DNA from: Methanomicrobia archaeon JdFR-19
Lineage (GTDB): Archaea; Halobacteriota; Methanosarcinia; DSM-18856; Methermicoccaceae
Assembly: GCA_002010075.1 (NCBI GenBank)
Contig: MTMG01000016.1
Location: forward strand, 62,137 to 126,136
DNA length: 64,000 nucleotides
Direction of reading: 5' to 3'
In this document: piece by piece, positions 1-64,000 of the stretch
Numbering within the stretch: the first letter of the stretch is position 1
Layout of the letters: the number at the start of each line of letters is the position of its first letter
The notes under the pieces: model-generated
Told to the model about the DNA's origin: nothing
Databases searched by the model: none
The model's input: the letters and a program-made list of their open reading frames with translations, nothing else
Translations under genes and position numbers: made by a program

Positions 1-735
<735 letters not shown>

Positions 736-787
736 CTACTTTGCCTTGGCCCAGGCGATATTTGGACTTTGCTTGTACATGGTTTAT

Positions 788-859
788 GCCAAGGTGGCGG
801 AGTGGCTACGCAGTCGCCTGCAGAGCGACGTTACTCCGGTTCGAATCCGGACCTTGGCT
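788..859 (+). tRNA. tRNA-Cys (GCA)
   Basis: The acceptor stem GCCAAGG (788-794) pairs with CCTTGGC (852-858), followed by discriminator U73, usual for tRNA-Cys. The anticodon stem GTCGC/GCGAC encloses the loop CTGCAGA, giving anticodon GCA. The T arm contains GGTTCGAATCC. No intron and no encoded CCA are seen. It lies between 23S and 5S rRNA, so it is probably cotranscribed with the rRNA operon. In many methanogens tRNA-Cys follows 5S instead. Confidence 0.95.
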
Positions 860-871
860 TAGGGAGATGAG

Positions 872-992
872 TTTAGCGGCCATAGTGGCGGGGGTACTCC
901 TGAACCCATTCCGAACTCAGAAGATAAGCCCGCCCACGTGCTGCACTGTACTATGCTGCTCGCGCGCATGGGAACTGCAGCTCGCTGCTAAC
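872..992 (+). rRNA. 5S ribosomal RNA
   Basis: It contains the archaeal 5S core, with GCGGCCATAG at about 876-885 and CCGAACTCAGAAG at about 911-923, and a terminal stem in which bases 873-880 pair with 984-991. A further 10-bp stem, 862-871 with 993-1002, flanks the mature RNA and probably serves in processing. The exact ends are uncertain by a few bases. A short T-rich stretch follows. Confidence 0.93.
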
Positions 993-1149
993 CTCATCTC
1001 CCATTCTCATTTCTCATCCAAATTTTCTGATTTTACTATCGTATCTTAATACACTTAGTCCAAACAAGTTCCAGATTTTATTACTTCGTTTTAACTAATT
1101 AAAAAGTAATTTTAAAAAGTTTTAACAAATTTGTCAGATAGAATAAATA

Positions 1150-1166
1150 GTTTTTTAAATTTTTAA
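1150..1166 (+). promoter_or_regulatory. putative TATA box for the NiCoT-like gene
   Basis: An AT-only tract (TTTTTTAAATTTTTAAT) lies 16 bases before the ATG at 1182, in a 190-base AT-rich spacer after 5S rRNA that holds no other recognisable feature. This close spacing would give a nearly leaderless transcript. No TSS evidence is available. Confidence 0.35.
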
Positions 1167-1181
1167 TCTAAAAATTTGGTT

Positions 1182-1805
1182 ATGCTGGAAACAGGGGTAA
1201 TAATGGCTGCTGTTATACTTGGGGTCATTCATTCGATTGCTCCAGACCACTGGATGCCCTTTGTTGTGGTTTCAAGAGCCGAGAGGTGGGGGCTATCGAG
1301 GTCTGTCTTGGTGGCTCTTGCCGGGGGACTGGGACACATCACAACCTCTGTTCTTATAGGAATTGGTGTGATACTGATAGGTATGTCGGTATCCCATAGA
1401 CTCGAGAACTTTGAGAGTCTATTTTCAGGCTCTTTGTTGTTTGTGTTCGGTCTTGCATACACCATAATGTCGATGCGACATTACAAAAATGATTACAAAC
1501 ACGTCCATCACGACCACTCTCACGATACCAATGTTCTCTCGTACTCACTCATATTGATAGCGTCAGTGTCTCCTTGTGTGCCTTTTATTCCAGTGATGGT
1601 TGCATCTATACCGTATGGAGGAATGACAATGGCATTGACACTCGTATGTTTCGTTCTCTCAACCTTGTTTGTAATAGGTGTACTTGTCTTTCTCTCACTC
1701 AAATCGTTGCATTCAATCTCTCACATAATTGAGAAAAGGATAAACGTGTTCGCGGGATTTGTTTTGATGAGTATAGGTGTGGGAGTTCTCATAGGTCTCT
1801 TTTAA
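1182..1805 (+). CDS. NiCoT/RcnA/UreH-like nickel-cobalt transporter family protein
   Basis: The protein is about 207 residues with roughly six hydrophobic segments. The first helix carries HSIAPDHW, matching the HX4DH metal-selectivity motif of nickel/cobalt transporters. A central loop is histidine-rich (HVHHDHSHD), separating two groups of three helices as in RcnA/UreH relatives. It probably moves Ni2+ or Co2+ across the cytoplasmic membrane; direction cannot be told. Nickel supply matters to methanogens because F430 needs it (inference). ATG at 1182 is preferred over the in-frame TTG at 1176. The stop is TAA. Confidence 0.75.
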   Translation: MLETGVIMAAVILGVIHSIAPDHWMPFVVVSRAERWGLSRSVLVALAGGLGHITTSVLIGIGVILIGMSVSHRLENFESLFSGSLLFVFGLAYTIMSMRHYKNDYKHVHHDHSHDTNVLSYSLILIASVSPCVPFIPVMVASIPYGGMTMALTLVCFVLSTLFVIGVLVFLSLKSLHSISHIIEKRINVFAGFVLMSIGVGVLIGLF

Positions 1806-1888
1806 ACTAAATTGAAGAGTATACCTCTGAAATATTGGCAGGAATTGTCAGAAATATGAGAGATATATTTAACTGAGCAAATATTGTT

Positions 1889-2992
1889 ATGATGAAGATT
1901 GTGTTGTATATGCCACAGGTCTCGTATGAAAGTGGTGGAGACAGGATACATGTGAGGGAGTTGAGGGAAAATCTCTCAAAGTTTTTGGATATCATTGCAA
2001 TAGATATGGGTGTGTCTTTCAACATTCCAGTTTTTACTGGTTTATTCAGTATTTTAAAATCTTCTACGATACTTATTAAAAAAATAATCTCTGAAAATCC
2101 TGATTTAATCTATACAAGAGGGGAAAATTCATTTTTTGCAGTCATTATCGGCAAAGTATTTGGTGTTCGGGTGGTTGTTGAGGTGAATGGGCTTCTAAGC
2201 GAAGAGATGAAACTGATAAATTCGATAACGGGTTATATATTACATAGGCTGAATGAGAGGAGTTATAGATATGCGGATGCCATTGTGGCAGTGACTCAAA
2301 AAATAAAAGAGGAGATAATGAGGACATACAACATTCCTGATGATAAGATAACTGTGATAGAGAATGGAGCTAACACAGATGTGTTCAGACCAATTGACGA
2401 AAAAGAAGCAAAAAAAGAACTCAATCTCGATTATAACTCAAAATATGTGTGTTTTGTTGGCTCCCTTTTCAAATGGCAGGGTGTTGAATACCTCATTCGA
2501 TCAGTTCCTTTGATACTGAAAAGTTGTCCCAACACCAAATTCTTGGTGGTCGGAGATGGCATGATGAGAAAAGAACTTGAAGAACTTGCAGATAACCTGA
2601 GAGTGTCTGGGAACGTTATTTTCACAGGGTCAGTCCCCTATGAGAAGGTTCCGTTGTACATCAGTGCAAGTGATGTCTGTGTAGTTTACAAGAGACCTCT
2701 AAAATCCGGATACTCTCCTTTAAAGTTGTATGAGTATATGGCGTGTGGGAAAGCGGTGGTGGCAAGCAGGGTAGATGGTTTTGAGGTGTTGGAAAAAATT
2801 GGCGGAGGGGCATTAGTAGAGCCAGAGAACCCCGAGAAGCTGGCAGAAACGATAGTGAGATTACTGAAAGACAAAAAGTTGCAGTTGGAAATGGGGAAGA
2901 ATGGCAGAAAATACGTAGTGGAAAATCACAGCTGGGAAGTGGTGGCGAGGAAGGTTGCAGAAGTATGTGAAATCGTGGCAAGGGGGAAATGA
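1889..2992 (+). CDS. GT4-family glycosyltransferase
   Basis: The protein has 367 residues with a GT-B architecture. The N-terminal half carries YTRGENSFFA and a Rossmann-like acceptor domain. The C-terminal half begins near residue 185 with FVGSLFKWQGVEYLI and has the nucleotide-sugar region SPLKLYEYMACGKAVVAS near residue 280. It is cytoplasmic or membrane-associated and should transfer an NDP-sugar to a glycan or lipid-linked acceptor. An AT-rich box ATATATTTA (1863-1871) precedes the first of two adjacent ATG codons. It converges with the flippase gene that follows. Donor and acceptor are unknown. The stop is TGA. Confidence 0.85.
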   Translation: MMKIVLYMPQVSYESGGDRIHVRELRENLSKFLDIIAIDMGVSFNIPVFTGLFSILKSSTILIKKIISENPDLIYTRGENSFFAVIIGKVFGVRVVVEVNGLLSEEMKLINSITGYILHRLNERSYRYADAIVAVTQKIKEEIMRTYNIPDDKITVIENGANTDVFRPIDEKEAKKELNLDYNSKYVCFVGSLFKWQGVEYLIRSVPLILKSCPNTKFLVVGDGMMRKELEELADNLRVSGNVIFTGSVPYEKVPLYISASDVCVVYKRPLKSGYSPLKLYEYMACGKAVVASRVDGFEVLEKIGGGALVEPENPEKLAETIVRLLKDKKLQLEMGKNGRKYVVENHSWEVVARKVAEVCEIVARGK

Positions 2993-3025
2993 GACTTCAC
3001 TCTATAATCAACAGGTTTTAAATTT

Positions 3026-4498
3026 TTAAGATTTATCAAATCCCAATACATGCTTAATGTCGTTTATATCTTCTTGAGTAATCGATTTCAGGATTATTGA
3101 AAGTATCACATACACAGAGAAACCTAAAATTATGATTATTAAAATCGTAAAGATATCATTTATTGCAATTTGTTTAATAACGAAGAACATAATCAAGGAA
3201 GCAAAAATACATTTTATCATTAATTTAATATCAAAAGCATAATGTATCTCTTTTCGAGCTAAGATGGCGATTACAGAAGCTAAAAAGAGATAAGATATGA
3301 GTGTGGAAATTGCAGCTCCTTCTATACCTATTGCTTTAATGAGAATATAATTCAACACAACGTTGATAATTGCGGCGGTGAAGAAAATAATCGTATTGTA
3401 ATAGGTCTTTTTTATTAAGTGTATGATATAAACATTTATTTGGTAAATTCCTAAAAACAATATACCTACAGAAATCCACAAAATGATTGCAGGACTTACG
3501 GTATAATCGCTCGTAGTTAAAATCAAAATTAATTTTGGTCCCAGAGTATAAAGACCAAAAATTGCAGGTACAACAAGGAAGATGTATATTCTGGTAGATT
3601 TCTCGAAGAGTGTTCTAACAATGTCTTTTTGACCTTTCTCCCAGAACTCAACCAACAGCGGATATACTACAAATCCCAGTGGCATGTAAAACAAGCTTAA
3701 AACAGAGGTGAGACTGTAAGCTGCAGAATAAACTGCATTCTCTGATAAACTTAGTAGATGGACAATGAAATATCGGTCACTTGACGCTAAGACCCACATC
3801 AATATGCCATTGGGTATGAAAGGCAATGAAAATTTGAGCAAATCTTTCAATGTCCTTTTTAAGTTATGCATCTCTATGAATACACCGACAGTTCTCACAA
3901 CCTCAAGTAAATACACGAGCAGAGAGAAAACAATGCTTGTTATGATGTAGAGTATCAGGACTAGTCTGATATCTCCACCGAAAATAACCAGAACTAAATA
4001 CAGTATCAGTATGCGAGGTATTGCATATCCTATGTTAACCAGAGATAGGAGTTTTATTTTGTTTTTTGCTCTCATAAAAGATGTGCTCATGATGTAGATT
4101 GCCTCTGCCATGATCCACAGACCCAGAAGAGGTACAAAAGTGCGGAAAGATGGGTCTCCAAAAATAAAACTGCTTAGAGTATCTTTAAAGATGAAAGTAA
4201 TCAGAACAAACAACAAACTATTCAGAAATACGATTCCCAACATGGAGTGAAACAGCGAGCTAACTCTCTGTTTGTTTTCATTGCCAGCCAGAAATCTTAC
4301 AACTGATACCTGAAAACTAACTGTGATAAAGGGCAATAGGAGTGAGGTTGTAATCATTATCTGAACCCATACGCCGTATAACTCCTGAGATAACGTTTTT
4401 GTTAGAATTGGCAAGGTTATAAATCCGAATAAACTCATCAGACCGCTCGAAATACCATAGAATAATACATCGCTGGTGAATTTCTTTTTTAGAGTCAT
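3026..4498 (-). CDS. Wzx-type polysaccharide flippase (MOP/MVF superfamily)
   Basis: The protein has 490 residues with about 12-14 hydrophobic helices from the N terminus (TSDVLFYGISSGLMSLFGF). The pattern is typical of polysaccharide-biosynthesis exporters that flip lipid-linked glycans across the membrane. It is the last gene of a minus-strand operon, with its ATG overlapping the TGA of the upstream methyltransferase gene (ATGA). The stop is TAA at 3028-3026. Substrate is inferred to be the glycan built by the upstream enzymes. Confidence 0.88.
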   Translation of the reverse strand: MTLKKKFTSDVLFYGISSGLMSLFGFITLPILTKTLSQELYGVWVQIMITTSLLLPFITVSFQVSVVRFLAGNENKQRVSSLFHSMLGIVFLNSLLFVLITFIFKDTLSSFIFGDPSFRTFVPLLGLWIMAEAIYIMSTSFMRAKNKIKLLSLVNIGYAIPRILILYLVLVIFGGDIRLVLILYIITSIVFSLLVYLLEVVRTVGVFIEMHNLKRTLKDLLKFSLPFIPNGILMWVLASSDRYFIVHLLSLSENAVYSAAYSLTSVLSLFYMPLGFVVYPLLVEFWEKGQKDIVRTLFEKSTRIYIFLVVPAIFGLYTLGPKLILILTTSDYTVSPAIILWISVGILFLGIYQINVYIIHLIKKTYYNTIIFFTAAIINVVLNYILIKAIGIEGAAISTLISYLFLASVIAILARKEIHYAFDIKLMIKCIFASLIMFFVIKQIAINDIFTILIIIILGFSVYVILSIILKSITQEDINDIKHVLGFDKS

Positions 4499-5199
4499 AT
4501 GTCCCCTCTTTTATCAACAATCAAGAGAATCCACTTAGTATGTCTGGGAAATAATTTACAAAATATTTTATCAATCAAAAATTTTAACCTGAATGGAACA
4601 AAACTCGGTACAAACCTTAAAAATGAATTTCCGAATTTTGATAGTTTTATCCTTTTTACATCCGCTTTGAGACCATCTATGTATTGTTTTAGTTTTACTT
4701 CATTAAAAGAATGTAAATGTCCAGACACTGGCGTATATTTGGCACAGTGTATGCACAGTATCCATTTTATTTTTTCATCATACGGAACGGTGATTATGGT
4801 TCTTATTCTGCTAATTCTTATCAGATGTTCTAAAGTTTCTTGGGGGTTTATAAGATGCTCGAGAACCTCCATGCAAACCACAGTATCAAAGTTGTTGTCT
4901 TCAAAACCAATTCCCTCCTCTACATTGCAGACTCTGACAACATCCTGGTCCAGTATTTTGTTGCAGTCTTCTGCACGTTTTTTTGTTGCCTCAATTCCAG
5001 CAATCTGATACTCTGATTTAATCAACTTCAAAAAATCTCCTCGAGCACAACCTACATCAAGAACTGATTTGCCACAAATATGGCGTTTCACGAGCTCAAA
5101 ACGGTAGTAATCTAATGATGATAAGTTTCCTTCTGGTACAGGACCCAATGCCTCATAGTATTTCTCATGTCTCTTGATCGATAATCCCGGCGTCATCAT
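4495..5199 (-). CDS. class I SAM-dependent methyltransferase
   Basis: The protein is about 234 residues. Motif I is VLDVGCARGDF (SAM binding), the acidic residue after beta-2 is in IAGIEA, and motif II/III is VVCMEVLEHL. The ATG at 5199 overlaps the stop of the upstream acetyltransferase gene (ATGA), which argues for this start over the TTG at 5220. A Cys/His pair (CIHCAKYTPVSGH) lies in the C-terminal half. Its place in the glycan operon suggests sugar O- or N-methylation, but the substrate is unknown. The stop is TGA. Confidence 0.84.
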   Translation of the reverse strand: MMTPGLSIKRHEKYYEALGPVPEGNLSSLDYYRFELVKRHICGKSVLDVGCARGDFLKLIKSEYQIAGIEATKKRAEDCNKILDQDVVRVCNVEEGIGFEDNNFDTVVCMEVLEHLINPQETLEHLIRISRIRTIITVPYDEKIKWILCIHCAKYTPVSGHLHSFNEVKLKQYIDGLKADVKRIKLSKFGNSFLRFVPSFVPFRLKFLIDKIFCKLFPRHTKWILLIVDKRGDI

Positions 5200-5777
5200 G
5201 TTCTCTCCATTACGCTGCAAGATTTAAATTGTTCATGCTTATATATTAGTCGCCCTAAAAACTGGACATATACCCCTTTCCCGAGTGGTTTAAATCCAAC
5301 CTTACTAATTCCCCGTAAAGAGGCTCTGTTATCAACTTCAGTATCGATTAACACACGCTTGACCATTGCATCAGAAAACAACTTTTGACATAGAGTGGCT
5401 ACCATTGCCGGGTAGATATTTTTTCCACGGTAATCTTTGCTAACATGACAATAATGGATAAAAGCCTCATTTTGGTAAATGTCCATGTACCCATTCACCC
5501 TACAGTGGTCTTTTTTGCATACTTTAGCCCAAGCATGACCAACGACTTGCGAGCCTATCCAAGCATAAACTCCATATTGCCCCTCTTCAAGAAACTTGAG
5601 GAACGCCGATATATGCTCCTTTTCCCTGAAATCAGCAACATGTTCAACGTTATCAAATGTAATCTCGGTGATATCAACCTCTGCTTTTACAGGGACAAAA
5701 TTGATATCGTTTGGATTATCAAGGGAAAAAATCAATTGTCGCTTAATTTTGAGGATATTGTAGATTTTTGAGAGCAT
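5196..5777 (-). CDS. GNAT-family N-acetyltransferase
   Basis: The protein has 193 residues. The acetyl-CoA pyrophosphate-binding region is VSKDYRGKNIYPAMVATL, followed by DTEVDNRASLRGISKVGFKPLG, the typical GNAT beta5/alpha4 end. It sits inside the glycan operon between the pyruvyl-transferase-like and methyltransferase genes, so an amino-sugar substrate is likely (inference). The stop is TGA and overlaps the next ATG. Confidence 0.8.
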   Translation of the reverse strand: MLSKIYNILKIKRQLIFSLDNPNDINFVPVKAEVDITEITFDNVEHVADFREKEHISAFLKFLEEGQYGVYAWIGSQVVGHAWAKVCKKDHCRVNGYMDIYQNEAFIHYCHVSKDYRGKNIYPAMVATLCQKLFSDAMVKRVLIDTEVDNRASLRGISKVGFKPLGKGVYVQFLGRLIYKHEQFKSCSVMERT

Positions 5778-5797
5778 CTTTTACCTCCACAATACAT

Positions 5798-7108
5798 TTA
5801 TTTACTGATTGAGTGTAGAATTTCAAAATTGTATTTTGCTAATTTTTTAACTTCTGGCATTCTTTTTTTCAGATATTCTCTTATTCTGTCTCTGTTCTCC
5901 CATGCTAAGGAGACTTTCTCTATCATGTCCTGTGCGTTAGTGGGGTCACAGATATACGCCTCTATACCTACCAGTTTTGCAATACCACGTAGCTTGTGTG
6001 GTCTTGGTCCATTTCCATAGTCAATAATAACCGTTGGAATGCATTGGGATAATCCTGCAATGGCACCATGCAACCGTCCGCTAATCAAGAAATCACAACA
6101 TCCAATAATTGTTTTCATGGTTGCTGCATCGTAAAGTCCTTTGACCATAGTCAGTTCATCATCTTGGTACTGGTGATTTAGTAGGCTATAGAGCTGAGAG
6201 ATTATATGGTAATCACTTCCTGGGATTAAATTACCTTGGTCATCTGTTCTATTTTGATGGGCCATCAAAACAACCTTTACATCATAGTGTTCAAGTATAT
6301 GCCCTATCAAATCCACAAATGGTTTTAGTTCTTCATCGTCTCTTGGGACTTTAAAGAATGGTGGTTTAGGCATATTCCACCCACTTAATATGAAGCCTAC
6401 CAACGGTTTGGTTTTTGGGAGAATTCTTTCGTTTTTTAGGACATCCATTGCTTCCTCTTTTCTCTTTGCATCAAATAAAAAGGCAGGACAAGCAGTGGTT
6501 ACCATATGTGTGTTGGTGATTCCCATTTCTTGTAGCAACTCAGTGCTTAAAGGCTCTCTGTTTGTAATCAAGTCAACCCTATTGAGAACAAATTTTGCCA
6601 ACATTCTACGCCAAGTACTTCCAAATGGGCCTGGTGAACCAGCAAACATAACCACTGGTTTGCCCAAAATTTTCGCGAACAAAATCCTAGCACATCCCTC
6701 CAAGAACCTATTAAACTCTGAGTTATCTCCGTAAAGGTCTCCACTGAAATCTATAATCAAATCTGCCTCTTGCAGTTCATTAAGTAATACACTCTTTTTT
6801 AAGATGAAATTGAGATTTAAATGAAAAATATAATAGAAAAATGCCCACACCGAAATTTTTAGAATATCTACTGCAGTGGTTATTGCAGTTTTCACACCAT
6901 AAGTCCAGAAACGTTCGTCTCTTTTTGATTCAATGTTGAATTTTTTGCAAAAATCATCTGACATTTGGATGGATGTGGTTATCTCTGCATGAGGAAATTC
7001 TTTTTTTAAATATTTTATCAAGGGCTCCATGATTGCATAATTACCCAGATTATGGTACTCCATTGCTCCGAGTGATGTTGATGTTAGACCCATCACAAAA
7101 ATTTTCAT
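5798..7108 (-). CDS. polysaccharide pyruvyl transferase family protein
   Basis: The protein is about 436 residues. It begins MKIFVMGLTSTSLGAMEYHN, has DLIIDFSGDLYGDN in the middle and the C-terminal signature CDFLISGRLHGAIAGLSQC, as in CsaB/WcaK-type proteins that add a ketal pyruvate to sugars. The ATG at 7108 overlaps the TGA of the upstream gene, so it is preferred over the ATG at 7123. It is a cytoplasmic enzyme, probably acting on lipid-linked sugars before export. The stop is TAA. Confidence 0.82.
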   Translation of the reverse strand: MKIFVMGLTSTSLGAMEYHNLGNYAIMEPLIKYLKKEFPHAEITTSIQMSDDFCKKFNIESKRDERFWTYGVKTAITTAVDILKISVWAFFYYIFHLNLNFILKKSVLLNELQEADLIIDFSGDLYGDNSEFNRFLEGCARILFAKILGKPVVMFAGSPGPFGSTWRRMLAKFVLNRVDLITNREPLSTELLQEMGITNTHMVTTACPAFLFDAKRKEEAMDVLKNERILPKTKPLVGFILSGWNMPKPPFFKVPRDDEELKPFVDLIGHILEHYDVKVVLMAHQNRTDDQGNLIPGSDYHIISQLYSLLNHQYQDDELTMVKGLYDAATMKTIIGCCDFLISGRLHGAIAGLSQCIPTVIIDYGNGPRPHKLRGIAKLVGIEAYICDPTNAQDMIEKVSLAWENRDRIREYLKKRMPEVKKLAKYNFEILHSISK

Positions 7109-8115
7109 ATTTTCTTCATCCATTTCATTATCCCACTTTTTAACAACACCTTTATGAAACTATATGTAACATTCAACTTTTCCACCCCATAATATGGCAC
7201 TAATTTAGGATTAAAACCTGTTATGAACTCTGCCAGTTGGGGTGTATTCGCTGCCATTAGATTGACTTCTTTAAATCCTCTACTCTGCATATCCTGAAAT
7301 ACCTTATGCAAGAGCAGGGAATAAGCACCTGTTCTTCTGAGTTCTGGATGGGTTGCAGCAGACCATCTATAAACTTTTTTCCTGTCATAAACAAAAATCT
7401 CTGATGCAGCTATCTCTTCAGACTTTGTTTGTGCTACCCACATCTCTCCCTTTTCATTTTTCAGTACCATATCAAATACTTCTGCAAGGAATCTTTTGGT
7501 TGCAGGTGGGTTCAATCCTTGGCGTGAAAAAGTCATTTCAAATAATTCATAAAATGAATCTATATCTTCTGACTTTTCAATGATTATTTCGTTTTTTATT
7601 GCTTTGTTGATATTCCGTTTTACATCTCTGGAAATCTTATTTTCGAAATTGTCTAAACCCAGATAATATGTGTACAAGACTTTAGTATCCCAGCCATTCC
7701 AGATGAATGGTCTGACATCAACAAACTCAGGAGAGAAAGTTAATGATACACGATCAAGACCTTCAGAATCGAGTACATCACACAAAGAGCGTATAATATT
7801 ATGGTTTCTATGTTCCCGCATCCTTACTTTACTATCTGGTACCTCTACCAACACAACTCCACCATATGGCGTCATTTCACAAGTGGAGGATGCTACTTTT
7901 AAAAATCCTTTTTTGTGAAGGTATAAAGAACAACCTCCGATTAGTTGATTATTTTCAAAGAATCCATAGATTTTTAGTTTTTTATTTAATAGATTACTGC
8001 ATGTTGTTAGCCAGACACTGCTGTGAAATATTGTGCCGTATGGAGACTTCTCAACTATTTCGTCCCATTTTTCGTATTCATCCTTTTTTAATTCTCTAAT
8101 TTCTATCTCAGACAT
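7105..8115 (-). CDS. FemAB/GNAT-like acyltransferase
   Basis: The protein has 336 residues. The N-terminal GNAT-like half begins with the FHSSVWL motif near residue 30 common in FemAB relatives, and the C-terminal half has RWSAATHPELRRTGAYSLL resembling an acyl-carrier binding loop. FemAB-like proteins attach aminoacyl or acyl groups to glycans or peptidoglycan precursors. In an archaeon without murein the likely target is an amino sugar of the surface glycan (inference). Its ATG directly follows the TAA of the deacetylase gene after read-through. The stop is TGA. Confidence 0.78.
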   Translation of the reverse strand: MSEIEIRELKKDEYEKWDEIVEKSPYGTIFHSSVWLTTCSNLLNKKLKIYGFFENNQLIGGCSLYLHKKGFLKVASSTCEMTPYGGVVLVEVPDSKVRMREHRNHNIIRSLCDVLDSEGLDRVSLTFSPEFVDVRPFIWNGWDTKVLYTYYLGLDNFENKISRDVKRNINKAIKNEIIIEKSEDIDSFYELFEMTFSRQGLNPPATKRFLAEVFDMVLKNEKGEMWVAQTKSEEIAASEIFVYDRKKVYRWSAATHPELRRTGAYSLLLHKVFQDMQSRGFKEVNLMAANTPQLAEFITGFNPKLVPYYGVEKLNVTYSFIKVLLKSGIMKWMKKI

Positions 8116-9162
8116 TTATTTATCTCCTATCTACGTCCACCATTTGTAAATCTCTTCTCCACTCGTCATCCACGCTTCTTTTTCATGAGAATACTTCAAT
8201 ATCTTTTCATAAAACTTTAACATGTCTCCAAACATGTAGGTATTATGCCAGAGGATAGTGATAACTCCATTGTACCTTTCAACAGTGTCAATAAGTCGCT
8301 TGGTAATTTTCCATGCGTCTCCCACATTTAATTTCATATGCTCAAACAACGTACAGTCCATAATGACCAAAGGAATTTCGAGAATGTCAATCTATTTGTT
8401 TGTATGTAGGTTGAAGGGTTTAAAAGGATGGCACATCCCATTTCTAAATCCGACAGCATCTGCATAACCGAAAGTTGTATCATATTTAAAGCCAGCTTTT
8501 TCCAGAACAATCCAAGTATCTGGAACTTTGAATTTCAAGTAGTGGTTCCTATAACCGATTAATTTTTTACCTAACACCTTTTCCAGCCTTTTCTTCTTCT
8601 CTCTGACATCATCCAAGTTATTGTATGAATTGTGTCCACCATGCAGACCAACTTCCCATCCGTTATCTATTATGTATCCCAACTCGTTATCTAAATCTTC
8701 AACATTGAAATTGAAGTCCAAATCTCCTTCTTCCACTGTTAAGAAATAGAAACTCGACTTTGCACCATATTTCTCTTCAAGTTTCATGATATCTTTAAAA
8801 TTCCATAGATAATTCTATCTTTTTATGTTGCTGAGCAGAATTTTAAAAGCATTCTTGGTTTGACCACACCTCAAACTTCTGATGGCACAGTATATCGTAC
8901 TCGATTTGGAAGGATAGAGGGTATCAATATCGTGAGTCAGACAAACCGCAAATTTCTTGCCTTCTGGATACCCGACTTCTAAGCCGTTCTCCAATAGGAA
9001 TTTTGATACCTCTGGCTCTAAAACATTTTTATGCTTGCTAATACGATATGGGTATCTCTGATATCGATCTAAAATCGTTGGGTTGTACTCCTCTCGTTTC
9101 GTAAATAATTCCCAAAGCTCTTTATTTTGTTTCAACGTTTCAATCATCTGTAATACCTTCAT
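8116..9162 (-). CDS. polysaccharide deacetylase-like enzyme with three in-frame TAG codons
   Basis: Read through TAG codons 116 (8817-8815), 257 (8394-8392) and 344 (8133-8131), the frame gives 348 residues ending at TAA 8118-8116, immediately before the next ATG. All segments fit one NodB-like deacetylase. Metal-site motifs are THDID near residue 86 and HGGHNS near 160, and GYRNHYLKFKVPDTW is the later conserved strand. The ATG at 9162 overlaps the wecB stop (ATGA). Taken as ordinary stops the three TAGs would leave useless pieces, but no frameshift and no TAA/TGA interruption is present, so I treat it as one intact gene with TAG as sense. It probably deacetylates an N-acetyl sugar in this operon. 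Confidence 0.82.
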
Positions 9163-10214
9163 ATTAGCTTTAATATCTCTTTAATTCTCTCACTTGCCCC
9201 CCCATCCCCAAATATATCACTTTGTGGATTTTCAGGATTGAAATTCATACTCGTTTTCACTATCTTATCTTTATCTGTTCCCACCAATACGTTCCACTCC
9301 TCTTCCACCGTCTCAACCCATTCTGTATTGTTTCTTAGGGTTATACATGGTACTCTCAAAATGTAGGCTTCTTTCTGAACACCACCAGAATCTGTCAGAA
9401 TTAACTTTGCGTTCTTTTCCAGCATAAGCATATCCAGATATCCAACTGGTTTTATAACTTTGATTTCCCTTAAAGAGTCCCACAAACCGAATTTTTTCAA
9501 CATCTTTTCAGTTCTTGGATGGCATGGGAACACAACATTCCCGATTTCACAAAAAGCCTCAACTATGCTTTTCATTCTCTCAAAACTGTCAGTGTTCTCA
9601 GCCCTATGAATAGTCGCCAGATAATACTCCTTTGGTTTTATATCCAGTTCATCCAGAATCTTCGATTTCTTTTCTGCGACCTTTATACTCTCTCTGAGGG
9701 CATCAACCATCACATCTCCCACCATATACACTCCTTCAGTTATCCCTTCTCCCCTCAGGTTCTCAACCGCCTTCTCAGTCGGACAAAACAGATAATCTGA
9801 ACAGTGGTCGGTCAGAACCCTGTTTATCTCCTCTGGCATCTTCCTATCGTAAGACCTCAGACCCGCCTCAACATGCCCCACCTTTATATGTAATTTCACA
9901 GCCGCAAGAGCTCCAGCTAAAGTTGTATTGGTATCCCCATAAACCAAAACAACATCTGGTCTCTCCTTAAGAAGGACATCTTCTATTCTCTTTATCATTT
10001 CCCCCGTCTGATAACCATGTGTTCCAGACCCAACCCCCAGATGGTAATTCGGCTTTGGAATCCCAAGTTCATCAAAAAACATCTTATTCATTTCATAGGA
10101 ATAGTGTTGTCCAGTATGTATTATCACCTCGTCAAACTCTTTTCTCAGCTCTTTTGATAAAGGAGCGAGTTTTATGAAATTTGGCCTTGCTCCAACTATC
10201 GATGCTACTTTCAT
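9159..10214 (-). CDS. wecB: UDP-N-acetylglucosamine 2-epimerase (WecB/WbpI family)
   Basis: The protein has 351 residues, normal for the family. Recognisable motifs are VGARPNFIKLAPL at the N terminus, HTGQHYSYEMN, VYGDTNTTLAGALAA, HVEAGLRS, PEEINR, ATIHRAENTD and LTDSGGVQKEA. It interconverts UDP-GlcNAc-type and UDP-ManNAc-type sugars in the cytoplasm. With the Wbp-like genes at 25.8-29.5 kb it could alternatively act like WbpI on UDP-GlcNAc(3NAc)A. It lies in a minus-strand operon and overlaps the deacetylase start. The stop is TGA. Confidence 0.92.
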   Translation of the reverse strand: MKVASIVGARPNFIKLAPLSKELRKEFDEVIIHTGQHYSYEMNKMFFDELGIPKPNYHLGVGSGTHGYQTGEMIKRIEDVLLKERPDVVLVYGDTNTTLAGALAAVKLHIKVGHVEAGLRSYDRKMPEEINRVLTDHCSDYLFCPTEKAVENLRGEGITEGVYMVGDVMVDALRESIKVAEKKSKILDELDIKPKEYYLATIHRAENTDSFERMKSIVEAFCEIGNVVFPCHPRTEKMLKKFGLWDSLREIKVIKPVGYLDMLMLEKNAKLILTDSGGVQKEAYILRVPCITLRNNTEWVETVEEEWNVLVGTDKDKIVKTSMNFNPENPQSDIFGDGGASERIKEILKLI

Positions 10215-10218
10215 ACAA

Positions 10219-10632
10219 TCACCTACTCAACAGAATCAATGCAAAGACAGCCATAATAATTCCACCTAACTTTGTCAGATCCATATTTTCTTTCAGAATC
10301 GTGATAGCAAGACACACCGTAACAACCAGAGCCAGATTTCTGATGGGAACAACCACACTTGCCTCCCCAAGTTTCAGAGCATACATGTAAGAAACCATGC
10401 CAATGACCGCCAAGATAGAAGCCAATACCACAAGTTTCATTCCTTCCAAGGTTATGGACTTGTCTGGCGAGAGTGACCACACGACACCCATCAAAGTGGC
10501 AGAGAATACATACACAAAGAACACCACCGATAGAGGGTTCATGTGCTCAGTAGCAACCTTATACACTATCCCAACCATACCGAATGCCATCATAGACATT
10601 AGAGCAAATGAGATTTCGTTAATGCTTATCAC
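10219..10632 (-). CDS. small EamA/DMT-superfamily membrane protein
   Basis: The protein has 137 residues, four hydrophobic helices and one EamA-like repeat, like EmrE or ArnE/F halves of the drug/metabolite transporter superfamily. The start is GTG at 10632, which overlaps the TGA of the upstream gene. Placed just before wecB, it may translocate a lipid-linked sugar or be a generic small transporter; a homodimer would be expected. The stop is TGA. Confidence 0.78.
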   Translation of the reverse strand: MISINEISFALMSMMAFGMVGIVYKVATEHMNPLSVVFFVYVFSATLMGVVWSLSPDKSITLEGMKLVVLASILAVIGMVSYMYALKLGEASVVVPIRNLALVVTVCLAITILKENMDLTKLGGIIMAVFALILLSR

Positions 10633-10916
10633 CTCACCTTACATCTGAACACGACAGTTCCGCCTTCTGTGTATGGCTCGCCCGGGTCAAGGCATTGGAT
10701 GTATGCATAGTTCTCATCCTTTGAAAGTCCGAGCTTTACAGGATTTACCCTCTCTCTCAAAGCAACCGCATAATGTAATAAGGAGGGCAGTGCATGGATG
10801 CACAATGCATCTGTTTTGTTGATGTTTATCTCTGCCCCCTCTATCACTATTCTATCACCTTCTTTGTAAACCGGGCACTTCCCTCTAATTTCAACCACTT
10901 CAAAGACCAACTCCAT
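10629..10916 (-). CDS. TIGR04076-like small protein
   Basis: The protein has 95 residues. It begins ELVFEVVEIRGKCPVYKEGD and has the later pair CIHALPSLLHYAVALR and QCLDPGEPYTEGGTVVF, a pattern I associate with the TIGR04076 family. The function of the family is not established; three Cys residues (CPVY, CIHA, QCLD) may bind metal. It is first in the minus-strand glycan operon and divergent from the DUF1616 gene, across a 38-base AT-rich promoter region. The stop is TGA. Confidence 0.72.
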   Translation of the reverse strand: MELVFEVVEIRGKCPVYKEGDRIVIEGAEININKTDALCIHALPSLLHYAVALRERVNPVKLGLSKDENYAYIQCLDPGEPYTEGGTVVFRCKVR

Positions 10917-10954
10917 ATATAAAACGAAGATTTTTATCTATATTTATTCATGGG

Positions 10955-11923
10955 ATGAGTATGCAGAAGTTGATGAAAGTATGGGACTTGCTCACGATAA
11001 TCCTCCTCTCAGTCCTTCTGGCTCTGATAATATGGCTTTTTCCAGAAAGCATTTTGAGAAAGGTTGTAGGTTTACCTTTCATACTTTTCTTCCCCGGATA
11101 TTCGTTCGTGAGTTTTTTGTTTCCTGAGAAAGAATTGGACAGCATCGAGAGAATTGCCTTATCGTTTGGGATGAGTGTCGCTATGGTTCCTTTGGTTGGT
11201 CTTGCTCTCAACTACACATCCTTTGGAATCGCACTGACCCCGATTTTGTTGAGTTTAATATCATTTAACATCATTTTTTCATTGCTCTCAATTTACAGAA
11301 GAATCAACTCACGAGAGCCATTTGTCCCAAAGGTTGAAATAAAATTTGAATTGGGGGAGAAGAGACTGAACAGAGTTCTGACTGTCGTGTTGGTGGTGTC
11401 TATTGTTGTTTCTGTTGCTGTTTTGGGATATGTGGTTGCGACCCCAAAGCAGGGAGAGAAATTCACGGAATTCTACATACTTGGAGAGAAGGGTAAAGCT
11501 TCTGATTATCCAACCCATCTAAAAGTCGGGCAGAAGGGCAAACTCATAATTGGTATAGCAAATCATGAGCACAGAACTGTGAATTACACGGTTGAAATAT
11601 GGCTTGTGAATGCAGCCTATGAGAACAACAAGACCATTATCAACGAAATGTATTTCTTTGATAGATTTAATGTAACGCTCGAGCACATGCCAGTGGATGT
11701 AGGAGAAAATTGGACACCTCAGTGGGAGATACCATACACATTCTCAATCGATAAACCCGGGAGATACAAGATGTGGTTTTTGCTCTTCAAGGATGGCATC
11801 CTACCCCCATCCTCAGAGCCAGAAAAAATGAGGGACTATGCTGGGACTGATTACGAAAACAGGATTAAGGATGCCATACAGGGTGAGATTCAGAGTTTGA
11901 ATCTAAATGTTGTTGTGGAATAA
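10955..11923 (+). CDS. DUF1616 membrane protein
   Basis: The protein has 322 residues. Four hydrophobic helices lie in residues 10-110 with PFILFFPGYSFVSFLFPEKE, a fifth is near residue 150, and a roughly 160-residue extracellular C-terminal domain contains NHEHRTVNYTVEIWLVN. This matches archaeal DUF1616 proteins often found near surface-glycan genes. The function is unknown. ATG at 10955 is the first start; an ATG six bases downstream is equally possible. The stop is TAA. Confidence 0.82.
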   Translation: MSMQKLMKVWDLLTIILLSVLLALIIWLFPESILRKVVGLPFILFFPGYSFVSFLFPEKELDSIERIALSFGMSVAMVPLVGLALNYTSFGIALTPILLSLISFNIIFSLLSIYRRINSREPFVPKVEIKFELGEKRLNRVLTVVLVVSIVVSVAVLGYVVATPKQGEKFTEFYILGEKGKASDYPTHLKVGQKGKLIIGIANHEHRTVNYTVEIWLVNAAYENNKTIINEMYFFDRFNVTLEHMPVDVGENWTPQWEIPYTFSIDKPGRYKMWFLLFKDGILPPSSEPEKMRDYAGTDYENRIKDAIQGEIQSLNLNVVVE

Positions 11924-12027
11924 TTTACCCGAAAACATCAACATAATCCTAAAATTTTATGAAAGACAAGAACAAGGGGAAGAAATTGGCAAGAACTTCT
12001 GTCTAACCTCGCTTTATGATAGAAGTT

Positions 12028-13023
12028 TCAATCTATTTTTGTATTTTTATGTTCAATATATTTCTTCCTCACCTCTTCAGCTCTCTCTTCCTCACCCAAT
12101 TCTTCATACCCTTCCGCAACGTGTTTCCACCACCCACCGTCTTTCTCTGCCTCAGCCTTGCAGTATTCCACATATTTCATCATTGCCTCCCTTGCTTTTT
12201 CGAGGTCTCCCAATCTCCTGCATATATTAGCCACATCTTCCCAGAAAACACCCTCCTCCTCAGCCTCTTTCACATAATATTCCAGAGCTCCCTTCCATGC
12301 CCTCTTGGCTCTATCCTTATTTGAAATCTCTTCCCACAATTTTGCAACATCTCCCCAGTACCATGGCTCATTTTCAGCATATTTTTCGAGACATTCTGCA
12401 GCCTTTTTATATTCACCCGCCCTCTTCCAGAATTCATATGCTTCTTTCCAGTATTTTCCTCCTTTCTTATCTTCTGCCAGTTTGGTGTAGATTTTTGCAA
12501 CCCTTTTATATTCACCCGCCCTCTCATAACACCAAACAGCAGATTCTGGCATCTCAGCCTTCAGATAACATTCAGCAGCCTCCCGATATTTCCCATCTTT
12601 CTCATATTTTCTTGCAGCCTCCCTGAACTTTCCTTTCCTTTCAAGAGACTCTGCACTTTTCATTCTATCTACCAGACTCATCTCAGGTTCCATCAACCAC
12701 CATACCAGAATACCAAGAGCAACCAGATACACACCTGTTATGTATACAACGTGCATTGGCTCAGACCATTTGTATGTTTGGTAGGTTGCATACCCAGATG
12801 TTATGAGTCCTGCAACCGATAAAGCAAGGAATTTGAGATTCTTTGCATAAGCAAGTAAGAAAACAATAATTGCAAACAGCGTGGTGGCACATAAATAAAC
12901 AATACCAAACAAGACTCTCAAAAAGAACAGAATCCCAAAAAAGTGTATTATCGTAGAAATAATTGCTATCAAGAAGATAATTACCAGTCCTATAAATATC
13001 GTCACTCTGTTCATGTTATTCAT
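12028..13023 (-). CDS. membrane-anchored TPR/SNAP-like repeat protein
   Basis: The protein has 331 residues. Four hydrophobic helices occupy residues 5-115, followed by a cytoplasmic helical repeat domain from about 120 to the end. Repeat units of about 20-40 residues are marked by AGEYKKAAECLEKYA, AGEYKRVAKIYTKLAED and EAARKYEKDGKYREAAECY, resembling tetratricopeptide or SNAP repeats that mediate protein contacts. A TATA-like ATTAAATAAATT lies just upstream on the minus strand. The partner is unknown. The stop is TGA. Confidence 0.8.
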   Translation of the reverse strand: MNNMNRVTIFIGLVIIFLIAIISTIIHFFGILFFLRVLFGIVYLCATTLFAIIVFLLAYAKNLKFLALSVAGLITSGYATYQTYKWSEPMHVVYITGVYLVALGILVWWLMEPEMSLVDRMKSAESLERKGKFREAARKYEKDGKYREAAECYLKAEMPESAVWCYERAGEYKRVAKIYTKLAEDKKGGKYWKEAYEFWKRAGEYKKAAECLEKYAENEPWYWGDVAKLWEEISNKDRAKRAWKGALEYYVKEAEEEGVFWEDVANICRRLGDLEKAREAMMKYVEYCKAEAEKDGGWWKHVAEGYEELGEEERAEEVRKKYIEHKNTKID

Positions 13024-13087
13024 TTATAAATGGAATTTATTTAATTTTGTCTCATTAATTATAATAACAAATCCAGAAATTTAAAGT

Positions 13088-13203
13088 TGTGAAAGTTTTA
13101 ATAACAGGAGCCTCGGAACAGATCAGTTCGTATGTTGTGGACTGTTGTTGACAAGTATGATGTTTTAGAGATTGATTTTCATGATGCGTTAGTCTTTGCT
13201 CCG
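13088..13203 (+). pseudogene. remnant of an NAD-dependent sugar epimerase N terminus
   Basis: A GTG frame from about 13088 reads VKVLITGASEQISSYVV, which looks like the start of a nucleoside-diphosphate-sugar epimerase (usually KVLITGGAGFIGS), then meets TGA. A second frame follows with DKYDVLEIDFHDA and again stops at TGA. No full-length gene remains. The rest of the 267-base gap between 13024 and 13290 holds nothing else recognisable. Family assignment is tentative. Confidence 0.4.
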
Positions 13204-13290
13204 TTGAACTTTGGAAAGTTATTTACATGATACTATCAGTTATGATGATAAATTAGGTAGATACCATCATGCATTGGGGGTGTATGCTAA

Positions 13291-14430
13291 GTGGGTGAAA
13301 ATTCAGTAGAGGTGTCAGTGGTTATACCGTCCCTTAACGAGGAAAAAATAATTGGCATATGTATAGAGAAAGTGAAAAGGGTCTTCAGGGACCACAACAT
13401 AAAAGGAGAGATAATAGTTGCGGACAACTCTACTGATATGACTCCAGAGATCGCAAGATCCCTGGGAGCCAAGGTTGTTACTCCTGATAAAAAAGGATAC
13501 GGTTACGCTTATCTCTGTGCTTTTAAGCATGTTAAAGGCAAGTATATCGTTGTTGGGGACGCAGATAATACTTACGACTTTCTTGAGATACCTAAGCTTC
13601 TTGAACCTTTAAGGAAAGGGGAGGCGGAACTGGTAATTGGAAGCAGGTTCAAGGGTAATATCTTAGATGATGCAATGCCTTGGCTACATAGGTATATAGG
13701 AAACCCTCTTCTTACATTCCTTTTAAACTTCTTTTTTAAAGCTGGTGTGAGTGATGCCCACTCAGGTTTCAGGGCTTTTACGAGAGAGAGTTTGGAGAAG
13801 ATGAAACTGAAAGGAGAGGGAATGGAATTCGCCTCGGAGATGATCATAAGGGCCGTTTGGGCTAGGTTAAGAATAAAAGAAGTGCCCATAACATACTATC
13901 CTCGACAAGACTCAGAACCAAAGCTTAAATCATTCAGGGATGGATGGAGACATTTGAGGTTCATGCTGCTTTATGCTCCAACTTATCTCTTTATTTTGCC
14001 TGGAGTGTTGTTGTTTATTTTGAGTATGGCTTTAGTTCTGCTTATTAGTGTCGGCATCTCAAATTTTGGATCTACTGGTTTGGGAGTCCATTCTATGATT
14101 GCCTCAAGTTTGCTAGCCATAATTGGTTACCAACTTATCTTTTTAGGATTGGCTGGGAAGATATATAGAGCAAAAATGGATATTCTAAATGACGGAATTG
14201 CAGAGTTTATTGTCAAAAGGTTATCTTTGGAGAAAGGGATAACAATTGGACTCTTGATATTCTTTACTGGATTTGCTTATACCATTTATTTAGTGTGGAA
14301 CTGGGTTGACAGCGGTTTCAAGAATTTGCCTATGCTGAGTCAGGATGTTCTGGCGTTTACACTGCTCGTTATCGGGTTGCAGACACTATTCTATTCGTTT
14401 TTCCTGAGCATGCTTAGCGAAAGAGTGTAA
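13291..14430 (+). CDS. GT2 glycosyltransferase with C-terminal membrane domain (DPM1/DPG synthase-like)
   Basis: The protein has 379 residues. The GT-A domain spans about 1-230 with VVIPSLNEEKIIGICIEKV, IIVADNSTDMT, the acidic DXD-type motif VGDADNTYD, VIGSRFKG and DAHSGFRAFTRESL. Four hydrophobic helices follow from about 235. Such enzymes load mannose or glucose on dolichyl phosphate, the sugar donor for external glycan steps. The start is GTG; an internal GTG near 13314 is possible. It opens the plus-strand glycan island. The stop is TAA. Confidence 0.85.
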   Translation: MGENSVEVSVVIPSLNEEKIIGICIEKVKRVFRDHNIKGEIIVADNSTDMTPEIARSLGAKVVTPDKKGYGYAYLCAFKHVKGKYIVVGDADNTYDFLEIPKLLEPLRKGEAELVIGSRFKGNILDDAMPWLHRYIGNPLLTFLLNFFFKAGVSDAHSGFRAFTRESLEKMKLKGEGMEFASEMIIRAVWARLRIKEVPITYYPRQDSEPKLKSFRDGWRHLRFMLLYAPTYLFILPGVLLFILSMALVLLISVGISNFGSTGLGVHSMIASSLLAIIGYQLIFLGLAGKIYRAKMDILNDGIAEFIVKRLSLEKGITIGLLIFFTGFAYTIYLVWNWVDSGFKNLPMLSQDVLAFTLLVIGLQTLFYSFFLSMLSERV

Positions 14431-14435
14431 GGGGT

Positions 14436-14741
14436 GATACTACGAGTCTCTCAAGTCATATCTTTCTACCTTGGATTCTGACATACACTGTGAGAAGAGA
14501 GTTAGAATATTCTCTGAGTGTATCATTCTATCTCTTCATCCATTTGTTTCTTGATATGCTGGATGGTGGACCGGTAACGCTCTTGTACCCCTTTGTAAAG
14601 AGAGGTGTTATTCTGAGATGTGGGATTACAGAACCTTCTAAGAGCTATGGAACTCTTTCCAGATTAGGAGTTGCTCCAGCCATCTTGCTCCTGCCGATGG
14701 TTTCTTTTGATAGGCTTCAGAGGAGGATAAGAGAAAATTAA
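14436..14741 (+). pseudogene. fragment of a YdjM/DUF457-like membrane metal-dependent hydrolase
   Basis: The open frame runs without a convincing start directly after the preceding stop (TTSLSSHIFLPWIL) and includes FYLFIHLFLDMLDGGPVTLL followed by YPF. This resembles the H-x3-D plus LLYPF region of YdjM-type predicted metal-dependent hydrolases. The N-terminal PDxD-containing part of the family is missing. It ends in TAA. This explains most of the 324-base gap between the two GT2 genes. It could also be translated from the GTG at 14490 as an 83-residue protein. Confidence 0.5.
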
Positions 14742-14754
14742 GGGTGCCGTTAGT

Positions 14755-15744
14755 ATGAATAGCACAGTTTCGATTGTAATTCCTACAAAAAACAATGGAG
14801 ATATACTTGAAAAATGTCTTAGATCAATTCAGAATTTGGATTATCCAAAAGATAATTTGGAAGTTATAATTGTCGATGGATATTCAACGGATAACACAGT
14901 AGAGATTACAAAAAAATACGGATGTAAAGTAATCTTTGAGGATAAAGGGAGAATAAGCTATGCAAGAGACCTTGGGGTTAAACATGCTAAAGGCGAGTTC
15001 ATAGCCTTTACTGACGCCGATTGTGTTGTCGATAGAAATTGGATAAAGGAGTTGATAAAACACTTTAAGGATGAGAAAGTTGCCGCAATAGGTGGACCAA
15101 ATGTAACACCAGAAGACGATACAGAATTTGCAAAATATGTGGGTATAGTTTTGTCTTTTCTCAGCAAGGTTGGAGCCAGATATGGACTGAGTGGGGGGCA
15201 GGCTAGAGAAATCTACCACAATCCGACATGCAACGTAATGTATAGAAAGGAAGTTTTAGAGGAGGTTGGAGGGTTTAATTACAGTTTGGTTACAGTTGAC
15301 GACGAAGAACTTGATTATAGAATTAGAAATAGAGGATACAAAATTCTCTATACGCCTTTTGCTGTAGTTTACCATTACAGGAAGCCGACTTGGAAAAAGT
15401 TTATTAAAATGGCTTGGAATTACGGCATCGGAAGGATGCAGGCGATAAAATTGCATAGAGATATGGGGAGATGGTTTCACTTTACCCCGTCGATTTTAGT
15501 TTTGATAGTGTTTTTGTTATTACTACTCTCGTACTTCAATGCTTTCTTTCTCTCAGTTGCATTGGGCATCTTGGTTGTGGGAGGTATTGGTATAGGCATA
15601 TTAAGCGCTTTACTTACGATTAAACACAAAAGAAGGTTTATAGATTTCATTACAATGTATCTACTGATAGCCATTTGGTTTTGGGGTTGGGGGTTGGGAT
15701 TTATAAGAGGAACATTTAAACCAGTCGAAAGAAAAGAATGGTGA
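14755..15744 (+). CDS. GT2-family glycosyltransferase
   Basis: The protein has 329 residues. The GT-A domain has VSIVIPTKNNGDILEKCL, VIIVDGYSTDNT, FTDADCVVDRNWI (DXD-type) and VDDEELDYRIRNRGY. Two or three hydrophobic helices lie in 240-320. It is membrane-bound with a cytoplasmic active site and adds one sugar of the island's glycan; donor unknown. The next gene starts seven bases after its TGA, so the two are cotranscribed. Confidence 0.86.
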   Translation: MNSTVSIVIPTKNNGDILEKCLRSIQNLDYPKDNLEVIIVDGYSTDNTVEITKKYGCKVIFEDKGRISYARDLGVKHAKGEFIAFTDADCVVDRNWIKELIKHFKDEKVAAIGGPNVTPEDDTEFAKYVGIVLSFLSKVGARYGLSGGQAREIYHNPTCNVMYRKEVLEEVGGFNYSLVTVDDEELDYRIRNRGYKILYTPFAVVYHYRKPTWKKFIKMAWNYGIGRMQAIKLHRDMGRWFHFTPSILVLIVFLLLLLSYFNAFFLSVALGILVVGGIGIGILSALLTIKHKRRFIDFITMYLLIAIWFWGWGLGFIRGTFKPVERKEW

Positions 15745-15751
15745 AAAACTT

Positions 15752-17206
15752 ATGAAGATATACATGCTTAATCCGCCATATTTCTATCACTTTGGCAGGG
15801 AAATGAGGTGGCAAGATACTGGGAGGGGAGGGACTTTATACTATCCCATGTGGCTATCCTACGCAACTGGTTTGCTTGAGCAAAAGGGTCATAAGGTCAG
15901 ACTCGTTGATTGTCCAGCTTGGAACTGGAATGTTGATGACGTTTTAAGAGATTTAAAGAAGTTCAATCCGGATATAGTTGTTGTTGGAACGAGCTTTACA
16001 AGTTTAAACAACGATCTTGACGTTTCAAGAAAGATTAAGGGAGAATTTGATGTTCCAATTGTGATGGTTGGCCCACCGACGTCACAATTCCCGGAGAAGA
16101 TATTGGGAGTTATAGATATTGTCGCGAGATATGAATATGAATTTACTTTAGCTGAGTTGGTAGAGAAAATGGAGAAAGGGAGGAGTATTCAGGATGTTTT
16201 GGGGATATCATTTAAACAAAATGAGAAGATAGTTCACAACCCAAATAGACCATGGTCTACGTCGAAACAAATTGAAGAATTACCGTTTGTTTCAGAGGTT
16301 TATAAGAAGCATCTGAACATTTACGATTACTTCCTTAACTACTCTCTGTATCCAATGGTTCAGATTTTCACTGGGAGAGGTTGTCCTTATGAGTGCACTT
16401 TTTGTGCTTGGCCTCAGACTTCTATGGGTAGGAAATATAGAGTTAGAAGCGTAGACAACATTCTGGATGAACTTGAGTGGATAGAAGAAAACTTGCCTGA
16501 AGTAAAGGAGGTGTTCTTTGAGGATGATACATTCACCGTCAGCAAGAAGAGGGTTAGAGAGTTCTGCAGGAAGTATATGGATAGAGATTTAGAGATCACA
16601 TGGTCTTGCAATGCGAGAGTTGATACGCTGGATTTGGAAACTATGAAAGAAATAAAAAAAGCTAATTGCAGGTTTTTAATAGTCGGTTTTGAGTCTGCAG
16701 ATAACAACATACTGAAAAATATAAAGAAGGGGTTTACAGTCGAGCAGGCGAGGGAATTTGCTAAGAACGTTAAAAAGGCTGGGTTGTTTTTGCATGCCGA
16801 TTTTATAATAGGGTTGCCTGGGGAGACCAAAGAGACGATTGAGAAGACAAAGAAGTTTATCAAAGAGATAAAGCCCGAGCAGTTGCAAGTGTCTGTATCA
16901 TCGCCGTTTCCAGGTACTGAGCTTTATGAGTGGTACAAAAAGAATGGATATTTGTTAACTGAGGACCCGAACGAGTATCTTGATGAGCAAGGGCATCAGA
17001 AGAGCGTAGTGTCGTATCCTTGGCTTACAGCTGATGAGATTGTGAAAGAGGTTGATAGGATTTTGAGGGATTATTATCTGTCATTGGATTACATCCCAGT
17101 AGCTCTGAGACAGATATTAAGAAAGCATGCATGGCAGGAGGCTAAGAGGTTGTGGTATTCGGCTAAGATGTTTTTAAAATATATTGGGGGCAGGGGGATA
17201 GCATGA
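15752..17206 (+). CDS. B12-binding-domain radical SAM enzyme
   Basis: The protein has 484 residues. An N-terminal cobalamin-binding-like Rossmann domain (about 1-150, VVVGTSFTSLNNDLDVSRKI) precedes a radical SAM core with the cluster motif GCPYECTFC (CX3CX2C) near residue 213 and EVFFEDDTFTVSK. Relatives are class B radical SAM methylases and lipid-modifying enzymes. In this context it may C-methylate or otherwise modify a sugar or lipid carrier; substrate unknown. Its TGA overlaps the next ATG (ATGA). Confidence 0.85.
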   Translation: MKIYMLNPPYFYHFGREMRWQDTGRGGTLYYPMWLSYATGLLEQKGHKVRLVDCPAWNWNVDDVLRDLKKFNPDIVVVGTSFTSLNNDLDVSRKIKGEFDVPIVMVGPPTSQFPEKILGVIDIVARYEYEFTLAELVEKMEKGRSIQDVLGISFKQNEKIVHNPNRPWSTSKQIEELPFVSEVYKKHLNIYDYFLNYSLYPMVQIFTGRGCPYECTFCAWPQTSMGRKYRVRSVDNILDELEWIEENLPEVKEVFFEDDTFTVSKKRVREFCRKYMDRDLEITWSCNARVDTLDLETMKEIKKANCRFLIVGFESADNNILKNIKKGFTVEQAREFAKNVKKAGLFLHADFIIGLPGETKETIEKTKKFIKEIKPEQLQVSVSSPFPGTELYEWYKKNGYLLTEDPNEYLDEQGHQKSVVSYPWLTADEIVKEVDRILRDYYLSLDYIPVALRQILRKHAWQEAKRLWYSAKMFLKYIGGRGIA

Positions 17207-18426
17207 AAATCCTACAAATCTTCGACGATTACGGAACCCCGGGAGAGAAAGCGTTACCCGGAATAGGATCGGTTCCTTCAGTAGTATACTATCTGGCAAA
17301 ATATACTGCTAAAAAGGGTCACAATGTTACCATTTTGGAAAGGGGACATGATAAAAACGATCCAGAGGAGGAATATATACACGACGTGAGATATGTAAGA
17401 ATTAGGGCTGAGAAATTGCCAGCAGCGCCTTATAAGCTAATAAAAAGTCCAAATGGATTTATGCATTTGTTTTCTGATAGTGTAAGCATGGCCTTCAAGA
17501 TAAACAAATTTCTTAAAAAGGAGAATTTTGATGTAATCCATGTGCATTTCCCATTTGCTGCTTGTATACTTGTTAACCTGAACATAAAGATTGGGGAAAA
17601 GATGGTGTATACTGCCCACATAGGTGATGAGAAAAAGAGATTCAGTTTGGATTCAAAATTACCGTTTCTAAAATTCTTCTCTCCAGACCTTTATTTAATG
17701 AAACGAGTTAAAAAAAGTGTTGTGTTAAATGAAAATATCAAATATTTACTTGTTGCAAAAGGATTAAAGGATGAAAAACTTGAGATAATTCCTAACGGTA
17801 TAAATGTGAATGAATTTAGCATTAGTAAGGATGAGATAGAGCGGGTTAGGGAAAAATATGGACTTAATGAAACTACAGTAATGTTCGCTGGCACGATAAC
17901 ACCGAGAAAAGGGGTTGATTGTTTAGTAAAGGCGGCAGAGATAATTTTAAAGAATCATAAAGATTTAACGTTTTTAATTGTTGGAAATCTAAAGCTTGAT
18001 GAGGAATTTGCGAACAGGGTTGTGAAATACGTTAAAGAAAGGGGGCTGGACATGAATATTAAATTTACAGACTTCGTTTCTTATGAAGATTTGAGGGCTT
18101 TGTATTCCGCTTGCGATGTTTTCGTTTTGCCCTCGTTTGGAGAAGGAGACCCGGTAGCTTTGAAAGAAGCGTTAGCTTCAGGCAAACCTTTAATAGGTTC
18201 AAATGTTGGAGGAATTCCAATGCAAATAAGAGATGGATGGAATGGATTTTTGATTGAACCTGGAAATGAAAAACAGTTGGCAGAAAAGATAGAATATTTA
18301 ATAGAAAATGAGGAAGAAAGAGAGAGGATGAGTAAAAATAGTAGAACACTTGCGGAAGAGGAGTTTAACTGGGAAAAAATAGCTTATAGATATATCAAAG
18401 TTTATGAAGACATAAATAGGTGTTAA
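17203..18426 (+). CDS. GT4-family glycosyltransferase
   Basis: The protein has 407 residues with the GT-B fold. The linker region is PNGINVNEF, the C-terminal domain begins VMFAGTITPRKGVDCL, and the EX7E motif is in FGEGDPVALKEALASGKP. It transfers an NDP-sugar in the cytoplasm during glycan assembly. It is translationally coupled to the upstream radical SAM gene by a 4-base overlap, and overlaps the next frame by a few bases. The stop is TAA. Confidence 0.88.
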   Translation: MKILQIFDDYGTPGEKALPGIGSVPSVVYYLAKYTAKKGHNVTILERGHDKNDPEEEYIHDVRYVRIRAEKLPAAPYKLIKSPNGFMHLFSDSVSMAFKINKFLKKENFDVIHVHFPFAACILVNLNIKIGEKMVYTAHIGDEKKRFSLDSKLPFLKFFSPDLYLMKRVKKSVVLNENIKYLLVAKGLKDEKLEIIPNGINVNEFSISKDEIERVREKYGLNETTVMFAGTITPRKGVDCLVKAAEIILKNHKDLTFLIVGNLKLDEEFANRVVKYVKERGLDMNIKFTDFVSYEDLRALYSACDVFVLPSFGEGDPVALKEALASGKPLIGSNVGGIPMQIRDGWNGFLIEPGNEKQLAEKIEYLIENEEERERMSKNSRTLAEEEFNWEKIAYRYIKVYEDINRC

Positions 18427-18428
18427 AG

Positions 18429-19169
18429 ATGTCTAAAAAGAGATATGTTGATAGATTTGTTGGAATAACTCCAGAAAATATTAGTAAATTGCAAGATAGA
18501 CATCTTAAAGTAATTGAAATACTCTCAAAGCTCAAAGCTGACAGATTCTTAGATATCGGTTGTGGTGATGGAAAATTTACGATGTTGATGTCTAAAAGCT
18601 GTGGAGCTGAGGATGTTTATGGTGTTGATATATCTGAAAAAGGTGTTGAGATGGCGAGAAAAAATGGAGTTAAGGCTTTTAAGGTTGATGTTGACGAGGA
18701 AGAACTCCCCTTTGATGATAATTATTTCGATGTTGTTACGGCTTTGGAAGTAATAGAACATTTGTTCGATCCAGATCACTTTCTTGAAGAAGTTTACAAA
18801 GTTTTGAAGGCTGATGGTGTATTTGTGTTATCAACACCAAATCTTGCTGCCATTCATAATAGATTGGCTTTGCTTTTTGGTTATCAACCGTTTCCAATGG
18901 GTGTTAGTACAAGAATGAATGTTGGTAGAATTTATGAGCCAGATTCTGACCAATCTTTGGATCATATACGGGTTTTAACATTAAACTCACTCAAAAAGCT
19001 GTTAGATATTCACAATTTTAAAATCGTTGAAGTTAAAGGTTCATGCGCTCAATTGCCAGAAAATATGAAATTTAAAGGAATCATTAGAGCTCTGGATAAA
19101 TTTTTAACAATGTTCCCGAATTTAAGTTATCGAGTTGTTTTGGTTTGTGTTAAGGAGGATTTAAAATGA
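18429..19169 (+). CDS. class I SAM-dependent methyltransferase
   Basis: The protein is about 246 residues. Motif I is FLDIGCGDGKF, the acidic residue is in VYGVDIS, and VVTALEVIEHLFDPD and YKVLKADGVFVLSTPN follow, as in UbiE/Coq5-like methyltransferases. ATG at 18429 is preferred over the GTG at 18420 that overlaps the previous stop. From here to about 23.4 kb the DNA is clearly more AT-rich than the flanks. The TGA overlaps the next ATG. Confidence 0.85.
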   Translation: MSKKRYVDRFVGITPENISKLQDRHLKVIEILSKLKADRFLDIGCGDGKFTMLMSKSCGAEDVYGVDISEKGVEMARKNGVKAFKVDVDEEELPFDDNYFDVVTALEVIEHLFDPDHFLEEVYKVLKADGVFVLSTPNLAAIHNRLALLFGYQPFPMGVSTRMNVGRIYEPDSDQSLDHIRVLTLNSLKKLLDIHNFKIVEVKGSCAQLPENMKFKGIIRALDKFLTMFPNLSYRVVLVCVKEDLK

Positions 19170-20233
19170 CTAGAACTGAAAATAATAACAAAAAATCATA
19201 TATTGTGATTCCTGAACTACTAAAAATCATAACTAATCCTAAATTAGCAAATACATTTTGCTATCATACATTTAATCATTTTGCAAATCATCTGGCGGAT
19301 ATATTTGATGGGGATGAAAGCACACTTCTAACCGCAGAATTTAATGTTGTAAAAAGCATTGAAAAGCCAGATTCCAATAACTGGATAAAATACGGCCTTT
19401 ATAAAATAAATGTGGAAGAAAATAAAATTTATTTTGAAAGATCCATCTTAAGCAATATAATACAATTGATATATGAAGATAAAGGAAATACATTTAGCAT
19501 TTATGTAAATAAAAAATATTACAATCTTATACGTTTTACCTTGGGGGGAGGATTATTTCCACCCGGACTAATACTACAAAATATTGTCACAACTAAATTA
19601 CTTGAAAGAGGTTATGCTCCAGTTCATTGTGCGTGTATATCTAAAAATGGTGTTTCAGTACTTTTACCTGCTCCACCAGATACTGGTAAGTCTACAACAA
19701 TGATGCTGGCTATGAAAAAAGGATATAGTTTTGTTTCTGAAGAGGTTGCTGTAGTAGATTCCAATTTGAATGTTTTTTCTTGTCCATTGACAACATCGTA
19801 TGCAAAATATTTAAAATCGTATAAAAACAGGTTACATAGTTTTCTTGCTGAAAAAATACCTATCTTTCCGTTTTATACTAAGCAACCACTCTCTGAGATA
19901 GTAAATTTCCTGAAAGATATTAAAATTGAAAAAAAATCTAAAATTGGTTATATAATGCTACTTGAGAGAGGCGAAACTAAAGTGGAAGAAGTTGATAAAG
20001 ATTTACTATTACATAAGATTTTGTCTATGAATCGAGCAGAATTTCCGTATTGTCATGACCCCTTATTAAATGCATATTCATATTTCAATTCAGATTTTGA
20101 TTTATATAAAATAATGAATGAAGAACGGAAAATACTTAAAGAAGTTGTCGAAATTTCCAACTGTTATATTATAAAATCAAAAAATCCAAAAGAATATATA
20201 AATTTGATTGATAGTATAATTAGAAAATTATGA
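19166..20233 (+). CDS. HPr kinase/PEPCK-like P-loop protein
   Basis: The protein has 355 residues. The P loop LPAPPDTGKSTTMMLAMKKG near residue 170 and SEEVAVVDSN some 20 residues later resemble the HprK/PEPCK nucleotide site. The N-terminal 160 residues show no family I recognise. Similar HprK-like proteins occur in bacterial and archaeal capsule or modified-peptide loci. A PTS role is unlikely here because no HPr or PTS gene is seen. It may phosphorylate a sugar or a protein. It is AT-rich and coupled to both neighbours by ATGA overlaps. Confidence 0.7.
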   Translation: MTRTENNNKKSYIVIPELLKIITNPKLANTFCYHTFNHFANHLADIFDGDESTLLTAEFNVVKSIEKPDSNNWIKYGLYKINVEENKIYFERSILSNIIQLIYEDKGNTFSIYVNKKYYNLIRFTLGGGLFPPGLILQNIVTTKLLERGYAPVHCACISKNGVSVLLPAPPDTGKSTTMMLAMKKGYSFVSEEVAVVDSNLNVFSCPLTTSYAKYLKSYKNRLHSFLAEKIPIFPFYTKQPLSEIVNFLKDIKIEKKSKIGYIMLLERGETKVEEVDKDLLLHKILSMNRAEFPYCHDPLLNAYSYFNSDFDLYKIMNEERKILKEVVEISNCYIIKSKNPKEYINLIDSIIRKL

Positions 20234-21399
20234 AAGTCGTTTATCCTTTAACGGTTAGCTGGGGTGGAATACCCCATTACACGGCTGAATTAGCTAATGC
20301 TGTATCTAGTTATGTTGATGTAGTTGTTCTAAAGCCAAAGGATGAAAATGATAGAATTTTTAATAAAAATGTACAAATAATACATGCCTTCAAGCCAATA
20401 ACATTTTCACGTGGAAATCTTCTAAGAGCATTTACATTAGGGAATATTAGTAATTTTGCATCATATAGGAATATTTACAGAGTGTTAAAAGATTTGAATC
20501 CAGATATAGTTCATTTTACAGAGGTATATCCGTATTCTGCATTTTTTACACGATTGTACGATATTGACAAGAATTACCCTGTGATATGCACGTTCCATGC
20601 AACATTCGAATCATTCTTATTTTCCCCAAGACGGTATGGTCTAACCAAGGCCATAGTTTTCTCTATTGCCGAGTTATGTAAAAGATCCATAGATCCAAAG
20701 AAAATAATCGTTCATACAGAGAATGATAAGAAAACACTTATCAGCAGGGGTGTTGTCCCAAGCAAAATAGAAGTAATACCACATGGAGCTTATTCATTCT
20801 TTAAGAACTTTGCTAAAGTTAATGAAATCTATGATGGAGAGAAAGTAGTGCTGTTCTTTGGTTACGTACAAGAAAATAAGGGGTTAGAATATCTGTTAAA
20901 AGCGATGAAAATTGTTATGGAAGATATAAAAGATGTTAAGTTAGTAATAGCTGGCGAAGGTGATATGGAGAGATATAATACGCTAATTGGCAAATTAGAT
21001 GGATCGAGATTGGAAATTTATAACGAGTTCATATCGAATGAATTAGCAGCCCAACTTTTTCAACGTGCAAGTGTTGTAATCTTGCCCTATATCCACCACA
21101 AAGGTCACAGTGGAGTTTTGACAATAGCTTTGTCGTTTGGAAAGCCTGTAGTTATTACAGACGCCGGGGATTTACCGAGCGTGATTGAGAATCGCATGGA
21201 AGGTTTCATTGTACCAACAAAAGATTCAAAAGCTCTTGCAGATGCGATAGTTAAAATCTTAGGAGACAACAAATTAAGGAAGAATATGTCAAAAAATGCA
21301 CTTAGAAAAGCAGAGAAGTTGTCATGGAATAATATTGCGAAGATGCATATGGAGGTTTACAATGAAGTAACAAAGAGGTTCTCTTATGATGATACCTGA
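20230..21399 (+). CDS. GT4-family glycosyltransferase
   Basis: The protein has 389 residues. It begins with the N-terminal acceptor domain (PLTVSWGGIPHYTAELANAV), and the C-terminal domain has VLFFGYVQENKGLEYLLKAM, LVIAGEGD and GHSGVLTIALSFGKPVV. The first Glu of EX7E is replaced by Ser (SGVLTIAL), as in several active GT4 enzymes. It is cytoplasmic and adds a sugar in the island's glycan. It starts inside the ATGA of the kinase-like gene and overlaps the next gene by 14 bases. The stop is TGA. Confidence 0.86.
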   Translation: MKVVYPLTVSWGGIPHYTAELANAVSSYVDVVVLKPKDENDRIFNKNVQIIHAFKPITFSRGNLLRAFTLGNISNFASYRNIYRVLKDLNPDIVHFTEVYPYSAFFTRLYDIDKNYPVICTFHATFESFLFSPRRYGLTKAIVFSIAELCKRSIDPKKIIVHTENDKKTLISRGVVPSKIEVIPHGAYSFFKNFAKVNEIYDGEKVVLFFGYVQENKGLEYLLKAMKIVMEDIKDVKLVIAGEGDMERYNTLIGKLDGSRLEIYNEFISNELAAQLFQRASVVILPYIHHKGHSGVLTIALSFGKPVVITDAGDLPSVIENRMEGFIVPTKDSKALADAIVKILGDNKLRKNMSKNALRKAEKLSWNNIAKMHMEVYNEVTKRFSYDDT

Positions 21400-23443
21400 T
21401 ATGCTTAAATTAAATGATTGGCAAATGAGGAGGTTTACTTTATTTGTTCTATCTATTTTAATAGCATACGATGGTATAATTTTCACAGACAAATTCCTGC
21501 TTAAAATCCCCTTCCTACCGCAGTTGCTAGGCTTTATTATTCTTACGTTTATACCCGGGTTTATAATCCTTAGAATATTAAAAATTCACAACCTTGATCG
21601 TATTCTTAACATTCTCTTAGTTGTTGGATTGAGCATGGCTTTTAGCACTTTTTTGGGATTTTTCTTAAATGAAATAGCTTTAGTATTAAATTTTGTACCA
21701 ATCTCTTTTATCTCTCTTTTTATAACATATAACTCAGTTTTGTTCATATTATTGGTTGTCTGTTATTTTAGAGATAGTAATCTGAATATCATAAATGATG
21801 ACAAAAACATGGAGATAAATCTTTTACAGATTAATTTGTTGGTTACAATACCCACTTTAAGCGTGTTGGGAACATATCTCTTAAACTACTATAATGTAAA
21901 TTATGTGAATATTTTGCTTATCATTATAATTTCACTGATACCATTTTTGTACAAATTTAAAGAATTGCATGTTATATTGATTTGGATATCAGCAATTTCA
22001 ATTCTTTTTAGCACTCAACTAGTATCTAACTATTTATGGTCTTGGGATATACATTTTCAATATTATGTTGCAAATTTAATAAAAGAGAGCGGTTATTGGG
22101 AATCTGATTTACCTTATGGGGTTAATTCACTTTTAGTGATTGTACTCTTGGCTCCGATTTATTCCATTTTGCTTGATTTAGATTTAGTATGGATATATAA
22201 AATAATATATCCATTTTTCTTTTCATTGGTACCAATTGGGATATATTACTTAGCTAAAATGCAATTCAATGATGATAAAATAGCGTTTTTTTCACCATTT
22301 GTTTTTATGTTTTACTACGGGTTCTTTAAAGACATGATCGATAAACAATATATAGCTGAAGTCTTTTTGATTTTAGCATTAATATTAATGTTCAAGGAAA
22401 ACATAAGAATGAAAAATGTATTGGTGGTTCTTTTTTTGTTCATGTTGCCCTTATCGCATTATGGCGTAAGTTATCTTTTTTTACTTTCGTTAGTTTTTGC
22501 AGTATTTGTTATTTATATGTTTAAACTTAAGGATAACATGTCTGTATTAATACCAGTACTACTTTTTGTTCTTATTACCAGTTGGTATTCTTATACATCG
22601 GCGAGTTATACCTTTAACGAAATAGTTGGTATAGGGTATTACGCTATAGGAAATCTGTACAATTTATTTAATCCCGAAGTACGTTCAGGTATGAGTTATC
22701 TAACGCTACAAACACCTAGTCTATTGTGGGATGTATATAAAGGCATTTACATAGCTCTTTTATCGTTTATCTCGTATGGAATCATAAAATTGATTCTATC
22801 TTATTTAAAAAGAGAAATTATATGCAAAAACCATATCTTTGGGTTGATTGCAATAGCGTTTAGTTGTTTCTTGGTGTATCAAGCGTTTAAGACTCTGAGC
22901 TTGGCTATGGATAGAAGTTTGCAAATAACACTTATTCTCCTCTCTTCATTTGCATTTATTGGTTTTAAGTCCATTTTTGAATTAGTTAATAGAGTATCTT
23001 TTAAAATAAAGTCTAAAACAGAACTAATGTCTAAATCTTTCTCATTATTTTTATGTATATTATTTCTCTTTAGTTCTGGATTGGCTCATGAAGTGTCAGG
23101 GGACTCTGTACCATATGCTATTGACTTAAATAAGGATCCAAAATGGCACGTTTATGATTTGGCTGAGGTAGATGGTGTAAAATGGCTAAAAGAATATAGA
23201 ATCTATAATGTGTCAGTTATAAATCCTGCTCCATCCGTCAAGAGTAGAGATGGGACATTAGTAGCTGGATTTTTGTATAATCATATCATAAAAATATCTT
23301 TTAATACACAAAAGTTAATTGACTCTTATGCATTTCTTGGGAAAATTACGAAGGATGAAGTTAAATTTGCTCCACTATATCAAACGCTAGTTAAATCAAA
23401 TAAGATTTATGACAGTGGGGGAGCCGCAATATACGTAAATTAA
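21386..23443 (+). CDS. large polytopic membrane protein, DUF2206-like
   Basis: The protein has up to 685 residues with about 14-16 hydrophobic helices and a short extracellular C-terminal domain. The N terminus (LKLNDWQMRRFTLFVLSIL, then FIPGFIILRILKIHNLDRI) resembles archaeal DUF2206 proteins found in polysaccharide loci. A GT-C-like or polymerase role is possible but not shown. The start may be either of two close ATG codons (21386 or 21389). It is strongly AT-rich and ends the cotranscribed block with TAA. Confidence 0.78.
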   Translation: MMIPDMLKLNDWQMRRFTLFVLSILIAYDGIIFTDKFLLKIPFLPQLLGFIILTFIPGFIILRILKIHNLDRILNILLVVGLSMAFSTFLGFFLNEIALVLNFVPISFISLFITYNSVLFILLVVCYFRDSNLNIINDDKNMEINLLQINLLVTIPTLSVLGTYLLNYYNVNYVNILLIIIISLIPFLYKFKELHVILIWISAISILFSTQLVSNYLWSWDIHFQYYVANLIKESGYWESDLPYGVNSLLVIVLLAPIYSILLDLDLVWIYKIIYPFFFSLVPIGIYYLAKMQFNDDKIAFFSPFVFMFYYGFFKDMIDKQYIAEVFLILALILMFKENIRMKNVLVVLFLFMLPLSHYGVSYLFLLSLVFAVFVIYMFKLKDNMSVLIPVLLFVLITSWYSYTSASYTFNEIVGIGYYAIGNLYNLFNPEVRSGMSYLTLQTPSLLWDVYKGIYIALLSFISYGIIKLILSYLKREIICKNHIFGLIAIAFSCFLVYQAFKTLSLAMDRSLQITLILLSSFAFIGFKSIFELVNRVSFKIKSKTELMSKSFSLFLCILFLFSSGLAHEVSGDSVPYAIDLNKDPKWHVYDLAEVDGVKWLKEYRIYNVSVINPAPSVKSRDGTLVAGFLYNHIIKISFNTQKLIDSYAFLGKITKDEVKFAPLYQTLVKSNKIYDSGGAAIYVN

Positions 23444-23479
23444 AAGGTAAACAGCATTTAGAGTCAATGTCAGTTTTAT

Positions 23480-24736
23480 TTATATTAATTTTTTATGGAA
23501 AAAGATAAAAGCAGTTACAATAAGATTGGCCAAAACCCAGGCAAATCCAATTCCAATAATTCCATACTCTAACATCATCAAATATCCCCCTACCAATGTT
23601 AATATCGATATACCTCCATAAACTAAGATTATCGACTTAACTTTCTTCTGAATACGTTTGACATAAGCATAAATTGTATTTACGGAGAACGGAACTGCCC
23701 CAAGCACAAGAACCCTCAAAATATCAAAACTTTCTTCAGCATATTTTTCACCGAATATCCATAGTATATGGTCTCCTAAGATGAAGATAGTTGGTATACT
23801 AATTCCAATCAAAACAAAAGTAAACTTCATAGCTTTCCTTATATTCCACTCAAGTTTCTCGTATTCATAGGAACCTTCAGCAAGCAACGATGTTGAAACA
23901 GCGCCAGGAATAATAACCAATAAGTTAGAAACTGACCACGCTATAAAAAAGTAAGCGTTTTGTTCAGCTCCTAAAACGTTTAAAACCATTATCGGGAGAA
24001 TAACGTTCGGCAAGAATTGAAAAACTCCGGCGATGTAATTCCCCAAAGAATAGTGAAAGATTTCGTTAATAACATCTTTTTTTACTGTTGGAATTGGTTT
24101 ATATGTTATAATCTTTGAAATTAAGAAAATTCCAATCAGAAAAGCTAGAAGTGAGGTTAAGCCGTAAGACAAGTAAATCCCCAAAGCTCCAAAAATCGTT
24201 AAGAAAGGCACAACTCCGATTCTAGCAAACGTTACAACCATCAGGATAAATGAATATTCCGCTTTTCTAAATCCAGCAAATATGCCCCTACTTTGTAAAG
24301 ATGCTAAAGGTATTATGGAGGTATATAGGAGAAATAGAAAAAGAAGTGTTTTCTTTTCCATTATCATGCTTAAAGAAGGGGCCCATATACTTATTCCTGC
24401 AACAAATATCGATGCTAAAGAAAGAGATGTGATAAAAGAAATTGTAAGGCAAGTATTTATAAATTCCATTTTATCTTTTCTTTCAGGTATAAATCTGACC
24501 AGCGAAATATCAAATCCAAGTAATGAGAGTATTAAAATAAAATTCATGGCGGAGATTATAGCCGATGCCAATCCAACCTCTTCAGCAGGATAAAACCTCG
24601 CAACGATAAGCCAGAAAAAGAATCCTGAGCCAGCAGACGTTATTGAAGATAGCATTAAAAAGTAAGCATTCTTGAATAAAGGGTCGCTTAAGTGGTTCCG
24701 CAAGTCATCTCTGTTCTTTGGTTTCCAGATTCTCAT
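23480..24736 (-). CDS. polysaccharide flippase / Wzx-like membrane protein
   Basis: The protein has 418 residues with about 12 hydrophobic helices, starting near residue 25 (YFLMLSSITSAGSGFFFWLI) and followed by YPAEEVGLASAIISAMNFI, typical of Wzx/MVF-type exporters. It flips lipid-linked oligosaccharide to the outside. It is convergent with the DUF2206-like gene across only 36 bases, which include a T-rich stretch suitable for termination. The stop is TAA. Confidence 0.87.
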   Translation of the reverse strand: MRIWKPKNRDDLRNHLSDPLFKNAYFLMLSSITSAGSGFFFWLIVARFYPAEEVGLASAIISAMNFILILSLLGFDISLVRFIPERKDKMEFINTCLTISFITSLSLASIFVAGISIWAPSLSMIMEKKTLLFLFLLYTSIIPLASLQSRGIFAGFRKAEYSFILMVVTFARIGVVPFLTIFGALGIYLSYGLTSLLAFLIGIFLISKIITYKPIPTVKKDVINEIFHYSLGNYIAGVFQFLPNVILPIMVLNVLGAEQNAYFFIAWSVSNLLVIIPGAVSTSLLAEGSYEYEKLEWNIRKAMKFTFVLIGISIPTIFILGDHILWIFGEKYAEESFDILRVLVLGAVPFSVNTIYAYVKRIQKKVKSIILVYGGISILTLVGGYLMMLEYGIIGIGFAWVLANLIVTAFIFFHKKLI

Positions 24737-25111
24737 TCTCTTAACCTCTTGATTTTTATGGTTTTTAATTTATTCCAGAGTAGCAATAGCCTACCCGCCC
24801 TAATGACAAGTCACAGCGATAAGTAATGGTGATGCAATTAAGAATATTAGATTCTTACAAAGAGTTACTTTTTGAATAAATTTAAACATAATTATTCGAT
24901 TTCAAGAGGTGTTAATAAAATTGTCGAATTTATTGTCTAAACACATATAAAATAGCGCAAATCTTTCAGATACCCGAGTTCTCTAACATTTCCAAAACCT
25001 TTACTACTTACAATTATTTATTTTGGAATTGACCAAGCACCACAAATTATTGAATGTAAAGTTGAAAATATGCAGTACAAATAAATATCATTTAAATGAG
25101 GAGTTATTGAA
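24737..25111. other. AT-rich intergenic region without a recognised gene
   Basis: I see no convincing coding frame in these 375 bases on either strand, with or without TAG read as sense. It should hold the promoter of the minus-strand flippase and that of the plus-strand methyltransferase. AT-only boxes occur (for example TAAATTTAAA near 24881) and a GAGGAG ribosome binding site lies about 10 bases before the ATG at 25112. Confidence 0.5.
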
Positions 25112-25603
25112 ATGAAAGAGAAAATTGTTCTCGACATCGGGTGTGGAGAAAACAAACTCGAGGGGGCTATTGGCATAGATATTCATAGAACCAAAGATGT
25201 TGACATCATTGCTGATGCCCGTTATTTGCCCTTCAAGGAAGAAGTTTTCGACCATATTTATTCTTCACATCTATTGGAGCACTTTAGTCATCGTGAAGTT
25301 AAAGATGTTTTAGAAGAATGGGTCAGAGTCTTAAAAAAAGCGGGGACGATTGAGATAAAAGTGCCTTGGTTAAGGATGAGAGCATTAATATTCTTTTTAA
25401 GACCGACATGGGAAAACATAGTACACATTTACGGTGGGCAGGAACACGAAGGAAACTACCATAAATGTGGCTTTTCGTATCGCCTTCTTAAAAAGTTATT
25501 GGAAGAGTGTGGAATTAAGAACATTAAGCGTGTAATTAAGGGTTATAAAGGTATACTGTTTATTCCTGACTGTTTACATGTTAAGGGCGTGAAAAAATCT
25601 TAA
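25112..25603 (+). CDS. small class I SAM-dependent methyltransferase
   Basis: The protein has 163 residues. Motif I is VLDIGCGENKLEGAIGIDIH, with ADARYLPFKEEVFDHIYSSH and LEWVRVLKKAGTIEIKVPW-type elements after it, the compact fold of glycan-locus methyltransferases. A GAGGAG site precedes the ATG. It is alone on its strand between the flippase and the WbpA-like gene. The stop is TAA; the following 168 bases hold nothing recognised. Substrate unknown. Confidence 0.82.
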   Translation: MKEKIVLDIGCGENKLEGAIGIDIHRTKDVDIIADARYLPFKEEVFDHIYSSHLLEHFSHREVKDVLEEWVRVLKKAGTIEIKVPWLRMRALIFFLRPTWENIVHIYGGQEHEGNYHKCGFSYRLLKKLLEECGIKNIKRVIKGYKGILFIPDCLHVKGVKKS

Positions 25604-25771
25604 TCTCCGTATAAGTACACAAATAGCTCAAAACTATCGTAACTACCGCAGTCCACTGTAAACTCCAACAACTTGCTTAATCTTCTTTATACCATAATTG
25701 ACACATAAACAACATTGAGATCGAAAGAAATCACTCCAAGGGCTAAAATCGACAGATCTTGAGCTTCAAAC

Positions 25772-26938
25772 TTATTTATTTAAAATCGTTCTTAACTCAA
25801 ATGTATCAAACACGATATCAGCATCCTTGGGTTCAATCCATCTAAAACCAAGCTCCTCAATCTTCTCCTTGTTGAACATTTCATCATAAACAAACACATT
25901 AAGTCCATTATTCATCAAGAGTTTTGCCAACACAATATTTCTACTATGATTCAGTTCTCTAACACCTTTCCGAAATGTGAGACCCTTGATACAAATCTTC
26001 ACCTCTTTTAATGGCTTATTGATTTTCTTGCACTCTAAAACTATTCTTTCAGCCCAATAATTCACCATCTCGTCATTTAACTCTCTTGCTGTCCTCAGCA
26101 GTCTGGCATAATTAAGTCTCTCCCTCTTTTCCATCTCCTTTATTAAAAACCACGGATAAACTGGAATGCAATGCCCACCAACTCCTGTCGATGGTAAATG
26201 GACATGGCAATACTCATGGTTAGCATATTTTCTTGCCTCATGAAAATCGATACCAAGTTCATTTGCGAGCTTGAAAAGCTCACTCGCCAATGCAATATTC
26301 ACATCTCGATAACAACCCTCCATTATTTTAATGAACTCTGCAACCCTTGCAGATGAGACTAAATGTAAGTTAGGAATGAACTTCTTGTATATCTCAAAAG
26401 CCTTAATTCCACTTTGTTCATCAACACCTCCCACCACTTTGGGAAACTCCTTCAAACGTGATATGCTGTATCCTGTCATTATCCTTTCTGGGGAATGGGC
26501 TAAATAGTATTCACCCAGTTTTAATCCACTCTCCTCCTCAAGCCATTTTCTAACCAAATTCTCGGTGGTCCCGGGGGGTACAGTGGTCTCCACCACCACC
26601 ACTGCTCCCTTTTTCATAACCCTTCCAACTGAACGCACCGCATCTTCGAAAATTGATGTGTCTGGTGTATGGTTATCATCGAGCAAGAGGGGGACGATGA
26701 TTATGAATGCATCACACTCAGATGCATCGTCGTAAGATGTTGTAGCTTTCAGTCTATTTCCACCATGTGCACGAACGAGTTCTGAAAGATGAGGCTCTTC
26801 TGGAATTGGATTCTCACCTCTGTTTATCATTTTCACCTTTTTCTCGTCCACATCTACACCAACAACCTCCAATCCCGCATCTGCTGCAACAGCTGCAATC
26901 GGCAGTCCAACCCTTCCAAGCCCAACAACAGATATCAT
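25772..26938 (-). CDS. UDP-N-acetyl-hexosamine 6-dehydrogenase (WecC/WbpA family)
   Basis: The protein is about 388 residues. The Rossmann motif VVGLGRVGLPIAAVAADAG is at the N terminus, the catalytic Cys is in GVGGHCIPVYPWFL, and the C-terminal UDP-binding domain has GLTFRKGVRELNHSRN. It oxidises UDP-GlcNAc or UDP-ManNAc to the uronic acid with two NAD+. With the WbpD, WbpB and WbpE-like genes just upstream, WbpA is the better analogue. The ATG at 26938 forms ATGA with the read-through stop of the acyltransferase gene. The stop is TAA. Confidence 0.9.
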   Translation of the reverse strand: MISVVGLGRVGLPIAAVAADAGLEVVGVDVDEKKVKMINRGENPIPEEPHLSELVRAHGGNRLKATTSYDDASECDAFIIIVPLLLDDNHTPDTSIFEDAVRSVGRVMKKGAVVVVETTVPPGTTENLVRKWLEEESGLKLGEYYLAHSPERIMTGYSISRLKEFPKVVGGVDEQSGIKAFEIYKKFIPNLHLVSSARVAEFIKIMEGCYRDVNIALASELFKLANELGIDFHEARKYANHEYCHVHLPSTGVGGHCIPVYPWFLIKEMEKRERLNYARLLRTARELNDEMVNYWAERIVLECKKINKPLKEVKICIKGLTFRKGVRELNHSRNIVLAKLLMNNGLNVFVYDEMFNKEKIEELGFRWIEPKDADIVFDTFELRTILNK

Positions 26939-27507
26939 GTCTTCGATATTCTCACCTCCTACCCGCATACACCACATCTATACCATACTCCATTATCTTC
27001 TTTTACTCTCTCTTTTAGAGGATGTCCACAGTAGCATACAAAACCTTTCAATCTGGCTGGATTGCCATATACGAGACCATGGGGTGGAACATTTGAAGTC
27101 ACAACCGCACCAGCCCCCACCATTGCATACTCTCCAATCTCAATACCACATAGTACGGTAGCGTTTGCCCCAATGCTCGCTCCCTTCTTCACAAGTGTTT
27201 CACACTTTCTCGTCTCATCCCAAAGAAATGCTCTTGGATACAGGTCGTTGGTGAACGTCACAGAAGGTCCTATGAACACATCATCCTCGATCGTGACACC
27301 GCTGTACACAGATACAAAGTTCTGAATCTTCACTCTGTCTCCTATTCTAACACCTTTGTCTATGTAAACACCTTTTCCGATGTTACACTCTTTTCCCACA
27401 ACAGCTTTCTCTCTTATGTGGACGAAGTGCCATATTTTTGTCCCTTCTCCCACTTCCCCTTCAACAATTGCCGTGTGATGTATGAATCCCCTCAAATTTT
27501 TTTCCAT
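26935..27507 (-). CDS. WbpD-like sugar-nucleotide N-acetyltransferase with in-frame TAG
   Basis: The protein is a left-handed beta-helix (LbH) acyltransferase of 190 residues when TAG codon 183 (26961-26959) is read through, ending at TGA 26937-26935 exactly within the ATGA of the next gene. Hexapeptide repeats include GKECNIGKGVYIDKGVRIGD and GPSVTFTNDLYPRAF. The C terminus carries CYCGHP and CGVCG, a possible zinc site. It should acetylate the 3-amino group of UDP-GlcNAc3NA. If TAG were a stop, only the last seven residues would be lost. It overlaps the WbpB-like gene by 47 bases. Confidence 0.85.
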
Positions 27508-28408
27508 TCTTTATCTCCTCTGCTATTTTGATATTCTGTGCGCCATCTTCAAAAGAGACGGGAAATTCCCCTTTGCCATTAATAGCATTCACAAAACTTC
27601 TCAATTCCTCTTTCAAAGGCTCAACCCTTCCGATAAGAACTTTTTCAATGAGATTTTCCTGTCTATACACAGCGTTTATCTGTTCGTATCTTTTTGGGTA
27701 TCTATATATATAGAGTTCATGAGACATTAGGTCTCCCTCTAACGTGTATCCTTCATCTTCCACATATATGAAGCGGATTTTCTTACATGCAACTCTGCTT
27801 GCGGACATAGATACAATACAATGGTTGAATGTGGATAGAACGCACGCAACATCCTCTGCATATATTGAGTAGAGCGTGTATTCTTTTTCTTTTAAAAGGG
27901 AGTTCCATACTATGTCGATATCATGTATCATCAGGTCGACCACCACATCCACATCTGTTATCCGGGACGATGTTGGGTTATGTCTTTTGATGCTTATCAG
28001 CTTTGGAGAGTGTATAAGTCTTTTAATTTCCTGTACAACTGGGTTGAATCTCTCAATATGTCCAACACCAGTTATCACATCTGAATTACTGGCTAATTCA
28101 CACAGTTCAAGAGCTTCAACATAAGTCGATGCCAGAGGCTTCTCCACAAGACAGTGAACACCTTTCTCAATTGCCTCTTTAGCTATTTCAGTGTGAAACT
28201 TTGTTGGGGCACACACACTCACAAAATCCACATTATTCAAGAGCTGTGGGAGGGATGCCGTACATTGAGCATCGTATTGCTCCATGACTTCCTTCATTGC
28301 CTCCTCATCTGGGTCGTATACCCACACCTCATCCACTCCTTTAATCTCTGTATACACTCTTACATGGTTTTTTCCCATCACTCCCACACCAATAACTCCC
28401 GCCTTCAT
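27461..28408 (-). CDS. Gfo/Idh/MocA dehydrogenase, WbpB-like
   Basis: The protein is about 315 residues. The NAD-binding motif GVIGVGVMGKNHVRVY is at the N terminus, the catalytic Lys motif is CLVEKPLAST near residue 95, and HDID near residue 170 supplies the usual His/Asp residues. It should oxidise C3 of UDP-GlcNAcA, giving the 3-keto sugar for the WbpE-like aminotransferase. ATG at 28408 is preferred to the TTG at 28414. It is two bases after the read-through stop of the aminotransferase gene. The stop is TGA. Confidence 0.88.
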   Translation of the reverse strand: MKAGVIGVGVMGKNHVRVYTEIKGVDEVWVYDPDEEAMKEVMEQYDAQCTASLPQLLNNVDFVSVCAPTKFHTEIAKEAIEKGVHCLVEKPLASTYVEALELCELASNSDVITGVGHIERFNPVVQEIKRLIHSPKLISIKRHNPTSSRITDVDVVVDLMIHDIDIVWNSLLKEKEYTLYSIYAEDVACVLSTFNHCIVSMSASRVACKKIRFIYVEDEGYTLEGDLMSHELYIYRYPKRYEQINAVYRQENLIEKVLIGRVEPLKEELRSFVNAINGKGEFPVSFEDGAQNIKIAEEIKNGKKFEGIHTSHGNC

Positions 28409-28410
28409 TT

Positions 28411-29523
28411 TCAACCTCCAAAGGAGTTCATTATCTCAATTACCCTCTAAATTTCCTCTCTCTTTAATGATGGATGCACTGGTATGCTTAGAACCCTTTT
28501 GGATATGTCTTGAGATACAGGAGTATCGACAGTATATCCTTTGTTCCTGTAAAGTGGTTGGCTCTGCACTGGGGATGGATAATACACACCACACTCCACT
28601 CCATGTGATAACATATACCTCTTCAACTCCTCTCTGACCTCGTGCGATTCACACAAAACAACATATTGATGATAAACATGCTTTGCCCTGTCTCTCTCAA
28701 CAGGATGGCGGACCTCTTCAATGTGAATATTTCTGAGAAGGTCTGCACTCCTTCTCCTTATCTCATTCATTTCGTCAAGTCGTTCGAGCTGGGCAACTCC
28801 AATCGACGCATGTACATCACTCATTCTGTAATTGTACCCTAAAATCGTATGAGTATGATGGTCTGAACGTCCATGGTTTATTAACATTCTAATACGGGAG
28901 GCAAGCTCCGAGTCGTTTGTTGTGATAATGCCACCTTCTCCGGATGTCATGTTCTTTGTTGCATACAGCGAGAAACACCCTATGCCGAAAGATCCTACTT
29001 TTTTTCCATCCCATTCTGCCCCATGTGCTTGTGCGGCATCTTCTATCAGAACGAGCGAGTGGTCTTCACACAACTCACTCAAAGCATCCACATCGAAAGG
29101 ATGTCCGAACAGATGAACCCCTATTATCGCACGTGTTTTTTTGGTTATACGTTCTGCCACATCTTCTGGGTCTATGCAGAATGTCTCTGACTCAACATCA
29201 GCAAAAACTGGTTTAGCTCCCTGAAAAAGGACAGAATTAGCTGTTGCAATGAAGGTGAATGATGGAACTATAACCTCATCTCCTTTTCCAATCCCGAGAG
29301 CTTTCAAAACAACATCGAGAGCGGTTGTGCCACTTGATGTTGCGATCGCCTCATTTACACCACAGTATTCTGCAAATTTTTGTTCGAGTTTTTTCACCCA
29401 AGGACCTGAGGAAAGCCTTCCGGATTTCAACACTTCCTACAAGTATCTGAATTCTTTGGCTGTTATTGAGGGGCGGCATAAAGGTATGAGTTTCTTTTCA
29501 GACCGCTCATCTACTTCCACCAT
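28411..29523 (-). CDS. DegT/DnrJ/EryC1 aminotransferase, WbpE-like, with two in-frame TAG codons
   Basis: Reading TAG codons 29 (29439-29437) and 359 (28449-28447) as sense gives 370 residues, the usual family length, from ATG 29523 to TGA 28413-28411. The N terminus reads IPLCRPSITAKEFRYL-TAG-EVLKSGRL, matching the standard start of the family, and the end reads PVHPSLKREEI-TAG-RVIEIM. PLP-binding motifs are SFTFIATANSVLFQG, IEDAAQAHGAEW and the Schiff-base Lys in SLYATKNM. It makes UDP-3-amino-uronic acid, with glutamate as likely amino donor. The ATG overlaps the upstream stop (ATGA). Confidence 0.9.
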
Positions 29524-29759
29524 CAAAGCACCCCATACGCTCTTTTCATAACTATCACTGCGAAGATAAATAACATTGTGTATAGCAATAATTTGATGTT
29601 CTCTCTCGAACGAAAGCCCATAAATTCACTGGCAACAGCCATCACCACTAACAGTCCAATGAGAAGGAGGGTTGCATAAACTTCAACACTTCTCACCAGT
29701 AGAACTGTCAAAACCGCCCAGATTGACAATGTTAATACGATGTAGTCTCTCACATCCAT
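29523..29759 (-). CDS. small membrane protein of unknown function
   Basis: The protein has 78 residues with three hydrophobic helices (VLTLSIWAVLTVLLV, TLLLIGLLVVMAVA and LLYTMLFIFAVIVM). No family is recognised. Its TGA overlaps the aminotransferase ATG, and its own ATG overlaps the TGA of the upstream Cys-rich protein gene, so it belongs to the same operon. Confidence 0.7.
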   Translation of the reverse strand: MDVRDYIVLTLSIWAVLTVLLVRSVEVYATLLLIGLLVVMAVASEFMGFRSRENIKLLLYTMLFIFAVIVMKRAYGVL

Positions 29760-30482
29760 TCTTCGACCCTACCAATTTTTTCTACAGTTATTTCAACAAA
29801 GCCATCCTCGTGGTTGAACTCCTTTACTGCTATCAATTCTCCAGTAGCCTTTGATATCGAAAGGAGGATACAACTGCATACAGGACATGCCACACTCTTG
29901 CACATATCTGAACATCCTTTCATCCTCACATTGATATTCACCCTTATCTTGTTTCCCAATTCATCTACTCTGATGGAGTCTGCCAGCTCAAGAGCTTTTA
30001 GAGTGGCAGTACAACCCTCAACCATTTCCAGTCCAGTAATCTCTCTCTCCAAATCCTTTTCGCACATCTTCAAGAGCTTAGCTCCAAGCGGTCTTATCAC
30101 CATTCCTATCCCAGCATCTGTTAAAAATACCGCTTCCTCATCCAATTTTGCCAAGTCAATATCAAACTCTTCCTGTGCGGGTAGGAACACACCCCCCTCT
30201 GGTAGATTCTGGTATGGTGGGATGTACACCGCATTCTTCAGATTCAGATTCTTGATGATATCGTTCAATGTTTTCTGGTACGAACTCACCATTGCATCAA
30301 AAGCCTCTTCTTTTATGTATCCGGGTGGAGAGAGGCTAAGGACAACCACTCCAATGAATATACCACATATCCCCACGTTGAGGGTTGTTCTCTCCCCGTA
30401 AATGACTCCCACACTCAACACAACAATCCCAATCGAAAGGAGCGAAACTCCACACAGAGTCCTTTTGTCTATATCTTTCACA
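29750..30482 (-). CDS. uncharacterised membrane protein with C-terminal Cys cluster
   Basis: The protein has two hydrophobic helices near its N terminus (LLSIGIVVLSVGVIYG and GICGIFIGVVVLSL), then a soluble domain with NAVYIPPYQNLPEGGVFLPA and a C-terminal cluster MKGCSDMCKSVACPVCSC. No family name is certain. The open frame extends to 30565 and would overlap the divergent gene. GTG at 30482 is suggested because a shared AT-rich box lies at 30503-30514. TTG at 30524 is another option. The stop is TGA. Confidence 0.72.
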
Positions 30483-30502
30483 AAAGCATCATCATCATCA
30501 AG

Positions 30503-30514
30503 ATTTAAATAAAA
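30503..30514. promoter_or_regulatory. bidirectional TATA-like box
   Basis: ATTTAAATAAAA lies 20 bases before the plus-strand ATG at 30534 and about 20 bases before the proposed minus-strand GTG at 30482. Its near-palindromic core TTTAAA could serve both directions. No experimental TSS is known. Confidence 0.4.
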
Positions 30515-30533
30515 TTCGCCCAATGTTTGTAGG

Positions 30534-32288
30534 ATGAGATATTCGATACTGCTCGTATTACTCATGGTTTTGTTTGGGGGGGCGGGATATGCCGAGACTG
30601 TCAGACACCTTCCCTATGAGAGCAGTGCAAGTGATGAAGGACTGTATCTTTTTCTCTCCGATTTCATCGAGTATGAGGAAAGATGTTTGGATGGGGTGAT
30701 AGCCGAAGAACCACATGTAAACATGTCAAAGAAGGCAGAACTGAAGATGGACTCTCTGATGAGAGAGGTGGAGTTGTATGAGCTCAAAGGAGTTGAAACG
30801 AATTTATCTGTGGTTATAAACCCATTTTACAAAATGAGCAAGGGAGTGAATTTACTTGTAAAGTCACAGAATGATTTTCTTAATGAAATGAAAAATGAAT
30901 CGTATGTTGATGCGAGATACTCTTTGTTGAATATGAAATTTGGTCTCTCCCAAATCAACCAGTCGATTGATGAGATAGATGAGATGGAATTATCGGGTGG
31001 ATACATATTTGATGTCTCTGATTTAAGGAACAAAACTGAAGATATTGCTCTTTTGATAGAAAATTATGAGGAATTGTTTAATAAGACGTTGAAAATTCCG
31101 ATAACTGGAAAGCTTCTTATAGCGTCTGTATCCGATACCAATCCAGTACTGGGAGAAGAAGTCCTGATACAGGTGTTTGCAAAGAACCTCAACGACATCA
31201 CGTTGTACATCGATGGAAAGGATGTGTATCATGTATATCTTCCCGGTAATGGAACTTTCTACACCACCCACACATTCACCGAGCTTGGAGAACATGTTTT
31301 GTTTGCGGAAGGGAAAATCAAATTAGGTGTTGTGAGGTCAAACATCATCAGGTTAGACGTCAGAAAGATTCCCACCCATATATTGCTGTCCTATCCCTCG
31401 AATGCCACTGTTGGAGAGTGGGTAGAGGTAAAAGGAAAAGTGGTGGATGAGTATGGTAGAGTGGTGGACAGTGTTTTTGTGAATGTTTCTGGTTCTGATG
31501 GCTATGAAGTTGGGAAAATCGATAAAGAATACTTTACAGTCAATGCAACAAGAAAAACAGAGGGATTTCTAAATTTGTCAGTTTCCTATCTTGGAAACGA
31601 TACGCATGAGGGAAGTTATGCAGAATGCAAGATATTCTTTTCAAGAATTCCTATACATATTGTTTTGAGTACGGATAACACAACCGAGGTCAGGGGGAGC
31701 ATATTTTCATATCATGGGCATCCAGAATATGCTCTACCGATTCATCTCGTTGTGAATTCCACAGAAGAAGTTGTGAACACGAGGGACAAGTTCAACATAA
31801 CACTCGACCAGCCGGGGAGGTATGAGGTGTATGCCTACTTTGAAGGGGACACGCTGTACGCTCCCGCAATGTCCAACAAAATATTTGTGGATATTCAGGG
31901 CAGAAGAGTGCCATATTTACTTTTGCTGTTGTCTGGTGGTTTGTTGTTGGTTTATTTGATAAAGCCAAGAATAAAAAGAGGGAGAGGGGAAGACGAAATT
32001 GAGAAGAAAATTGAGGAAGTAAAGTCAGTTGAGCCAAGAACCGAATACAAACCTGAACACAAAAAACCAGAGAACTACAAGGAATTGTTCGATAGACTTG
32101 TTTCAAAGTACGGTCTGAAAAAGAGCTTGACACCCAGAGAGCTATTAAGAGAGTTGGAGGGGAAGCCAGAATATGAAAAACTCAAAATCATCACAGAGCT
32201 TCATGAGAAGGCTGTGTATGGGAGCGCTGGACTTAATGAAAAGGAGAGAGAGGAATATTCCAGACTTCTAGGGGAGGTGGGGGAGTGA
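30534..32288 (+). CDS. exported Ig-like-domain protein with C-terminal DUF4129-like region
   Basis: The protein has 584 residues. A signal peptide (YSILLVLLMVLFGGAGYAE) is followed by a large extracellular part with Ig-like beta repeats (THILLSYPSNATVGEWVEV, then IPIHIVLSTDNTTEVRG). One helix near residue 465 (VPYLLLLLSGGLLLVYLI) precedes a cytoplasmic tail with ELFDRLVSKYGLKKSLTPRE, resembling the C-terminal DUF4129 region. DUF4129 proteins usually accompany MoxR and DUF58 genes, as here. It may help assemble or monitor surface complexes (inference). The stop is TGA. Confidence 0.78.
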   Translation: MRYSILLVLLMVLFGGAGYAETVRHLPYESSASDEGLYLFLSDFIEYEERCLDGVIAEEPHVNMSKKAELKMDSLMREVELYELKGVETNLSVVINPFYKMSKGVNLLVKSQNDFLNEMKNESYVDARYSLLNMKFGLSQINQSIDEIDEMELSGGYIFDVSDLRNKTEDIALLIENYEELFNKTLKIPITGKLLIASVSDTNPVLGEEVLIQVFAKNLNDITLYIDGKDVYHVYLPGNGTFYTTHTFTELGEHVLFAEGKIKLGVVRSNIIRLDVRKIPTHILLSYPSNATVGEWVEVKGKVVDEYGRVVDSVFVNVSGSDGYEVGKIDKEYFTVNATRKTEGFLNLSVSYLGNDTHEGSYAECKIFFSRIPIHIVLSTDNTTEVRGSIFSYHGHPEYALPIHLVVNSTEEVVNTRDKFNITLDQPGRYEVYAYFEGDTLYAPAMSNKIFVDIQGRRVPYLLLLLSGGLLLVYLIKPRIKRGRGEDEIEKKIEEVKSVEPRTEYKPEHKKPENYKELFDRLVSKYGLKKSLTPRELLRELEGKPEYEKLKIITELHEKAVYGSAGLNEKEREEYSRLLGEVGE

Positions 32289-33268
32289 AGAAGATATTTT
32301 TGATTGCTTTCACCACTCTTTTGCTTTCCTCTGCGCTGACAGTCCCAATCACAAAAAGCTCATGCGAGTTTAGTATGTTCAACACCGGATGGAATGGTTG
32401 TTCAGAGTTTGCAAAAATACTGCATGAGAGGGGGGGTGTTATACCAGTTATGTATCCGTATAATACGTTGGGCGGATTTGATGGAACACTCGTGGTGGTT
32501 GGGCCAGATATTAGTTTCTCATCTCATGAGGCAGATGTTGTGAGAAAGTTTGTTGAGAATGGGGGGATTTTATTCATAGCAGACGATTTCGGAAGTGCAA
32601 ATTCCCTTCTCACCAAAATGGGAGTTGATGCCACTTTCTATAACAAACCTCTGAAAGACATTTTTTATACAAAAAGTATGGAGTTTCCAGTTGTTGTGAA
32701 ATTCAGTTCAGAACTCCAGGGTTTTGATAAGGTGGTTCTGGATGTACCTTCTGCCATCACCACAGGAGGTGAGGGTTTTTCAAGCACGATGTCTGTTATT
32801 GGAGGGGTGGATGACATCGTTAATAAGTCAGGGAGTTATGTTGTGTTTGCGGAGATAAAATACGGAAGCGGAAGAATAATCTTGTTCTCAGACCCGAGTG
32901 CATTGATGAATGATTTGTATCCTGAAAACAAGGACTTCATGGTTGCTCTTGCATCGTATCTTGGAAACAAATTTTATTTCGACGAAGTCCATCATTCAGA
33001 CTTCAACCCCTATTCTATGAGTACAACCTATGTGTACAAAGAACTCGATAGGAGAAGTGCTGGATGGGTAATGTTTGTGCTTGTGGTTGTCGGTTTCATT
33101 TCACTCTTAGGAAACATTAAATTCAGAATGTCCCGAAGAACGAGGCAAAGAGAACTTCCAGCATGGGTGGATGATAAATTGTTTGGTAGGATGATAAAGG
33201 AAATGAGAAGTGGTTCAAAGCACGGTGATGGAAATGAACTCGAAAATTCTGGAAAAGATAAAGAATGA
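32285..33268 (+). CDS. DUF4350 membrane protein
   Basis: The protein has 327 residues from a GTG start that overlaps the previous TGA. A signal peptide (IFLIAFTTLLLSSALTVPI) is followed by a ThuA/GATase1-like extracellular domain with GGFDGTLVVVGPD, FVENGGILFIADDFGSANSL and YGSGRIILFSDPSALMND. One helix is near residue 265 and the tail is basic. This is the DUF4350 layout, typically next to MoxR and DUF58. The function is unknown. It overlaps the MoxR start by about 35 bases. Confidence 0.82.
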   Translation: MKKIFLIAFTTLLLSSALTVPITKSSCEFSMFNTGWNGCSEFAKILHERGGVIPVMYPYNTLGGFDGTLVVVGPDISFSSHEADVVRKFVENGGILFIADDFGSANSLLTKMGVDATFYNKPLKDIFYTKSMEFPVVVKFSSELQGFDKVVLDVPSAITTGGEGFSSTMSVIGGVDDIVNKSGSYVVFAEIKYGSGRIILFSDPSALMNDLYPENKDFMVALASYLGNKFYFDEVHHSDFNPYSMSTTYVYKELDRRSAGWVMFVLVVVGFISLLGNIKFRMSRRTRQRELPAWVDDKLFGRMIKEMRSGSKHGDGNELENSGKDKE

Positions 33269-34154
33269 GGTTAGCAAAGTAGTGGTTGGAAAGGAAGATG
33301 TTGTTGAGCTATTAACGGTCGCTCTCCTCTCAAGAGGACATGTGCTTCTTGAAGGTGTGCCAGGTGTTGCCAAAACTACAATCGCAAAGACATTTTCAGA
33401 TGTTATAGGTCTCAAATTCACACGTATCCAACTCACCCCAGACCTCATGCCAGCAGACATCATCGGCAGTGTGATCTATGACCAGAAATTGTCTGAATTC
33501 AGGGTGAGAAAGGGACCAATATTCGCAAACATCGTACTTGCTGATGAAATCAACAGAGCATCTCCGAAAACCCAGAGTGCGTTGCTCGAAGCAATGCAGG
33601 AGAGGCAGGTTACCATAGAAGGGACGACGTACAAGTTAGACGAGCCCTTTCTTGTGATTGCAACCATGAACCCTGTCGAGCACGAGGGTGTGTATGCATT
33701 GCCATCAGCACAACTTGATAGATTCATCATGAGAATCAGCATAGATTATCCAGAAAAGGAAGAGGAATTGAATCTTTTGAGAAGAAAACACGTTGAGAAT
33801 ACCGAAAACATTGAAAAACTGAAAATCGAGCTTTCAGAGATATATGATGAAGTGAAAAAGGTGGCGGTGAGTGATGCAATCTTTGATTACATATATGAAA
33901 TCGTATCAAAGACGAGGAATGATGAGAGGGTGAGATTGGGGGCGAGTCCAAGGGCAGCCGAACATCTCCTAATCACATCGAAATCACTCGCTTATCTGAG
34001 AGGGAGAGATTACGTGGTACCAGATGATGTGAAGGAACTTGCACATTACGTCCTCTCTCATAGAATAATAATAAAGCCGGAGTATGGTATGGAGGGATTG
34101 TCAAAGGAAGGACTCATAAAAGAAATAGTCGATGGAATAGAGGTACCAAAATGA
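33234..34154 (+). CDS. MoxR-family AAA+ ATPase
   Basis: The protein is about 306 residues. Walker A is LLEGVPGVAKTTIAKTF, Walker B is IVLADEINRASPKTQSALLE, and QERQVTIEG and ATMNPVEHEGVYALPSAQLD follow, all MoxR signatures. It is a chaperone-like ATPase thought to act with VWA/DUF58 proteins. ATG at 33234 (MNSKILEKI) is preferred; upstream in-frame ATG 33228 and GTG 33210 exist. It is coupled to the DUF58 gene by ATGA. Confidence 0.9.
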   Translation: MNSKILEKIKNEVSKVVVGKEDVVELLTVALLSRGHVLLEGVPGVAKTTIAKTFSDVIGLKFTRIQLTPDLMPADIIGSVIYDQKLSEFRVRKGPIFANIVLADEINRASPKTQSALLEAMQERQVTIEGTTYKLDEPFLVIATMNPVEHEGVYALPSAQLDRFIMRISIDYPEKEEELNLLRRKHVENTENIEKLKIELSEIYDEVKKVAVSDAIFDYIYEIVSKTRNDERVRLGASPRAAEHLLITSKSLAYLRGRDYVVPDDVKELAHYVLSHRIIIKPEYGMEGLSKEGLIKEIVDGIEVPK

Positions 34155-35464
34155 ACATTGAACTGGACATCAAGAGGGAAGAGATAATAGTGTTGATAAT
34201 ACTGATTCTGTTTGCAGAGTCTTATCTATTCAGGAATCTGATGCCAGCTGTTCTCGGATTTTTGATTCTGATGTATATAACGTACTTGAGAAAAGAATTC
34301 AGGCCAGTTGTAGATGTCCAATGGGAGTCATCAGAAAAAAGAATGGGGGGCGAGAGGGTAGTTGAGGGCACAAAGGTCTCATTTAGACTGAAAGTTAGAA
34401 ACATGTGCGATAAGGGATTGAATGTGGAAGTTATACACAAACTTCCCATCGGATTCTGGGCAGAATCCATTTTCTTTCATCTTAATGGTCATGAGGAAAA
34501 GACTTTCAAGTATGATGTTATTCCTGTGAGGGGCAGGTATGAGATAGAAGCACCTACCCTTATTGTCTCAGACGTTCATGGACTGTACTATGAGGAGATT
34601 AAGATAGATTCAAAAATTGAGTTAGAGGTTTACCCCTCACTCGATGGGATAAGGAGAGATGTTGAAGCTGATGTTGGTGCAAGTATTCTACACACCAAAT
34701 TGGGACTTCAGACATCCGAAATAGATTCTTTGAGGAGATACCAACAGGGAGACGATTTGAAATACGTTGAATGGAAGGCAACTACACGTCTTGGCGACTT
34801 AGTTGTGAAGGATTTTTTGAGAGAGTGGGAGGGGGATGTGTATATAGTTCTCGATGCAGGTAGGAGTATGAGGAAGGGGAAGATATCGTATGCAACTACC
34901 CTTGCTCTCCAGCTTGCTCATCTTCTCCGCAACAACAGACTTGGATTTGTTGTTTATGATGACATAGGTGTTGTGCGCAGAATAAAGCCCACCAAGTCTG
35001 ATGAACAAGTTGAGAATATAAGGAGAGTTCTTGGAATATCGTCCATTCAGTCTGAGTTGTGGGGGGTCAAAATTCCGAACATCAGAGTAGGAGAGGGAAG
35101 AGACTTCTTGAGGAAGATTAGATGTATGTTGAAAGGCAGACAAGGATTTGCATCGGGCCTTATAGAGGCATTTTCAATCATCCCTCCATCGTATGTGATA
35201 CTGATTGCAGACATAACTTCAAACCTATCTGAGCTTGTCAAGGTTTTGTGCGAAATTAAGAAGACACACCATGTGATTGTTTTGACACCAAACCCCATAC
35301 TGTTCTATGATCCAGATAAACTTGATACTGACTCTCTACTCTGGCTTTACAGAAGGTATGTAGAAAGGGAGAATATGTTGAACAAGCTTAACCGAATAGT
35401 ACCAACCATCGATTTGGGGCCATCAGATATCGACATTGGTGAACTCTGGGAGGAAAGGATATGA
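34151..35464 (+). CDS. DUF58 protein with N-terminal membrane helices
   Basis: The protein has 437 residues. Two hydrophobic helices in 10-45 anchor it, then an immunoglobulin-like segment, then the DUF58 core RRYQQGDDLKYVEWKATTR and a VWA-like domain starting VYIVLDAGRSMRKG (MIDAS-like DAGRS). It probably acts as the partner of the MoxR ATPase encoded upstream. The ATG overlaps the MoxR stop and its own TGA overlaps the next ATG. Confidence 0.87.
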   Translation: MNIELDIKREEIIVLIILILFAESYLFRNLMPAVLGFLILMYITYLRKEFRPVVDVQWESSEKRMGGERVVEGTKVSFRLKVRNMCDKGLNVEVIHKLPIGFWAESIFFHLNGHEEKTFKYDVIPVRGRYEIEAPTLIVSDVHGLYYEEIKIDSKIELEVYPSLDGIRRDVEADVGASILHTKLGLQTSEIDSLRRYQQGDDLKYVEWKATTRLGDLVVKDFLREWEGDVYIVLDAGRSMRKGKISYATTLALQLAHLLRNNRLGFVVYDDIGVVRRIKPTKSDEQVENIRRVLGISSIQSELWGVKIPNIRVGEGRDFLRKIRCMLKGRQGFASGLIEAFSIIPPSYVILIADITSNLSELVKVLCEIKKTHHVIVLTPNPILFYDPDKLDTDSLLWLYRRYVERENMLNKLNRIVPTIDLGPSDIDIGELWEERI

Positions 35465-35967
35465 TATCGATTGTGGCTGCTGTTGTGTGTGGTCTGATAT
35501 TCGGTCTTAAAATACCGTTTACTGCTCCGCTTCTATTGTTCCTTTCAACAAGAAAGAACTTTTTGGTTTTGGGTATGTTTGCATATTTCTTAATACTGGG
35601 TTATGAAGCACAGGGACTTGATTTATTCTCTCTCACATCGGTTGTTGCATCGTCTTTTCTGCTCTTCATAGAAGGTTTAAGGGGGAGATTTCTTTTCCAT
35701 AGCATGCCTATCTATATTCTAATTGCGCTGGTTATATGTGGTCTCTTTATCAAACAGCTATTCCTCATAGGAGTCATCTTTTCAATTGTATACCTGATGT
35801 GGGAAGACAAGCCATCAAAAGGTTTGGTTGTAATCATATGTTTCATATGTGTTCTTGTTCTTGTTTTCAAATTTTCTCCAATGCCTCTGGTGGTGGCATT
35901 GGCTGGCGGGTTGTGTGCGATTATCTTTTGGGGCAATGTAAAACGGTTGAGTATGGTGCAACATTAA
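35461..35967 (+). CDS. small polytopic membrane protein
   Basis: The protein has 168 residues with six or so hydrophobic helices and little else. No family is recognised. It is translationally coupled to the DUF58 gene (ATGA) and is last in the MoxR cluster, so it may be a membrane subunit of that system. The stop is TAA, nine bases before the mtr promoter box. Confidence 0.68.
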   Translation: MISIVAAVVCGLIFGLKIPFTAPLLLFLSTRKNFLVLGMFAYFLILGYEAQGLDLFSLTSVVASSFLLFIEGLRGRFLFHSMPIYILIALVICGLFIKQLFLIGVIFSIVYLMWEDKPSKGLVVIICFICVLVLVFKFSPMPLVVALAGGLCAIIFWGNVKRLSMVQH

Positions 35968-35975
35968 TCGAAAGG

Positions 35976-35983
35976 CTTAAAAA
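35976..35983 (+). promoter_or_regulatory. putative mtr operon promoter (TATA box)
   Basis: CTTAAAAA is preceded by the purine-rich BRE-like CGAAAGG (35969-35975), about 54 bases before the mtrE ATG. A TSS near 36008 would leave a leader of about 30 bases with the ribosome site GGGAGG at 36023-36028. Confidence 0.55.
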
Positions 35984-36036
35984 CATTATCTTATTACACA
36001 TTCCAAAAACTCATTGTTATTTGGGAGGAAGAAATA

Positions 36037-36945
36037 ATGGACATTATATTGGAGATGGGGATTGTTGCTCTTATGGGTGCAGCTGCAACAGTTGCTGGGG
36101 CTGCTGAGGACCTTGAGACTGATGTTGGTTCTCAGAGCAACCCAAACTCCCAAGTCCAGCTCGCTCCTCAAATGGGTAAGCCCCACAGACTCTACAATAA
36201 AGCAATATCGGGTGAGGCTCCAGCCTATGGTCTATGGTGCTCTACGGCAGGGGTTACAGCGGCAGTGTTGCTTGGTGTAAAAGCGTCTCCGATCGTTGCC
36301 ATAGCATTGGGCTCTCTGGTTGGTGCATTTCTTTTGGGGATGTTTGCAATTCCCGCCCATCTGGGAAGAATTGCGAGTCAGAAAAGGTACAACCAGCCGA
36401 TATACCTTGACATATTAAGAACGCATGTATTCCCGATAATGGGGCATGGGTATGTGGCTGTGTTTGCAACGCTAGTTCTCTGTTACATTCTCCACTATAT
36501 GCTGTTGCATCCGTTCACACTGCCATTACTCGCTCTCATCTGGGGCATAACGCTTGGTGCAGTTGGTTCATCGACTGGTGATGTTTTCTATGGGGCTGAA
36601 AGACATTTCCAACAGCACGAGTTTGGAACTGGACTGAATGCTGCTTTTTCAGGAGATGTCGTGAGAAAAGCAGAGGCTGGACTCAGGTCTTCCATTGACA
36701 ACGCATGGTTCTGTTCGAAGTTCGGAGGTCCTGTAACTGGATTGACATTTGGATTGATAGTGTTTCTTGATAATTGGAGAACCACTGTATTCCATCCTGA
36801 TCTCGGATATGGGTGGTACGCTGTTGGACTTGGTGTTTTGATTGTCATAGTGCTGATAATGCTGAACTTTATGTTGGAGAAGTATGCGCGGAATACATAT
36901 GGGCCTTACAAGACGCTTGAAGAAGTTGGAGAGGTGAGTGCATAA
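36037..36945 (+). CDS. mtrE: tetrahydromethanopterin S-methyltransferase subunit E
   Basis: The protein has 302 residues with about six membrane helices, the usual MtrE length. Family sequences include AATVAGAAEDLETDVGSQSN near the N terminus and GSSTGDVFYGAERHFQQ. It is a membrane subunit of the Mtr complex, which transfers the methyl group from H4MPT (or H4SPT) to coenzyme M and pumps Na+. A strong GGGAGG site lies eight bases before the ATG. It is first in the operon; TAATG overlap with mtrD. Confidence 0.97.
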   Translation: MDIILEMGIVALMGAAATVAGAAEDLETDVGSQSNPNSQVQLAPQMGKPHRLYNKAISGEAPAYGLWCSTAGVTAAVLLGVKASPIVAIALGSLVGAFLLGMFAIPAHLGRIASQKRYNQPIYLDILRTHVFPIMGHGYVAVFATLVLCYILHYMLLHPFTLPLLALIWGITLGAVGSSTGDVFYGAERHFQQHEFGTGLNAAFSGDVVRKAEAGLRSSIDNAWFCSKFGGPVTGLTFGLIVFLDNWRTTVFHPDLGYGWYAVGLGVLIVIVLIMLNFMLEKYARNTYGPYKTLEEVGEVSA

Positions 36946-37637
36946 TGGAAGTAATACTACTGATTCTACTACTCATGATTGGAGGAATCTTGGTAACCGC
37001 AGCCGTCCATTTCGTTCCTGTCGGTGGCGCACCTGCAGCAATGGCACAGACAACGGGAGTTGGAACTGGTACGACGATGCTCGCAACTGGTTCTGGTCTT
37101 ACCGGACTTGTGAGTGCTGGCTTCATGATGGAGTCTGTTGGGTATGACATATCAAATCTGCCCTTAGTACTGGCTTCAGGTGCAGTCGGTGCTATGCTCA
37201 TGATATGTATAACCATGCTCATGGGGAATATTGTTTACATATTTGGTGTTGGTGTTGTCCCATCCTCTGCTAAGGTGAAGTTTGATCCAATCACAAAGCT
37301 CAGACAAGACCTATATGTTTCCAAAGGCACAGAGGGACATGGAATCCCCACGGTATCGTTTGTGAGTGGAACGATTGGTGGATTGTTAGGAGGAATTGGA
37401 GGCTCTTTGGTTTATTGGACCCTTCTTGAAATCAATCATAATCCAGCCATGTCAGGGATATTCGCCATAGGGTTCTTCTTCTTGAATGCGGTGATTGCAT
37501 CTTACAACATAGGTGGTACTATCGAGGGCTTTCATGACCCCAAGTTCAAGAGATTGCCAAAGGCAATTGTAGTCTCAACAGTTGCAAGTCTAATGTGTTC
37601 AATTGTTGCTGTTTTCATATCGACAGGAGGTCTGTGA
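36945..37637 (+). CDS. mtrD: tetrahydromethanopterin S-methyltransferase subunit D
   Basis: The protein has 230 residues with about six helices. Segments VHFVPVGGAPAAMAQTTGVG and FIVSGTIGGLLGG-like glycine-rich helices (seen as VSGTIGGLLGGIGG) fit MtrD. It is a membrane subunit of the methyltransferase complex, probably part of the Na+ path with MtrC and MtrE. It follows mtrE with a TAATG overlap and its TGA lies one base before the mtrC ATG. Confidence 0.96.
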   Translation: MEVILLILLLMIGGILVTAAVHFVPVGGAPAAMAQTTGVGTGTTMLATGSGLTGLVSAGFMMESVGYDISNLPLVLASGAVGAMLMICITMLMGNIVYIFGVGVVPSSAKVKFDPITKLRQDLYVSKGTEGHGIPTVSFVSGTIGGLLGGIGGSLVYWTLLEINHNPAMSGIFAIGFFFLNAVIASYNIGGTIEGFHDPKFKRLPKAIVVSTVASLMCSIVAVFISTGGL

Positions 37638-37638
37638 A

Positions 37639-38463
37639 ATGACTGTTGCCGCTGGAGGAGAGGTTGGAGAGTTTGAGATTGACCCCAAACGAATTATGGT
37701 GATGGGTGTTGTAGGGGGTTTTGTTGGAGTATATCTTGTATCGCTGAACATTCTCCTTAATACCACAATATTTTCATTCTTTGCAGGGATTGGTGCAATC
37801 ATGGCAATCATGTGGGGTGCCGACCAAGTGAGTCATGTGAGTAAGTATGGTCTTGGAACTGGTGTCCCATCGATAGGAATACTGGCAATAGGGATGGGCA
37901 TCATCGCCACATTGTTTGGTCTTTCTATATCGTACAAACTCGGAGTTGATGCCATTGGCCCAGTGATAGGTTTTCTAACCTCATGTGCAATTGGGGCCGT
38001 GATAGGATATCTGGTAAATAGATTCATCGGACTTAACGTTCCAATTCTTGTGAGTGCCACGCTACAGATAGCTGGTGCAGCCTCCCTTACACTTATAGCT
38101 CTGATGACTGCAGTATCTGGAAGTTACTACTTCTTGGACATGGTCAGACATGTAATTGACCCTGGCTTTGTTGCACTGATCCTTATAACCAGTGGACTTG
38201 CAATACTGAATCCATTCAATGCCTGCCTTGGTCCTGATGAGAGGCAGAGTAGGACTATAACCCTTGCAAAAGTGACGGGTGCTATCGCCATGATACTGGC
38301 TGGTATTGCGGCCATTAGTTCAATAGGACTCATATCGGGATTCATAATACTGGCACTTGGCATTGCACTGTGGATTGTGTTCTTCATGAAGTTCTGGGAT
38401 CTCACGAAAAGAGACGCATTTGCGGTATGGTGTACTGGACTACTACCTGAGGAGGAAGAGTAA
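37639..38463 (+). CDS. mtrC: tetrahydromethanopterin S-methyltransferase subunit C
   Basis: The protein is about 274 residues with about eight helices. ATG 37639 (MTVAAGGEVGEF) is chosen because it directly follows the mtrD stop; longer in-frame starts lie inside mtrD. LNPFNACLGPDERQSRTI is a characteristic loop. It is an integral membrane subunit of Mtr. The stop is TAA, abutting the mtrB ATG. Confidence 0.96.
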   Translation: MTVAAGGEVGEFEIDPKRIMVMGVVGGFVGVYLVSLNILLNTTIFSFFAGIGAIMAIMWGADQVSHVSKYGLGTGVPSIGILAIGMGIIATLFGLSISYKLGVDAIGPVIGFLTSCAIGAVIGYLVNRFIGLNVPILVSATLQIAGAASLTLIALMTAVSGSYYFLDMVRHVIDPGFVALILITSGLAILNPFNACLGPDERQSRTITLAKVTGAIAMILAGIAAISSIGLISGFIILALGIALWIVFFMKFWDLTKRDAFAVWCTGLLPEEEE

Positions 38464-38790
38464 ATGGCATCATTTGTTAGAGTTGCACCAGAACTCAATA
38501 TAATTCTTGAGCCTATGGAGAGTGTAATTGCAAGTGAGAGAGAGGACTTGGTTTTGTTCTCTCTTGAAGCGATCTCAGAGAGGGTGGATGTACTCGAAGA
38601 GATTGCAGATGACCTCATGCATGCATTGTGTCCGAGCGGTCCACTTCTAAGTGCTCTTAAAGGACGAGATAAAGCTGCATATCGGGGTGCCCTATTCACA
38701 GGCAGTTTCTACGGCTTTATAATTGGGCTTCTCGTTTGCTTCTTGGTGGCGATACTTATATACTATAAGCATTTGCTGGGAGGTCTGTGA
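38464..38790 (+). CDS. mtrB: tetrahydromethanopterin S-methyltransferase subunit B
   Basis: The protein has 108 residues. The soluble N-terminal part includes VRVAPELNIILEPMESVIAS, and a C-terminal helix (FYGFIIGLLVCFLVAILIYY) anchors it, the usual MtrB form. It is placed without a gap between mtrC and mtrA. The stop is TGA. Confidence 0.95.
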   Translation: MASFVRVAPELNIILEPMESVIASEREDLVLFSLEAISERVDVLEEIADDLMHALCPSGPLLSALKGRDKAAYRGALFTGSFYGFIIGLLVCFLVAILIYYKHLLGGL

Positions 38791-39513
38791 ATGGTTGAAA
38801 AAGTTGAGCCCCCCAAGGATTGGCCCCCCATTGTGGGAGAGTATTTTGTCGGGGATCCAAACTCATGCGTTGCAGTGACCACATTGGGTTCTCATCTTGG
38901 CAGTTTTCCTGTTGAGGTTGGTGCAGCAATCGCAGGTCCAACCAAAACAGAGAACATAGGTGTGGAGAGATTGATTGCCAACATCATATCAAATCCCAAC
39001 ATAAGATTTTTGATAGTGACAGGTTCTGAGGTCAAAGGACATCTAACCGGTGATGCAATCCTAAACATCCATAAGAATGGTGTTGAGAATCACAGAATAG
39101 TGAATGCACGAGGTGCTATTCCATACATTGAGAATCTACCCGATGAGGCGATTGAGAGATTCCAGAAACAAGTTGAAATAATAGATTTGATGAACACCGA
39201 GGACAAGGATAAGATAGCAAATGCAATTAAGGAGGCACTTGCAAAAGACCCCGGAGCGTATCCTGAGCCACCCATGGTGGTTGAACTTGCAGTAGAGGAG
39301 AAAGCCGAGGAGGAGGCATTTGAAGGATACAGACCTCTTGCAGCCGAACTAACCGACATCAAAGCAAGGATTGAGGAGATGGAGAGACAAATCGTTGAGT
39401 TGGGCATTCTTGAGAAGTATGCCGCTGGTGTGTATGCTGGAAGGATTGAAGGAGTCATGATAGGGCTTGTGATATCGCTTGTACTCCTCGGTCTCATAGT
39501 AGGAGGTGTGTGA
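38791..39513 (+). CDS. mtrA: tetrahydromethanopterin S-methyltransferase subunit A
   Basis: The protein has 240 residues. The cytoplasmic corrinoid-binding domain has GDPNSCVAVTTLGSHLG, IAGPTKTENIGVERLI and TGSEVKGHLTGDAILNIHKN, with candidate cobalt-ligand His residues, and a C-terminal anchor helix MIGLVISLVLLGLIVG. MtrA carries the methyl group between the MtrH site and coenzyme M. It starts directly after the mtrB stop. The stop is TGA. Confidence 0.96.
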   Translation: MVEKVEPPKDWPPIVGEYFVGDPNSCVAVTTLGSHLGSFPVEVGAAIAGPTKTENIGVERLIANIISNPNIRFLIVTGSEVKGHLTGDAILNIHKNGVENHRIVNARGAIPYIENLPDEAIERFQKQVEIIDLMNTEDKDKIANAIKEALAKDPGAYPEPPMVVELAVEEKAEEEAFEGYRPLAAELTDIKARIEEMERQIVELGILEKYAAGVYAGRIEGVMIGLVISLVLLGLIVGGV

Positions 39514-39514
39514 T

Positions 39515-39796
39515 ATGGATGAGGAGATGAACAAAGAGACTGGTAGTGAAGAGGCTGTTGGTGAGGAGAGTTATGTAACCGCTCCAGTCTCTGAGATAGG
39601 ACTTCCGAGTGTGGCTGATCCTCAACTTATGGGTCTGGACACAATCGTAGACAGGGCAAAATACAAAGCTCAACTGATTGCAAGGACAGAGAGATGGGTG
39701 TCTGCTGAGATGGCAACCGAGTCAATAGGTTTCTTCATAGGATTCTTAGCTGCGATGGTCTTCGTGTTAATACCAATAATCTATTGGGTGGTGTGA
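39515..39796 (+). CDS. mtrF: tetrahydromethanopterin S-methyltransferase subunit F
   Basis: The protein has 93 residues with an acidic N-terminal extension of about 25 residues, then SVADPQLMGLDTIVDRAKYK and one C-terminal helix (FFIGFLAAMVFVLIPIIYWV). Position between mtrA and mtrG and the MtrA-like GLDTIVDRAKYKAQLIART segment support MtrF. It is longer than the roughly 70 residues I expect. ATG 39515 follows the mtrA stop by one base. The stop is TGA. Confidence 0.9.
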   Translation: MDEEMNKETGSEEAVGEESYVTAPVSEIGLPSVADPQLMGLDTIVDRAKYKAQLIARTERWVSAEMATESIGFFIGFLAAMVFVLIPIIYWVV

Positions 39797-39799
39797 GCT

Positions 39800-40021
39800 A
39801 TGGAGCAAAAGACAATTCCACATGTTGTTGTGGACTACAAGGAGTATATGTCTCTGGTCGAGAGACTTGAAAAGATAGATGAAAAAATAGAGTTCGTTCA
39901 TGCCGAATTGGCTCAACGGTATGGTAAAAAGGTCGGGAGAGACATAGGAATTCTTTACGGTCTTACCGTTGGAATTCTTATGTTTCTGATCTTCATCATG
40001 GTGAGAGCTACATTTGTGTGA
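39800..40021 (+). CDS. mtrG: tetrahydromethanopterin S-methyltransferase subunit G
   Basis: The protein has 73 residues. A helical, coiled-coil-like segment YMSLVERLEKIDEKIEFVHA is followed by RYGKKVGRDIGILYGL and one C-terminal helix, the normal MtrG form. It is three bases after the mtrF stop. The stop is TGA. Confidence 0.95.
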   Translation: MEQKTIPHVVVDYKEYMSLVERLEKIDEKIEFVHAELAQRYGKKVGRDIGILYGLTVGILMFLIFIMVRATFV

Positions 40022-40031
40022 GGTGTGCTTT

Positions 40032-40970
40032 ATGTTTAAGTATGACAAGAGGCAACAAGTCTTTGAATTTGGGAAGATAAAGATAGGTGGACAGCCCGGA
40101 GAATATCCAACAGTCTGCTTCGGTACCATGTTTTATGGGAGGCACAAGATCGTCGAGGATGAGGATAAAGGCATCTTTGATAAAAAGGCTGCAGAAGAGC
40201 TGTGGAACACTCAACTTGAGATGAGCGACGTAACTGGAGTTCCGGGCATGAACCAGATTGTGGGAGAAACACCAGAGGCTATTAAGAACTATATAGATTG
40301 GTTTGTTGAAATAGATGAAGAGACAGCATTCCTGATAGACTCGAGTGCTGCAGATGTTAGAGTGGCTGCTGCAGCCTACTGTGATGAGATTGGCGTATCT
40401 GACAGGGCGATATATAACTCAATAAATGCTTCTGCGTCAGCCGAGGAGATTGAGGGGTTAAAGAACTCCAAGATCGACTCTTCGATTGTACTTGCCTTCA
40501 ATGCAACTGACCCAACTGTGAAGGGGAAAATGGATGTGCTTGAGACTGGAGCTGGGCTTGTTGAGAAAGGACTTCTCAAAATCGCAGAAGAGTGTGGTAT
40601 TACAAGACCCATCGTAGACGTAGCAGCAATGCCCCTTGGTGTTGGAGCTGGAGCATCCATTCGTTCAGTAATCACAGTGAAGGCATCTCTTGGTCTTCCA
40701 GCGGGAGGAGGTTTCCACAACACAGCAAGTGCATGGGACTGGATGAAGAAATTCAAGAAGCAATACAGAGAAGCGTATCCACCTACAGATATAGGAACGA
40801 ATCTTATTGCCCAGATTCTCGGAGCAGACTTCTTGCTCTACGGTCCGATAGAGAATGCGAGATTGGTATTTCCAGCAGTTGCAATGGTTGACATAATGCT
40901 TGCTGAGAATGCTCAAGAGTTGGGATTGAAAGTGCTTGAGGAAGAACATCCGATAAATAAACTGATATGA
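40032..40970 (+). CDS. mtrH: tetrahydromethanopterin S-methyltransferase subunit H
   Basis: The protein is about 312 residues and soluble. It begins MFKYDKRQQVFEFGKIKIGG, then GQPGEYPTVCFGTMFYGRH, with TIM-barrel strands such as FLIDSSAADVRVAAAAYCDE and ASLGLPAGGGFHNTASAWDW. MtrH moves the methyl group from methyl-H4MPT to the corrinoid on MtrA. GAGGTG precedes the ATG at 40032, so the longer frame from 40014 is not favoured. It ends the operon with TGA and faces the convergent DUF2150 gene at once. Confidence 0.97.
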   Translation: MFKYDKRQQVFEFGKIKIGGQPGEYPTVCFGTMFYGRHKIVEDEDKGIFDKKAAEELWNTQLEMSDVTGVPGMNQIVGETPEAIKNYIDWFVEIDEETAFLIDSSAADVRVAAAAYCDEIGVSDRAIYNSINASASAEEIEGLKNSKIDSSIVLAFNATDPTVKGKMDVLETGAGLVEKGLLKIAEECGITRPIVDVAAMPLGVGAGASIRSVITVKASLGLPAGGGFHNTASAWDWMKKFKKQYREAYPPTDIGTNLIAQILGADFLLYGPIENARLVFPAVAMVDIMLAENAQELGLKVLEEEHPINKLI

Positions 40971-40971
40971 G

Positions 40972-41532
40972 TCAGTAAATTTCGACCATAGACATAAACT
41001 CTATCCCATCGAGCCATTCAGCAACCATACCGAAGGGGATACTGTCAATCAGTTCCTCAGGCAGTTTCTCCCCTTCCAAAACCCTCGCACCAACTAGACT
41101 TATGAGAGCGAGAGCCCCATCAACATCTCCACTTTTTTCCTTCTCAAGTGCCTCGGAGACCAGTTTTTGAAGGGGTTTGGATTTGTCTATTTTCTCAAGG
41201 CTCTTTTTACAGGATTTTATAACACCCAGAAGTGTGTTTTGTACTGAGGAAAACATTAAATCTGCATCTCCACCTATGGGCTCAACTCTGGACAGTACAA
41301 TGTCCTCTATTTCCTCGAATGTTTCAAGAGCCCTCTTCTTTGAAATCCTTCTCTTTTTCATATCCCTCAGCACTTTGAGGCATGCAATTATTACATCTTC
41401 TTCCATACTGATGAAGAAGTCGTTGTCTGAATCGTCAAGGCTTTGCTTCTCGTTGAACCTCTCCCTGAAGCTCTGGACCCAGTTATCCCATCTTTCCCGA
41501 GTATAAAATCGGGGCTCTTCTTGAGTAACCAT
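40972..41532 (-). CDS. DUF2150 family protein
   Basis: The protein is about 186 residues, mostly helical and hydrophilic, starting EEPRFYTRERWDNWVQSFRE, with DVIIACLKVLRDMKKRRISK and a C-terminal region SGDVDGALALISLVGARVLE. This matches DUF2150, a family I know only from methanogens and relatives. The function is unknown. ATG 41532 is a guess; 41556 and 41583 are other starts. It is convergent with mtrH, one base apart. The stop is TGA. Confidence 0.75.
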   Translation of the reverse strand: MVTQEEPRFYTRERWDNWVQSFRERFNEKQSLDDSDNDFFISMEEDVIIACLKVLRDMKKRRISKKRALETFEEIEDIVLSRVEPIGGDADLMFSSVQNTLLGVIKSCKKSLEKIDKSKPLQKLVSEALEKEKSGDVDGALALISLVGARVLEGEKLPEELIDSIPFGMVAEWLDGIEFMSMVEIY

Positions 41533-41591
41533 GTTGAAGTATGGGATATGTTCCATGATATAACTTTTATTGTTGTGGGACATCGAGTTTG

Positions 41592-42884
41592 TTAAGTACC
41601 TCCAACCAATAGTTTGACAAGGAGGTGAGGCGCCCCATCAGAGACTGGAACACTTTGTCCATCTTTCCCACAGAATCCTGAAAAAAGCTCGAGCTCTGAA
41701 CCGACACACTCAATGTTTTTCAAGGTTTCGAGTGTTGAGCCAGATATAGACACGTCTCTGACAAGTTCTCCAATCTCTCCATCCTTTACAATATATCCAT
41801 ATTCTGCGTTGAAAGCAAACACACCCTCTGCAGGTGATACTTCACCACCTCTTGACCCCTACAAATACAGTCCATTTCCAAGCTCACACAACATTTCGTC
41901 CAGCCCCATATCTCCCTCAACAACAAACGTATTACTCATTCTCACAAGGGGCTTTGATGCACCTTCAGCTCTTGCATTTCCCCCAATCGGCACACTGGAA
42001 AGAATAGACGAGGTCTCTGTTGAGTGAAGGTATCCAACATGTACACCTTCTTTTATCAGTTCATGTCTTGATGAGGGGACACCCTCGTCATCGAATGCAT
42101 ATGAGCCAAAGCCATCGAGTGTGGGGTCGTCTACAACCGTCAGACATTCAGAAGCTATCTTTTTCCCGAGTGTGTCTGATAGGATCGAACGTCCTTCAAG
42201 TACAGAGTCCGCCTCCATCGCATGCCCCACTGCCTCGTGTATGAATACTCCCCCCAGTTGCTGATCGAGTAAAACCCTCATGCTTCCTCCTTTGACTGTG
42301 TGTGCGGTGAGGAGATTCAACGCCCTCGAGGAAGCTTTATCTGCGAGTTCTTGCAGATTCCACTTCTCCACGAGTTCCCACCCCCCAATCATGGCTCTGC
42401 TCTCCTTTGCCATCTGCAAAATGTTCCCACTTCGAGCTATGCATAGTATCGACACACCAATTCTCGGATAATATGAGCTGACTTCAAACTCTTCATTTTG
42501 GTAATGTGTCCAAGTACTCTCTTCAAAATAGGATATCTTTACACTCTTCACATTTTTCACGTCTATTTCTTTTAAAAATCTTATTTTTTCCTCTGTATCT
42601 ATATCTCTTTGGTCGATCTTTGGTTTATAGTATGTATTCTTTGGTCTCTCTTTTGGGTATAAAATTCCATACGGTTTTTGTTCATCTTTACATGTTTCTT
42701 CAATGGTTAGTAGATTCTCCATAGCTTTTCTGTTGTTGCAGTTTATGTGATATCCCCAAAAGCCATTCTTGAATACTCTTGTTATTGTGTTATTGCTCTT
42801 GGAATAGGATATATCATCAACTTTCCCGTTTTCCAAAACTATCCTCAAAGACTCAGTATTCACGTTTCTTGTATCCTGAAACAT
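41592..42884 (-). CDS. TldD/PmbA-family metalloprotease with in-frame TAG
   Basis: Reading TAG codon 342 (41861-41859) as sense gives 430 residues ending at TAA 41594-41592. The zinc-site motif is IHEAVGHAMEADSV. The TAG falls in the highly recognisable stretch GNGLYL-TAG-GSRGGEVSPAEGVFAFNAEYGY, which is continuous in the family (usually a K or V-K before GSRGG). The last 88 residues are needed for the fold, so a real stop here would inactivate it. It follows lonB by nine bases in an operon. It may process peptides or proteins in the cytoplasm. Confidence 0.87.
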
Positions 42885-42893
42885 AGAGTTGCC

Positions 42894-44828
42894 TCATGGT
42901 TGGGGTAATGAAAGCCCATCTTTTCCAACTCTGAGCTTTGGCTCTTTGGATACAATTATGCTCTTTATGATTTTGATCAGACTAACTTTTTCTTGGGTCT
43001 GGGCGAGAGCATGCTCAAGTACATCAACAATGGTTGAAACTGGCACAATATCCACCTTAGCTTTGTATCTCTCCTCAACAAGCACATCGTCCAAATTTGC
43101 CTTTGGTATCAGTACCTTTTTCAGACCAGCCTTGGCAGCTGCTTCTATCTTGTATGTAATTCCTCCAACTGGCAGAACATCCCCCCTCACAGAGAGTGAG
43201 CCCGTCATGGCAACACTCTGATCAACTGGTATGCCTGTGACAGCAGACAATACAGCGGTGGCAACCGATATCGATGCACTGTCTCCCTCAACACCTTCGT
43301 AGGTTCCCACAAATTGAATGTGGATGTCCATTGAAGCAGTACTCGCCCCAGTGATGTTTTTTATGATGGCAGAGACGTTTTGTACTGCCTCCTTTGCAAT
43401 CTTTCTGAGTCTCCCAGTCGCAATAAGCCTCCCCTCTGTTTTTGATTGGGATGGTGTAACCTCAGCCATGATTGGAAGCACGATTCCAGAGTCTCCCCCG
43501 ATCACAGCAAGCCCATTCACTCTACCAACAGCAGAACCCTCTTTGAGGAACACCTCATACTCTTTTCTCTTTTCTATGTAGTGGTCTGCTATCTGTTGCT
43601 CGACTGATCGAGCAATTCCTTTTGCTTTTATCACATGTTTTGCCTCAACATAGGGTGCCCCCTCTTCGATTGCAATATCGCCTGCAACCCTTATCAGCCC
43701 TCCAAGGTCTCTGAGCTTGAGTGTTAGATGTCCTTTTCTTCCAGCTTTCCTCCTTGCCTCTCTTATGATTTCGGCAACAGCGTCTCTTGTGAAGTGTGGA
43801 ATTTTTTCATCCTTTGAGACCTCTTGGGCAACAAATCTTACAAGCTTACGTCTGTTTTCTGGTGTGTCTGGCATCGTCTCTTCCATGTATACCTCGTATC
43901 CATATCCTTTGATTCTTGAGCGAAGAGCAGGATGCATACCTGCAACTGCATCATAATTGCCGGCACACACCAGCACAAAATCACATGGGACAGGCTCTGT
44001 TTTCACAAGTGCTCCTGCACTTCTCTCAGACTGCCCTGTGATTGGATATTTCTTTTCTTGAAGAGCAGTCAGTAGGTTCTGCTGAGACTCTATCCTCAGA
44101 GTGTTTATCTCGTCTATGAAAAGTACACCTTTGTGGGCTCTGTGTATATCACCAGCCTCCACTCTCTCGTGGGCAGGAGTTTCGAGTCCACCTGACTGGA
44201 ACGGATCGTGTCTAACATCTCCGAGTAAAGCTCCGGCATGTGAGCCAGTCGCATCCACAAATGGAGCAACCTCTCTATTGATGTTGGATACGAGAAGCTT
44301 TGGGACAAGTGCCTCGTCTCTGGGCATCATCTGTCTAACGAGTATGAACAGTAAGAGTACCGCTATTATGCCCATCAACCACTCGCCAGTGATGAATGAG
44401 AAGAGTATGATACCAAGAGCAATCATCATAAAGAACGAATTTTTCGCCTGAGCTTTTTTTCTTGCCTCAAGTTTGTGCGCATCAACGATTTCTTTTCCTT
44501 TTCCTGCAGGAACGGTTCGAATTATGGGAGTATTTGGGTCTTCTATATTTGGATACACTAGAATATCTTCGAGTTCTTCCTTTGGTAGAAGTTCTGCCAT
44601 TGCCCTCGCCAGCATGGATTTCCCTGTTCCAGGCGAACCTATGAGCATTACATGTCTTCTTTGAACTGCTGCCTTCTTTATTACTTCAACTGCCTTATCT
44701 TGCCCTATTACCTGCTCTACCAACAGCTTCGGAACATCTATCTCTGCTGTTGTTTCGAACTCAAGCCCTCCAAATTCGTCATCCATTCTATTACACTTCT
44801 TGATTTTCTTGGATATAAACACTTTCAT
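42894..44828 (-). CDS. lonB: ATP-dependent protease LonB
   Basis: The protein has 644 residues. Walker A is LIGSPGTGKSMLARAMAE, two membrane helices are inserted near 130-170 (MMIALGIILFSFITG onward), Walker B is GVLFIDEINTL, and the Ser-Lys protease domain has EGDSASISVATAVLSA and PVGGITYKIEAAAKAG with catalytic Ser and Lys. Membrane-anchored LonB is the archaeal form. It degrades damaged or regulatory proteins at the membrane. The ATG overlaps the TAA of the upstream OB-fold gene. The stop is TGA. Confidence 0.96.
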   Translation of the reverse strand: MKVFISKKIKKCNRMDDEFGGLEFETTAEIDVPKLLVEQVIGQDKAVEVIKKAAVQRRHVMLIGSPGTGKSMLARAMAELLPKEELEDILVYPNIEDPNTPIIRTVPAGKGKEIVDAHKLEARKKAQAKNSFFMMIALGIILFSFITGEWLMGIIAVLLLFILVRQMMPRDEALVPKLLVSNINREVAPFVDATGSHAGALLGDVRHDPFQSGGLETPAHERVEAGDIHRAHKGVLFIDEINTLRIESQQNLLTALQEKKYPITGQSERSAGALVKTEPVPCDFVLVCAGNYDAVAGMHPALRSRIKGYGYEVYMEETMPDTPENRRKLVRFVAQEVSKDEKIPHFTRDAVAEIIREARRKAGRKGHLTLKLRDLGGLIRVAGDIAIEEGAPYVEAKHVIKAKGIARSVEQQIADHYIEKRKEYEVFLKEGSAVGRVNGLAVIGGDSGIVLPIMAEVTPSQSKTEGRLIATGRLRKIAKEAVQNVSAIIKNITGASTASMDIHIQFVGTYEGVEGDSASISVATAVLSAVTGIPVDQSVAMTGSLSVRGDVLPVGGITYKIEAAAKAGLKKVLIPKANLDDVLVEERYKAKVDIVPVSTIVDVLEHALAQTQEKVSLIKIIKSIIVSKEPKLRVGKDGLSLPQP

Positions 44829-45142
44829 TATCTGACGATATCAGCCTTTACTTCAAGCTCTCCCTTGTACCAGTTGAGAGAGCCTTCCACATGCACAACA
44901 TCTCCAACATTCACATTCACACGAAATGGTGTATATACCTTTACAAGTTCTCCATTCACATCCATTGTTATTAAGGTGTAGTTTTCACCACCCCTCACAT
45001 AAACAACCACTCCATCCAATGCTACATGTTTTCCAGCCCACTCTCCAATGACGATAAACTGAAGTACAAGAATAGAGCAAATACATACGAGTAAAATGAT
45101 TGCCTTCACCCTCTCATCAGACAGCTCCGACTCGGCACGCAT
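44828..45142 (-). CDS. membrane-anchored OB-fold protein
   Basis: The protein has 104 residues. One N-terminal helix (AIILLVCICSILVLQFIVIG) is followed by an OB-fold-like domain with YTLITMDVNGELVKVYTPFR and NVGDVVHVEGSLNWYKGELE, resembling archaeal tRNA_anti/OB nucleic-acid-binding domains. The role is unknown. It is first in the lonB-tldD operon. The ATG at 45142 overlaps the divergent peptidase frame; a later GTG at 45112 would remove part of the overlap. Confidence 0.7.
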   Translation of the reverse strand: MRAESELSDERVKAIILLVCICSILVLQFIVIGEWAGKHVALDGVVVYVRGGENYTLITMDVNGELVKVYTPFRVNVNVGDVVHVEGSLNWYKGELEVKADIVR

Positions 45143-45950
45143 ACTTCAGCATCATTCACTCACTCGGATTATAATTCTTGTTGTGATATTATTCATTGTA
45201 CTTCTTTTTGCCACCATTATTTTTGGTTATTTAATTGGATTGACAGCTGTTTTGATTGTGGTGTTTGTGGGAGTATATGTTGGTGTAAATGGATGGAAAA
45301 TATTACTCGAGGGATATAGTATCGAGGAAGCATCTCCACCCGCTCAGTTATCCAGTCCGCTTTATGAGACTCTTCTAAGTATATCAGAGAAGACAGGCAT
45401 CTCTCCCCCTAAGTTGTATGTTGCCAGAATGGAAACGCCAAATGCATTTGCGTTGGGTGGGCTGGGAAGCAGTGCCATTGTTATTTCACATGAGCTTCCT
45501 GTTGTTCTCTCTGATGAGGCACTGGAGGCGGTGCTTGCTCATGAGTGTTATCATATAAAAAGTAAAGATACACTATTGGGGACTGTGTTTTCTGTACTTG
45601 CAGGCTTTGTTTGTTTTTTGAGGGATGTTGGGGTGTGGAGGATTGCAGTGGATGATGACAGTCTCCCATTGTTCGATGTCGTGGTTCTTAGCGTTGCTTC
45701 GATACTGTTGAGGTGTGGGTATTCACGCAAGTCTGAGTTTGAGGCAGATATCTTCTCAGCAAGTATTACATCAAAAGAGGCAATTTTGGAGGCGATATAG
45801 AAACTTGGTAACCAGAGACTGGTCAGAGTAAACCCCTCCACATCCAACCTTTTCTTTGTTCCACCAAAACTTCCTAACATCCTTTTGAAGTACTTCACAC
45901 TGCACCCATCTACTGAAGAGAGGGTCAATAATCTGCTCATAAAAGCCTGA
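45096..45950 (+). CDS. HtpX-like M48 membrane zinc metalloprotease with in-frame TAG
   Basis: Two or three N-terminal helices precede the metalloprotease domain with PKLYVARMETPNAFALGG, the zinc motif AHECYHIKSKD (HEXXH) and the third ligand in SEFEADIFS. Reading TAG codon 235 (45798-45800) as sense adds 49 residues ending FTLHPSTEERVNNLLIKA and TGA 45948-45950; HPSTEER is the conserved M48 C-terminal motif. The start is uncertain: ATG 45096 overlaps the divergent gene, and GTG 45183 would begin at the first helix. It probably degrades misfolded membrane proteins. Confidence 0.86.
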
Positions 45951-46025
45951 TCATAAGAGAAGTGTATTTATAACACCCCCCATAATTTGGAGTAGAATTT
46001 ATATTTGCAGGTTGAGGAGTCAGAA

Positions 46026-47309
46026 ATGAATGTTGTGATACAACCAGTGGAATGGCTTGAAGGAGAACTCACCCCACCTCCTTCAAAGAGCCACACTCAT
46101 CGGGCAGTGGTGTGTGGCTCCCTCTCAGAATATTGTGAGATAAAGAACGCTCTGGTATCAGAGGACACGAGTGCCACTATGGAAGCTGTAAAGGCACTTG
46201 GAGCCAGCATTCGTGTGGATGCAGGGGGCAACATCGCGATAGAGGGTGTGTGTGGTTCACTTTCCACTCCTGAGGATGTGATAGATGCAAAGAATTCTGG
46301 TACCACCCTTAGATTCATGATATCTCTCTGTTCACTTGCTCCTGGTTTGAGTGTGCTGACTGGTGATAACTCGTTGAGAAAGAGACCCAATGCCCCCCTC
46401 CTCTCTGCAATGGCACAGCTTGGAGCATTGACCTTCTCCACCAAGGGAGATGGTACCGCTCCGATTGTTGTTTTTGGTGGAGATTAGGGTATGAAAGGAG
46501 GGAGTTGTGAGATCGATGGGGGAATTAGCTCCCAGTTCATTTCTGCCCTTCTCATAGCATGTCCCTTGTGTGGCAAGCCATCTAAAATAAAAGTAAAGAA
46601 TCTAAAGTCATCCCCCTATGTGGACATGACGCTTGATATTCTGCAAAGATCTGGCATCGAGGTTCTCATCAAGAACAGCACATATGTTGTCCCTCCCTCT
46701 CAGACATTCAACCTATCCACATATACCGTTCCATCTGATTTCTCATCAGCTTCTTATATCTTAGCAGCTTCGTCTATACTCCCCTCTCGTGTGAGGTTAG
46801 TGGGAATGTTTCCATCTCTTCAAGCGGATGAAAAAATCGTTGATGTATTGAGAGAAATGGGTGCTGATGTTCATTGGGATCGTGAGAAAGGGATAGTTGA
46901 TGTAAAAGGGGGCAATAAGCTTAAAGGTGCAGTTGTGGATGTGTCTCAGTGTCCAGATTTGACACCAACTGTTGCCGCACTGGGTGTGCATGCAGAGGGC
47001 GTTACTGTTGTAGAAAATGCATCCCATGTACGTCTGAAAGAGACAGATAGAATTTAGGCGATGGCTTGTGAATTGTCAAAGATGGGCATCAGATGTGAAC
47101 AAGGGAAGGATTATTTAAAAGTATGGGGAGGAAAACCTAAATGGGCAAAGTTAAATGGGTGGAAAGACCATAGGATAGTGATGGCTCTCTCAGTAGCCTC
47201 TCTCACATGTGGTGCTGAAATTGAAGATGCGGAGGTGGTATCTGTGTCTTATCCATCTTTCTTTGATGACATGAGAAAACTTGGTGCAGACATCAAGGAG
47301 GTCAGATAA
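46026..47309 (+). CDS. aroA: 3-phosphoshikimate 1-carboxyvinyltransferase (EPSP synthase) with two in-frame TAG codons
   Basis: Reading TAG codons 154 (46485-46487) and 344 (47055-47057) as sense gives 427 residues, the normal size. Motifs run in order through all three pieces: PPPSKSHTHRAVV, NSGTTLRFMISL, DNSLRKRPNAPLLSAM, then after the first TAG EIDGGISSQFISALLIACPL, VPSDFSSASYIL, and HVRLKETDRI-TAG-AMACELSKMG, then KDHRIVMALSVA. The enzyme joins PEP to shikimate-3-phosphate for aromatic amino acids. GAGGAG precedes ATG 46026. TAATG overlap with the radical SAM gene supports the end. Confidence 0.93.
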
Positions 47310-48436
47310 TGCTCGTGTATGAGGGAAAGTTGATCAGACTTGAACTTGTTGGCGATTCACCTATGCAACTCAAAGCTGAGGGGTTTCTCTCTCCATTTGC
47401 CAGAAGATTTCTAAAAAGCTTTAACAAATTACTCTCGTATGAGAAGCCAATAGGGAAAAGAGAAGGAAAACTGATTCTCTCGACTTGGACCCCCCCAATT
47501 CCTTCTCCAGCATTCTCAAGACTACTCAAAGCGAATATGGAAGCATCGATTAGAAAGAGAACTCCTGAGCAAGTTTCGATCGCAATAACGACCAGATGCT
47601 CGAATAAATGTAAGCATTGTGGCGTAGCAAATGTTCCGACTGCTGATTTGTCTTTTGATGTGGTTAAAAAGGTGATTTCAGATGCGATTAAGCTTGGAAC
47701 GTATCTGATAACGTTTGATGGGGGAGAGCCGTTGTTCAGAGGCGACCTCGAGGATATGATAAGATATGTAGACCCATCAAAAGCGATAACAGCCACATTC
47801 ACTTCTGGATATGGACTCACAGAGAGAAGAGCTGAGTCCTTAAAGGCATCTGGATTGTATACGGTTAGGGTGAGTTTGGACTATCCAGAGGCAAAGGAAC
47901 ATGACGAATTCAGGGGGAGGGTGGGTGCATTTAGAGATGCTTATAAAGCAGTGGTAAACTCTCTGTTCTATGATCTTCTTGTTGACCTCTTTGTGGTGAT
48001 AGGGCCCCACAATATCGATAGGCTGGAAGACTTTTATTCTCTTGCGTGCGACTGGGGAGTTTCTGAATTGTCAATATATGAAATAGTGTCAGTTGGGAGA
48101 TGGGAGGGAGATGTACTCTCGAAGGAGGATATCAAGAGACTCTCAGAGTTTCATATTTCAAAAAACACATCAAAAGATGGTGTGAGGGTTACCGTCTTTC
48201 CATATGTGATGTCAAACGAGATGATGGGATGTTTTGCAGGCAGGAAATGGGCGCATATAACCGCGACGGGAGACGTACTGCCATGTGCTTACATACCTCA
48301 TAGCTTTGGAAATGTAAACTCGGAATCTTTTGCAAAGGCATGGAGGAGAATTGTTCGCTCCTCACTTCTTAAAGGATGTCCGGGAGAATGTAGAATGAAG
48401 GACCCATCCTTTAGAGAGAAAGTTATTGAAAGGTGA
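47309..48436 (+). CDS. radical SAM protein with SPASM-like C-terminal cysteines
   Basis: The protein has 375 residues. The cluster motif is TTRCSNKCKHCG (CX3CX2C) near residue 96, followed by FDGGEPLFRGDLEDMI and RVSLDYPEAKEHDEF. The C-terminal part has CFAGRKWAHITATGDVLPC and KGCPGECRM, Cys spacing like an auxiliary [4Fe-4S] SPASM/twitch domain. Relatives mature peptides or build cofactors. Here it lies between aroA and pyrF with overlapping starts and no clear substrate. The stop is TGA. Confidence 0.84.
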   Translation: MLVYEGKLIRLELVGDSPMQLKAEGFLSPFARRFLKSFNKLLSYEKPIGKREGKLILSTWTPPIPSPAFSRLLKANMEASIRKRTPEQVSIAITTRCSNKCKHCGVANVPTADLSFDVVKKVISDAIKLGTYLITFDGGEPLFRGDLEDMIRYVDPSKAITATFTSGYGLTERRAESLKASGLYTVRVSLDYPEAKEHDEFRGRVGAFRDAYKAVVNSLFYDLLVDLFVVIGPHNIDRLEDFYSLACDWGVSELSIYEIVSVGRWEGDVLSKEDIKRLSEFHISKNTSKDGVRVTVFPYVMSNEMMGCFAGRKWAHITATGDVLPCAYIPHSFGNVNSESFAKAWRRIVRSSLLKGCPGECRMKDPSFREKVIER

Positions 48437-48447
48437 TTGGTGAAATC

Positions 48448-49104
48448 ATGGGCAAGCTGAAAGGAAAAGGGGTTATGGTTGCGTTGGATACCTCGTTAGA
48501 GAAGGCGGTACAAGTTGTGGATAGTCTTAATAGTGCGAGAGGGCGCTTCTCGTTAAAAGTTGGCCGCCCTCTCGAGATGAAACATAGCATAGATATTATC
48601 TCTCTTTTGAAGCAAAAGAGTGATCTACCTGTTGTGTATGATGGAAAGATAGCAGACATTCCCCATATCAGCTCAATAATTGCCCAACTTGCCTTTGATG
48701 CTGGGGCTGATGGTGTTATAGTTCATGGGTTTTGTGGCTCTGATACACTCTCAGCCCTAAAAGAGCTCGGACTTGGGGATGTGATTGTGGTTGCAGATAT
48801 GTCCCATCCCGGTTCTCGAGATTTCTATGCAAAGCATTTTCATGAGATTGTTGATAGGGCAGTACAGCTTGATGTGGATGGTATTGTTGTTCCTGCAACA
48901 AAGCCCGAGAGAATTCAATTCGTGAGGGATAGATTCTCTGGATACATATTGTCTCCAGGTGTTGGGGTACAAGGTGCAAAACCCGGAATCCCCTCAAACT
49001 ACGGAGCTGACTGGGAAATTGTGGGTAGAGCTGTGTACGATGCAGAAGACCCAAAAAGAGCAGCAGAGGAACATTATAGATGTGTTTTGGGTGGGAGGAT
49101 ATAA
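48448..49104 (+). CDS. pyrF: orotidine-5'-phosphate decarboxylase
   Basis: The protein is about 218 residues. Motifs are VMVALDTSLEKAVQVVD, the catalytic VYDGKIADIPH (DXKXXD), GADGVIVHGF, and LSPGVGVQGAKPG near the C terminus. It makes UMP from OMP. ATG 48448 is chosen; the GTG at 48433 overlaps the previous stop and would add five residues. The stop is TAA, directly before the opposite-strand tRNA-Pro. Confidence 0.95.
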   Translation: MGKLKGKGVMVALDTSLEKAVQVVDSLNSARGRFSLKVGRPLEMKHSIDIISLLKQKSDLPVVYDGKIADIPHISSIIAQLAFDAGADGVIVHGFCGSDTLSALKELGLGDVIVVADMSHPGSRDFYAKHFHEIVDRAVQLDVDGIVVPATKPERIQFVRDRFSGYILSPGVGVQGAKPGIPSNYGADWEIVGRAVYDAEDPKRAAEEHYRCVLGGRI

Positions 49105-49180
49105 TGGGACAGCGCGGATTCGAACCGCGGTCCAAGCGTCCCAAACGCTCGAGGATCGTCCAGGCTACCCCACTGTCCCA
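49105..49180 (-). tRNA. tRNA-Pro (TGG)
   Basis: On the minus strand the acceptor stem TGGGACA pairs with TGTCCCA. The anticodon loop is TTTGGGA, giving anticodon TGG, and the T arm holds GGTTCGAATCC. No intron and no encoded CCA are seen. An AT-rich box (GATAAAAATAAATA on the minus strand, about 49205-49218) lies roughly 30 bases upstream. It abuts the pyrF stop on the other strand. Confidence 0.95.
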
Positions 49181-49225
49181 CGGCTAATATAGTAATGCTC
49201 ATCCATATTTATTTTTATCTTATGC

Positions 49226-49996
49226 TTATCGAACCTTCAGTAATTTTTTGAGTGTGTTTAGTGAAGCAATCCCTTCTCTTACATTCCGTGCTTCTATGAT
49301 TGAGCATACGTCTCTCTTCTACAGGTTCTCTATTACACATTTCCAGTCTATCGTGCCCATACCTATCGGGAGATGTGCATCGTATGTCCCATCGTTATCG
49401 TGTATATGCACATGCACAATCATCTCACTTTTCAAGAAATCATCAACCTCGTTGTTTGTGTGAGCATGTCCAACGTCGAATGTGATTCCAACATTCTTCC
49501 CAACACTCTCCACGATCTCCTCTATCTCATGCCTTGTCCTACACAACATGAACCTCATATTCACCATGTTCTCGACACCAATCACAATCCCCAGTTCCTC
49601 TCCCCTTCTCGCAATCGTTTTCAATGCTCCGATTACTCTCTCTTTTGCAATCTCTGGATAGTTCAGTGACATCGGTGATAAGTGGCCGGGGTGGAGTGTG
49701 AGCATTGATGAGAAGTCTGATGTGAGCTCTATTGTCGTTATTATTTGGTTAATGCTCTCTTTCCATATTGCGTCGTTCAGACTTGCAATGTTTATGTCTG
49801 AAAATGGTGCATGGACGGTTATCGTGAGTCCAGTTGATTCCTTTATGTCCGTTATTCTTTTACACCATTCATTTGTTAGAGTACCTTTTCCCTCTGCAAT
49901 AATTTCGAGAGCAGAAAATCCATGGTCAGGAAGGTCAAAAGCCCACTCATAGTCTCTTTCCATTGAAGATATTGAAGAGAGTCCAATCCTTTTCAT
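49226..49996 (-). CDS. TIM-barrel sugar-phosphate isomerase/epimerase family protein with in-frame TAG
   Basis: Reading TAG codon 226 (49321-49319) as sense gives 256 residues ending at TAA 49228-49226. The fold is AP-endonuclease-family-2-like: MKRIGLSSISSMERDYEWAF, TVHAPFSDINIASLND, LTLHPGHLSP, IGVENMVNMRFMLCR, TFDVGHAHTNNEV and HVHIHDNDGTYDAHLPIG, with metal ligands His, Glu and Asp. The part after TAG (DVCSIIEARNVREGIASLN) supplies the last barrel strand and its Glu ligand, so a real stop would break the site. The substrate is unknown. ATG 49996 is favoured over upstream starts. Confidence 0.86.
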
Positions 49997-50037
49997 GCGA
50001 ATGATTCCATTTTTCCTTCTTTTATTTATCATAATCG

Positions 50038-50047
50038 TTTTATAAAT
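50038..50047 (+). promoter_or_regulatory. putative tyrA TATA box
   Basis: TTTTATAAAT-type box (GTTTTATAAATG around 50037-50048) ends about 18 bases before the ATG at 50066, consistent with a short or absent leader. It lies in the 69-base gap between the divergent isomerase and tyrA genes. Confidence 0.5.
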
Positions 50048-50065
50048 GGGTGACAACTTTCAAGC

Positions 50066-51373
50066 ATGCGTTTGCTCATAGTGGGGGGAACCGGAAAGTT
50101 TGGTAGGTGGTTCGTTCCTTTGTTCAGGAGACATGGATGGGAAGTCATGGTTTCTGGTAGAGGTGAGAGGAGGGAGGTGGCAGACTCGCTCGGTTGCAGA
50201 TATGTCCCAGCAGACGAGTATCCGAAAACCTTGAAGGAGTGTGATATGGTCATGATTTCTGTTCCTATCGATGTATTTGAGGATGTTGTTAGAAAGGTTG
50301 CCCCCCATATGAGAAAAGGGTCTATTCTGTTTGATGTAACCTCTGTCAAGAAAGGGCCGATTGAGGCTATGCTTAAGTACGCTCCAGAAGGTGTTGAAGT
50401 TGTTGGCACACATCCAATGTTTGGTCCAACCGTCCCAAATCTAAAAGGACAGACTGTAATAATGGTAAGGACTCCAAAATCTGGAAAAGGATTTGATATG
50501 TTGAAATCTTTGTTTGAATCAGAAGGTGCGCATGTCGAAGTAATGGGTGCAGAAGAACATGATAGAGTGATGGCTGTAGTGCAAGGACTCACGCATTTTG
50601 CATATCTTTCGATTGGTGCGACCTTGAAGAAATTGGGGTTTGATGTTGCAAAGTCAAGAAAGTGTATGAGTCCTGTGTATGAGGTGATGATAGATTTTGT
50701 TGGGAGAATACTTGCACAGAATCCTTACTTGTATGCACTAATCCAGACAAATCCAGAAACGATTGAAGTCAGAAAGGCATTCTTGGAAGAAGCAAGAAGA
50801 CTTTCAGAGCTGATTGAGAGAAATGATATAGAAGGATTTGTGAAGACCATGAAAGAGTCTGCATCTCATTTTGGTAATACAGAAGCTGCCTTGAGACGGT
50901 CAGACAAAATTATCAGAAGGACAATAGATGAGTTGGAAAATGTTATGTCGAGTATAGGAAAGGAGGTTATTGTTCAGCACGTAAAAGGAACGTATCATAG
51001 AGGGATTTTGGTAGATGTGAAGGGAAGAGAATTAATAATCAAGGAAGGGAAAAGAACTGGGGTATTCAAGCTTGAGAACATAAGAATACTTGAACCTCAT
51101 GAGGTTATGGAATGGAGAATGAAAAACGTTCCTCGGGCAAGAAGAGATTTTTCTTTCTTTGTTCCTGAGGGAGCATCAGAAGATGTGTTGAGATGGGTTA
51201 TATCAAATGTGGAAAACGTAGCAGATGTGAGCATCATAGATGTATACAATCATAGAAAGGGGAGAAGTATTACATTCAGAGTCGAAATCCTCTCTGATGT
51301 GGATGTTAAATCTATTGAACACGAGATTATTCGAATTCTTAAAGGTCTTGGTTGTTCAATCAGAGGAGAATAA
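50066..51373 (+). CDS. tyrA: prephenate dehydrogenase with C-terminal ACT-like domain
   Basis: The protein has 435 residues. The NAD(P)-binding motif is LLIVGGTGKFGRWFVPLF, followed by VVGTHPMFGPTVPNLKGQ, a family signature with the catalytic His, and a helical dimer domain to about 285. A middle segment 290-350 (VKGTYHRGILVDVKGRELI) is unusual. The C-terminal 75 residues look like an ACT domain, which could give feedback control by tyrosine (inference). It makes 4-hydroxyphenylpyruvate. The stop is TAA. Confidence 0.9.
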   Translation: MRLLIVGGTGKFGRWFVPLFRRHGWEVMVSGRGERREVADSLGCRYVPADEYPKTLKECDMVMISVPIDVFEDVVRKVAPHMRKGSILFDVTSVKKGPIEAMLKYAPEGVEVVGTHPMFGPTVPNLKGQTVIMVRTPKSGKGFDMLKSLFESEGAHVEVMGAEEHDRVMAVVQGLTHFAYLSIGATLKKLGFDVAKSRKCMSPVYEVMIDFVGRILAQNPYLYALIQTNPETIEVRKAFLEEARRLSELIERNDIEGFVKTMKESASHFGNTEAALRRSDKIIRRTIDELENVMSSIGKEVIVQHVKGTYHRGILVDVKGRELIIKEGKRTGVFKLENIRILEPHEVMEWRMKNVPRARRDFSFFVPEGASEDVLRWVISNVENVADVSIIDVYNHRKGRSITFRVEILSDVDVKSIEHEIIRILKGLGCSIRGE

Positions 51374-51380
51374 TCAAAAA

Positions 51381-51389
51381 CTTTATAAC
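51381..51389 (+). promoter_or_regulatory. putative promoter of the rpl21e-rpoF-ksgA operon
   Basis: CTTTATAAC preceded by A-rich CAAAAA resembles an archaeal TATA box. It ends about 34 bases before the rpl21e ATG, and GGGAGG at 51411-51416 serves as ribosome binding site. Confidence 0.5.
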
Positions 51390-51423
51390 ATCAAGATTTT
51401 AAGTCTGTTTGGGAGGATGTGTG

Positions 51424-51714
51424 ATGGATAAGTCCCATGGGATTCGAAGAAAAACAAGATACAAACTTCAAAAACCAAAGAGAAAAAGAGGTTTATCATC
51501 TATAACAAGAGCTTTACAGGAGTTTGAAGTGGGTGATAGAGTCCATATAAAGATAGATCCGAGTGTGCATAAAGGCGCCCCACATCCAAGATTCCATGGG
51601 AGAACGGGAGAAGTAATCGGGCAGAGAGGTAGGGCGTATTTGTTGAAGATTAGGGATGGCAATACGTACAAAACTGTCATATCACTTCCAGAACATTTGA
51701 TTCCACAGAGGTAA
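51424..51714 (+). CDS. rpl21e: 50S ribosomal protein L21e
   Basis: The protein has 96 residues, very basic. It begins [18 protein letters not shown] and contains [19 protein letters not shown] and [19 protein letters not shown], the L21e signature. It is the first gene of a conserved archaeal block with rpoF, DUF655 and ksgA. ATG 51424 follows GGGAGG by seven bases. The stop is TAA. Confidence 0.96.
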
Positions 51715-51717
51715 AGT

Positions 51718-52083
51718 ATGATAGTGAAGAAGATAATCTCCGAGGTACCCCTAACACTTTCAGAAGTCAAGGAGATTCTCAGTGAAATAAAGCAGAGAAG
51801 ATTGTCAGAAGAGGGTGAAGAGGGTACAGAATTGCCTTATGAGTTTAGAAAAGCCCTTACCCATGCAGAAACTTTTGCTCGTCTGAAGTCTGATCAGGCG
51901 AGGGAGATGGTTGAAAGACTTCTTGAACTGGACAAGATGAAGCTTGAGATTGCAATAAGAATAGCTGATCTCCTCCCTAAAAGTAGAGATGAACTCAGAG
52001 CAGTATACGCAAAAGAACGTTTCTCCCTTACCGAAGAGGAACTGGATAAAATACTTGAGATAGTTGCAGAGTATTCTCTTTAA
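51718..52083 (+). CDS. rpoF: DNA-directed RNA polymerase subunit Rpo4 (RpoF/Rpb4)
   Basis: The protein has 121 residues, helical, with SEVPLTLSEVKEILSEIKQR, ELPYEFRKALTHAETFARL and a C-terminal HRDC-like LPKSRDELRAVYAKERFSLT. This is the archaeal Rpb4 subunit, which with Rpo7 forms the RNA polymerase stalk. Position after rpl21e and before the DUF655 gene is the usual archaeal order. The stop is TAA. Confidence 0.9.
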   Translation: MIVKKIISEVPLTLSEVKEILSEIKQRRLSEEGEEGTELPYEFRKALTHAETFARLKSDQAREMVERLLELDKMKLEIAIRIADLLPKSRDELRAVYAKERFSLTEEELDKILEIVAEYSL

Positions 52084-52104
52084 AGAGGGTGGGAGGGTTT
52101 CTGT

Positions 52105-52668
52105 ATGGATAAAAAACCTGAGAAGGAGAGTTATGCATGGGTTCTTGATTATCTTCCTTATGGTCATCCGGACGATACCAGACCCATATACCAACGGAAA
52201 CCACTTGTTCAAGCTGTTGGCGAAAAACATTTCACACTCCTTGAGTTGATACCAAAGGAGGGCGTGGTTCCAGAGCCCCATCAAAGAGTCTATATAGGGG
52301 AGGGCGAGAGGGACTTGATAGACCATGTAAAACGTAGAATCAAGTATGATGAGTTGACACATGGAGCTAAGCTTGAGCTACCGCATGTAATTGAGGAGAT
52401 AATTCTTGAGAATGAGGAAAGGTTTGTTGAGTTTTTCAACAAGGCATATTCCATAACACCAAGACTTCACATGCTTGAGCTCCTTCCCGGCATAGGTAAG
52501 AAGTTGATGTGGGCTATTATAGAGGAGAAGAAAAAAGGGGAGTTCAAAAGCTTTGAAGACCTAACATCAAGAGTTCGGGGAGTTTATCAGCCAGAGAAGT
52601 TGATAGCCAAGAGAGTTGAGGAGGAATTGAGAGAGGAAAACATAAAATATAGACTTTTTACACGGTGA
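52105..52668 (+). CDS. DUF655 family protein (putative RNA/DNA-binding)
   Basis: The protein has 187 residues. It begins KESYAWVLDYLPYGHPDDTR, has an OB/S1-like middle (VGEKHFTLLELIPKEGVV, then EPHQRVYIGEGERD) and a helix-hairpin-helix region LHMLELLPGIGKKLMWAI. This is the archaeal DUF655 family, almost always between rpoF and ksgA. A nucleic-acid role is likely but unproven. GGGAGG precedes the ATG. The stop is TGA, one base before ksgA. Confidence 0.92.
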   Translation: MDKKPEKESYAWVLDYLPYGHPDDTRPIYQRKPLVQAVGEKHFTLLELIPKEGVVPEPHQRVYIGEGERDLIDHVKRRIKYDELTHGAKLELPHVIEEIILENEERFVEFFNKAYSITPRLHMLELLPGIGKKLMWAIIEEKKKGEFKSFEDLTSRVRGVYQPEKLIAKRVEEELREENIKYRLFTR

Positions 52669-52669
52669 T

Positions 52670-53455
52670 ATGTTGATTGCTTCTCTTCTCAGAAAGTATG
52701 GGGTCTATATTTCGTCTAAAGACCAGTGTTTTCTTAATGACTCCAAAATTTTAAAGTGGATGGTGGATTATGCAGGGCTGAATGAAGATGATGTGGTGCT
52801 TGAAATTGGTGCAGGTCTTGGCACTCTAACGAGACTGTTGTGTGAAAGGGCAGGAAAGGTATATGCAATAGAAAAAGACCCGAGACTTTTTTAGATTTTA
52901 AAAGTTGAACTGAGAGAATTTGATAATCTTGAACTCATATATGGAGATGCCCTCAAGCTTGAATTACCAGATTTTGATGTTGTTGTGTCCAATCTTCCCT
53001 ATTCGATTTCAACTCCCATCACATTCAAACTTCTCGAAAGGTATTTTGAGAGAGGTATTCTGACGTATCAACTGGAATTTGCAAGAAGGCTTGTTGCAAA
53101 ACCAGGTACAAAGGACTACGGAAGATTGAGTGTTGCAGTTCAGCACTACTGTGATGTGAGGTTAATCAGAAAAATTCCAAGAGGAGCATTCTATCCAAAA
53201 CCATCGGTTGATTCAGGAGTGGTTGAATTGAAAAGAAGACAACACGAAGACGTAGATTAGAGGGTTTTTTCCAGATTTCTCGAATGTGCATTTAGAGAGA
53301 GGAGGAAGAAAATCAAAAATGCAATCTCTCGATGTCCAGAGTTTGCAATGTGTAAAATTCCCGAGGAGTTTGGTGAGAAAAGGGCTGAGGAGCTATCACC
53401 TAAGGACTTTGTCAAACTCTCAAGCATGATATCAGATTCTCTCAACAACAACTGA
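52670..53455 (+). CDS. ksgA: 16S rRNA dimethyladenosine transferase with two in-frame TAG codons
   Basis: Reading TAG codons 75 (52892-52894) and 197 (53258-53260) as sense gives 261 residues, normal for archaeal KsgA/Dim1. Motifs cross all three pieces: [105 protein letters not shown]-like [16 protein letters not shown], then [23 protein letters not shown]. It dimethylates two adenines near the 3' end of 16S rRNA. Conserved synteny with DUF655 supports it as the functional ksgA. It ends in TGA. Confidence 0.93.
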
Positions 53456-53578
53456 GCCTACCAATGCCCCACTCATCCATCCTATTACATAACTCCATTC
53501 AAACCCAATTATCGCTATCAGGATAAGTCCAAGTACATTCAGAATAATCCATCTTTCGACAATTCTTTTCACGTTCAC
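53432..53578 (-). CDS. possible small membrane protein
   Basis: A GTG-started frame gives about 48 residues: a basic start NVKRIVERW, then one or two hydrophobic helices (IILNVLGLILIAIIGFEW and [16 protein letters not shown]) and TGA. It overlaps the ksgA end by 24 bases on the opposite strand, like the overlap at 55.9 kb. The rest of the gap to 53654 holds only the promoter of the next gene. No family recognised; it may not be real. Confidence 0.42.
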   Translation of the reverse strand: MNVKRIVERWIILNVLGLILIAIIGFEWSYVIGWMSGALVGSVVVERI

Positions 53579-53624
53579 ACATCCATTTTCTTATCTGATT
53601 TTACAAAAACTTTTTTAAAATTCG

Positions 53625-53632
53625 CTATATAA
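53625..53632 (+). promoter_or_regulatory. putative TATA box
   Basis: CTATATAA lies 22 bases before the ATG at 53655, again suggesting a short or absent leader for the two-gene unit that follows. Confidence 0.5.
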
Positions 53633-53654
53633 GGCACATATGGAGTTAGTTTAA

Positions 53655-54686
53655 ATGCCTCTACTTAATCCCATAGAGAGGATCAACGAATTTATCGACC
53701 AACTACGTTCTGAGGATAATAGGGAGACCTACATAGCATTGAGAAGGATGAATTCTATACTGGCAAGAAGTCCAGAGCCTTTTGTTGATCTCATGCTTGA
53801 TAATAGAGAGAAGTTTGATGAAATTTTAGAGCTTTTGGACAGCCTCAAAGAATCGAAGGATATTGCAATAAAGACAGCGACTCTCGAGGTCTATGATAGA
53901 TTAAAGACAATAAAGGATACAGTTGAAAAGCCCAAACGTCCAAAATCGGTTGTAGAAAGATACTATTCGGCATTGGAGTACTTGAAAGAAGACGACCCGT
54001 ATAAGATTTTCAGGGGGCTGAAACTTCTCTCGTCAATTGTGAATACACGCCCCACTTCTGTCATTGAACTTGAAGAGGAGGACCCTGAACTCAAGAAAAC
54101 GATAGTGCAAGAGCTGTCGAGGATATCGATTGAAGGCAAGGGTGTGTTGAGTGAGGAGGCTAAGAAGCTTCTTTCCCTGATAACCTTTGAGAGGACTCCA
54201 GCAGAGAGGCCATCAGTTGAAGAATCAGAGGTTGTTAAGTTGATGGAAGCAATTAGTCAAAGATTGCCCGCATCACCACCCGTATCCACACCACAACTTT
54301 CCACTCCCCCCTTTTCTACTCCCTCCACTCCCCCACCTACGGTTGCACAACCATCACAACAAGCTCAATGGACCATCTCAAGAGTCATAGACAAATTCAT
54401 CAACACTAAGTATCTTTCAGCTTTGTTCATAGGAGAGGGCATAATATTCCTCGGCATAACCGGATTTATGTACACAGCCAACATCGGGTTTAGGTCGATA
54501 AATATACTCGCAACTGTTGCATTCTACTGCTTAATATTGGGCGTCGTTTTTAGGATGATTGAGGACTATTATGGTTCTGAAAGAATAAAAGATGTTTATG
54601 AACGTCACTCTTTTGAATTCAATCTTGCAAAACTATTTGTTATACTCAATGGTATATTCTTCTTGTTCGTGGCGGTGCTTGCATGA
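53655..54686 (+). CDS. helical-repeat protein with C-terminal membrane helices
   Basis: The protein has 343 residues. A charged, helical N-terminal region of about 205 residues looks like HEAT/ARM-type packing (LMLDNREKFDEILELLDSLK and similar). A Pro/Ser/Thr-rich linker (about 210-240) and three C-terminal hydrophobic helices follow. I do not recognise a family. It probably anchors a cytoplasmic interaction domain to the membrane. Its TGA overlaps the next ATG (ATGA). Confidence 0.72.
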   Translation: MPLLNPIERINEFIDQLRSEDNRETYIALRRMNSILARSPEPFVDLMLDNREKFDEILELLDSLKESKDIAIKTATLEVYDRLKTIKDTVEKPKRPKSVVERYYSALEYLKEDDPYKIFRGLKLLSSIVNTRPTSVIELEEEDPELKKTIVQELSRISIEGKGVLSEEAKKLLSLITFERTPAERPSVEESEVVKLMEAISQRLPASPPVSTPQLSTPPFSTPSTPPPTVAQPSQQAQWTISRVIDKFINTKYLSALFIGEGIIFLGITGFMYTANIGFRSINILATVAFYCLILGVVFRMIEDYYGSERIKDVYERHSFEFNLAKLFVILNGIFFLFVAVLA

Positions 54687-55966
54687 AGCTTGCGTTTGAT
54701 TGCAAGAAACACAACTCAAAACTTTTTTTTGTTCTTTTTGTCTCACTACTAACTTACACCCTATATGTACTGCCGTTGATACTCAGACCGTTTGATGGAC
54801 TTCCATGGGGGGCACTTGACGGTGCATATTATTACGTTGCACAAGATATGTATAACCATGGAAATATGCCTTCTTTCCATCTCTATCCATGGCTTCCAGT
54901 ACCGTTCCTTCTCTCCTCCTCAGTCTCACTCACTCTTGGACTCACAACGCTACAGACATTGAACTTCGTGTATCCACTTGCTCCCGCCTTATCTGCTTTG
55001 TTTGTATGTGTTGTTGCTCTCTCTATTGCGAAGAATTATAGTGGGTTATTTGGGGGGTTGTTGTTTGCATTTGCCCCACTTCACATACTGACCCTCATGT
55101 ATCACTATCATAAGTTTCTTTTTGCCGAGATGTATCTGATATTGCTGATATTTGTCCTCATCATATCTGAACTCAGGATCCTCTCTCCTCTGTTTCTATC
55201 TCTTTCCCTTCTGTCTCATCCAGCAGTTGGCGGTATTGCCTTTTTGTTGATGGCGTTTTTGGGGATTATAGAAAAATCTCGTAAACTTCTACTGATGGCA
55301 GTTATTGGGACACTTCCCATAATACCCTTCGTTGGGGCGTATAGTTCTGTGGGTGGCGTGTTCGGAGAAAGCGGTTATCTGCCAATATCATTGAATGTTG
55401 TTAGTTTGAGTTTTATTTCATTCATTTTTGCATTTTTTGTGTTGAAATTGAGACCATCAAAGATAGTTTTCTCTCTCTCAATGTTGATGGTGGTGATTGG
55501 TGTGAATGCTTTACTGAAATTAGCTCTTTATGAGCGCCTTCTTCTGATACTTGAGCTTGGAGGGACAATGATAATTCCGTATGCTCTCGGATTCATTCCC
55601 CGCAAGACATTTTTATCAGTTTTGGTTCTTGTGTTGGTTGTTCTGTCATGCGTGAGTGTTGTGAATGGTCTTATTGAGACAAAACCGAGCGATGTTCGAC
55701 CGTCTGAAATGGAATGTTATGGATTTTTATCTGAACATGGGGATGGCGTGGTTATTGGTGATACATCTCACATCACATGGGCATCTGCTTTGTCTGGTCT
55801 CCCCTCTCCATATGTGACCCCCCCACTTTATCCAGTTCAACCTTCGAGTTCTCTACCCTCTCCATCATATGTTTTGCTGTATGGGGATTGTTTGAACCTT
55901 GAGAGTAAGAATCTTAATTCCAAAATTTTTGATTCGGGGTATGTTAGGGTCTACCTATCTCAGTGA
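54683..55966 (+). CDS. polytopic membrane protein, GT-C-like
   Basis: The protein has 427 residues with about 11 hydrophobic helices. A conserved-looking first loop GALDGAYYYVAQDMYNHGNM with acidic residues resembles the catalytic loop of GT-C glycosyltransferases, and a short extracellular tail follows. It could use a lipid-phosphate sugar donor. Family not certain. It is coupled to the upstream gene and overlaps the convergent flippase gene by 23 bases. The stop is TGA. Confidence 0.72.
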   Translation: MKLAFDCKKHNSKLFFVLFVSLLTYTLYVLPLILRPFDGLPWGALDGAYYYVAQDMYNHGNMPSFHLYPWLPVPFLLSSSVSLTLGLTTLQTLNFVYPLAPALSALFVCVVALSIAKNYSGLFGGLLFAFAPLHILTLMYHYHKFLFAEMYLILLIFVLIISELRILSPLFLSLSLLSHPAVGGIAFLLMAFLGIIEKSRKLLLMAVIGTLPIIPFVGAYSSVGGVFGESGYLPISLNVVSLSFISFIFAFFVLKLRPSKIVFSLSMLMVVIGVNALLKLALYERLLLILELGGTMIIPYALGFIPRKTFLSVLVLVLVVLSCVSVVNGLIETKPSDVRPSEMECYGFLSEHGDGVVIGDTSHITWASALSGLPSPYVTPPLYPVQPSSSLPSPSYVLLYGDCLNLESKNLNSKIFDSGYVRVYLSQ

Positions 55967-57452
55967 CCTTGTCAAATATCTTCAAGGCATAGGACGATAC
56001 CCTCTCCCCCAGTCCAGAGGTTATGATATCTACATCTTGTCTATCGATGACTCCAAACACTGAAAGTAAAAGAAGATAAACGACAGATGAGATTGATATA
56101 TCGATGAGTAATAACAGTCTTCCGGTGTGAGGTATCAGCACCAAGAAGAGCATGAATACTGACAGAGATGCAATAGTTCTCAGAATATATGACATTTCGA
56201 TATGGATGCCCTCTATGGTCTTTACATAGAGTATTGACATTCCTACCATACCAAATAGAGATGAGATTGTGATTGAAAGAGCCGAGCCGACAATTCCCAG
56301 TTGGGGAACCAACATGTACAGCAACAGAGCCTCAAACAGAATCCACCCAACCACTACAAAAACCGGCTTTTTGAGACACCCTGAGCCTTGCAGAATTCTG
56401 AGCATGGAGAACGTGATGGTTGCAGATACGATCCCAATGCCATATATTCTGAGGCTCTGTGCCCCATGGGAATATATGGAAGGATACAAGAAGGTTATGA
56501 CTTCTGATGGCATTGTTATGAAAAGTATGCAGAATGGGATCGAGAACAGAAGTATATACTTTATCGTCTTCGAGGCATATCTCCTCATCACTTCTGGCTT
56601 AACTGCATGATATGATATGTATGGGAATGTGACATTCAGAACAACACCCGCAATAAAATAAGGTATTTTGCCTACAACTTGATTTGCTTGGTAGAATCCT
56701 ATTGTTTCATGGACATTCTGCAATGTGTAGAGGAGTTTTACGCTGAGCAAATCCATATTCACAATGAGAGTTACACCAAAAATTCCAATGAAAAGGGGGG
56801 GAGTATATAATATGACGTTGCTTCCTTTTACTCCTCCACTACTTCTCGTTTTATTTAGGTATTTTAGCACGTAGTACATTCCGAGGACTGCACCCAGTAT
56901 GGAAGCAGCCACCAGACCGAGAACCGCCCCCACCACTCCGAGTCCAATAAACACGAGGGCAAGTCCGAAGACCAGTTTCGACAGAGGCTCAATCACCTGG
57001 ATGATAGAGAGACTTTTGAAAATGAACAGTCCTTGGAGAGCACCCTTTGTTGCCCAGCCCCATGCAGAGAACAGAACTATGATCATCAGCAGGTAAATCA
57101 TACTTGGATAGTAGGACCCGTCTTTGTAGTAGATGTGATAACCAAGATATGCAAGGAGGGAAAGGACAATCCCTATAACTATGTTTGCAAAAATTCCAGT
57201 CTCTATCGTCTTTTTTACATCTGTTTGTTTTGAGGATGAGAGGGATAAAGCAATTGAGGGTGGTATCCCAGAACTCACAAAGACACTGAGAATGTATGAG
57301 AGGGAGAGAAATACACCAAGCATACCATACTCTGCAGGCGTGAGAATCCAGCCCATCGAGACATTGAAAACATAGTTTAGAAGGGAAGCAACAACAAAAG
57401 AAATGAGCATTACTGTCGAATGTTGGGAAATGTTCTGTCTTGCCTCTTTCAT
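55944..57452 (-). CDS. Wzx-like polysaccharide flippase (MOP superfamily)
   Basis: The protein has 502 residues with about 14 hydrophobic helices. The N terminus HSTVMLISFVVASLLNYVFN and the following GWILTPAEYGMLGVFLSLSY are typical of Wzx/SpoVB-like exporters. It is last in the second minus-strand glycan operon and should flip the lipid-linked glycan made there. The ATG overlaps the TGA of the upstream gene. The stop is TAA. Confidence 0.87.
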   Translation of the reverse strand: MKEARQNISQHSTVMLISFVVASLLNYVFNVSMGWILTPAEYGMLGVFLSLSYILSVFVSSGIPPSIALSLSSSKQTDVKKTIETGIFANIVIGIVLSLLAYLGYHIYYKDGSYYPSMIYLLMIIVLFSAWGWATKGALQGLFIFKSLSIIQVIEPLSKLVFGLALVFIGLGVVGAVLGLVAASILGAVLGMYYVLKYLNKTRSSGGVKGSNVILYTPPLFIGIFGVTLIVNMDLLSVKLLYTLQNVHETIGFYQANQVVGKIPYFIAGVVLNVTFPYISYHAVKPEVMRRYASKTIKYILLFSIPFCILFITMPSEVITFLYPSIYSHGAQSLRIYGIGIVSATITFSMLRILQGSGCLKKPVFVVVGWILFEALLLYMLVPQLGIVGSALSITISSLFGMVGMSILYVKTIEGIHIEMSYILRTIASLSVFMLFLVLIPHTGRLLLLIDISISSVVYLLLLSVFGVIDRQDVDIITSGLGERVSSYALKIFDKVTEIGRP

Positions 57453-58972
57453 ATCTCGACCTCTTTGTATCTCTTCACAGCAATGTATTCTCCTTTATCT
57501 TCGTTATATGCTGTCAGATATACTCTCAATGTGTATGTTTTAGCTGTTAAGACATTTGATGGTATTATGACAGAGATTGTATCGTTCAACTCAACCCTGC
57601 CTCCCATTCCTTTGTAGAATTTTCTGGAGCTGTCGTAGTTCCATCCTTCTCTAATCCAGTTCGTATTCCATGGCTCGTGAAGTATTATTTTTGCGAGGTC
57701 TATTGCCTCTCCACTGACATCCTTAGACAGGTTAATATCCCTCATCGTGATCCAACCACCCTCTCCTACTCTTATGAAGGCAGGCAGGTATGTGATGTAA
57801 TCCTTTCCTTCGAGAGTCAGAAGAAAGCTACCGTATGGGTAGTATTCTATGCCCTCTGACCTCAAGCTGTTTTCACCAAATCCCCACTTTCCTTTCCATG
57901 TTTTCAATCCAAGCGTCTTTTCGATGTTCAGTTTTGGCCTTGGGGTCCCCGCTGAGCCCCACCCTATTTGAATAGTCTTATCTGCATCCGTGAACATCTT
58001 AGATGCATCATTCCAAGCAATCTTGTCCTTTGTTTCTGTCACACTTCCATCATCGTACAGTATTCTCCAGTTTGGCTGGGTCGAGTCAGGTGTTATGAAA
58101 ATCATTCCCTTCCTCATCCAGTCATAGAGATAGCTTCTCTTATAGTCGGAATCATCTTTTAGGAATCCATTGCCATTTCTGTCAGATATGATAGAAGGAA
58201 TCACATCGTAGATTTCTGTCTCATTTGAATCCATGAGTGGATTCAGTAGAATGAGAATACAAGGTTCCATTTTTGTGGCAATATCGTCAAGTTCTAACCA
58301 AGTTATCATTCTTACATTGTATCCAAAGTACTCACAACATTTCTTTATTTCATCAGCTCTTTGAAGTGTTTGATTTGGCATGAAATTTCGGTCATAAAAT
58401 ATGAAAATCGGGAGGTCTTTGTGGTTGTATTCTGAGAAAAATGCCATCACAGTCAGATTCGAATATCCTGAGCTTTTAAGTGAATAATTTGCTTTTATTA
58501 TCTTCTCTCCGGTTGTGGAAGTTTCTGTCCAGACATCGAACAATTCAAATGCAACCTCAAACTCCACTGGACGGGCTGTTGTTGTCTCCCAAACCCTACC
58601 ATCATCTATCATTATGTCAATTCTATAGCTTTCGTTCCCTACCCATGGATAGTATATGAGAATCTTTTCTACATCTCCCTTTGAAAGTGTTAGATTCTCT
58701 GCATACCATGTGAATACTCTCTCCCCGTTGACCATCACTCCCTTAATCACAGCGCTATCATCGGCTTTAACTGTCGCTTGGATATAACGTCTTTCAGATA
58801 CCCTATATATCACATCAATCAGGTCCACACTCAGAGATGTATCTCCAGCATACTCTTCAATGCTTTGAGTTCGTTTAATAAATTCAAGAGGGTTCCCCAA
58901 ATTCACTGTCAGAATTGAGAATATTAAAATGATGAGGGTTAGTATGTAAAGGGCAAATCTTCTCCTTGTCAT
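57449..58972 (-). CDS. large exported protein with N-terminal membrane anchor
   Basis: The protein has 507 residues. A single helix (FALYILTLIILIFSILTVNL) near the N terminus anchors it, and the remainder is extracellular, beta-rich, with a ThuA/GATase1-like stretch PIFIFYDRNFMPNQTLQRAD and EPCILILLNPLMDSNETEIY. No catalytic signature is obvious. It starts one base after the TAA of the 1048-residue membrane protein gene, so the two probably work together. The stop is TGA. Confidence 0.72.
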   Translation of the reverse strand: MTRRRFALYILTLIILIFSILTVNLGNPLEFIKRTQSIEEYAGDTSLSVDLIDVIYRVSERRYIQATVKADDSAVIKGVMVNGERVFTWYAENLTLSKGDVEKILIYYPWVGNESYRIDIMIDDGRVWETTTARPVEFEVAFELFDVWTETSTTGEKIIKANYSLKSSGYSNLTVMAFFSEYNHKDLPIFIFYDRNFMPNQTLQRADEIKKCCEYFGYNVRMITWLELDDIATKMEPCILILLNPLMDSNETEIYDVIPSIISDRNGNGFLKDDSDYKRSYLYDWMRKGMIFITPDSTQPNWRILYDDGSVTETKDKIAWNDASKMFTDADKTIQIGWGSAGTPRPKLNIEKTLGLKTWKGKWGFGENSLRSEGIEYYPYGSFLLTLEGKDYITYLPAFIRVGEGGWITMRDINLSKDVSGEAIDLAKIILHEPWNTNWIREGWNYDSSRKFYKGMGGRVELNDTISVIIPSNVLTAKTYTLRVYLTAYNEDKGEYIAVKRYKEVEI

Positions 58973-58973
58973 C

Positions 58974-61900
58974 TTATCTCTCCCTGTATATCAGTAAGAT
59001 ACAGAACAGCAAGGTTAAGAATGTTATCCCCCAGCCATATATTGCAAATCTTTCTGGGTAATATGTAAGGGTGAAGGAATACTCCCCAACTCTATCGATG
59101 TAGAACCCACTGAGATAGGAGTTTGTTATAACGTTGTTGATTTTCTCGCCATCTACTATAACATACCAGTTTGGCTCAAAAACATTTGAAAATACGAGAT
59201 AAAAAGGATTTTCAGTTTTTACATGAACCAAATACTCTGTATCACTTTTTTTCTCCCATTCAACTTTGGTTTCACTTTCTTTCTTACCAACCACGTCTTC
59301 TATCTCATCTCCATTCTCGGTTGAATACAGCAAAAGCTCGTCCAGATAAACCTCATTGCTCACAGATATTTCAACTCTTGTAAGCTCATTCAACTTCATG
59401 GGTGGGGTGTATATCCATGTGGAATTGTTGACCTCAAAGTCATATGAGTACTGCCCCACATTCACATGGACAATCGAGCCTTCAGAGACAACTTTGAGGG
59501 CGAGTCTGTATTCCGGATTCGTGTCTATAATGTGGATATCTGCATTTACTCTTGAGTAATTTGTGAGTTCTACCGCCCTGCCGAGACTCCAATTCATGCT
59601 ATAGTCGGTTATGTTGGCGTTGATGGAATTAAGATCACTCTCAGCTTCAAGTAAGTATATCTTCGGTCTGTTTTCCAAATATCTCATAATCTTCTTCTTG
59701 TCATCCTCATACTCTTCGGTCTTTGCAATTGTAATAACATTCACAGCGTTGAAACCTTCTACATTTTCGAGCGTTATCCTGTGCACCCCCTCATCAATTG
59801 TCAGAACATCTGAAAAAGCCCAGACAAAGTCGTTTAAATTTCCTTCAGAATTCACCTCTATGATGGGTTGCCCGTCTATGTATATTCTGATACCACCTCC
59901 ATTTTTGTTGTGTAGGTATCTCATGCCAATGATGTATCTGTCGAGAGATGGTACATCAATATCAAAACTCATCTTCGCACCGTCAGCATATGTGAGAACA
60001 AGTCCTTTATAGTATCCAAAGTTCCAGTGGTCTATTCTGTTGAAGGTCGATAGATGTGTATGCCATGTGGTGGTGTAGCAGTTTGTTCTTGACCAGCCAG
60101 TTCTATAGTTGTAGTGTGATGTGTGTTCTGCCATTGATATGGTGGGCAGGAAATAAGCGAGGGCATCCCAGTATGGCTCTGCAGAATCGAACACAACCGC
60201 ATCGAAAGCTTCAGGAGGGGGGAGGGTGGGTAGCTGGTTGATGAATACAATGGAAGAATTTGCATCGAATTTATCGAGAGCATTCATCGATGTTATCACG
60301 TCTATCGAGCCTATAGCCAAGAAATTTTTTGGTGATGGATATATAATGGGAGAGGTCTTTTCATTCTCAAAAATATACATAAACCCTTCCTTCCAAACGA
60401 GTTTAATGTCTTTCTGGGCTAACAAAGACTCTAAAACTTTAGGGTCGTTAGGTTTACCAAAATTCCTTATCTCTACTGTGTCGTTGTGAAAGACGATGAA
60501 TTTTATGTTTGCGGAAGCAAGATGCCCCCCTATGTTGGAAGTCTTGTTTCTCAGCAGAATGTCGTATAAGTACATGGAATAATATTGACTGTAGAATATC
60601 ATATCACCTATTGCTGGGATGGGAGAGGAAAACACATCGAAGTGTCCTGTCCATTTCTGGTTCCATGTTGCATACCTGCTTGCATATCCAGGCATCCACT
60701 TGACTTTGTAATTGTCCCCATGCTCGCTAAGATAATTCACCCCATCCACATATTCCTTTGGTATGGGTGATGGGCTCATCAGCCCGTTGAAGTCTCCGGT
60801 AAGTCCAGGCCATGCGAAGTACATCGATGCGACTATTAAAACAGAGAGACACCCCAGTGAAACACCTTTCTTCAATTTTATATTGCCCTCCTCTATTCTT
60901 TTGAATATTTCAACGACAAAGAACGCACTTAAAAAGGCGTAGCTCATTGTGAGGAACTGTGTCCATTTGTTTGGGTCTCTGAACATCCATCCATACAGTC
61001 CAGAGTATGGTGCTTCGAAGATTAACCAGTAGTATAATTTGGGTGTGAGGGCTTCCATGCCGAGTGAGAGGTAGGTGAATAAGACGACACAAATCGCAAG
61101 AAAGAGCACAAACTTACTTTTTGGCCTCATTGCTATTGCTAAGAAAGCAGAAATAGGGAGAACAAGACTTGAAGCTACCCATAAGGCTCTTGGTAAAATA
61201 CCAGAGGGAACAAACTCGAACTTGGGCCAGAAGAAACTCATCAGGGTGAATACGTTGTATGGATTTGTTTTTGAGTGAAGGGAGAGTATGCTCTCAGCGC
61301 TTAGGATGTACTTTGGAAATACCCATCCCTTTGTCAGGATAACTTCTATAACAGGAATGAGCCAGTATGCTACTAAACCGAGCCAGATAATGGCAAGTAA
61401 GCCTGTTCTTTTAATATTTTCTTTTAATTCCCTCCTTAAAATTAGATCAAAGAAGAAATAAGCCCCTACAAGAAATGGACCAAAGACTATCCAGTGTTGC
61501 GTTCCTGCTGCAAGCGCCATGAGAAAACCACATAACACAAGCCATTTTATGTATTTTTCAGAATGGATCGTTTTGATGTATGAGACGAGTATCATTGGGC
61601 CCAATGCATACGAATATCTGAGGTAAATATGTCCTATATGGTTGATAACATATGGATTGTTGATGTAGATTATTGCAGATGCAATCGAAGCAATCATTAT
61701 CAGTTTCTCAGTGCGTTCATCTCCTTGGTAAGCTTCTTTGAGGAGAAGATATGTCGCAAAGTACATCGAAATTCCGCTGAGTGAGTAGATGAAAATGAGG
61801 AAAATTCTCTCAAATATCTCAGGGGTCATGTGAGGAAGGAAACCAATCCACATGATGAATGAATACCCAACAGTTCTTGGGAAGAATTGGAAGTTGTTGT

Positions 61901-62087
61901 AACTCCAAAGCTCCTTCCAGAGCGGATAGGTGTGGGTAAGGTAGTTCTTGAGAATAAGAGGAAAAACGAAATCACCATAATTCACAAGTCCTGGTTCTAT
62001 TAACACGTCTCTCCATGCGAATAAAGAGAAGAATAGCACGATGAGAAGTCCATAACGATGTTTTTTTATCTCGTTTTTAATCTTCAT
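58974..62087 (-). CDS. very large polytopic membrane protein, GT-C/YfhO-like
   Basis: The protein is about 1037 residues from ATG 62087 (MKIKNEIKKHRYGLLIVLFF). About 12-13 helices fill residues 10-430. The first loop VNYGDFVFPLILKNYL carries an acidic residue typical of GT-C enzymes. A roughly 580-residue extracellular region with carbohydrate-binding-like beta domains and one C-terminal helix follow. Relatives include YfhO-like and arabinofuranosyltransferase-like proteins; function here is inferred. An upstream in-frame start at 62231 lies inside the methyltransferase gene and is not favoured. The stop is TAA. Confidence 0.8.
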   Translation of the reverse strand: MKIKNEIKKHRYGLLIVLFFSLFAWRDVLIEPGLVNYGDFVFPLILKNYLTHTYPLWKELWSYNNFQFFPRTVGYSFIMWIGFLPHMTPEIFERIFLIFIYSLSGISMYFATYLLLKEAYQGDERTEKLIMIASIASAIIYINNPYVINHIGHIYLRYSYALGPMILVSYIKTIHSEKYIKWLVLCGFLMALAAGTQHWIVFGPFLVGAYFFFDLILRRELKENIKRTGLLAIIWLGLVAYWLIPVIEVILTKGWVFPKYILSAESILSLHSKTNPYNVFTLMSFFWPKFEFVPSGILPRALWVASSLVLPISAFLAIAMRPKSKFVLFLAICVVLFTYLSLGMEALTPKLYYWLIFEAPYSGLYGWMFRDPNKWTQFLTMSYAFLSAFFVVEIFKRIEEGNIKLKKGVSLGCLSVLIVASMYFAWPGLTGDFNGLMSPSPIPKEYVDGVNYLSEHGDNYKVKWMPGYASRYATWNQKWTGHFDVFSSPIPAIGDMIFYSQYYSMYLYDILLRNKTSNIGGHLASANIKFIVFHNDTVEIRNFGKPNDPKVLESLLAQKDIKLVWKEGFMYIFENEKTSPIIYPSPKNFLAIGSIDVITSMNALDKFDANSSIVFINQLPTLPPPEAFDAVVFDSAEPYWDALAYFLPTISMAEHTSHYNYRTGWSRTNCYTTTWHTHLSTFNRIDHWNFGYYKGLVLTYADGAKMSFDIDVPSLDRYIIGMRYLHNKNGGGIRIYIDGQPIIEVNSEGNLNDFVWAFSDVLTIDEGVHRITLENVEGFNAVNVITIAKTEEYEDDKKKIMRYLENRPKIYLLEAESDLNSINANITDYSMNWSLGRAVELTNYSRVNADIHIIDTNPEYRLALKVVSEGSIVHVNVGQYSYDFEVNNSTWIYTPPMKLNELTRVEISVSNEVYLDELLLYSTENGDEIEDVVGKKESETKVEWEKKSDTEYLVHVKTENPFYLVFSNVFEPNWYVIVDGEKINNVITNSYLSGFYIDRVGEYSFTLTYYPERFAIYGWGITFLTLLFCILLIYRER

Positions 62088-62745
62088 ACTTCTCAGCAAG
62101 CAAAAGCACACTCCTCGATAGCCAACATCTTGGTAATAAATACCCCAGAAACTTTTCAATGGGTTTGAGAAGCCATAGTGGAACGTGGATGTAGAGTATG
62201 AAGGGGAGACGAGCTCCACATCTTTTTTCAATCACCCTCATCTTATTCTCCTCAATTATCCTTTCAACCTCACCTATTCTAAATAGTTTGTAGTTCCTTT
62301 TTCCGAAATATGCAATTGATAATGAGTTAGCAACCTCAACAACGTAGTATCCATGTCTTTTTAGAACCTTTCCTGCATCGTGTATTGCTTTCTTCCAGTC
62401 TGGGACATATTTCAGCACCCTCACACACACAATCATGTCGAATACATTTTCTTTAAACGGCAACATGTCTGCACTTCCAAGAACAACATCAAATCCTTTT
62501 TCACTTGCTTGTTTTGCCATCTTTTCGGATATGTCCATTCCAACGACCTTGACGCCAGCCCCCCTCACCACTGATGAAAGTCTGCCTGTGCCAATTCCTA
62601 CATCAAGACAAATTTTACCACGAACATGCTCTCTGATGAATTCTTCCTCAAACCTACCCAGAAAAGCGACCCCTTCGCTGAGTTGGAATGCCCTGTATTC
62701 ATAGTCTGAAAATTCATCAAAGAATTTTGCAATGTCCTTATGCAT
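62077..62745 (-). CDS. class I SAM-dependent methyltransferase
   Basis: The protein has 222 residues. Motif I is CLDVGIGTGRLSSVV, the acidic residue is in VVGMDISEKMAKQ, then GSADMLPFKENVFDMIVCVR and AGKVLKRHGYYVVEVAN. It is UbiE/Coq5-like, in the second glycan operon, overlapping both neighbours. A sugar or lipid-carrier substrate is likely (inference). The stop is TAA. Confidence 0.85.
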   Translation of the reverse strand: MHKDIAKFFDEFSDYEYRAFQLSEGVAFLGRFEEEFIREHVRGKICLDVGIGTGRLSSVVRGAGVKVVGMDISEKMAKQASEKGFDVVLGSADMLPFKENVFDMIVCVRVLKYVPDWKKAIHDAGKVLKRHGYYVVEVANSLSIAYFGKRNYKLFRIGEVERIIEENKMRVIEKRCGARLPFILYIHVPLWLLKPIEKFLGYLLPRCWLSRSVLLLAEKYED

Positions 62746-63823
62746 TTTCTACCTCCTCATACACTTCCTTCATTTTTCTTGCCACAATATTCCAATCAAA
62801 TTCATCCACACTTTTCCGTGCTCCCTCTCCAAGAGACAGTGAGAGTGCACTCGATATAGCTTTTCTGAGCATGTCTGGTTTTGATGGTTTCACAAGTAGT
62901 CCATTCTCTCCGTCTTTTATTAATTTTGGAATGGCATTCACGGGAGTTGTGATGACATTTCTACCAGATGCCATTGCCTCAAGAAGGACAAACGGGTAAG
63001 GTGGCAACTCTCCTCCGTATCTGTACGGAAGGACGACAACATCAGATGCACTGTAATAGTCTTCGGGTCTATCCACAAATTCATTTACTACTCTGTAAGT
63101 CTGGGGTGGCAATTTCTCGAGCATCTTCACGATGTGGGTTGTTGGATACTTTGGGTTTAGGACAAGGAGAAGTATTGCATTCTTGAAGAATTTATGCACC
63201 CTAACCAAGTCGTCTACTCCTCTTGACATATATCCATGCCCCATGTACATTATAACTTTTCCATCCATCCCGAGTTCATCTCTGATTCTTTCTCCATCTC
63301 CTGAACTAAATCTCTTGGTATCGACACCCATCTTAATTTCGTGCCCATTTACTTTGTTCAGCCATGAGAGGTCTGCACTTGTGATGTGCCACCTATCGAA
63401 TATCCTCTTTATAATAGATAGAGGAATCAACCTTGCCCTAAAGTTTGGATGTTTTATAAGCCTCACCACCTCTTTCCAGTGCGATGGTCTGAGATTCAGG
63501 AATTCAGTTAATTTTGCTCTTGAATCGTGTATGGTGAGCACCGTTCTCTCTTCTGAGAAAACTTGTGAGAAAATCAGACACCCAAGCGTGCTACCATGGA
63601 AGTTCATGACATCTTCATCTGCAACCTCCCATGCTCTCTTGGCAAACGCCTTGATTGAATCTGCTTTGAGCTGTACCACCCTTATCCCATCATAGAGACA
63701 ACTCTAATCCTCATTTCCATCTGTGTAGATGGTGCAGTCAAGTCTTTTTGCGATCTCATACACACATCTCTGAACGCCTTCCATTCCATGTGTGAAGTGT
63801 CTTGTGAACAAACCAACTCGCAT
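62738..63823 (-). CDS. GT4-family glycosyltransferase with in-frame TAG
   Basis: Reading TAG codon 40 (63706-63704) as sense gives 361 residues from ATG 63823. The restored N terminus RVGLFTRHFTHGMEGVQRC is a typical GT-B start with its Gly-rich loop; without it the first beta strand and acceptor site are missing. The C-terminal domain has KVIMYMGHGYMSRGVDDLVR and YPFVLLEAMASGRNVITTPV. It adds a sugar in the second glycan operon, where it is the first gene. Its TAA overlaps the methyltransferase ATG. Confidence 0.88.
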
Positions 63824-63872
63824 TTACACAACAATACTCCTCAACATATTAAAAATAGTATTAAAAAATAGA

Positions 63873-63886
63873 GGGGCTGAAGCCCC
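63873..63886 (-). terminator. hairpin followed by U-tract
   Basis: GGGGC pairs with GCCCC around a four-base loop (TTCA on the minus strand). On the minus strand it is followed after a few bases by a run of T, so it probably ends the partial gene at the right edge. Confidence 0.55.
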
Positions 63887-63935
63887 ACTTTTCTCTTCTT
63901 TATGTTGGTCCTTTGTTAGTCTTCTCTATTTTCGC

Positions 63936-64000
63936 TCAGCTCTGCAGCTCCATCACTTTGTCAGTGTAGGTTGTTGGCGTTATGAACGATATGATGGCTG
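63936..64000 (-). CDS. C-terminal end of an unidentified protein (cut by window edge)
   Basis: The last residues read AIISFITPTTYTDKVMELQS and then TGA at 63938-63936. Too little is present for a family. The frame is supported by the hairpin terminator about 50 bases downstream. Overall it is weak evidence for a gene whose body lies outside the window. Confidence 0.4.
   Translation of the reverse strand, partial: AIISFITPTTYTDKVMELQS

Follow-up and report, generated by a model that had tools for sequence, protein, structure and literature searches.

Three in-frame TAG codons in a CE4-fold deacetylase gene of Methanomicrobia archaeon JdFR-19, a genome in which TAG appears to serve as a sense codon

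A genome-wide pyrrolysine code in archaea (the “Pyl code”), in which TAG is used as a sense codon, has reportedly been described by Kivenson et al. in Science in 2025. Methanomicrobia archaeon JdFR-19 resembles that system in its full pyl set, in the occurrence of TAG in many genes including core genes, and in the evolution of TAG as a sense codon; it differs in the splitting of PylS into PylSn and PylSc, and the evidence for it comes from sequence. JdFR-19 is a further case of the known archaeal code, one that carries many TAGs and offers an informative comparison of two species, and the deacetylase gene considered here is TAG-dense but ordinary for such a code. The amber use described for Methanosarcina and the Methanomassiliicoccales likewise involves Pyl machinery and in-frame TAGs in methylamine methyltransferases. 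There, however, TAG is still counted as the stop codon of ∼4–5% of genes in Methanosarcina and of 1.6% of those in Ca. M. alvus (range 1.6 to 5%), and the other predicted Pyl proteins are few, with 16 further ones in Ca. M. alvus (PMC4153887), whereas 103 of 484 gene models in JdFR-19 carry TAG.

The genome sample, which has a GC content of 0.434, comprised 504,000 of the 1,288,683 bases (39%) of an assembly of 27 contigs and included the 64,000-nucleotide stretch that holds the deacetylase gene (“the window”). PylB, PylC, PylD, separate PylSn and PylSc, and tRNA-Pyl(CUA) were found in this genome, and their genes are spread over three places (Table 1). PylS is fused in the Methanosarcinaceae, whereas JdFR-19 is named in a review (PMC9499178) as a relative of that family with PylSn and PylSc as two genes. 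The review considers pyrrolysine insertion to be in competition with release at UAG, with no obligate signal. The tRNA-Pyl gene, which adjoins pylSn and pylSc, is the only CUA tRNA gene in the stretches scanned (the window, L037 and L038). We infer that the residue inserted at UAG would be pyrrolysine and that read-through is efficient.

When TAG was translated as sense, 138 TAGs were counted in the 148,745 codons of the 484 models. Wrong upstream starts inflate this count (41 of the 138 lie in the first tenth of a model), and the 77 TAGs beyond the first fifth of a model amount to 0.65 per 1000 codons. NCBIfam matches crossed the TAGs in ten of ten chosen genes, among them those for AlaRS, ribonucleotide reductase (above cut-off for TIGR02504 and TIGR02506 only), PurA, Rrp41, ApgM, dehydroquinate synthase II and MttB, with Rad50 and a Rad3-like helicase scoring below their cut-offs; in the window, Pfam matches crossed the TAGs of AroA and KsgA. 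As a control, internal stops flanked by 30 or more codons both before and after were classed by whether both sides were coding-like. This was the case for 44 of 76 TAGs in JdFR-19, compared with 17 of 88 TAAs and 40 of 257 TGAs. The corresponding values for TAG were 44 of 61 in a second species of the genus (G001) and 7 of 35 in a genome with no PylS match above cut-off (G006); in two other PylS-bearing genomes, where numbers are small, they were 4 of 8 (G116) and 1 of 5 (G076). Under translation table 11, 24 of 342 long ORFs end in TAG; for 18 of these the next stop is at least 15 codons away, and ten of the 18 continue as coding sequence. Since not every such ORF has a coding-like extension, some termination at TAG is possible. 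Judged by these sequence patterns, TAG in JdFR-19 behaves as a sense codon.

Matches in G001 were obtained for 192 of the 484 models (median identity 94.7%), and those below 40% identity were excluded when TAG sites were compared. TAG was still TAG in G001 at 47 of 56 aligned positions, the others being CAG (3), GAG (2), TGG, TAT, AAG and AAT, and the stops of G001 within aligned regions were TAG in 52 cases, TAA in three and TGA in one. Retention of TAG (0.839) was close to that of the two lysine codons (0.820 and 0.821); at the level of the residue it ranked among the lowest of any codon, as would be anticipated for loosely constrained sites. TAG sites are thus kept and lost between the two species much like other codons. 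Where at least 60 codons followed the last internal TAG, 438 of 637 differences fell at third positions (0.69), as against 0.74 in TAG-free genes and 0.43 after TAA or TGA ends. In tails shorter than 60 codons the signal was weaker (21 of 37), and some late TAGs may therefore terminate. The alanyl-tRNA synthetase gene (L139, 14431–17139) has TAG at codon 184 where G001 has GAG, a recent change in an essential gene. The deacetylase had no match in G001, so its own TAG sites are outside this within-genus comparison.

Table 1. Features of the deacetylase locus and of TAG decoding in JdFR-19 (positions are those of the window unless a locus is named)
Feature	Position	Strand	Basis or remark
CE4-fold polysaccharide deacetylase gene, 348 codons, TAG as amino acid	8116..9162	-	Open frame; ∼60% identical homologs; pLDDT 92.8; CE4 structure matches
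In-frame TAG 1, codon 116, low-confidence loop 111–120	8815..8817	-	Homologs K, W, Y, H, Q
In-frame TAG 2, codon 257	8392..8394	-	Homologs mostly E or Q
In-frame TAG 3, codon 344, C-terminal tail	8131..8133	-	Gap in 59/78 homologs
THDID, codons 76–80; H77, D78, D80 invariant	8923..8937	-	Sequence and homolog columns
HGGHNS, codons 174–179; H174 sole invariant residue	8626..8643	-	Sequence and homolog columns
WecB-type UDP-GlcNAc 2-epimerase gene, upstream; overlaps deacetylase start (ATGA, 9159–9162)	9159..10214	-	TIGR00236 above cut-off
FemAB/GNAT-like acyltransferase gene, downstream; ATG (8113–8115) abuts deacetylase TAA (8116–8118)	7105..8115	-	Pfam and sequence
EPSP synthase (AroA), in-frame TAGs inside domain	45987..47309	+	Pfam; both internal TAGs kept in G001
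KsgA-type rRNA dimethylase, two in-frame TAGs	52670..53455	+	Pfam; both TAGs kept in G001
pylT-pylSn-pylSc	L038, 12999–14225
pylB-pylC	L037, 6155–8355
Lone pylD	L118

When TAG is read through, the deacetylase frame has no internal TAA, TGA or frameshift and ends in TAA; table 11 breaks it into ORFs of 115 and 131 amino acids, and the plus strand of the same interval has stops throughout. The initial annotation had described a polysaccharide deacetylase with three TAGs in 348 codons, the last of them five codons ahead of a TAA that touches the next ATG, and with the THDID and HGGHNS motifs on either side of the first; the sequence bears out each of these placements. A GGAG at 8124–8127, within the final deacetylase codons, precedes the acyltransferase gene, beyond which Pfam places a pyruvyl transferase, a GNAT protein, a methyltransferase and a flippase. 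Because of these neighbors and the epimerase and acyltransferase, the neighborhood looks like a surface-glycan operon, and the substrate is likely a nucleotide- or lipid-linked amino sugar. In the flanks retrieved for the 79 homologous loci, a FemAB relative was present at 39 and a WecB relative at ten.

The identification as a polysaccharide deacetylase holds through the fold. The closest deacetylase homologs, chiefly from Methanosarcina, are ∼60–64% identical. An alignment of 48 of the 79 loci with the window protein (49 sequences) was used for an AlphaFold model, which has a confident full-length fold (mean pLDDT 92.8), and a Foldseek search with this model returned CE4 deacetylase chains first (3rxz, 3qbu, 3s6o and ArnD 8t0j; for 3rxz_A, TM was 0.55 by query and 0.65 by target). 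The fold is shared with these CE4/NodB-fold enzymes over ∼300 columns (E from 3e-10 to 2e-7); the differences are an identity of only 12–17%, a sub-cut-off PF01522 score and an unconserved second histidine in motif 2. Against Pfam PF01522 the window protein scored 12.2 bits (gathering score 23.1), and an intact homolog was also below at 15 bits; against the VimE deacetylase model NF053580 it scored 127.5 bits (curated cut-off 440).

One of the 79 loci (L105) was dropped because the match length was not a multiple of three, leaving 78 homologs for comparison. H77, D78, D80, H174, R205, H207, D228 and H306 are identical in all 78. Both motifs had been described as metal-binding. In HGGHNS the first histidine is the sole invariant residue, the second (H177) being histidine in 35 of 78. 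D78, D80 and H174 are candidate residues of the metal site.

Columns conserved in at least 95% of the homologs were retained at all 13 positions in the segment ahead of the first TAG, at 33 of 34 in the segment up to the second and at all 18 in the segment up to the third. Past the first TAG this is 51 of 52, and the full-length protein is therefore under selection. Median identities for the three segments were 0.43, 0.59 and 0.58, similar to those of intact homologs compared likewise. The proposal that activity depends on read-through stands for at least the first two TAGs, which, as predicted from the sequence, must be passed for activity and an intact fold. Termination at the third could do little harm because only four residues follow it and these are poorly conserved. 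That the third TAG is an ancestral stop is not favored, as many homologs extend several residues beyond it.

The sites themselves are tolerant. The columns of codons 116 and 257 have entropy percentiles of 0.96 and 0.78, and in the model residue 257 belongs to a two-residue strand and residue 344 to the final helix. Codons that differ from TAG by a single step were found in the homologs in 43 of 78, 21 of 78 and 10 of 19 cases at sites 116, 257 and 344, respectively, as against 0.17 over all codons. Among the 78 aligned homologs an internal TAG occurs in one, and TAA or TGA in none. In the wider homolog list, two genomes (G097 and G080) each encode a homolog with a single TAG; in four others (G093, G100, G134 and G106) a near-full-length homolog contains a single TGA or TAA, and mixed stops occur in several short fragments.

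The gene had been said to have the highest TAG density in the window. This is so among well-supported genes (8.6 per 1000 codons, followed by KsgA at 7.7 and AroA at 6.8), but a 105-codon model at 39479–39796 is nominally denser; its two TAGs, at codons 7–8, probably precede the true start. Nominally the deacetylase ranks 15th of the 484 models, and three TAGs in 348 codons is moderately above the genome rate (Poisson P 0.0044; 0.0016 when the rate is computed from those TAGs that lie past the first 20% of each model). Eight of the 484 models have at least three TAGs, where 1.0 to 2.6 are expected. Low GC was considered as a cause of TAG density and rejected, there being no rise in the lowest GC fifth (TAGs per 1000 codons in ascending order of GC: 0.92, 1.13, 1.03, 1.00 and 0.58). 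When the 484 models are instead divided by codon signal, TAG is most frequent in the fifth with the weakest signal (1.55 per 1000 codons, versus 0.60–0.91 in the other four fifths), which may reflect avoidance in well-adapted genes or, in part, wrong starts.

We consider it highly probable that a single intact CE4-fold deacetylase, belonging to a surface-polysaccharide operon, is made from this gene by tRNA-Pyl inserting pyrrolysine at the three UAGs, with UAG a sense codon genome-wide and the three sites without a special role. In the proposed mechanism, tRNA-Pyl charged by PylSn/PylSc would decode UAG as pyrrolysine wherever it is present, and the deacetylase would be one among many genes so decoded. 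Ordinary substitutions at positions open to many residues would account for the three UAGs, which would play no special role in catalysis or control. An intact fold would need passage of the first and second TAGs, passage of the third being dispensable. Scarcity of pyrrolysine would lower the deacetylase together with all TAG genes, or about a fifth of genes.

The initial annotation had gone further, suggesting that the level of the deacetylase could depend on pyrrolysine supply. Scarce pyrrolysine would then mean less full-length enzyme, and the surface polysaccharide would be tied to methylamine growth. Three TAGs do exceed the mean rate, and methylamine use is likely, given the genes for MttB and for one MtmB that has a TAG in frame. 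These points are set against the spread of TAG over about a fifth of gene models, core genes among them, against the variability of the TAG positions (TAG is absent from 77 of 78 homologs), and against the eight models that hold at least three. Since core enzymes carry UAG, pyrrolysine must be made constantly, and a switch specific to the deacetylase is unsupported. RNA-structure control was also rejected: the RNA downstream of the three TAGs has unremarkable folding energies (z of −0.15, −0.49 and −1.28), and an Rfam search gave no PYLIS-type match, with one weak SNORD59 match outside the gene and far below cut-off. We regard such a gauge of pyrrolysine supply as improbable.

It is still less probable that the gene is decaying and its TAGs are genuine nonsense mutations. 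The weak codon signal before the first TAG (−0.6), the GC content of 0.361 and the near-full-length homologs with a TAA or TGA in four other genomes would suit decay, but every stop in the gene is a TAG, no frameshift is present, conserved columns beyond the first TAG are kept in all but one case, segment identities resemble those of intact homologs, and TAG is used as sense elsewhere in the genome. Decoding of UAG by another tRNA as a standard amino acid, e.g. Gln, Glu or Lys, is very improbable indeed, as the frequent Q, E or K opposite TAG in relatives is likewise predicted by one-step mutation, while the entire pyl set is kept and the only CUA tRNA in the window, L037 and L038 is tRNA-Pyl beside pylSn and pylSc.

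Searches of these two incomplete genomes gave no match to MCR alpha in either JdFR-19 or G001; for MCR beta and methanogenesis marker 10, JdFR-19 likewise had no match. Genes for MttB and MtmB are present despite the absent MCR matches, and HemBCD is reported as absent in JdFR-19 (PMC8351635). The lineage may use methylamines yet be non-methanogenic, within a class of methanogens. Three MtmB-family genes were noted (L164, L165 and L166), one with TAG and two without; the latter are possibly non-pyrrolysine methyltransferase homologs.

The practical consequence is that standard annotation would split the deacetylase and, by this sample, about a fifth of genes at TAG. The two species, with TAG sites both kept and changing, make the evolution of a 62nd sense codon measurable: its retention is akin to that of lysine codons, and its exchanges are with Q, E, K, W, Y and N codons. 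Tentatively, and with slightly more doubt than confidence, we suggest that in this genus UAG is constantly translated as pyrrolysine and essential proteins depend on it, in an archaeon seemingly without methyl-coenzyme M reductase; pyrrolysine would then be an indispensable amino acid that has persisted beyond methanogenesis. If it is true that the lineage lacks methanogenesis, an expanded code can outlast the energy metabolism to which it is tied in methanogens.

Follow-up and report, generated by a model that had tools for sequence, protein, structure and literature searches.

Two conserved in-frame TAG codons, probably read as pyrrolysine, in the ksgA gene of the archaeon JdFR-19

The ksgA gene of Methanomicrobia archaeon JdFR-19 carries two in-frame TAG codons, at positions 75 and 197, and we consider it very likely that it is nevertheless a working gene in a pyrrolysine-decoding archaeon, that pyrrolysine (Pyl) occupies both positions and that the TAG codons are close to neutral. 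The gene lies in a stretch of 64,000 nucleotides of contig MTMG01000016.1, which was analysed as a whole and is termed the window.

Results

ksgA is complete apart from two TAG codons

The two TAG codons are the sole interruptions of the ksgA frame, which is closed by TGA (Table 1). The Pfam RrnaAD domain (PF00398) spans residues 18-252 as one continuous match running over both of them (E-value 2.6e-57), and the NCBIfam ksgA equivalog model TIGR00755 gives 252.2 bits against a cut-off of 171, which places the protein within that family. The SAM-binding and NLPY motifs (EIGAG, IEKD, GDA and NLPY, the last at residues 108-111) are intact, and an earlier note on this DNA had correctly located codon 75 between motif II and NLPY and codon 197 ahead of the C-terminal domain, in a frame that is otherwise open. 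The same note had taken the gene to be the orthologue on the basis of the conserved rpl21e-rpoF-DUF655-ksgA order. The Pfam matches of the three neighbours agree with this, as does the presence of a single full-length RrnaAD gene, ksgA itself, in the 1.29-Mb assembly, which rules out a spare copy there; since the assembly is 89.75% complete, an extra TAG-free ksgA may lie outside it. A search for viral relatives found none.

The read-through protein was modelled by AlphaFold2 with lysine at positions 75 and 197, yielding a mean pLDDT of 93.6, and the closest solved folds were M. jannaschii Dim1 (3fyd/3fyc) and P. horikoshii DIMT1 (8x47), with TM-scores of 0.82-0.89. The product of reading through both TAG codons is thus predicted to be a complete, confidently folded archaeal Dim1/KsgA. 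It resembles these archaeal enzymes in fold, motifs, length and operon partners and differs from them in the addition of two UAG-encoded residues at variable positions. The 3' end of the organism's own 16S rRNA reads GTAGCCGTAGGGGAATCTGCGGCTGGATCACCTCC (C3:59651) and both helix-45 target adenosines are present. Directly past these adenosines the 16S 3' end (C3:59651-59685) displays a C-to-U change, with GGGGAAUCUGCGG in place of the usual GGGGAACCUGCGG.

Table 1. Features of the window discussed in the text. Positions are those of the window; G001 is the sister genome.
Feature	Position	Strand	Remarks
Open frame	8116-9162	-	three TAGs (codons 116, 257, 344); no Pfam match
TldD/PmbA metallopeptidase	41592..42884	-	TAG codon 342; PF19289 1.7e-63, residues 200-424, across the TAG
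aroA (EPSP synthase)	45987..47309	+	PF00275 5e-103, residues 19-429; TAG codons 167 and 357, both TAG in G001
rpl21e (Ribosomal_L21e)	51424..51714	+	PF01157 1.7e-37
rpoF (RNA_pol_Rpb4)	51718..52083	+	PF03874 5.4e-20
DUF655 gene	52105..52668	+	PF04919 3.3e-73; TGA stop one base ahead of the ksgA ATG
ksgA/dim1, 16S rRNA adenine dimethyltransferase	52670..53455	+	261 codons with TAG as sense; terminal TGA
TAG codon 75 of ksgA	52892..52894	+	helix 71-80, just past motif II (IEKD); also TAG in G001
TAG codon 197 of ksgA	53258..53260	+	N-terminal end of helix 197-209, which connects to the C-terminal domain; also TAG in G001

Both TAG codons are conserved in a sister genome

A comparison with the ksgA of close relatives, suggested by the earlier note, was carried out with Methanosarcinales archaeon B74_G9 (G001, record QMVI01000020.1), an independently assembled genome of the same genus. 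The two KsgA proteins are 96% identical, with TAG at both same codons and no indel. Sequencing error is a very unlikely source of the TAG codons because both recur in this separate assembly. Further disabling mutations in relatives, which the note would have held against a functional gene, are absent from the G001 ksgA, where we detected no frameshift and no TAA or TGA.

Over the whole gene we counted 22 synonymous and 11 nonsynonymous differences (binomial p about 5e-8 against neutrality), corresponding to a pN/pS of about 0.14. Past codon 75 the counts were 12 and 7, respectively (p about 1e-4), while past codon 197 alone the 5 nonsynonymous and 3 synonymous differences are too few data and not significant. 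These counts indicate that ksgA is under purifying selection, including the stretch past codon 75. With both TAG codons conserved under such selection, the gene very probably yields a product with two UAG-encoded residues, as had been proposed.

TAG behaves as a sense codon across the genome

The sample comprised 460 kb, or 36% of the genome, and 193 kb of it aligned to G001 at 93.5% identity. TAG and TGA could not be told apart by a rough tally of 'strong internal' stops, and cross-genome codon-exchange and third-position tests were therefore used instead. Among 61 comparable in-gene TAG codons, 56 were also TAG in G001 and 5 were sense codons (CAG twice, TAT, AAG and GAG), with none facing TAA or TGA. 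Conversely, all the differing G001 TAG codons (9/9) faced sense codons in the JdFR-19 genome. At true gene ends, TAA and TGA interchanged 10 times between the two genomes. Third positions accounted for 53% of the changes in the 30 codons past an apparent TAG end, versus 27% past TGA and 31% past TAA, the limit of 30 codons having been chosen for this test and separating the TAG class from the other two. Downstream of internal TAG codons pN/pS was 0.123 (4012 codons), as compared to 0.101 in TAG-free genes, and over whole extensions after TAA it was uninformative, probably through overlap into neighbouring genes.

A conservative count, omitting TAG codons at positions 2-15 of predicted ORFs (probably upstream of the true starts), yielded 45 internal TAGs in 34 of the 439 genes sampled in this 36% of the genome, and a looser one 117 TAGs in 85 genes, some of them upstream of true starts. 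When ORFs were called with the standard code, 37 out of 446 ended at TAG and 26 of these remained open for at least 30 codons. Seven TAGs stand 2-4 codons ahead of TAA or TGA and may be former stop codons, each with a reserve stop behind it. A TAG 2-4 codons before the final TAA or TGA is found at L087:12351-13445, L091:14919-15503, L091:17837-18514, L092:4320-5186, L093:14595-15440 and L078:3871-4359.

Pfam domains were found to cross TAG codons in ribonucleotide reductase, adenylosuccinate synthetase (purA), EPSP synthase (aroA), dehydroquinate synthase II, a YGR210-like GTPase, an SRP-type GTPase, Trm1, thymidylate kinase (tmk), RNase HII, an amidase, TldD and others. The aroA frame has a further TAG at codon 3, which probably precedes the true start. 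A Rad50/SMC-like gene (L082:13683-16394) contains internal TAGs at 393, 441 and 601; at one of these three the sister genome has TAT. As judged from the 36% sampled, TAG appears to be a sense codon throughout the genome, which makes ksgA one ordinary case among dozens.

The genome encodes a complete pyrrolysine system and a canonical-looking release factor

The Pyl set is complete, with pylT(CUA), pylSn, pylSc (298 bits), pylB, pylC and pylD. Downstream of pylT come two separate genes, pylSn and pylSc, constituting a split pyrrolysyl-tRNA synthetase (PylRS; L004:1000-2226, contig C6); pylB-pylC are carried by the same contig and pylD by another. This split matches the PylSn+PylSc class, with PylRS on two genes, to which JdFR-19 is assigned as a relative of Methanosarcinaceae in PMC9499178. 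TAG codons in the housekeeping genes of this lineage are not a topic of the passages used here. The genome belongs to the same class as Methanosarcinaceae, whose PylRS is fused, whereas PylRS here is split. One of three mtmB homologues (L140, L141 and L142; C9 and C14) has a single in-frame TAG, and the two without TAG are perhaps non-Pyl methyltransferases. The host is a methylamine-using archaeon.

We propose that UAG would be decoded as an amino acid genome-wide by tRNA-Pyl(CUA) and the split PylRS, that the ribosome would place pyrrolysine at KsgA residues 75 and 197 and terminate at the final UGA, and that a normal KsgA/Dim1 would then dimethylate both target adenosines in helix 45 of 16S rRNA. 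Judging by sequence, the enzyme should be active, and the inserted residue is almost certainly pyrrolysine. UAG could also be sense but read as a standard amino acid, glutamine or lysine for instance, through another tRNA or near-cognate read-through. TAG does exchange between the genomes with CAG, AAG, GAG and TAT, all of them single-base neighbours, and tRNA-Trp and tRNA-Tyr were not located among the tRNA matches in the 89.75%-complete assembly. The exchange pattern, however, fits single-base mutation and points to no one amino acid. No CTA-anticodon tRNA other than tRNA-Pyl was detected among the 43 ARAGORN-named of 45 Rfam tRNA matches (to the eye, the two unnamed ones resemble intron-bearing serine tRNAs), and tRNA-Pyl is accompanied by all the other Pyl genes listed above and by an mtmB that contains TAG. 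We consequently regard decoding by a standard amino acid as improbable.

The release factor aRF1 is present in single copy and looks canonical, with its NIKS and YxCxxxF motifs, so that there is no sign of lost UAG recognition and termination at UAG may compete with decoding, lowering the yield of full-length protein. For a UAG introduced in M. acetivorans, a read-through of about 20-30% is given in PMC2933860. At this rate per site, two sites would give 4-9% full-length KsgA, unless decoding is far more efficient here.

The TAG codons occupy variable positions of KsgA

The variability of both sites was assessed in an alignment of 57 relatives, with entropy ranked over 252 columns. Site 75 (A/D/E/R/K/H/Y/F/S/T/G in relatives) ranks 8/252, among the most variable 3%, and site 197, mostly Glu (GAG/GAA) and also Pro, Lys, Gln or Val, is moderately variable (rank 102/252). 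Neither site is among the invariant or near-invariant columns, and neither belongs to a conserved motif. A catalytic role of Pyl in KsgA is unsupported because both sites vary in this manner.

Many of the relatives' codons at these sites are one base away from TAG (GAG, AAG, TAT and CAG). The TAG codons probably arose by point mutation, for example from GAG at codon 197 and from AAG or GAG at codon 75, at positions tolerating several side chains, and would persist because UAG decoding renders them near-neutral. A single ksgA TAG was found elsewhere (residue 230 of the match) in another Pyl-encoding genome, G005, whose fused pylS is 406 aa long; from its position we infer an independent event. 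A ksgA match was obtained in 220 members of the class; among the matches listed, those of JdFR-19, G001 and G005 alone contain TAG.

A UAG codon in ksgA might act as a regulatory switch, full-length KsgA being made only when pyrrolysine is abundant (growth on methylamines), which would couple ribosome maturation to the supply of substrate. A Pyl system is present and the canonical-looking aRF1 permits the competition that such a switch requires. We hold this to be improbable as well, since TAG codons are spread over unrelated genes, so that any coupling would be global and not ksgA-specific, and since the ksgA sites are variable positions where nothing points to selection for the TAG codons as such. 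For similar reasons we could not uphold the view of the earlier note that rRNA modification is specifically tied to UAG decoding: TAG appears to be sense genome-wide, many unrelated housekeeping genes carry it, both ksgA sites vary and KsgA is dispensable in three archaea, having been deleted in Haloferax, Sulfolobus and Pyrococcus according to PMC7897474. If there is no spare copy, KsgA production would depend on UAG decoding, but in a generic manner that dozens of proteins would share, some of them probably more important than KsgA.

Finally, that ksgA is a pseudogene or a gene being lost, its TAG codons being inactivating mutations, is scarcely credible: the standard code does make them two in-frame stops and archaeal KsgA can be deleted (PMC7897474), but they are common to the sister genome without frameshift or TAA/TGA and with the low pN/pS given above, a conservation and selection on which we reject this reading, and furthermore every motif is intact, a confident KsgA fold is predicted and dozens of further housekeeping genes show the same TAG pattern.

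Discussion

The ksgA TAG codons, which we take to be neutral, have a counterpart in Thg1 (tRNA-His guanylyltransferase) of Methanosarcina acetivorans, for which the 'appearance of pyrrolysine by neutral evolution' was described (Heinemann et al. 2009, as quoted in PMC2933860); neutral TAG acquisition is also discussed for other genes in PMC3639795. Thg1, like KsgA, is a housekeeping enzyme of RNA processing whose gene has an amber codon in frame; this can be translated as Pyl, which in Thg1 is dispensable for activity. Thg1, however, has one TAG in one species, whereas ksgA has two TAGs in two species and belongs to a genome with many TAG-bearing genes. As in Thg1, the ksgA TAG codons are best read as a neutral capture of Pyl. 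Pyl is already known to have entered housekeeping proteins by drift, and ksgA is probably a further case. Kivenson and colleagues (Science, 2025) have reportedly described an archaeal 'Pyl code' in which all TAG codons are pyrrolysine. As in 'Pyl code' archaea, TAG, as judged from the sequence, appears here to be sense genome-wide in many proteins beyond methylamine methyltransferases.

Taken alone, ksgA has minor weight, as one more probably neutral Pyl protein, and the pattern across the genome is weightier. Housekeeping genes with several TAG codons imply that UAG is decoded efficiently through a split PylRS beside a canonical-looking aRF1, and standard-code annotation would be wrong for roughly 8-20% of the genes of this lineage. 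Methylation of helix 45 would provide a clean assay for full-length KsgA with its two UAG-encoded residues. We see an even chance that the reassignment of UAG to pyrrolysine is complete in this lineage, in which case KsgA, Trm1, the SRP GTPase, ribonucleotide reductase, PurA, Tmk and other proteins would obligatorily contain pyrrolysine and the cell would need pyrrolysine synthesis even without methylamine use.
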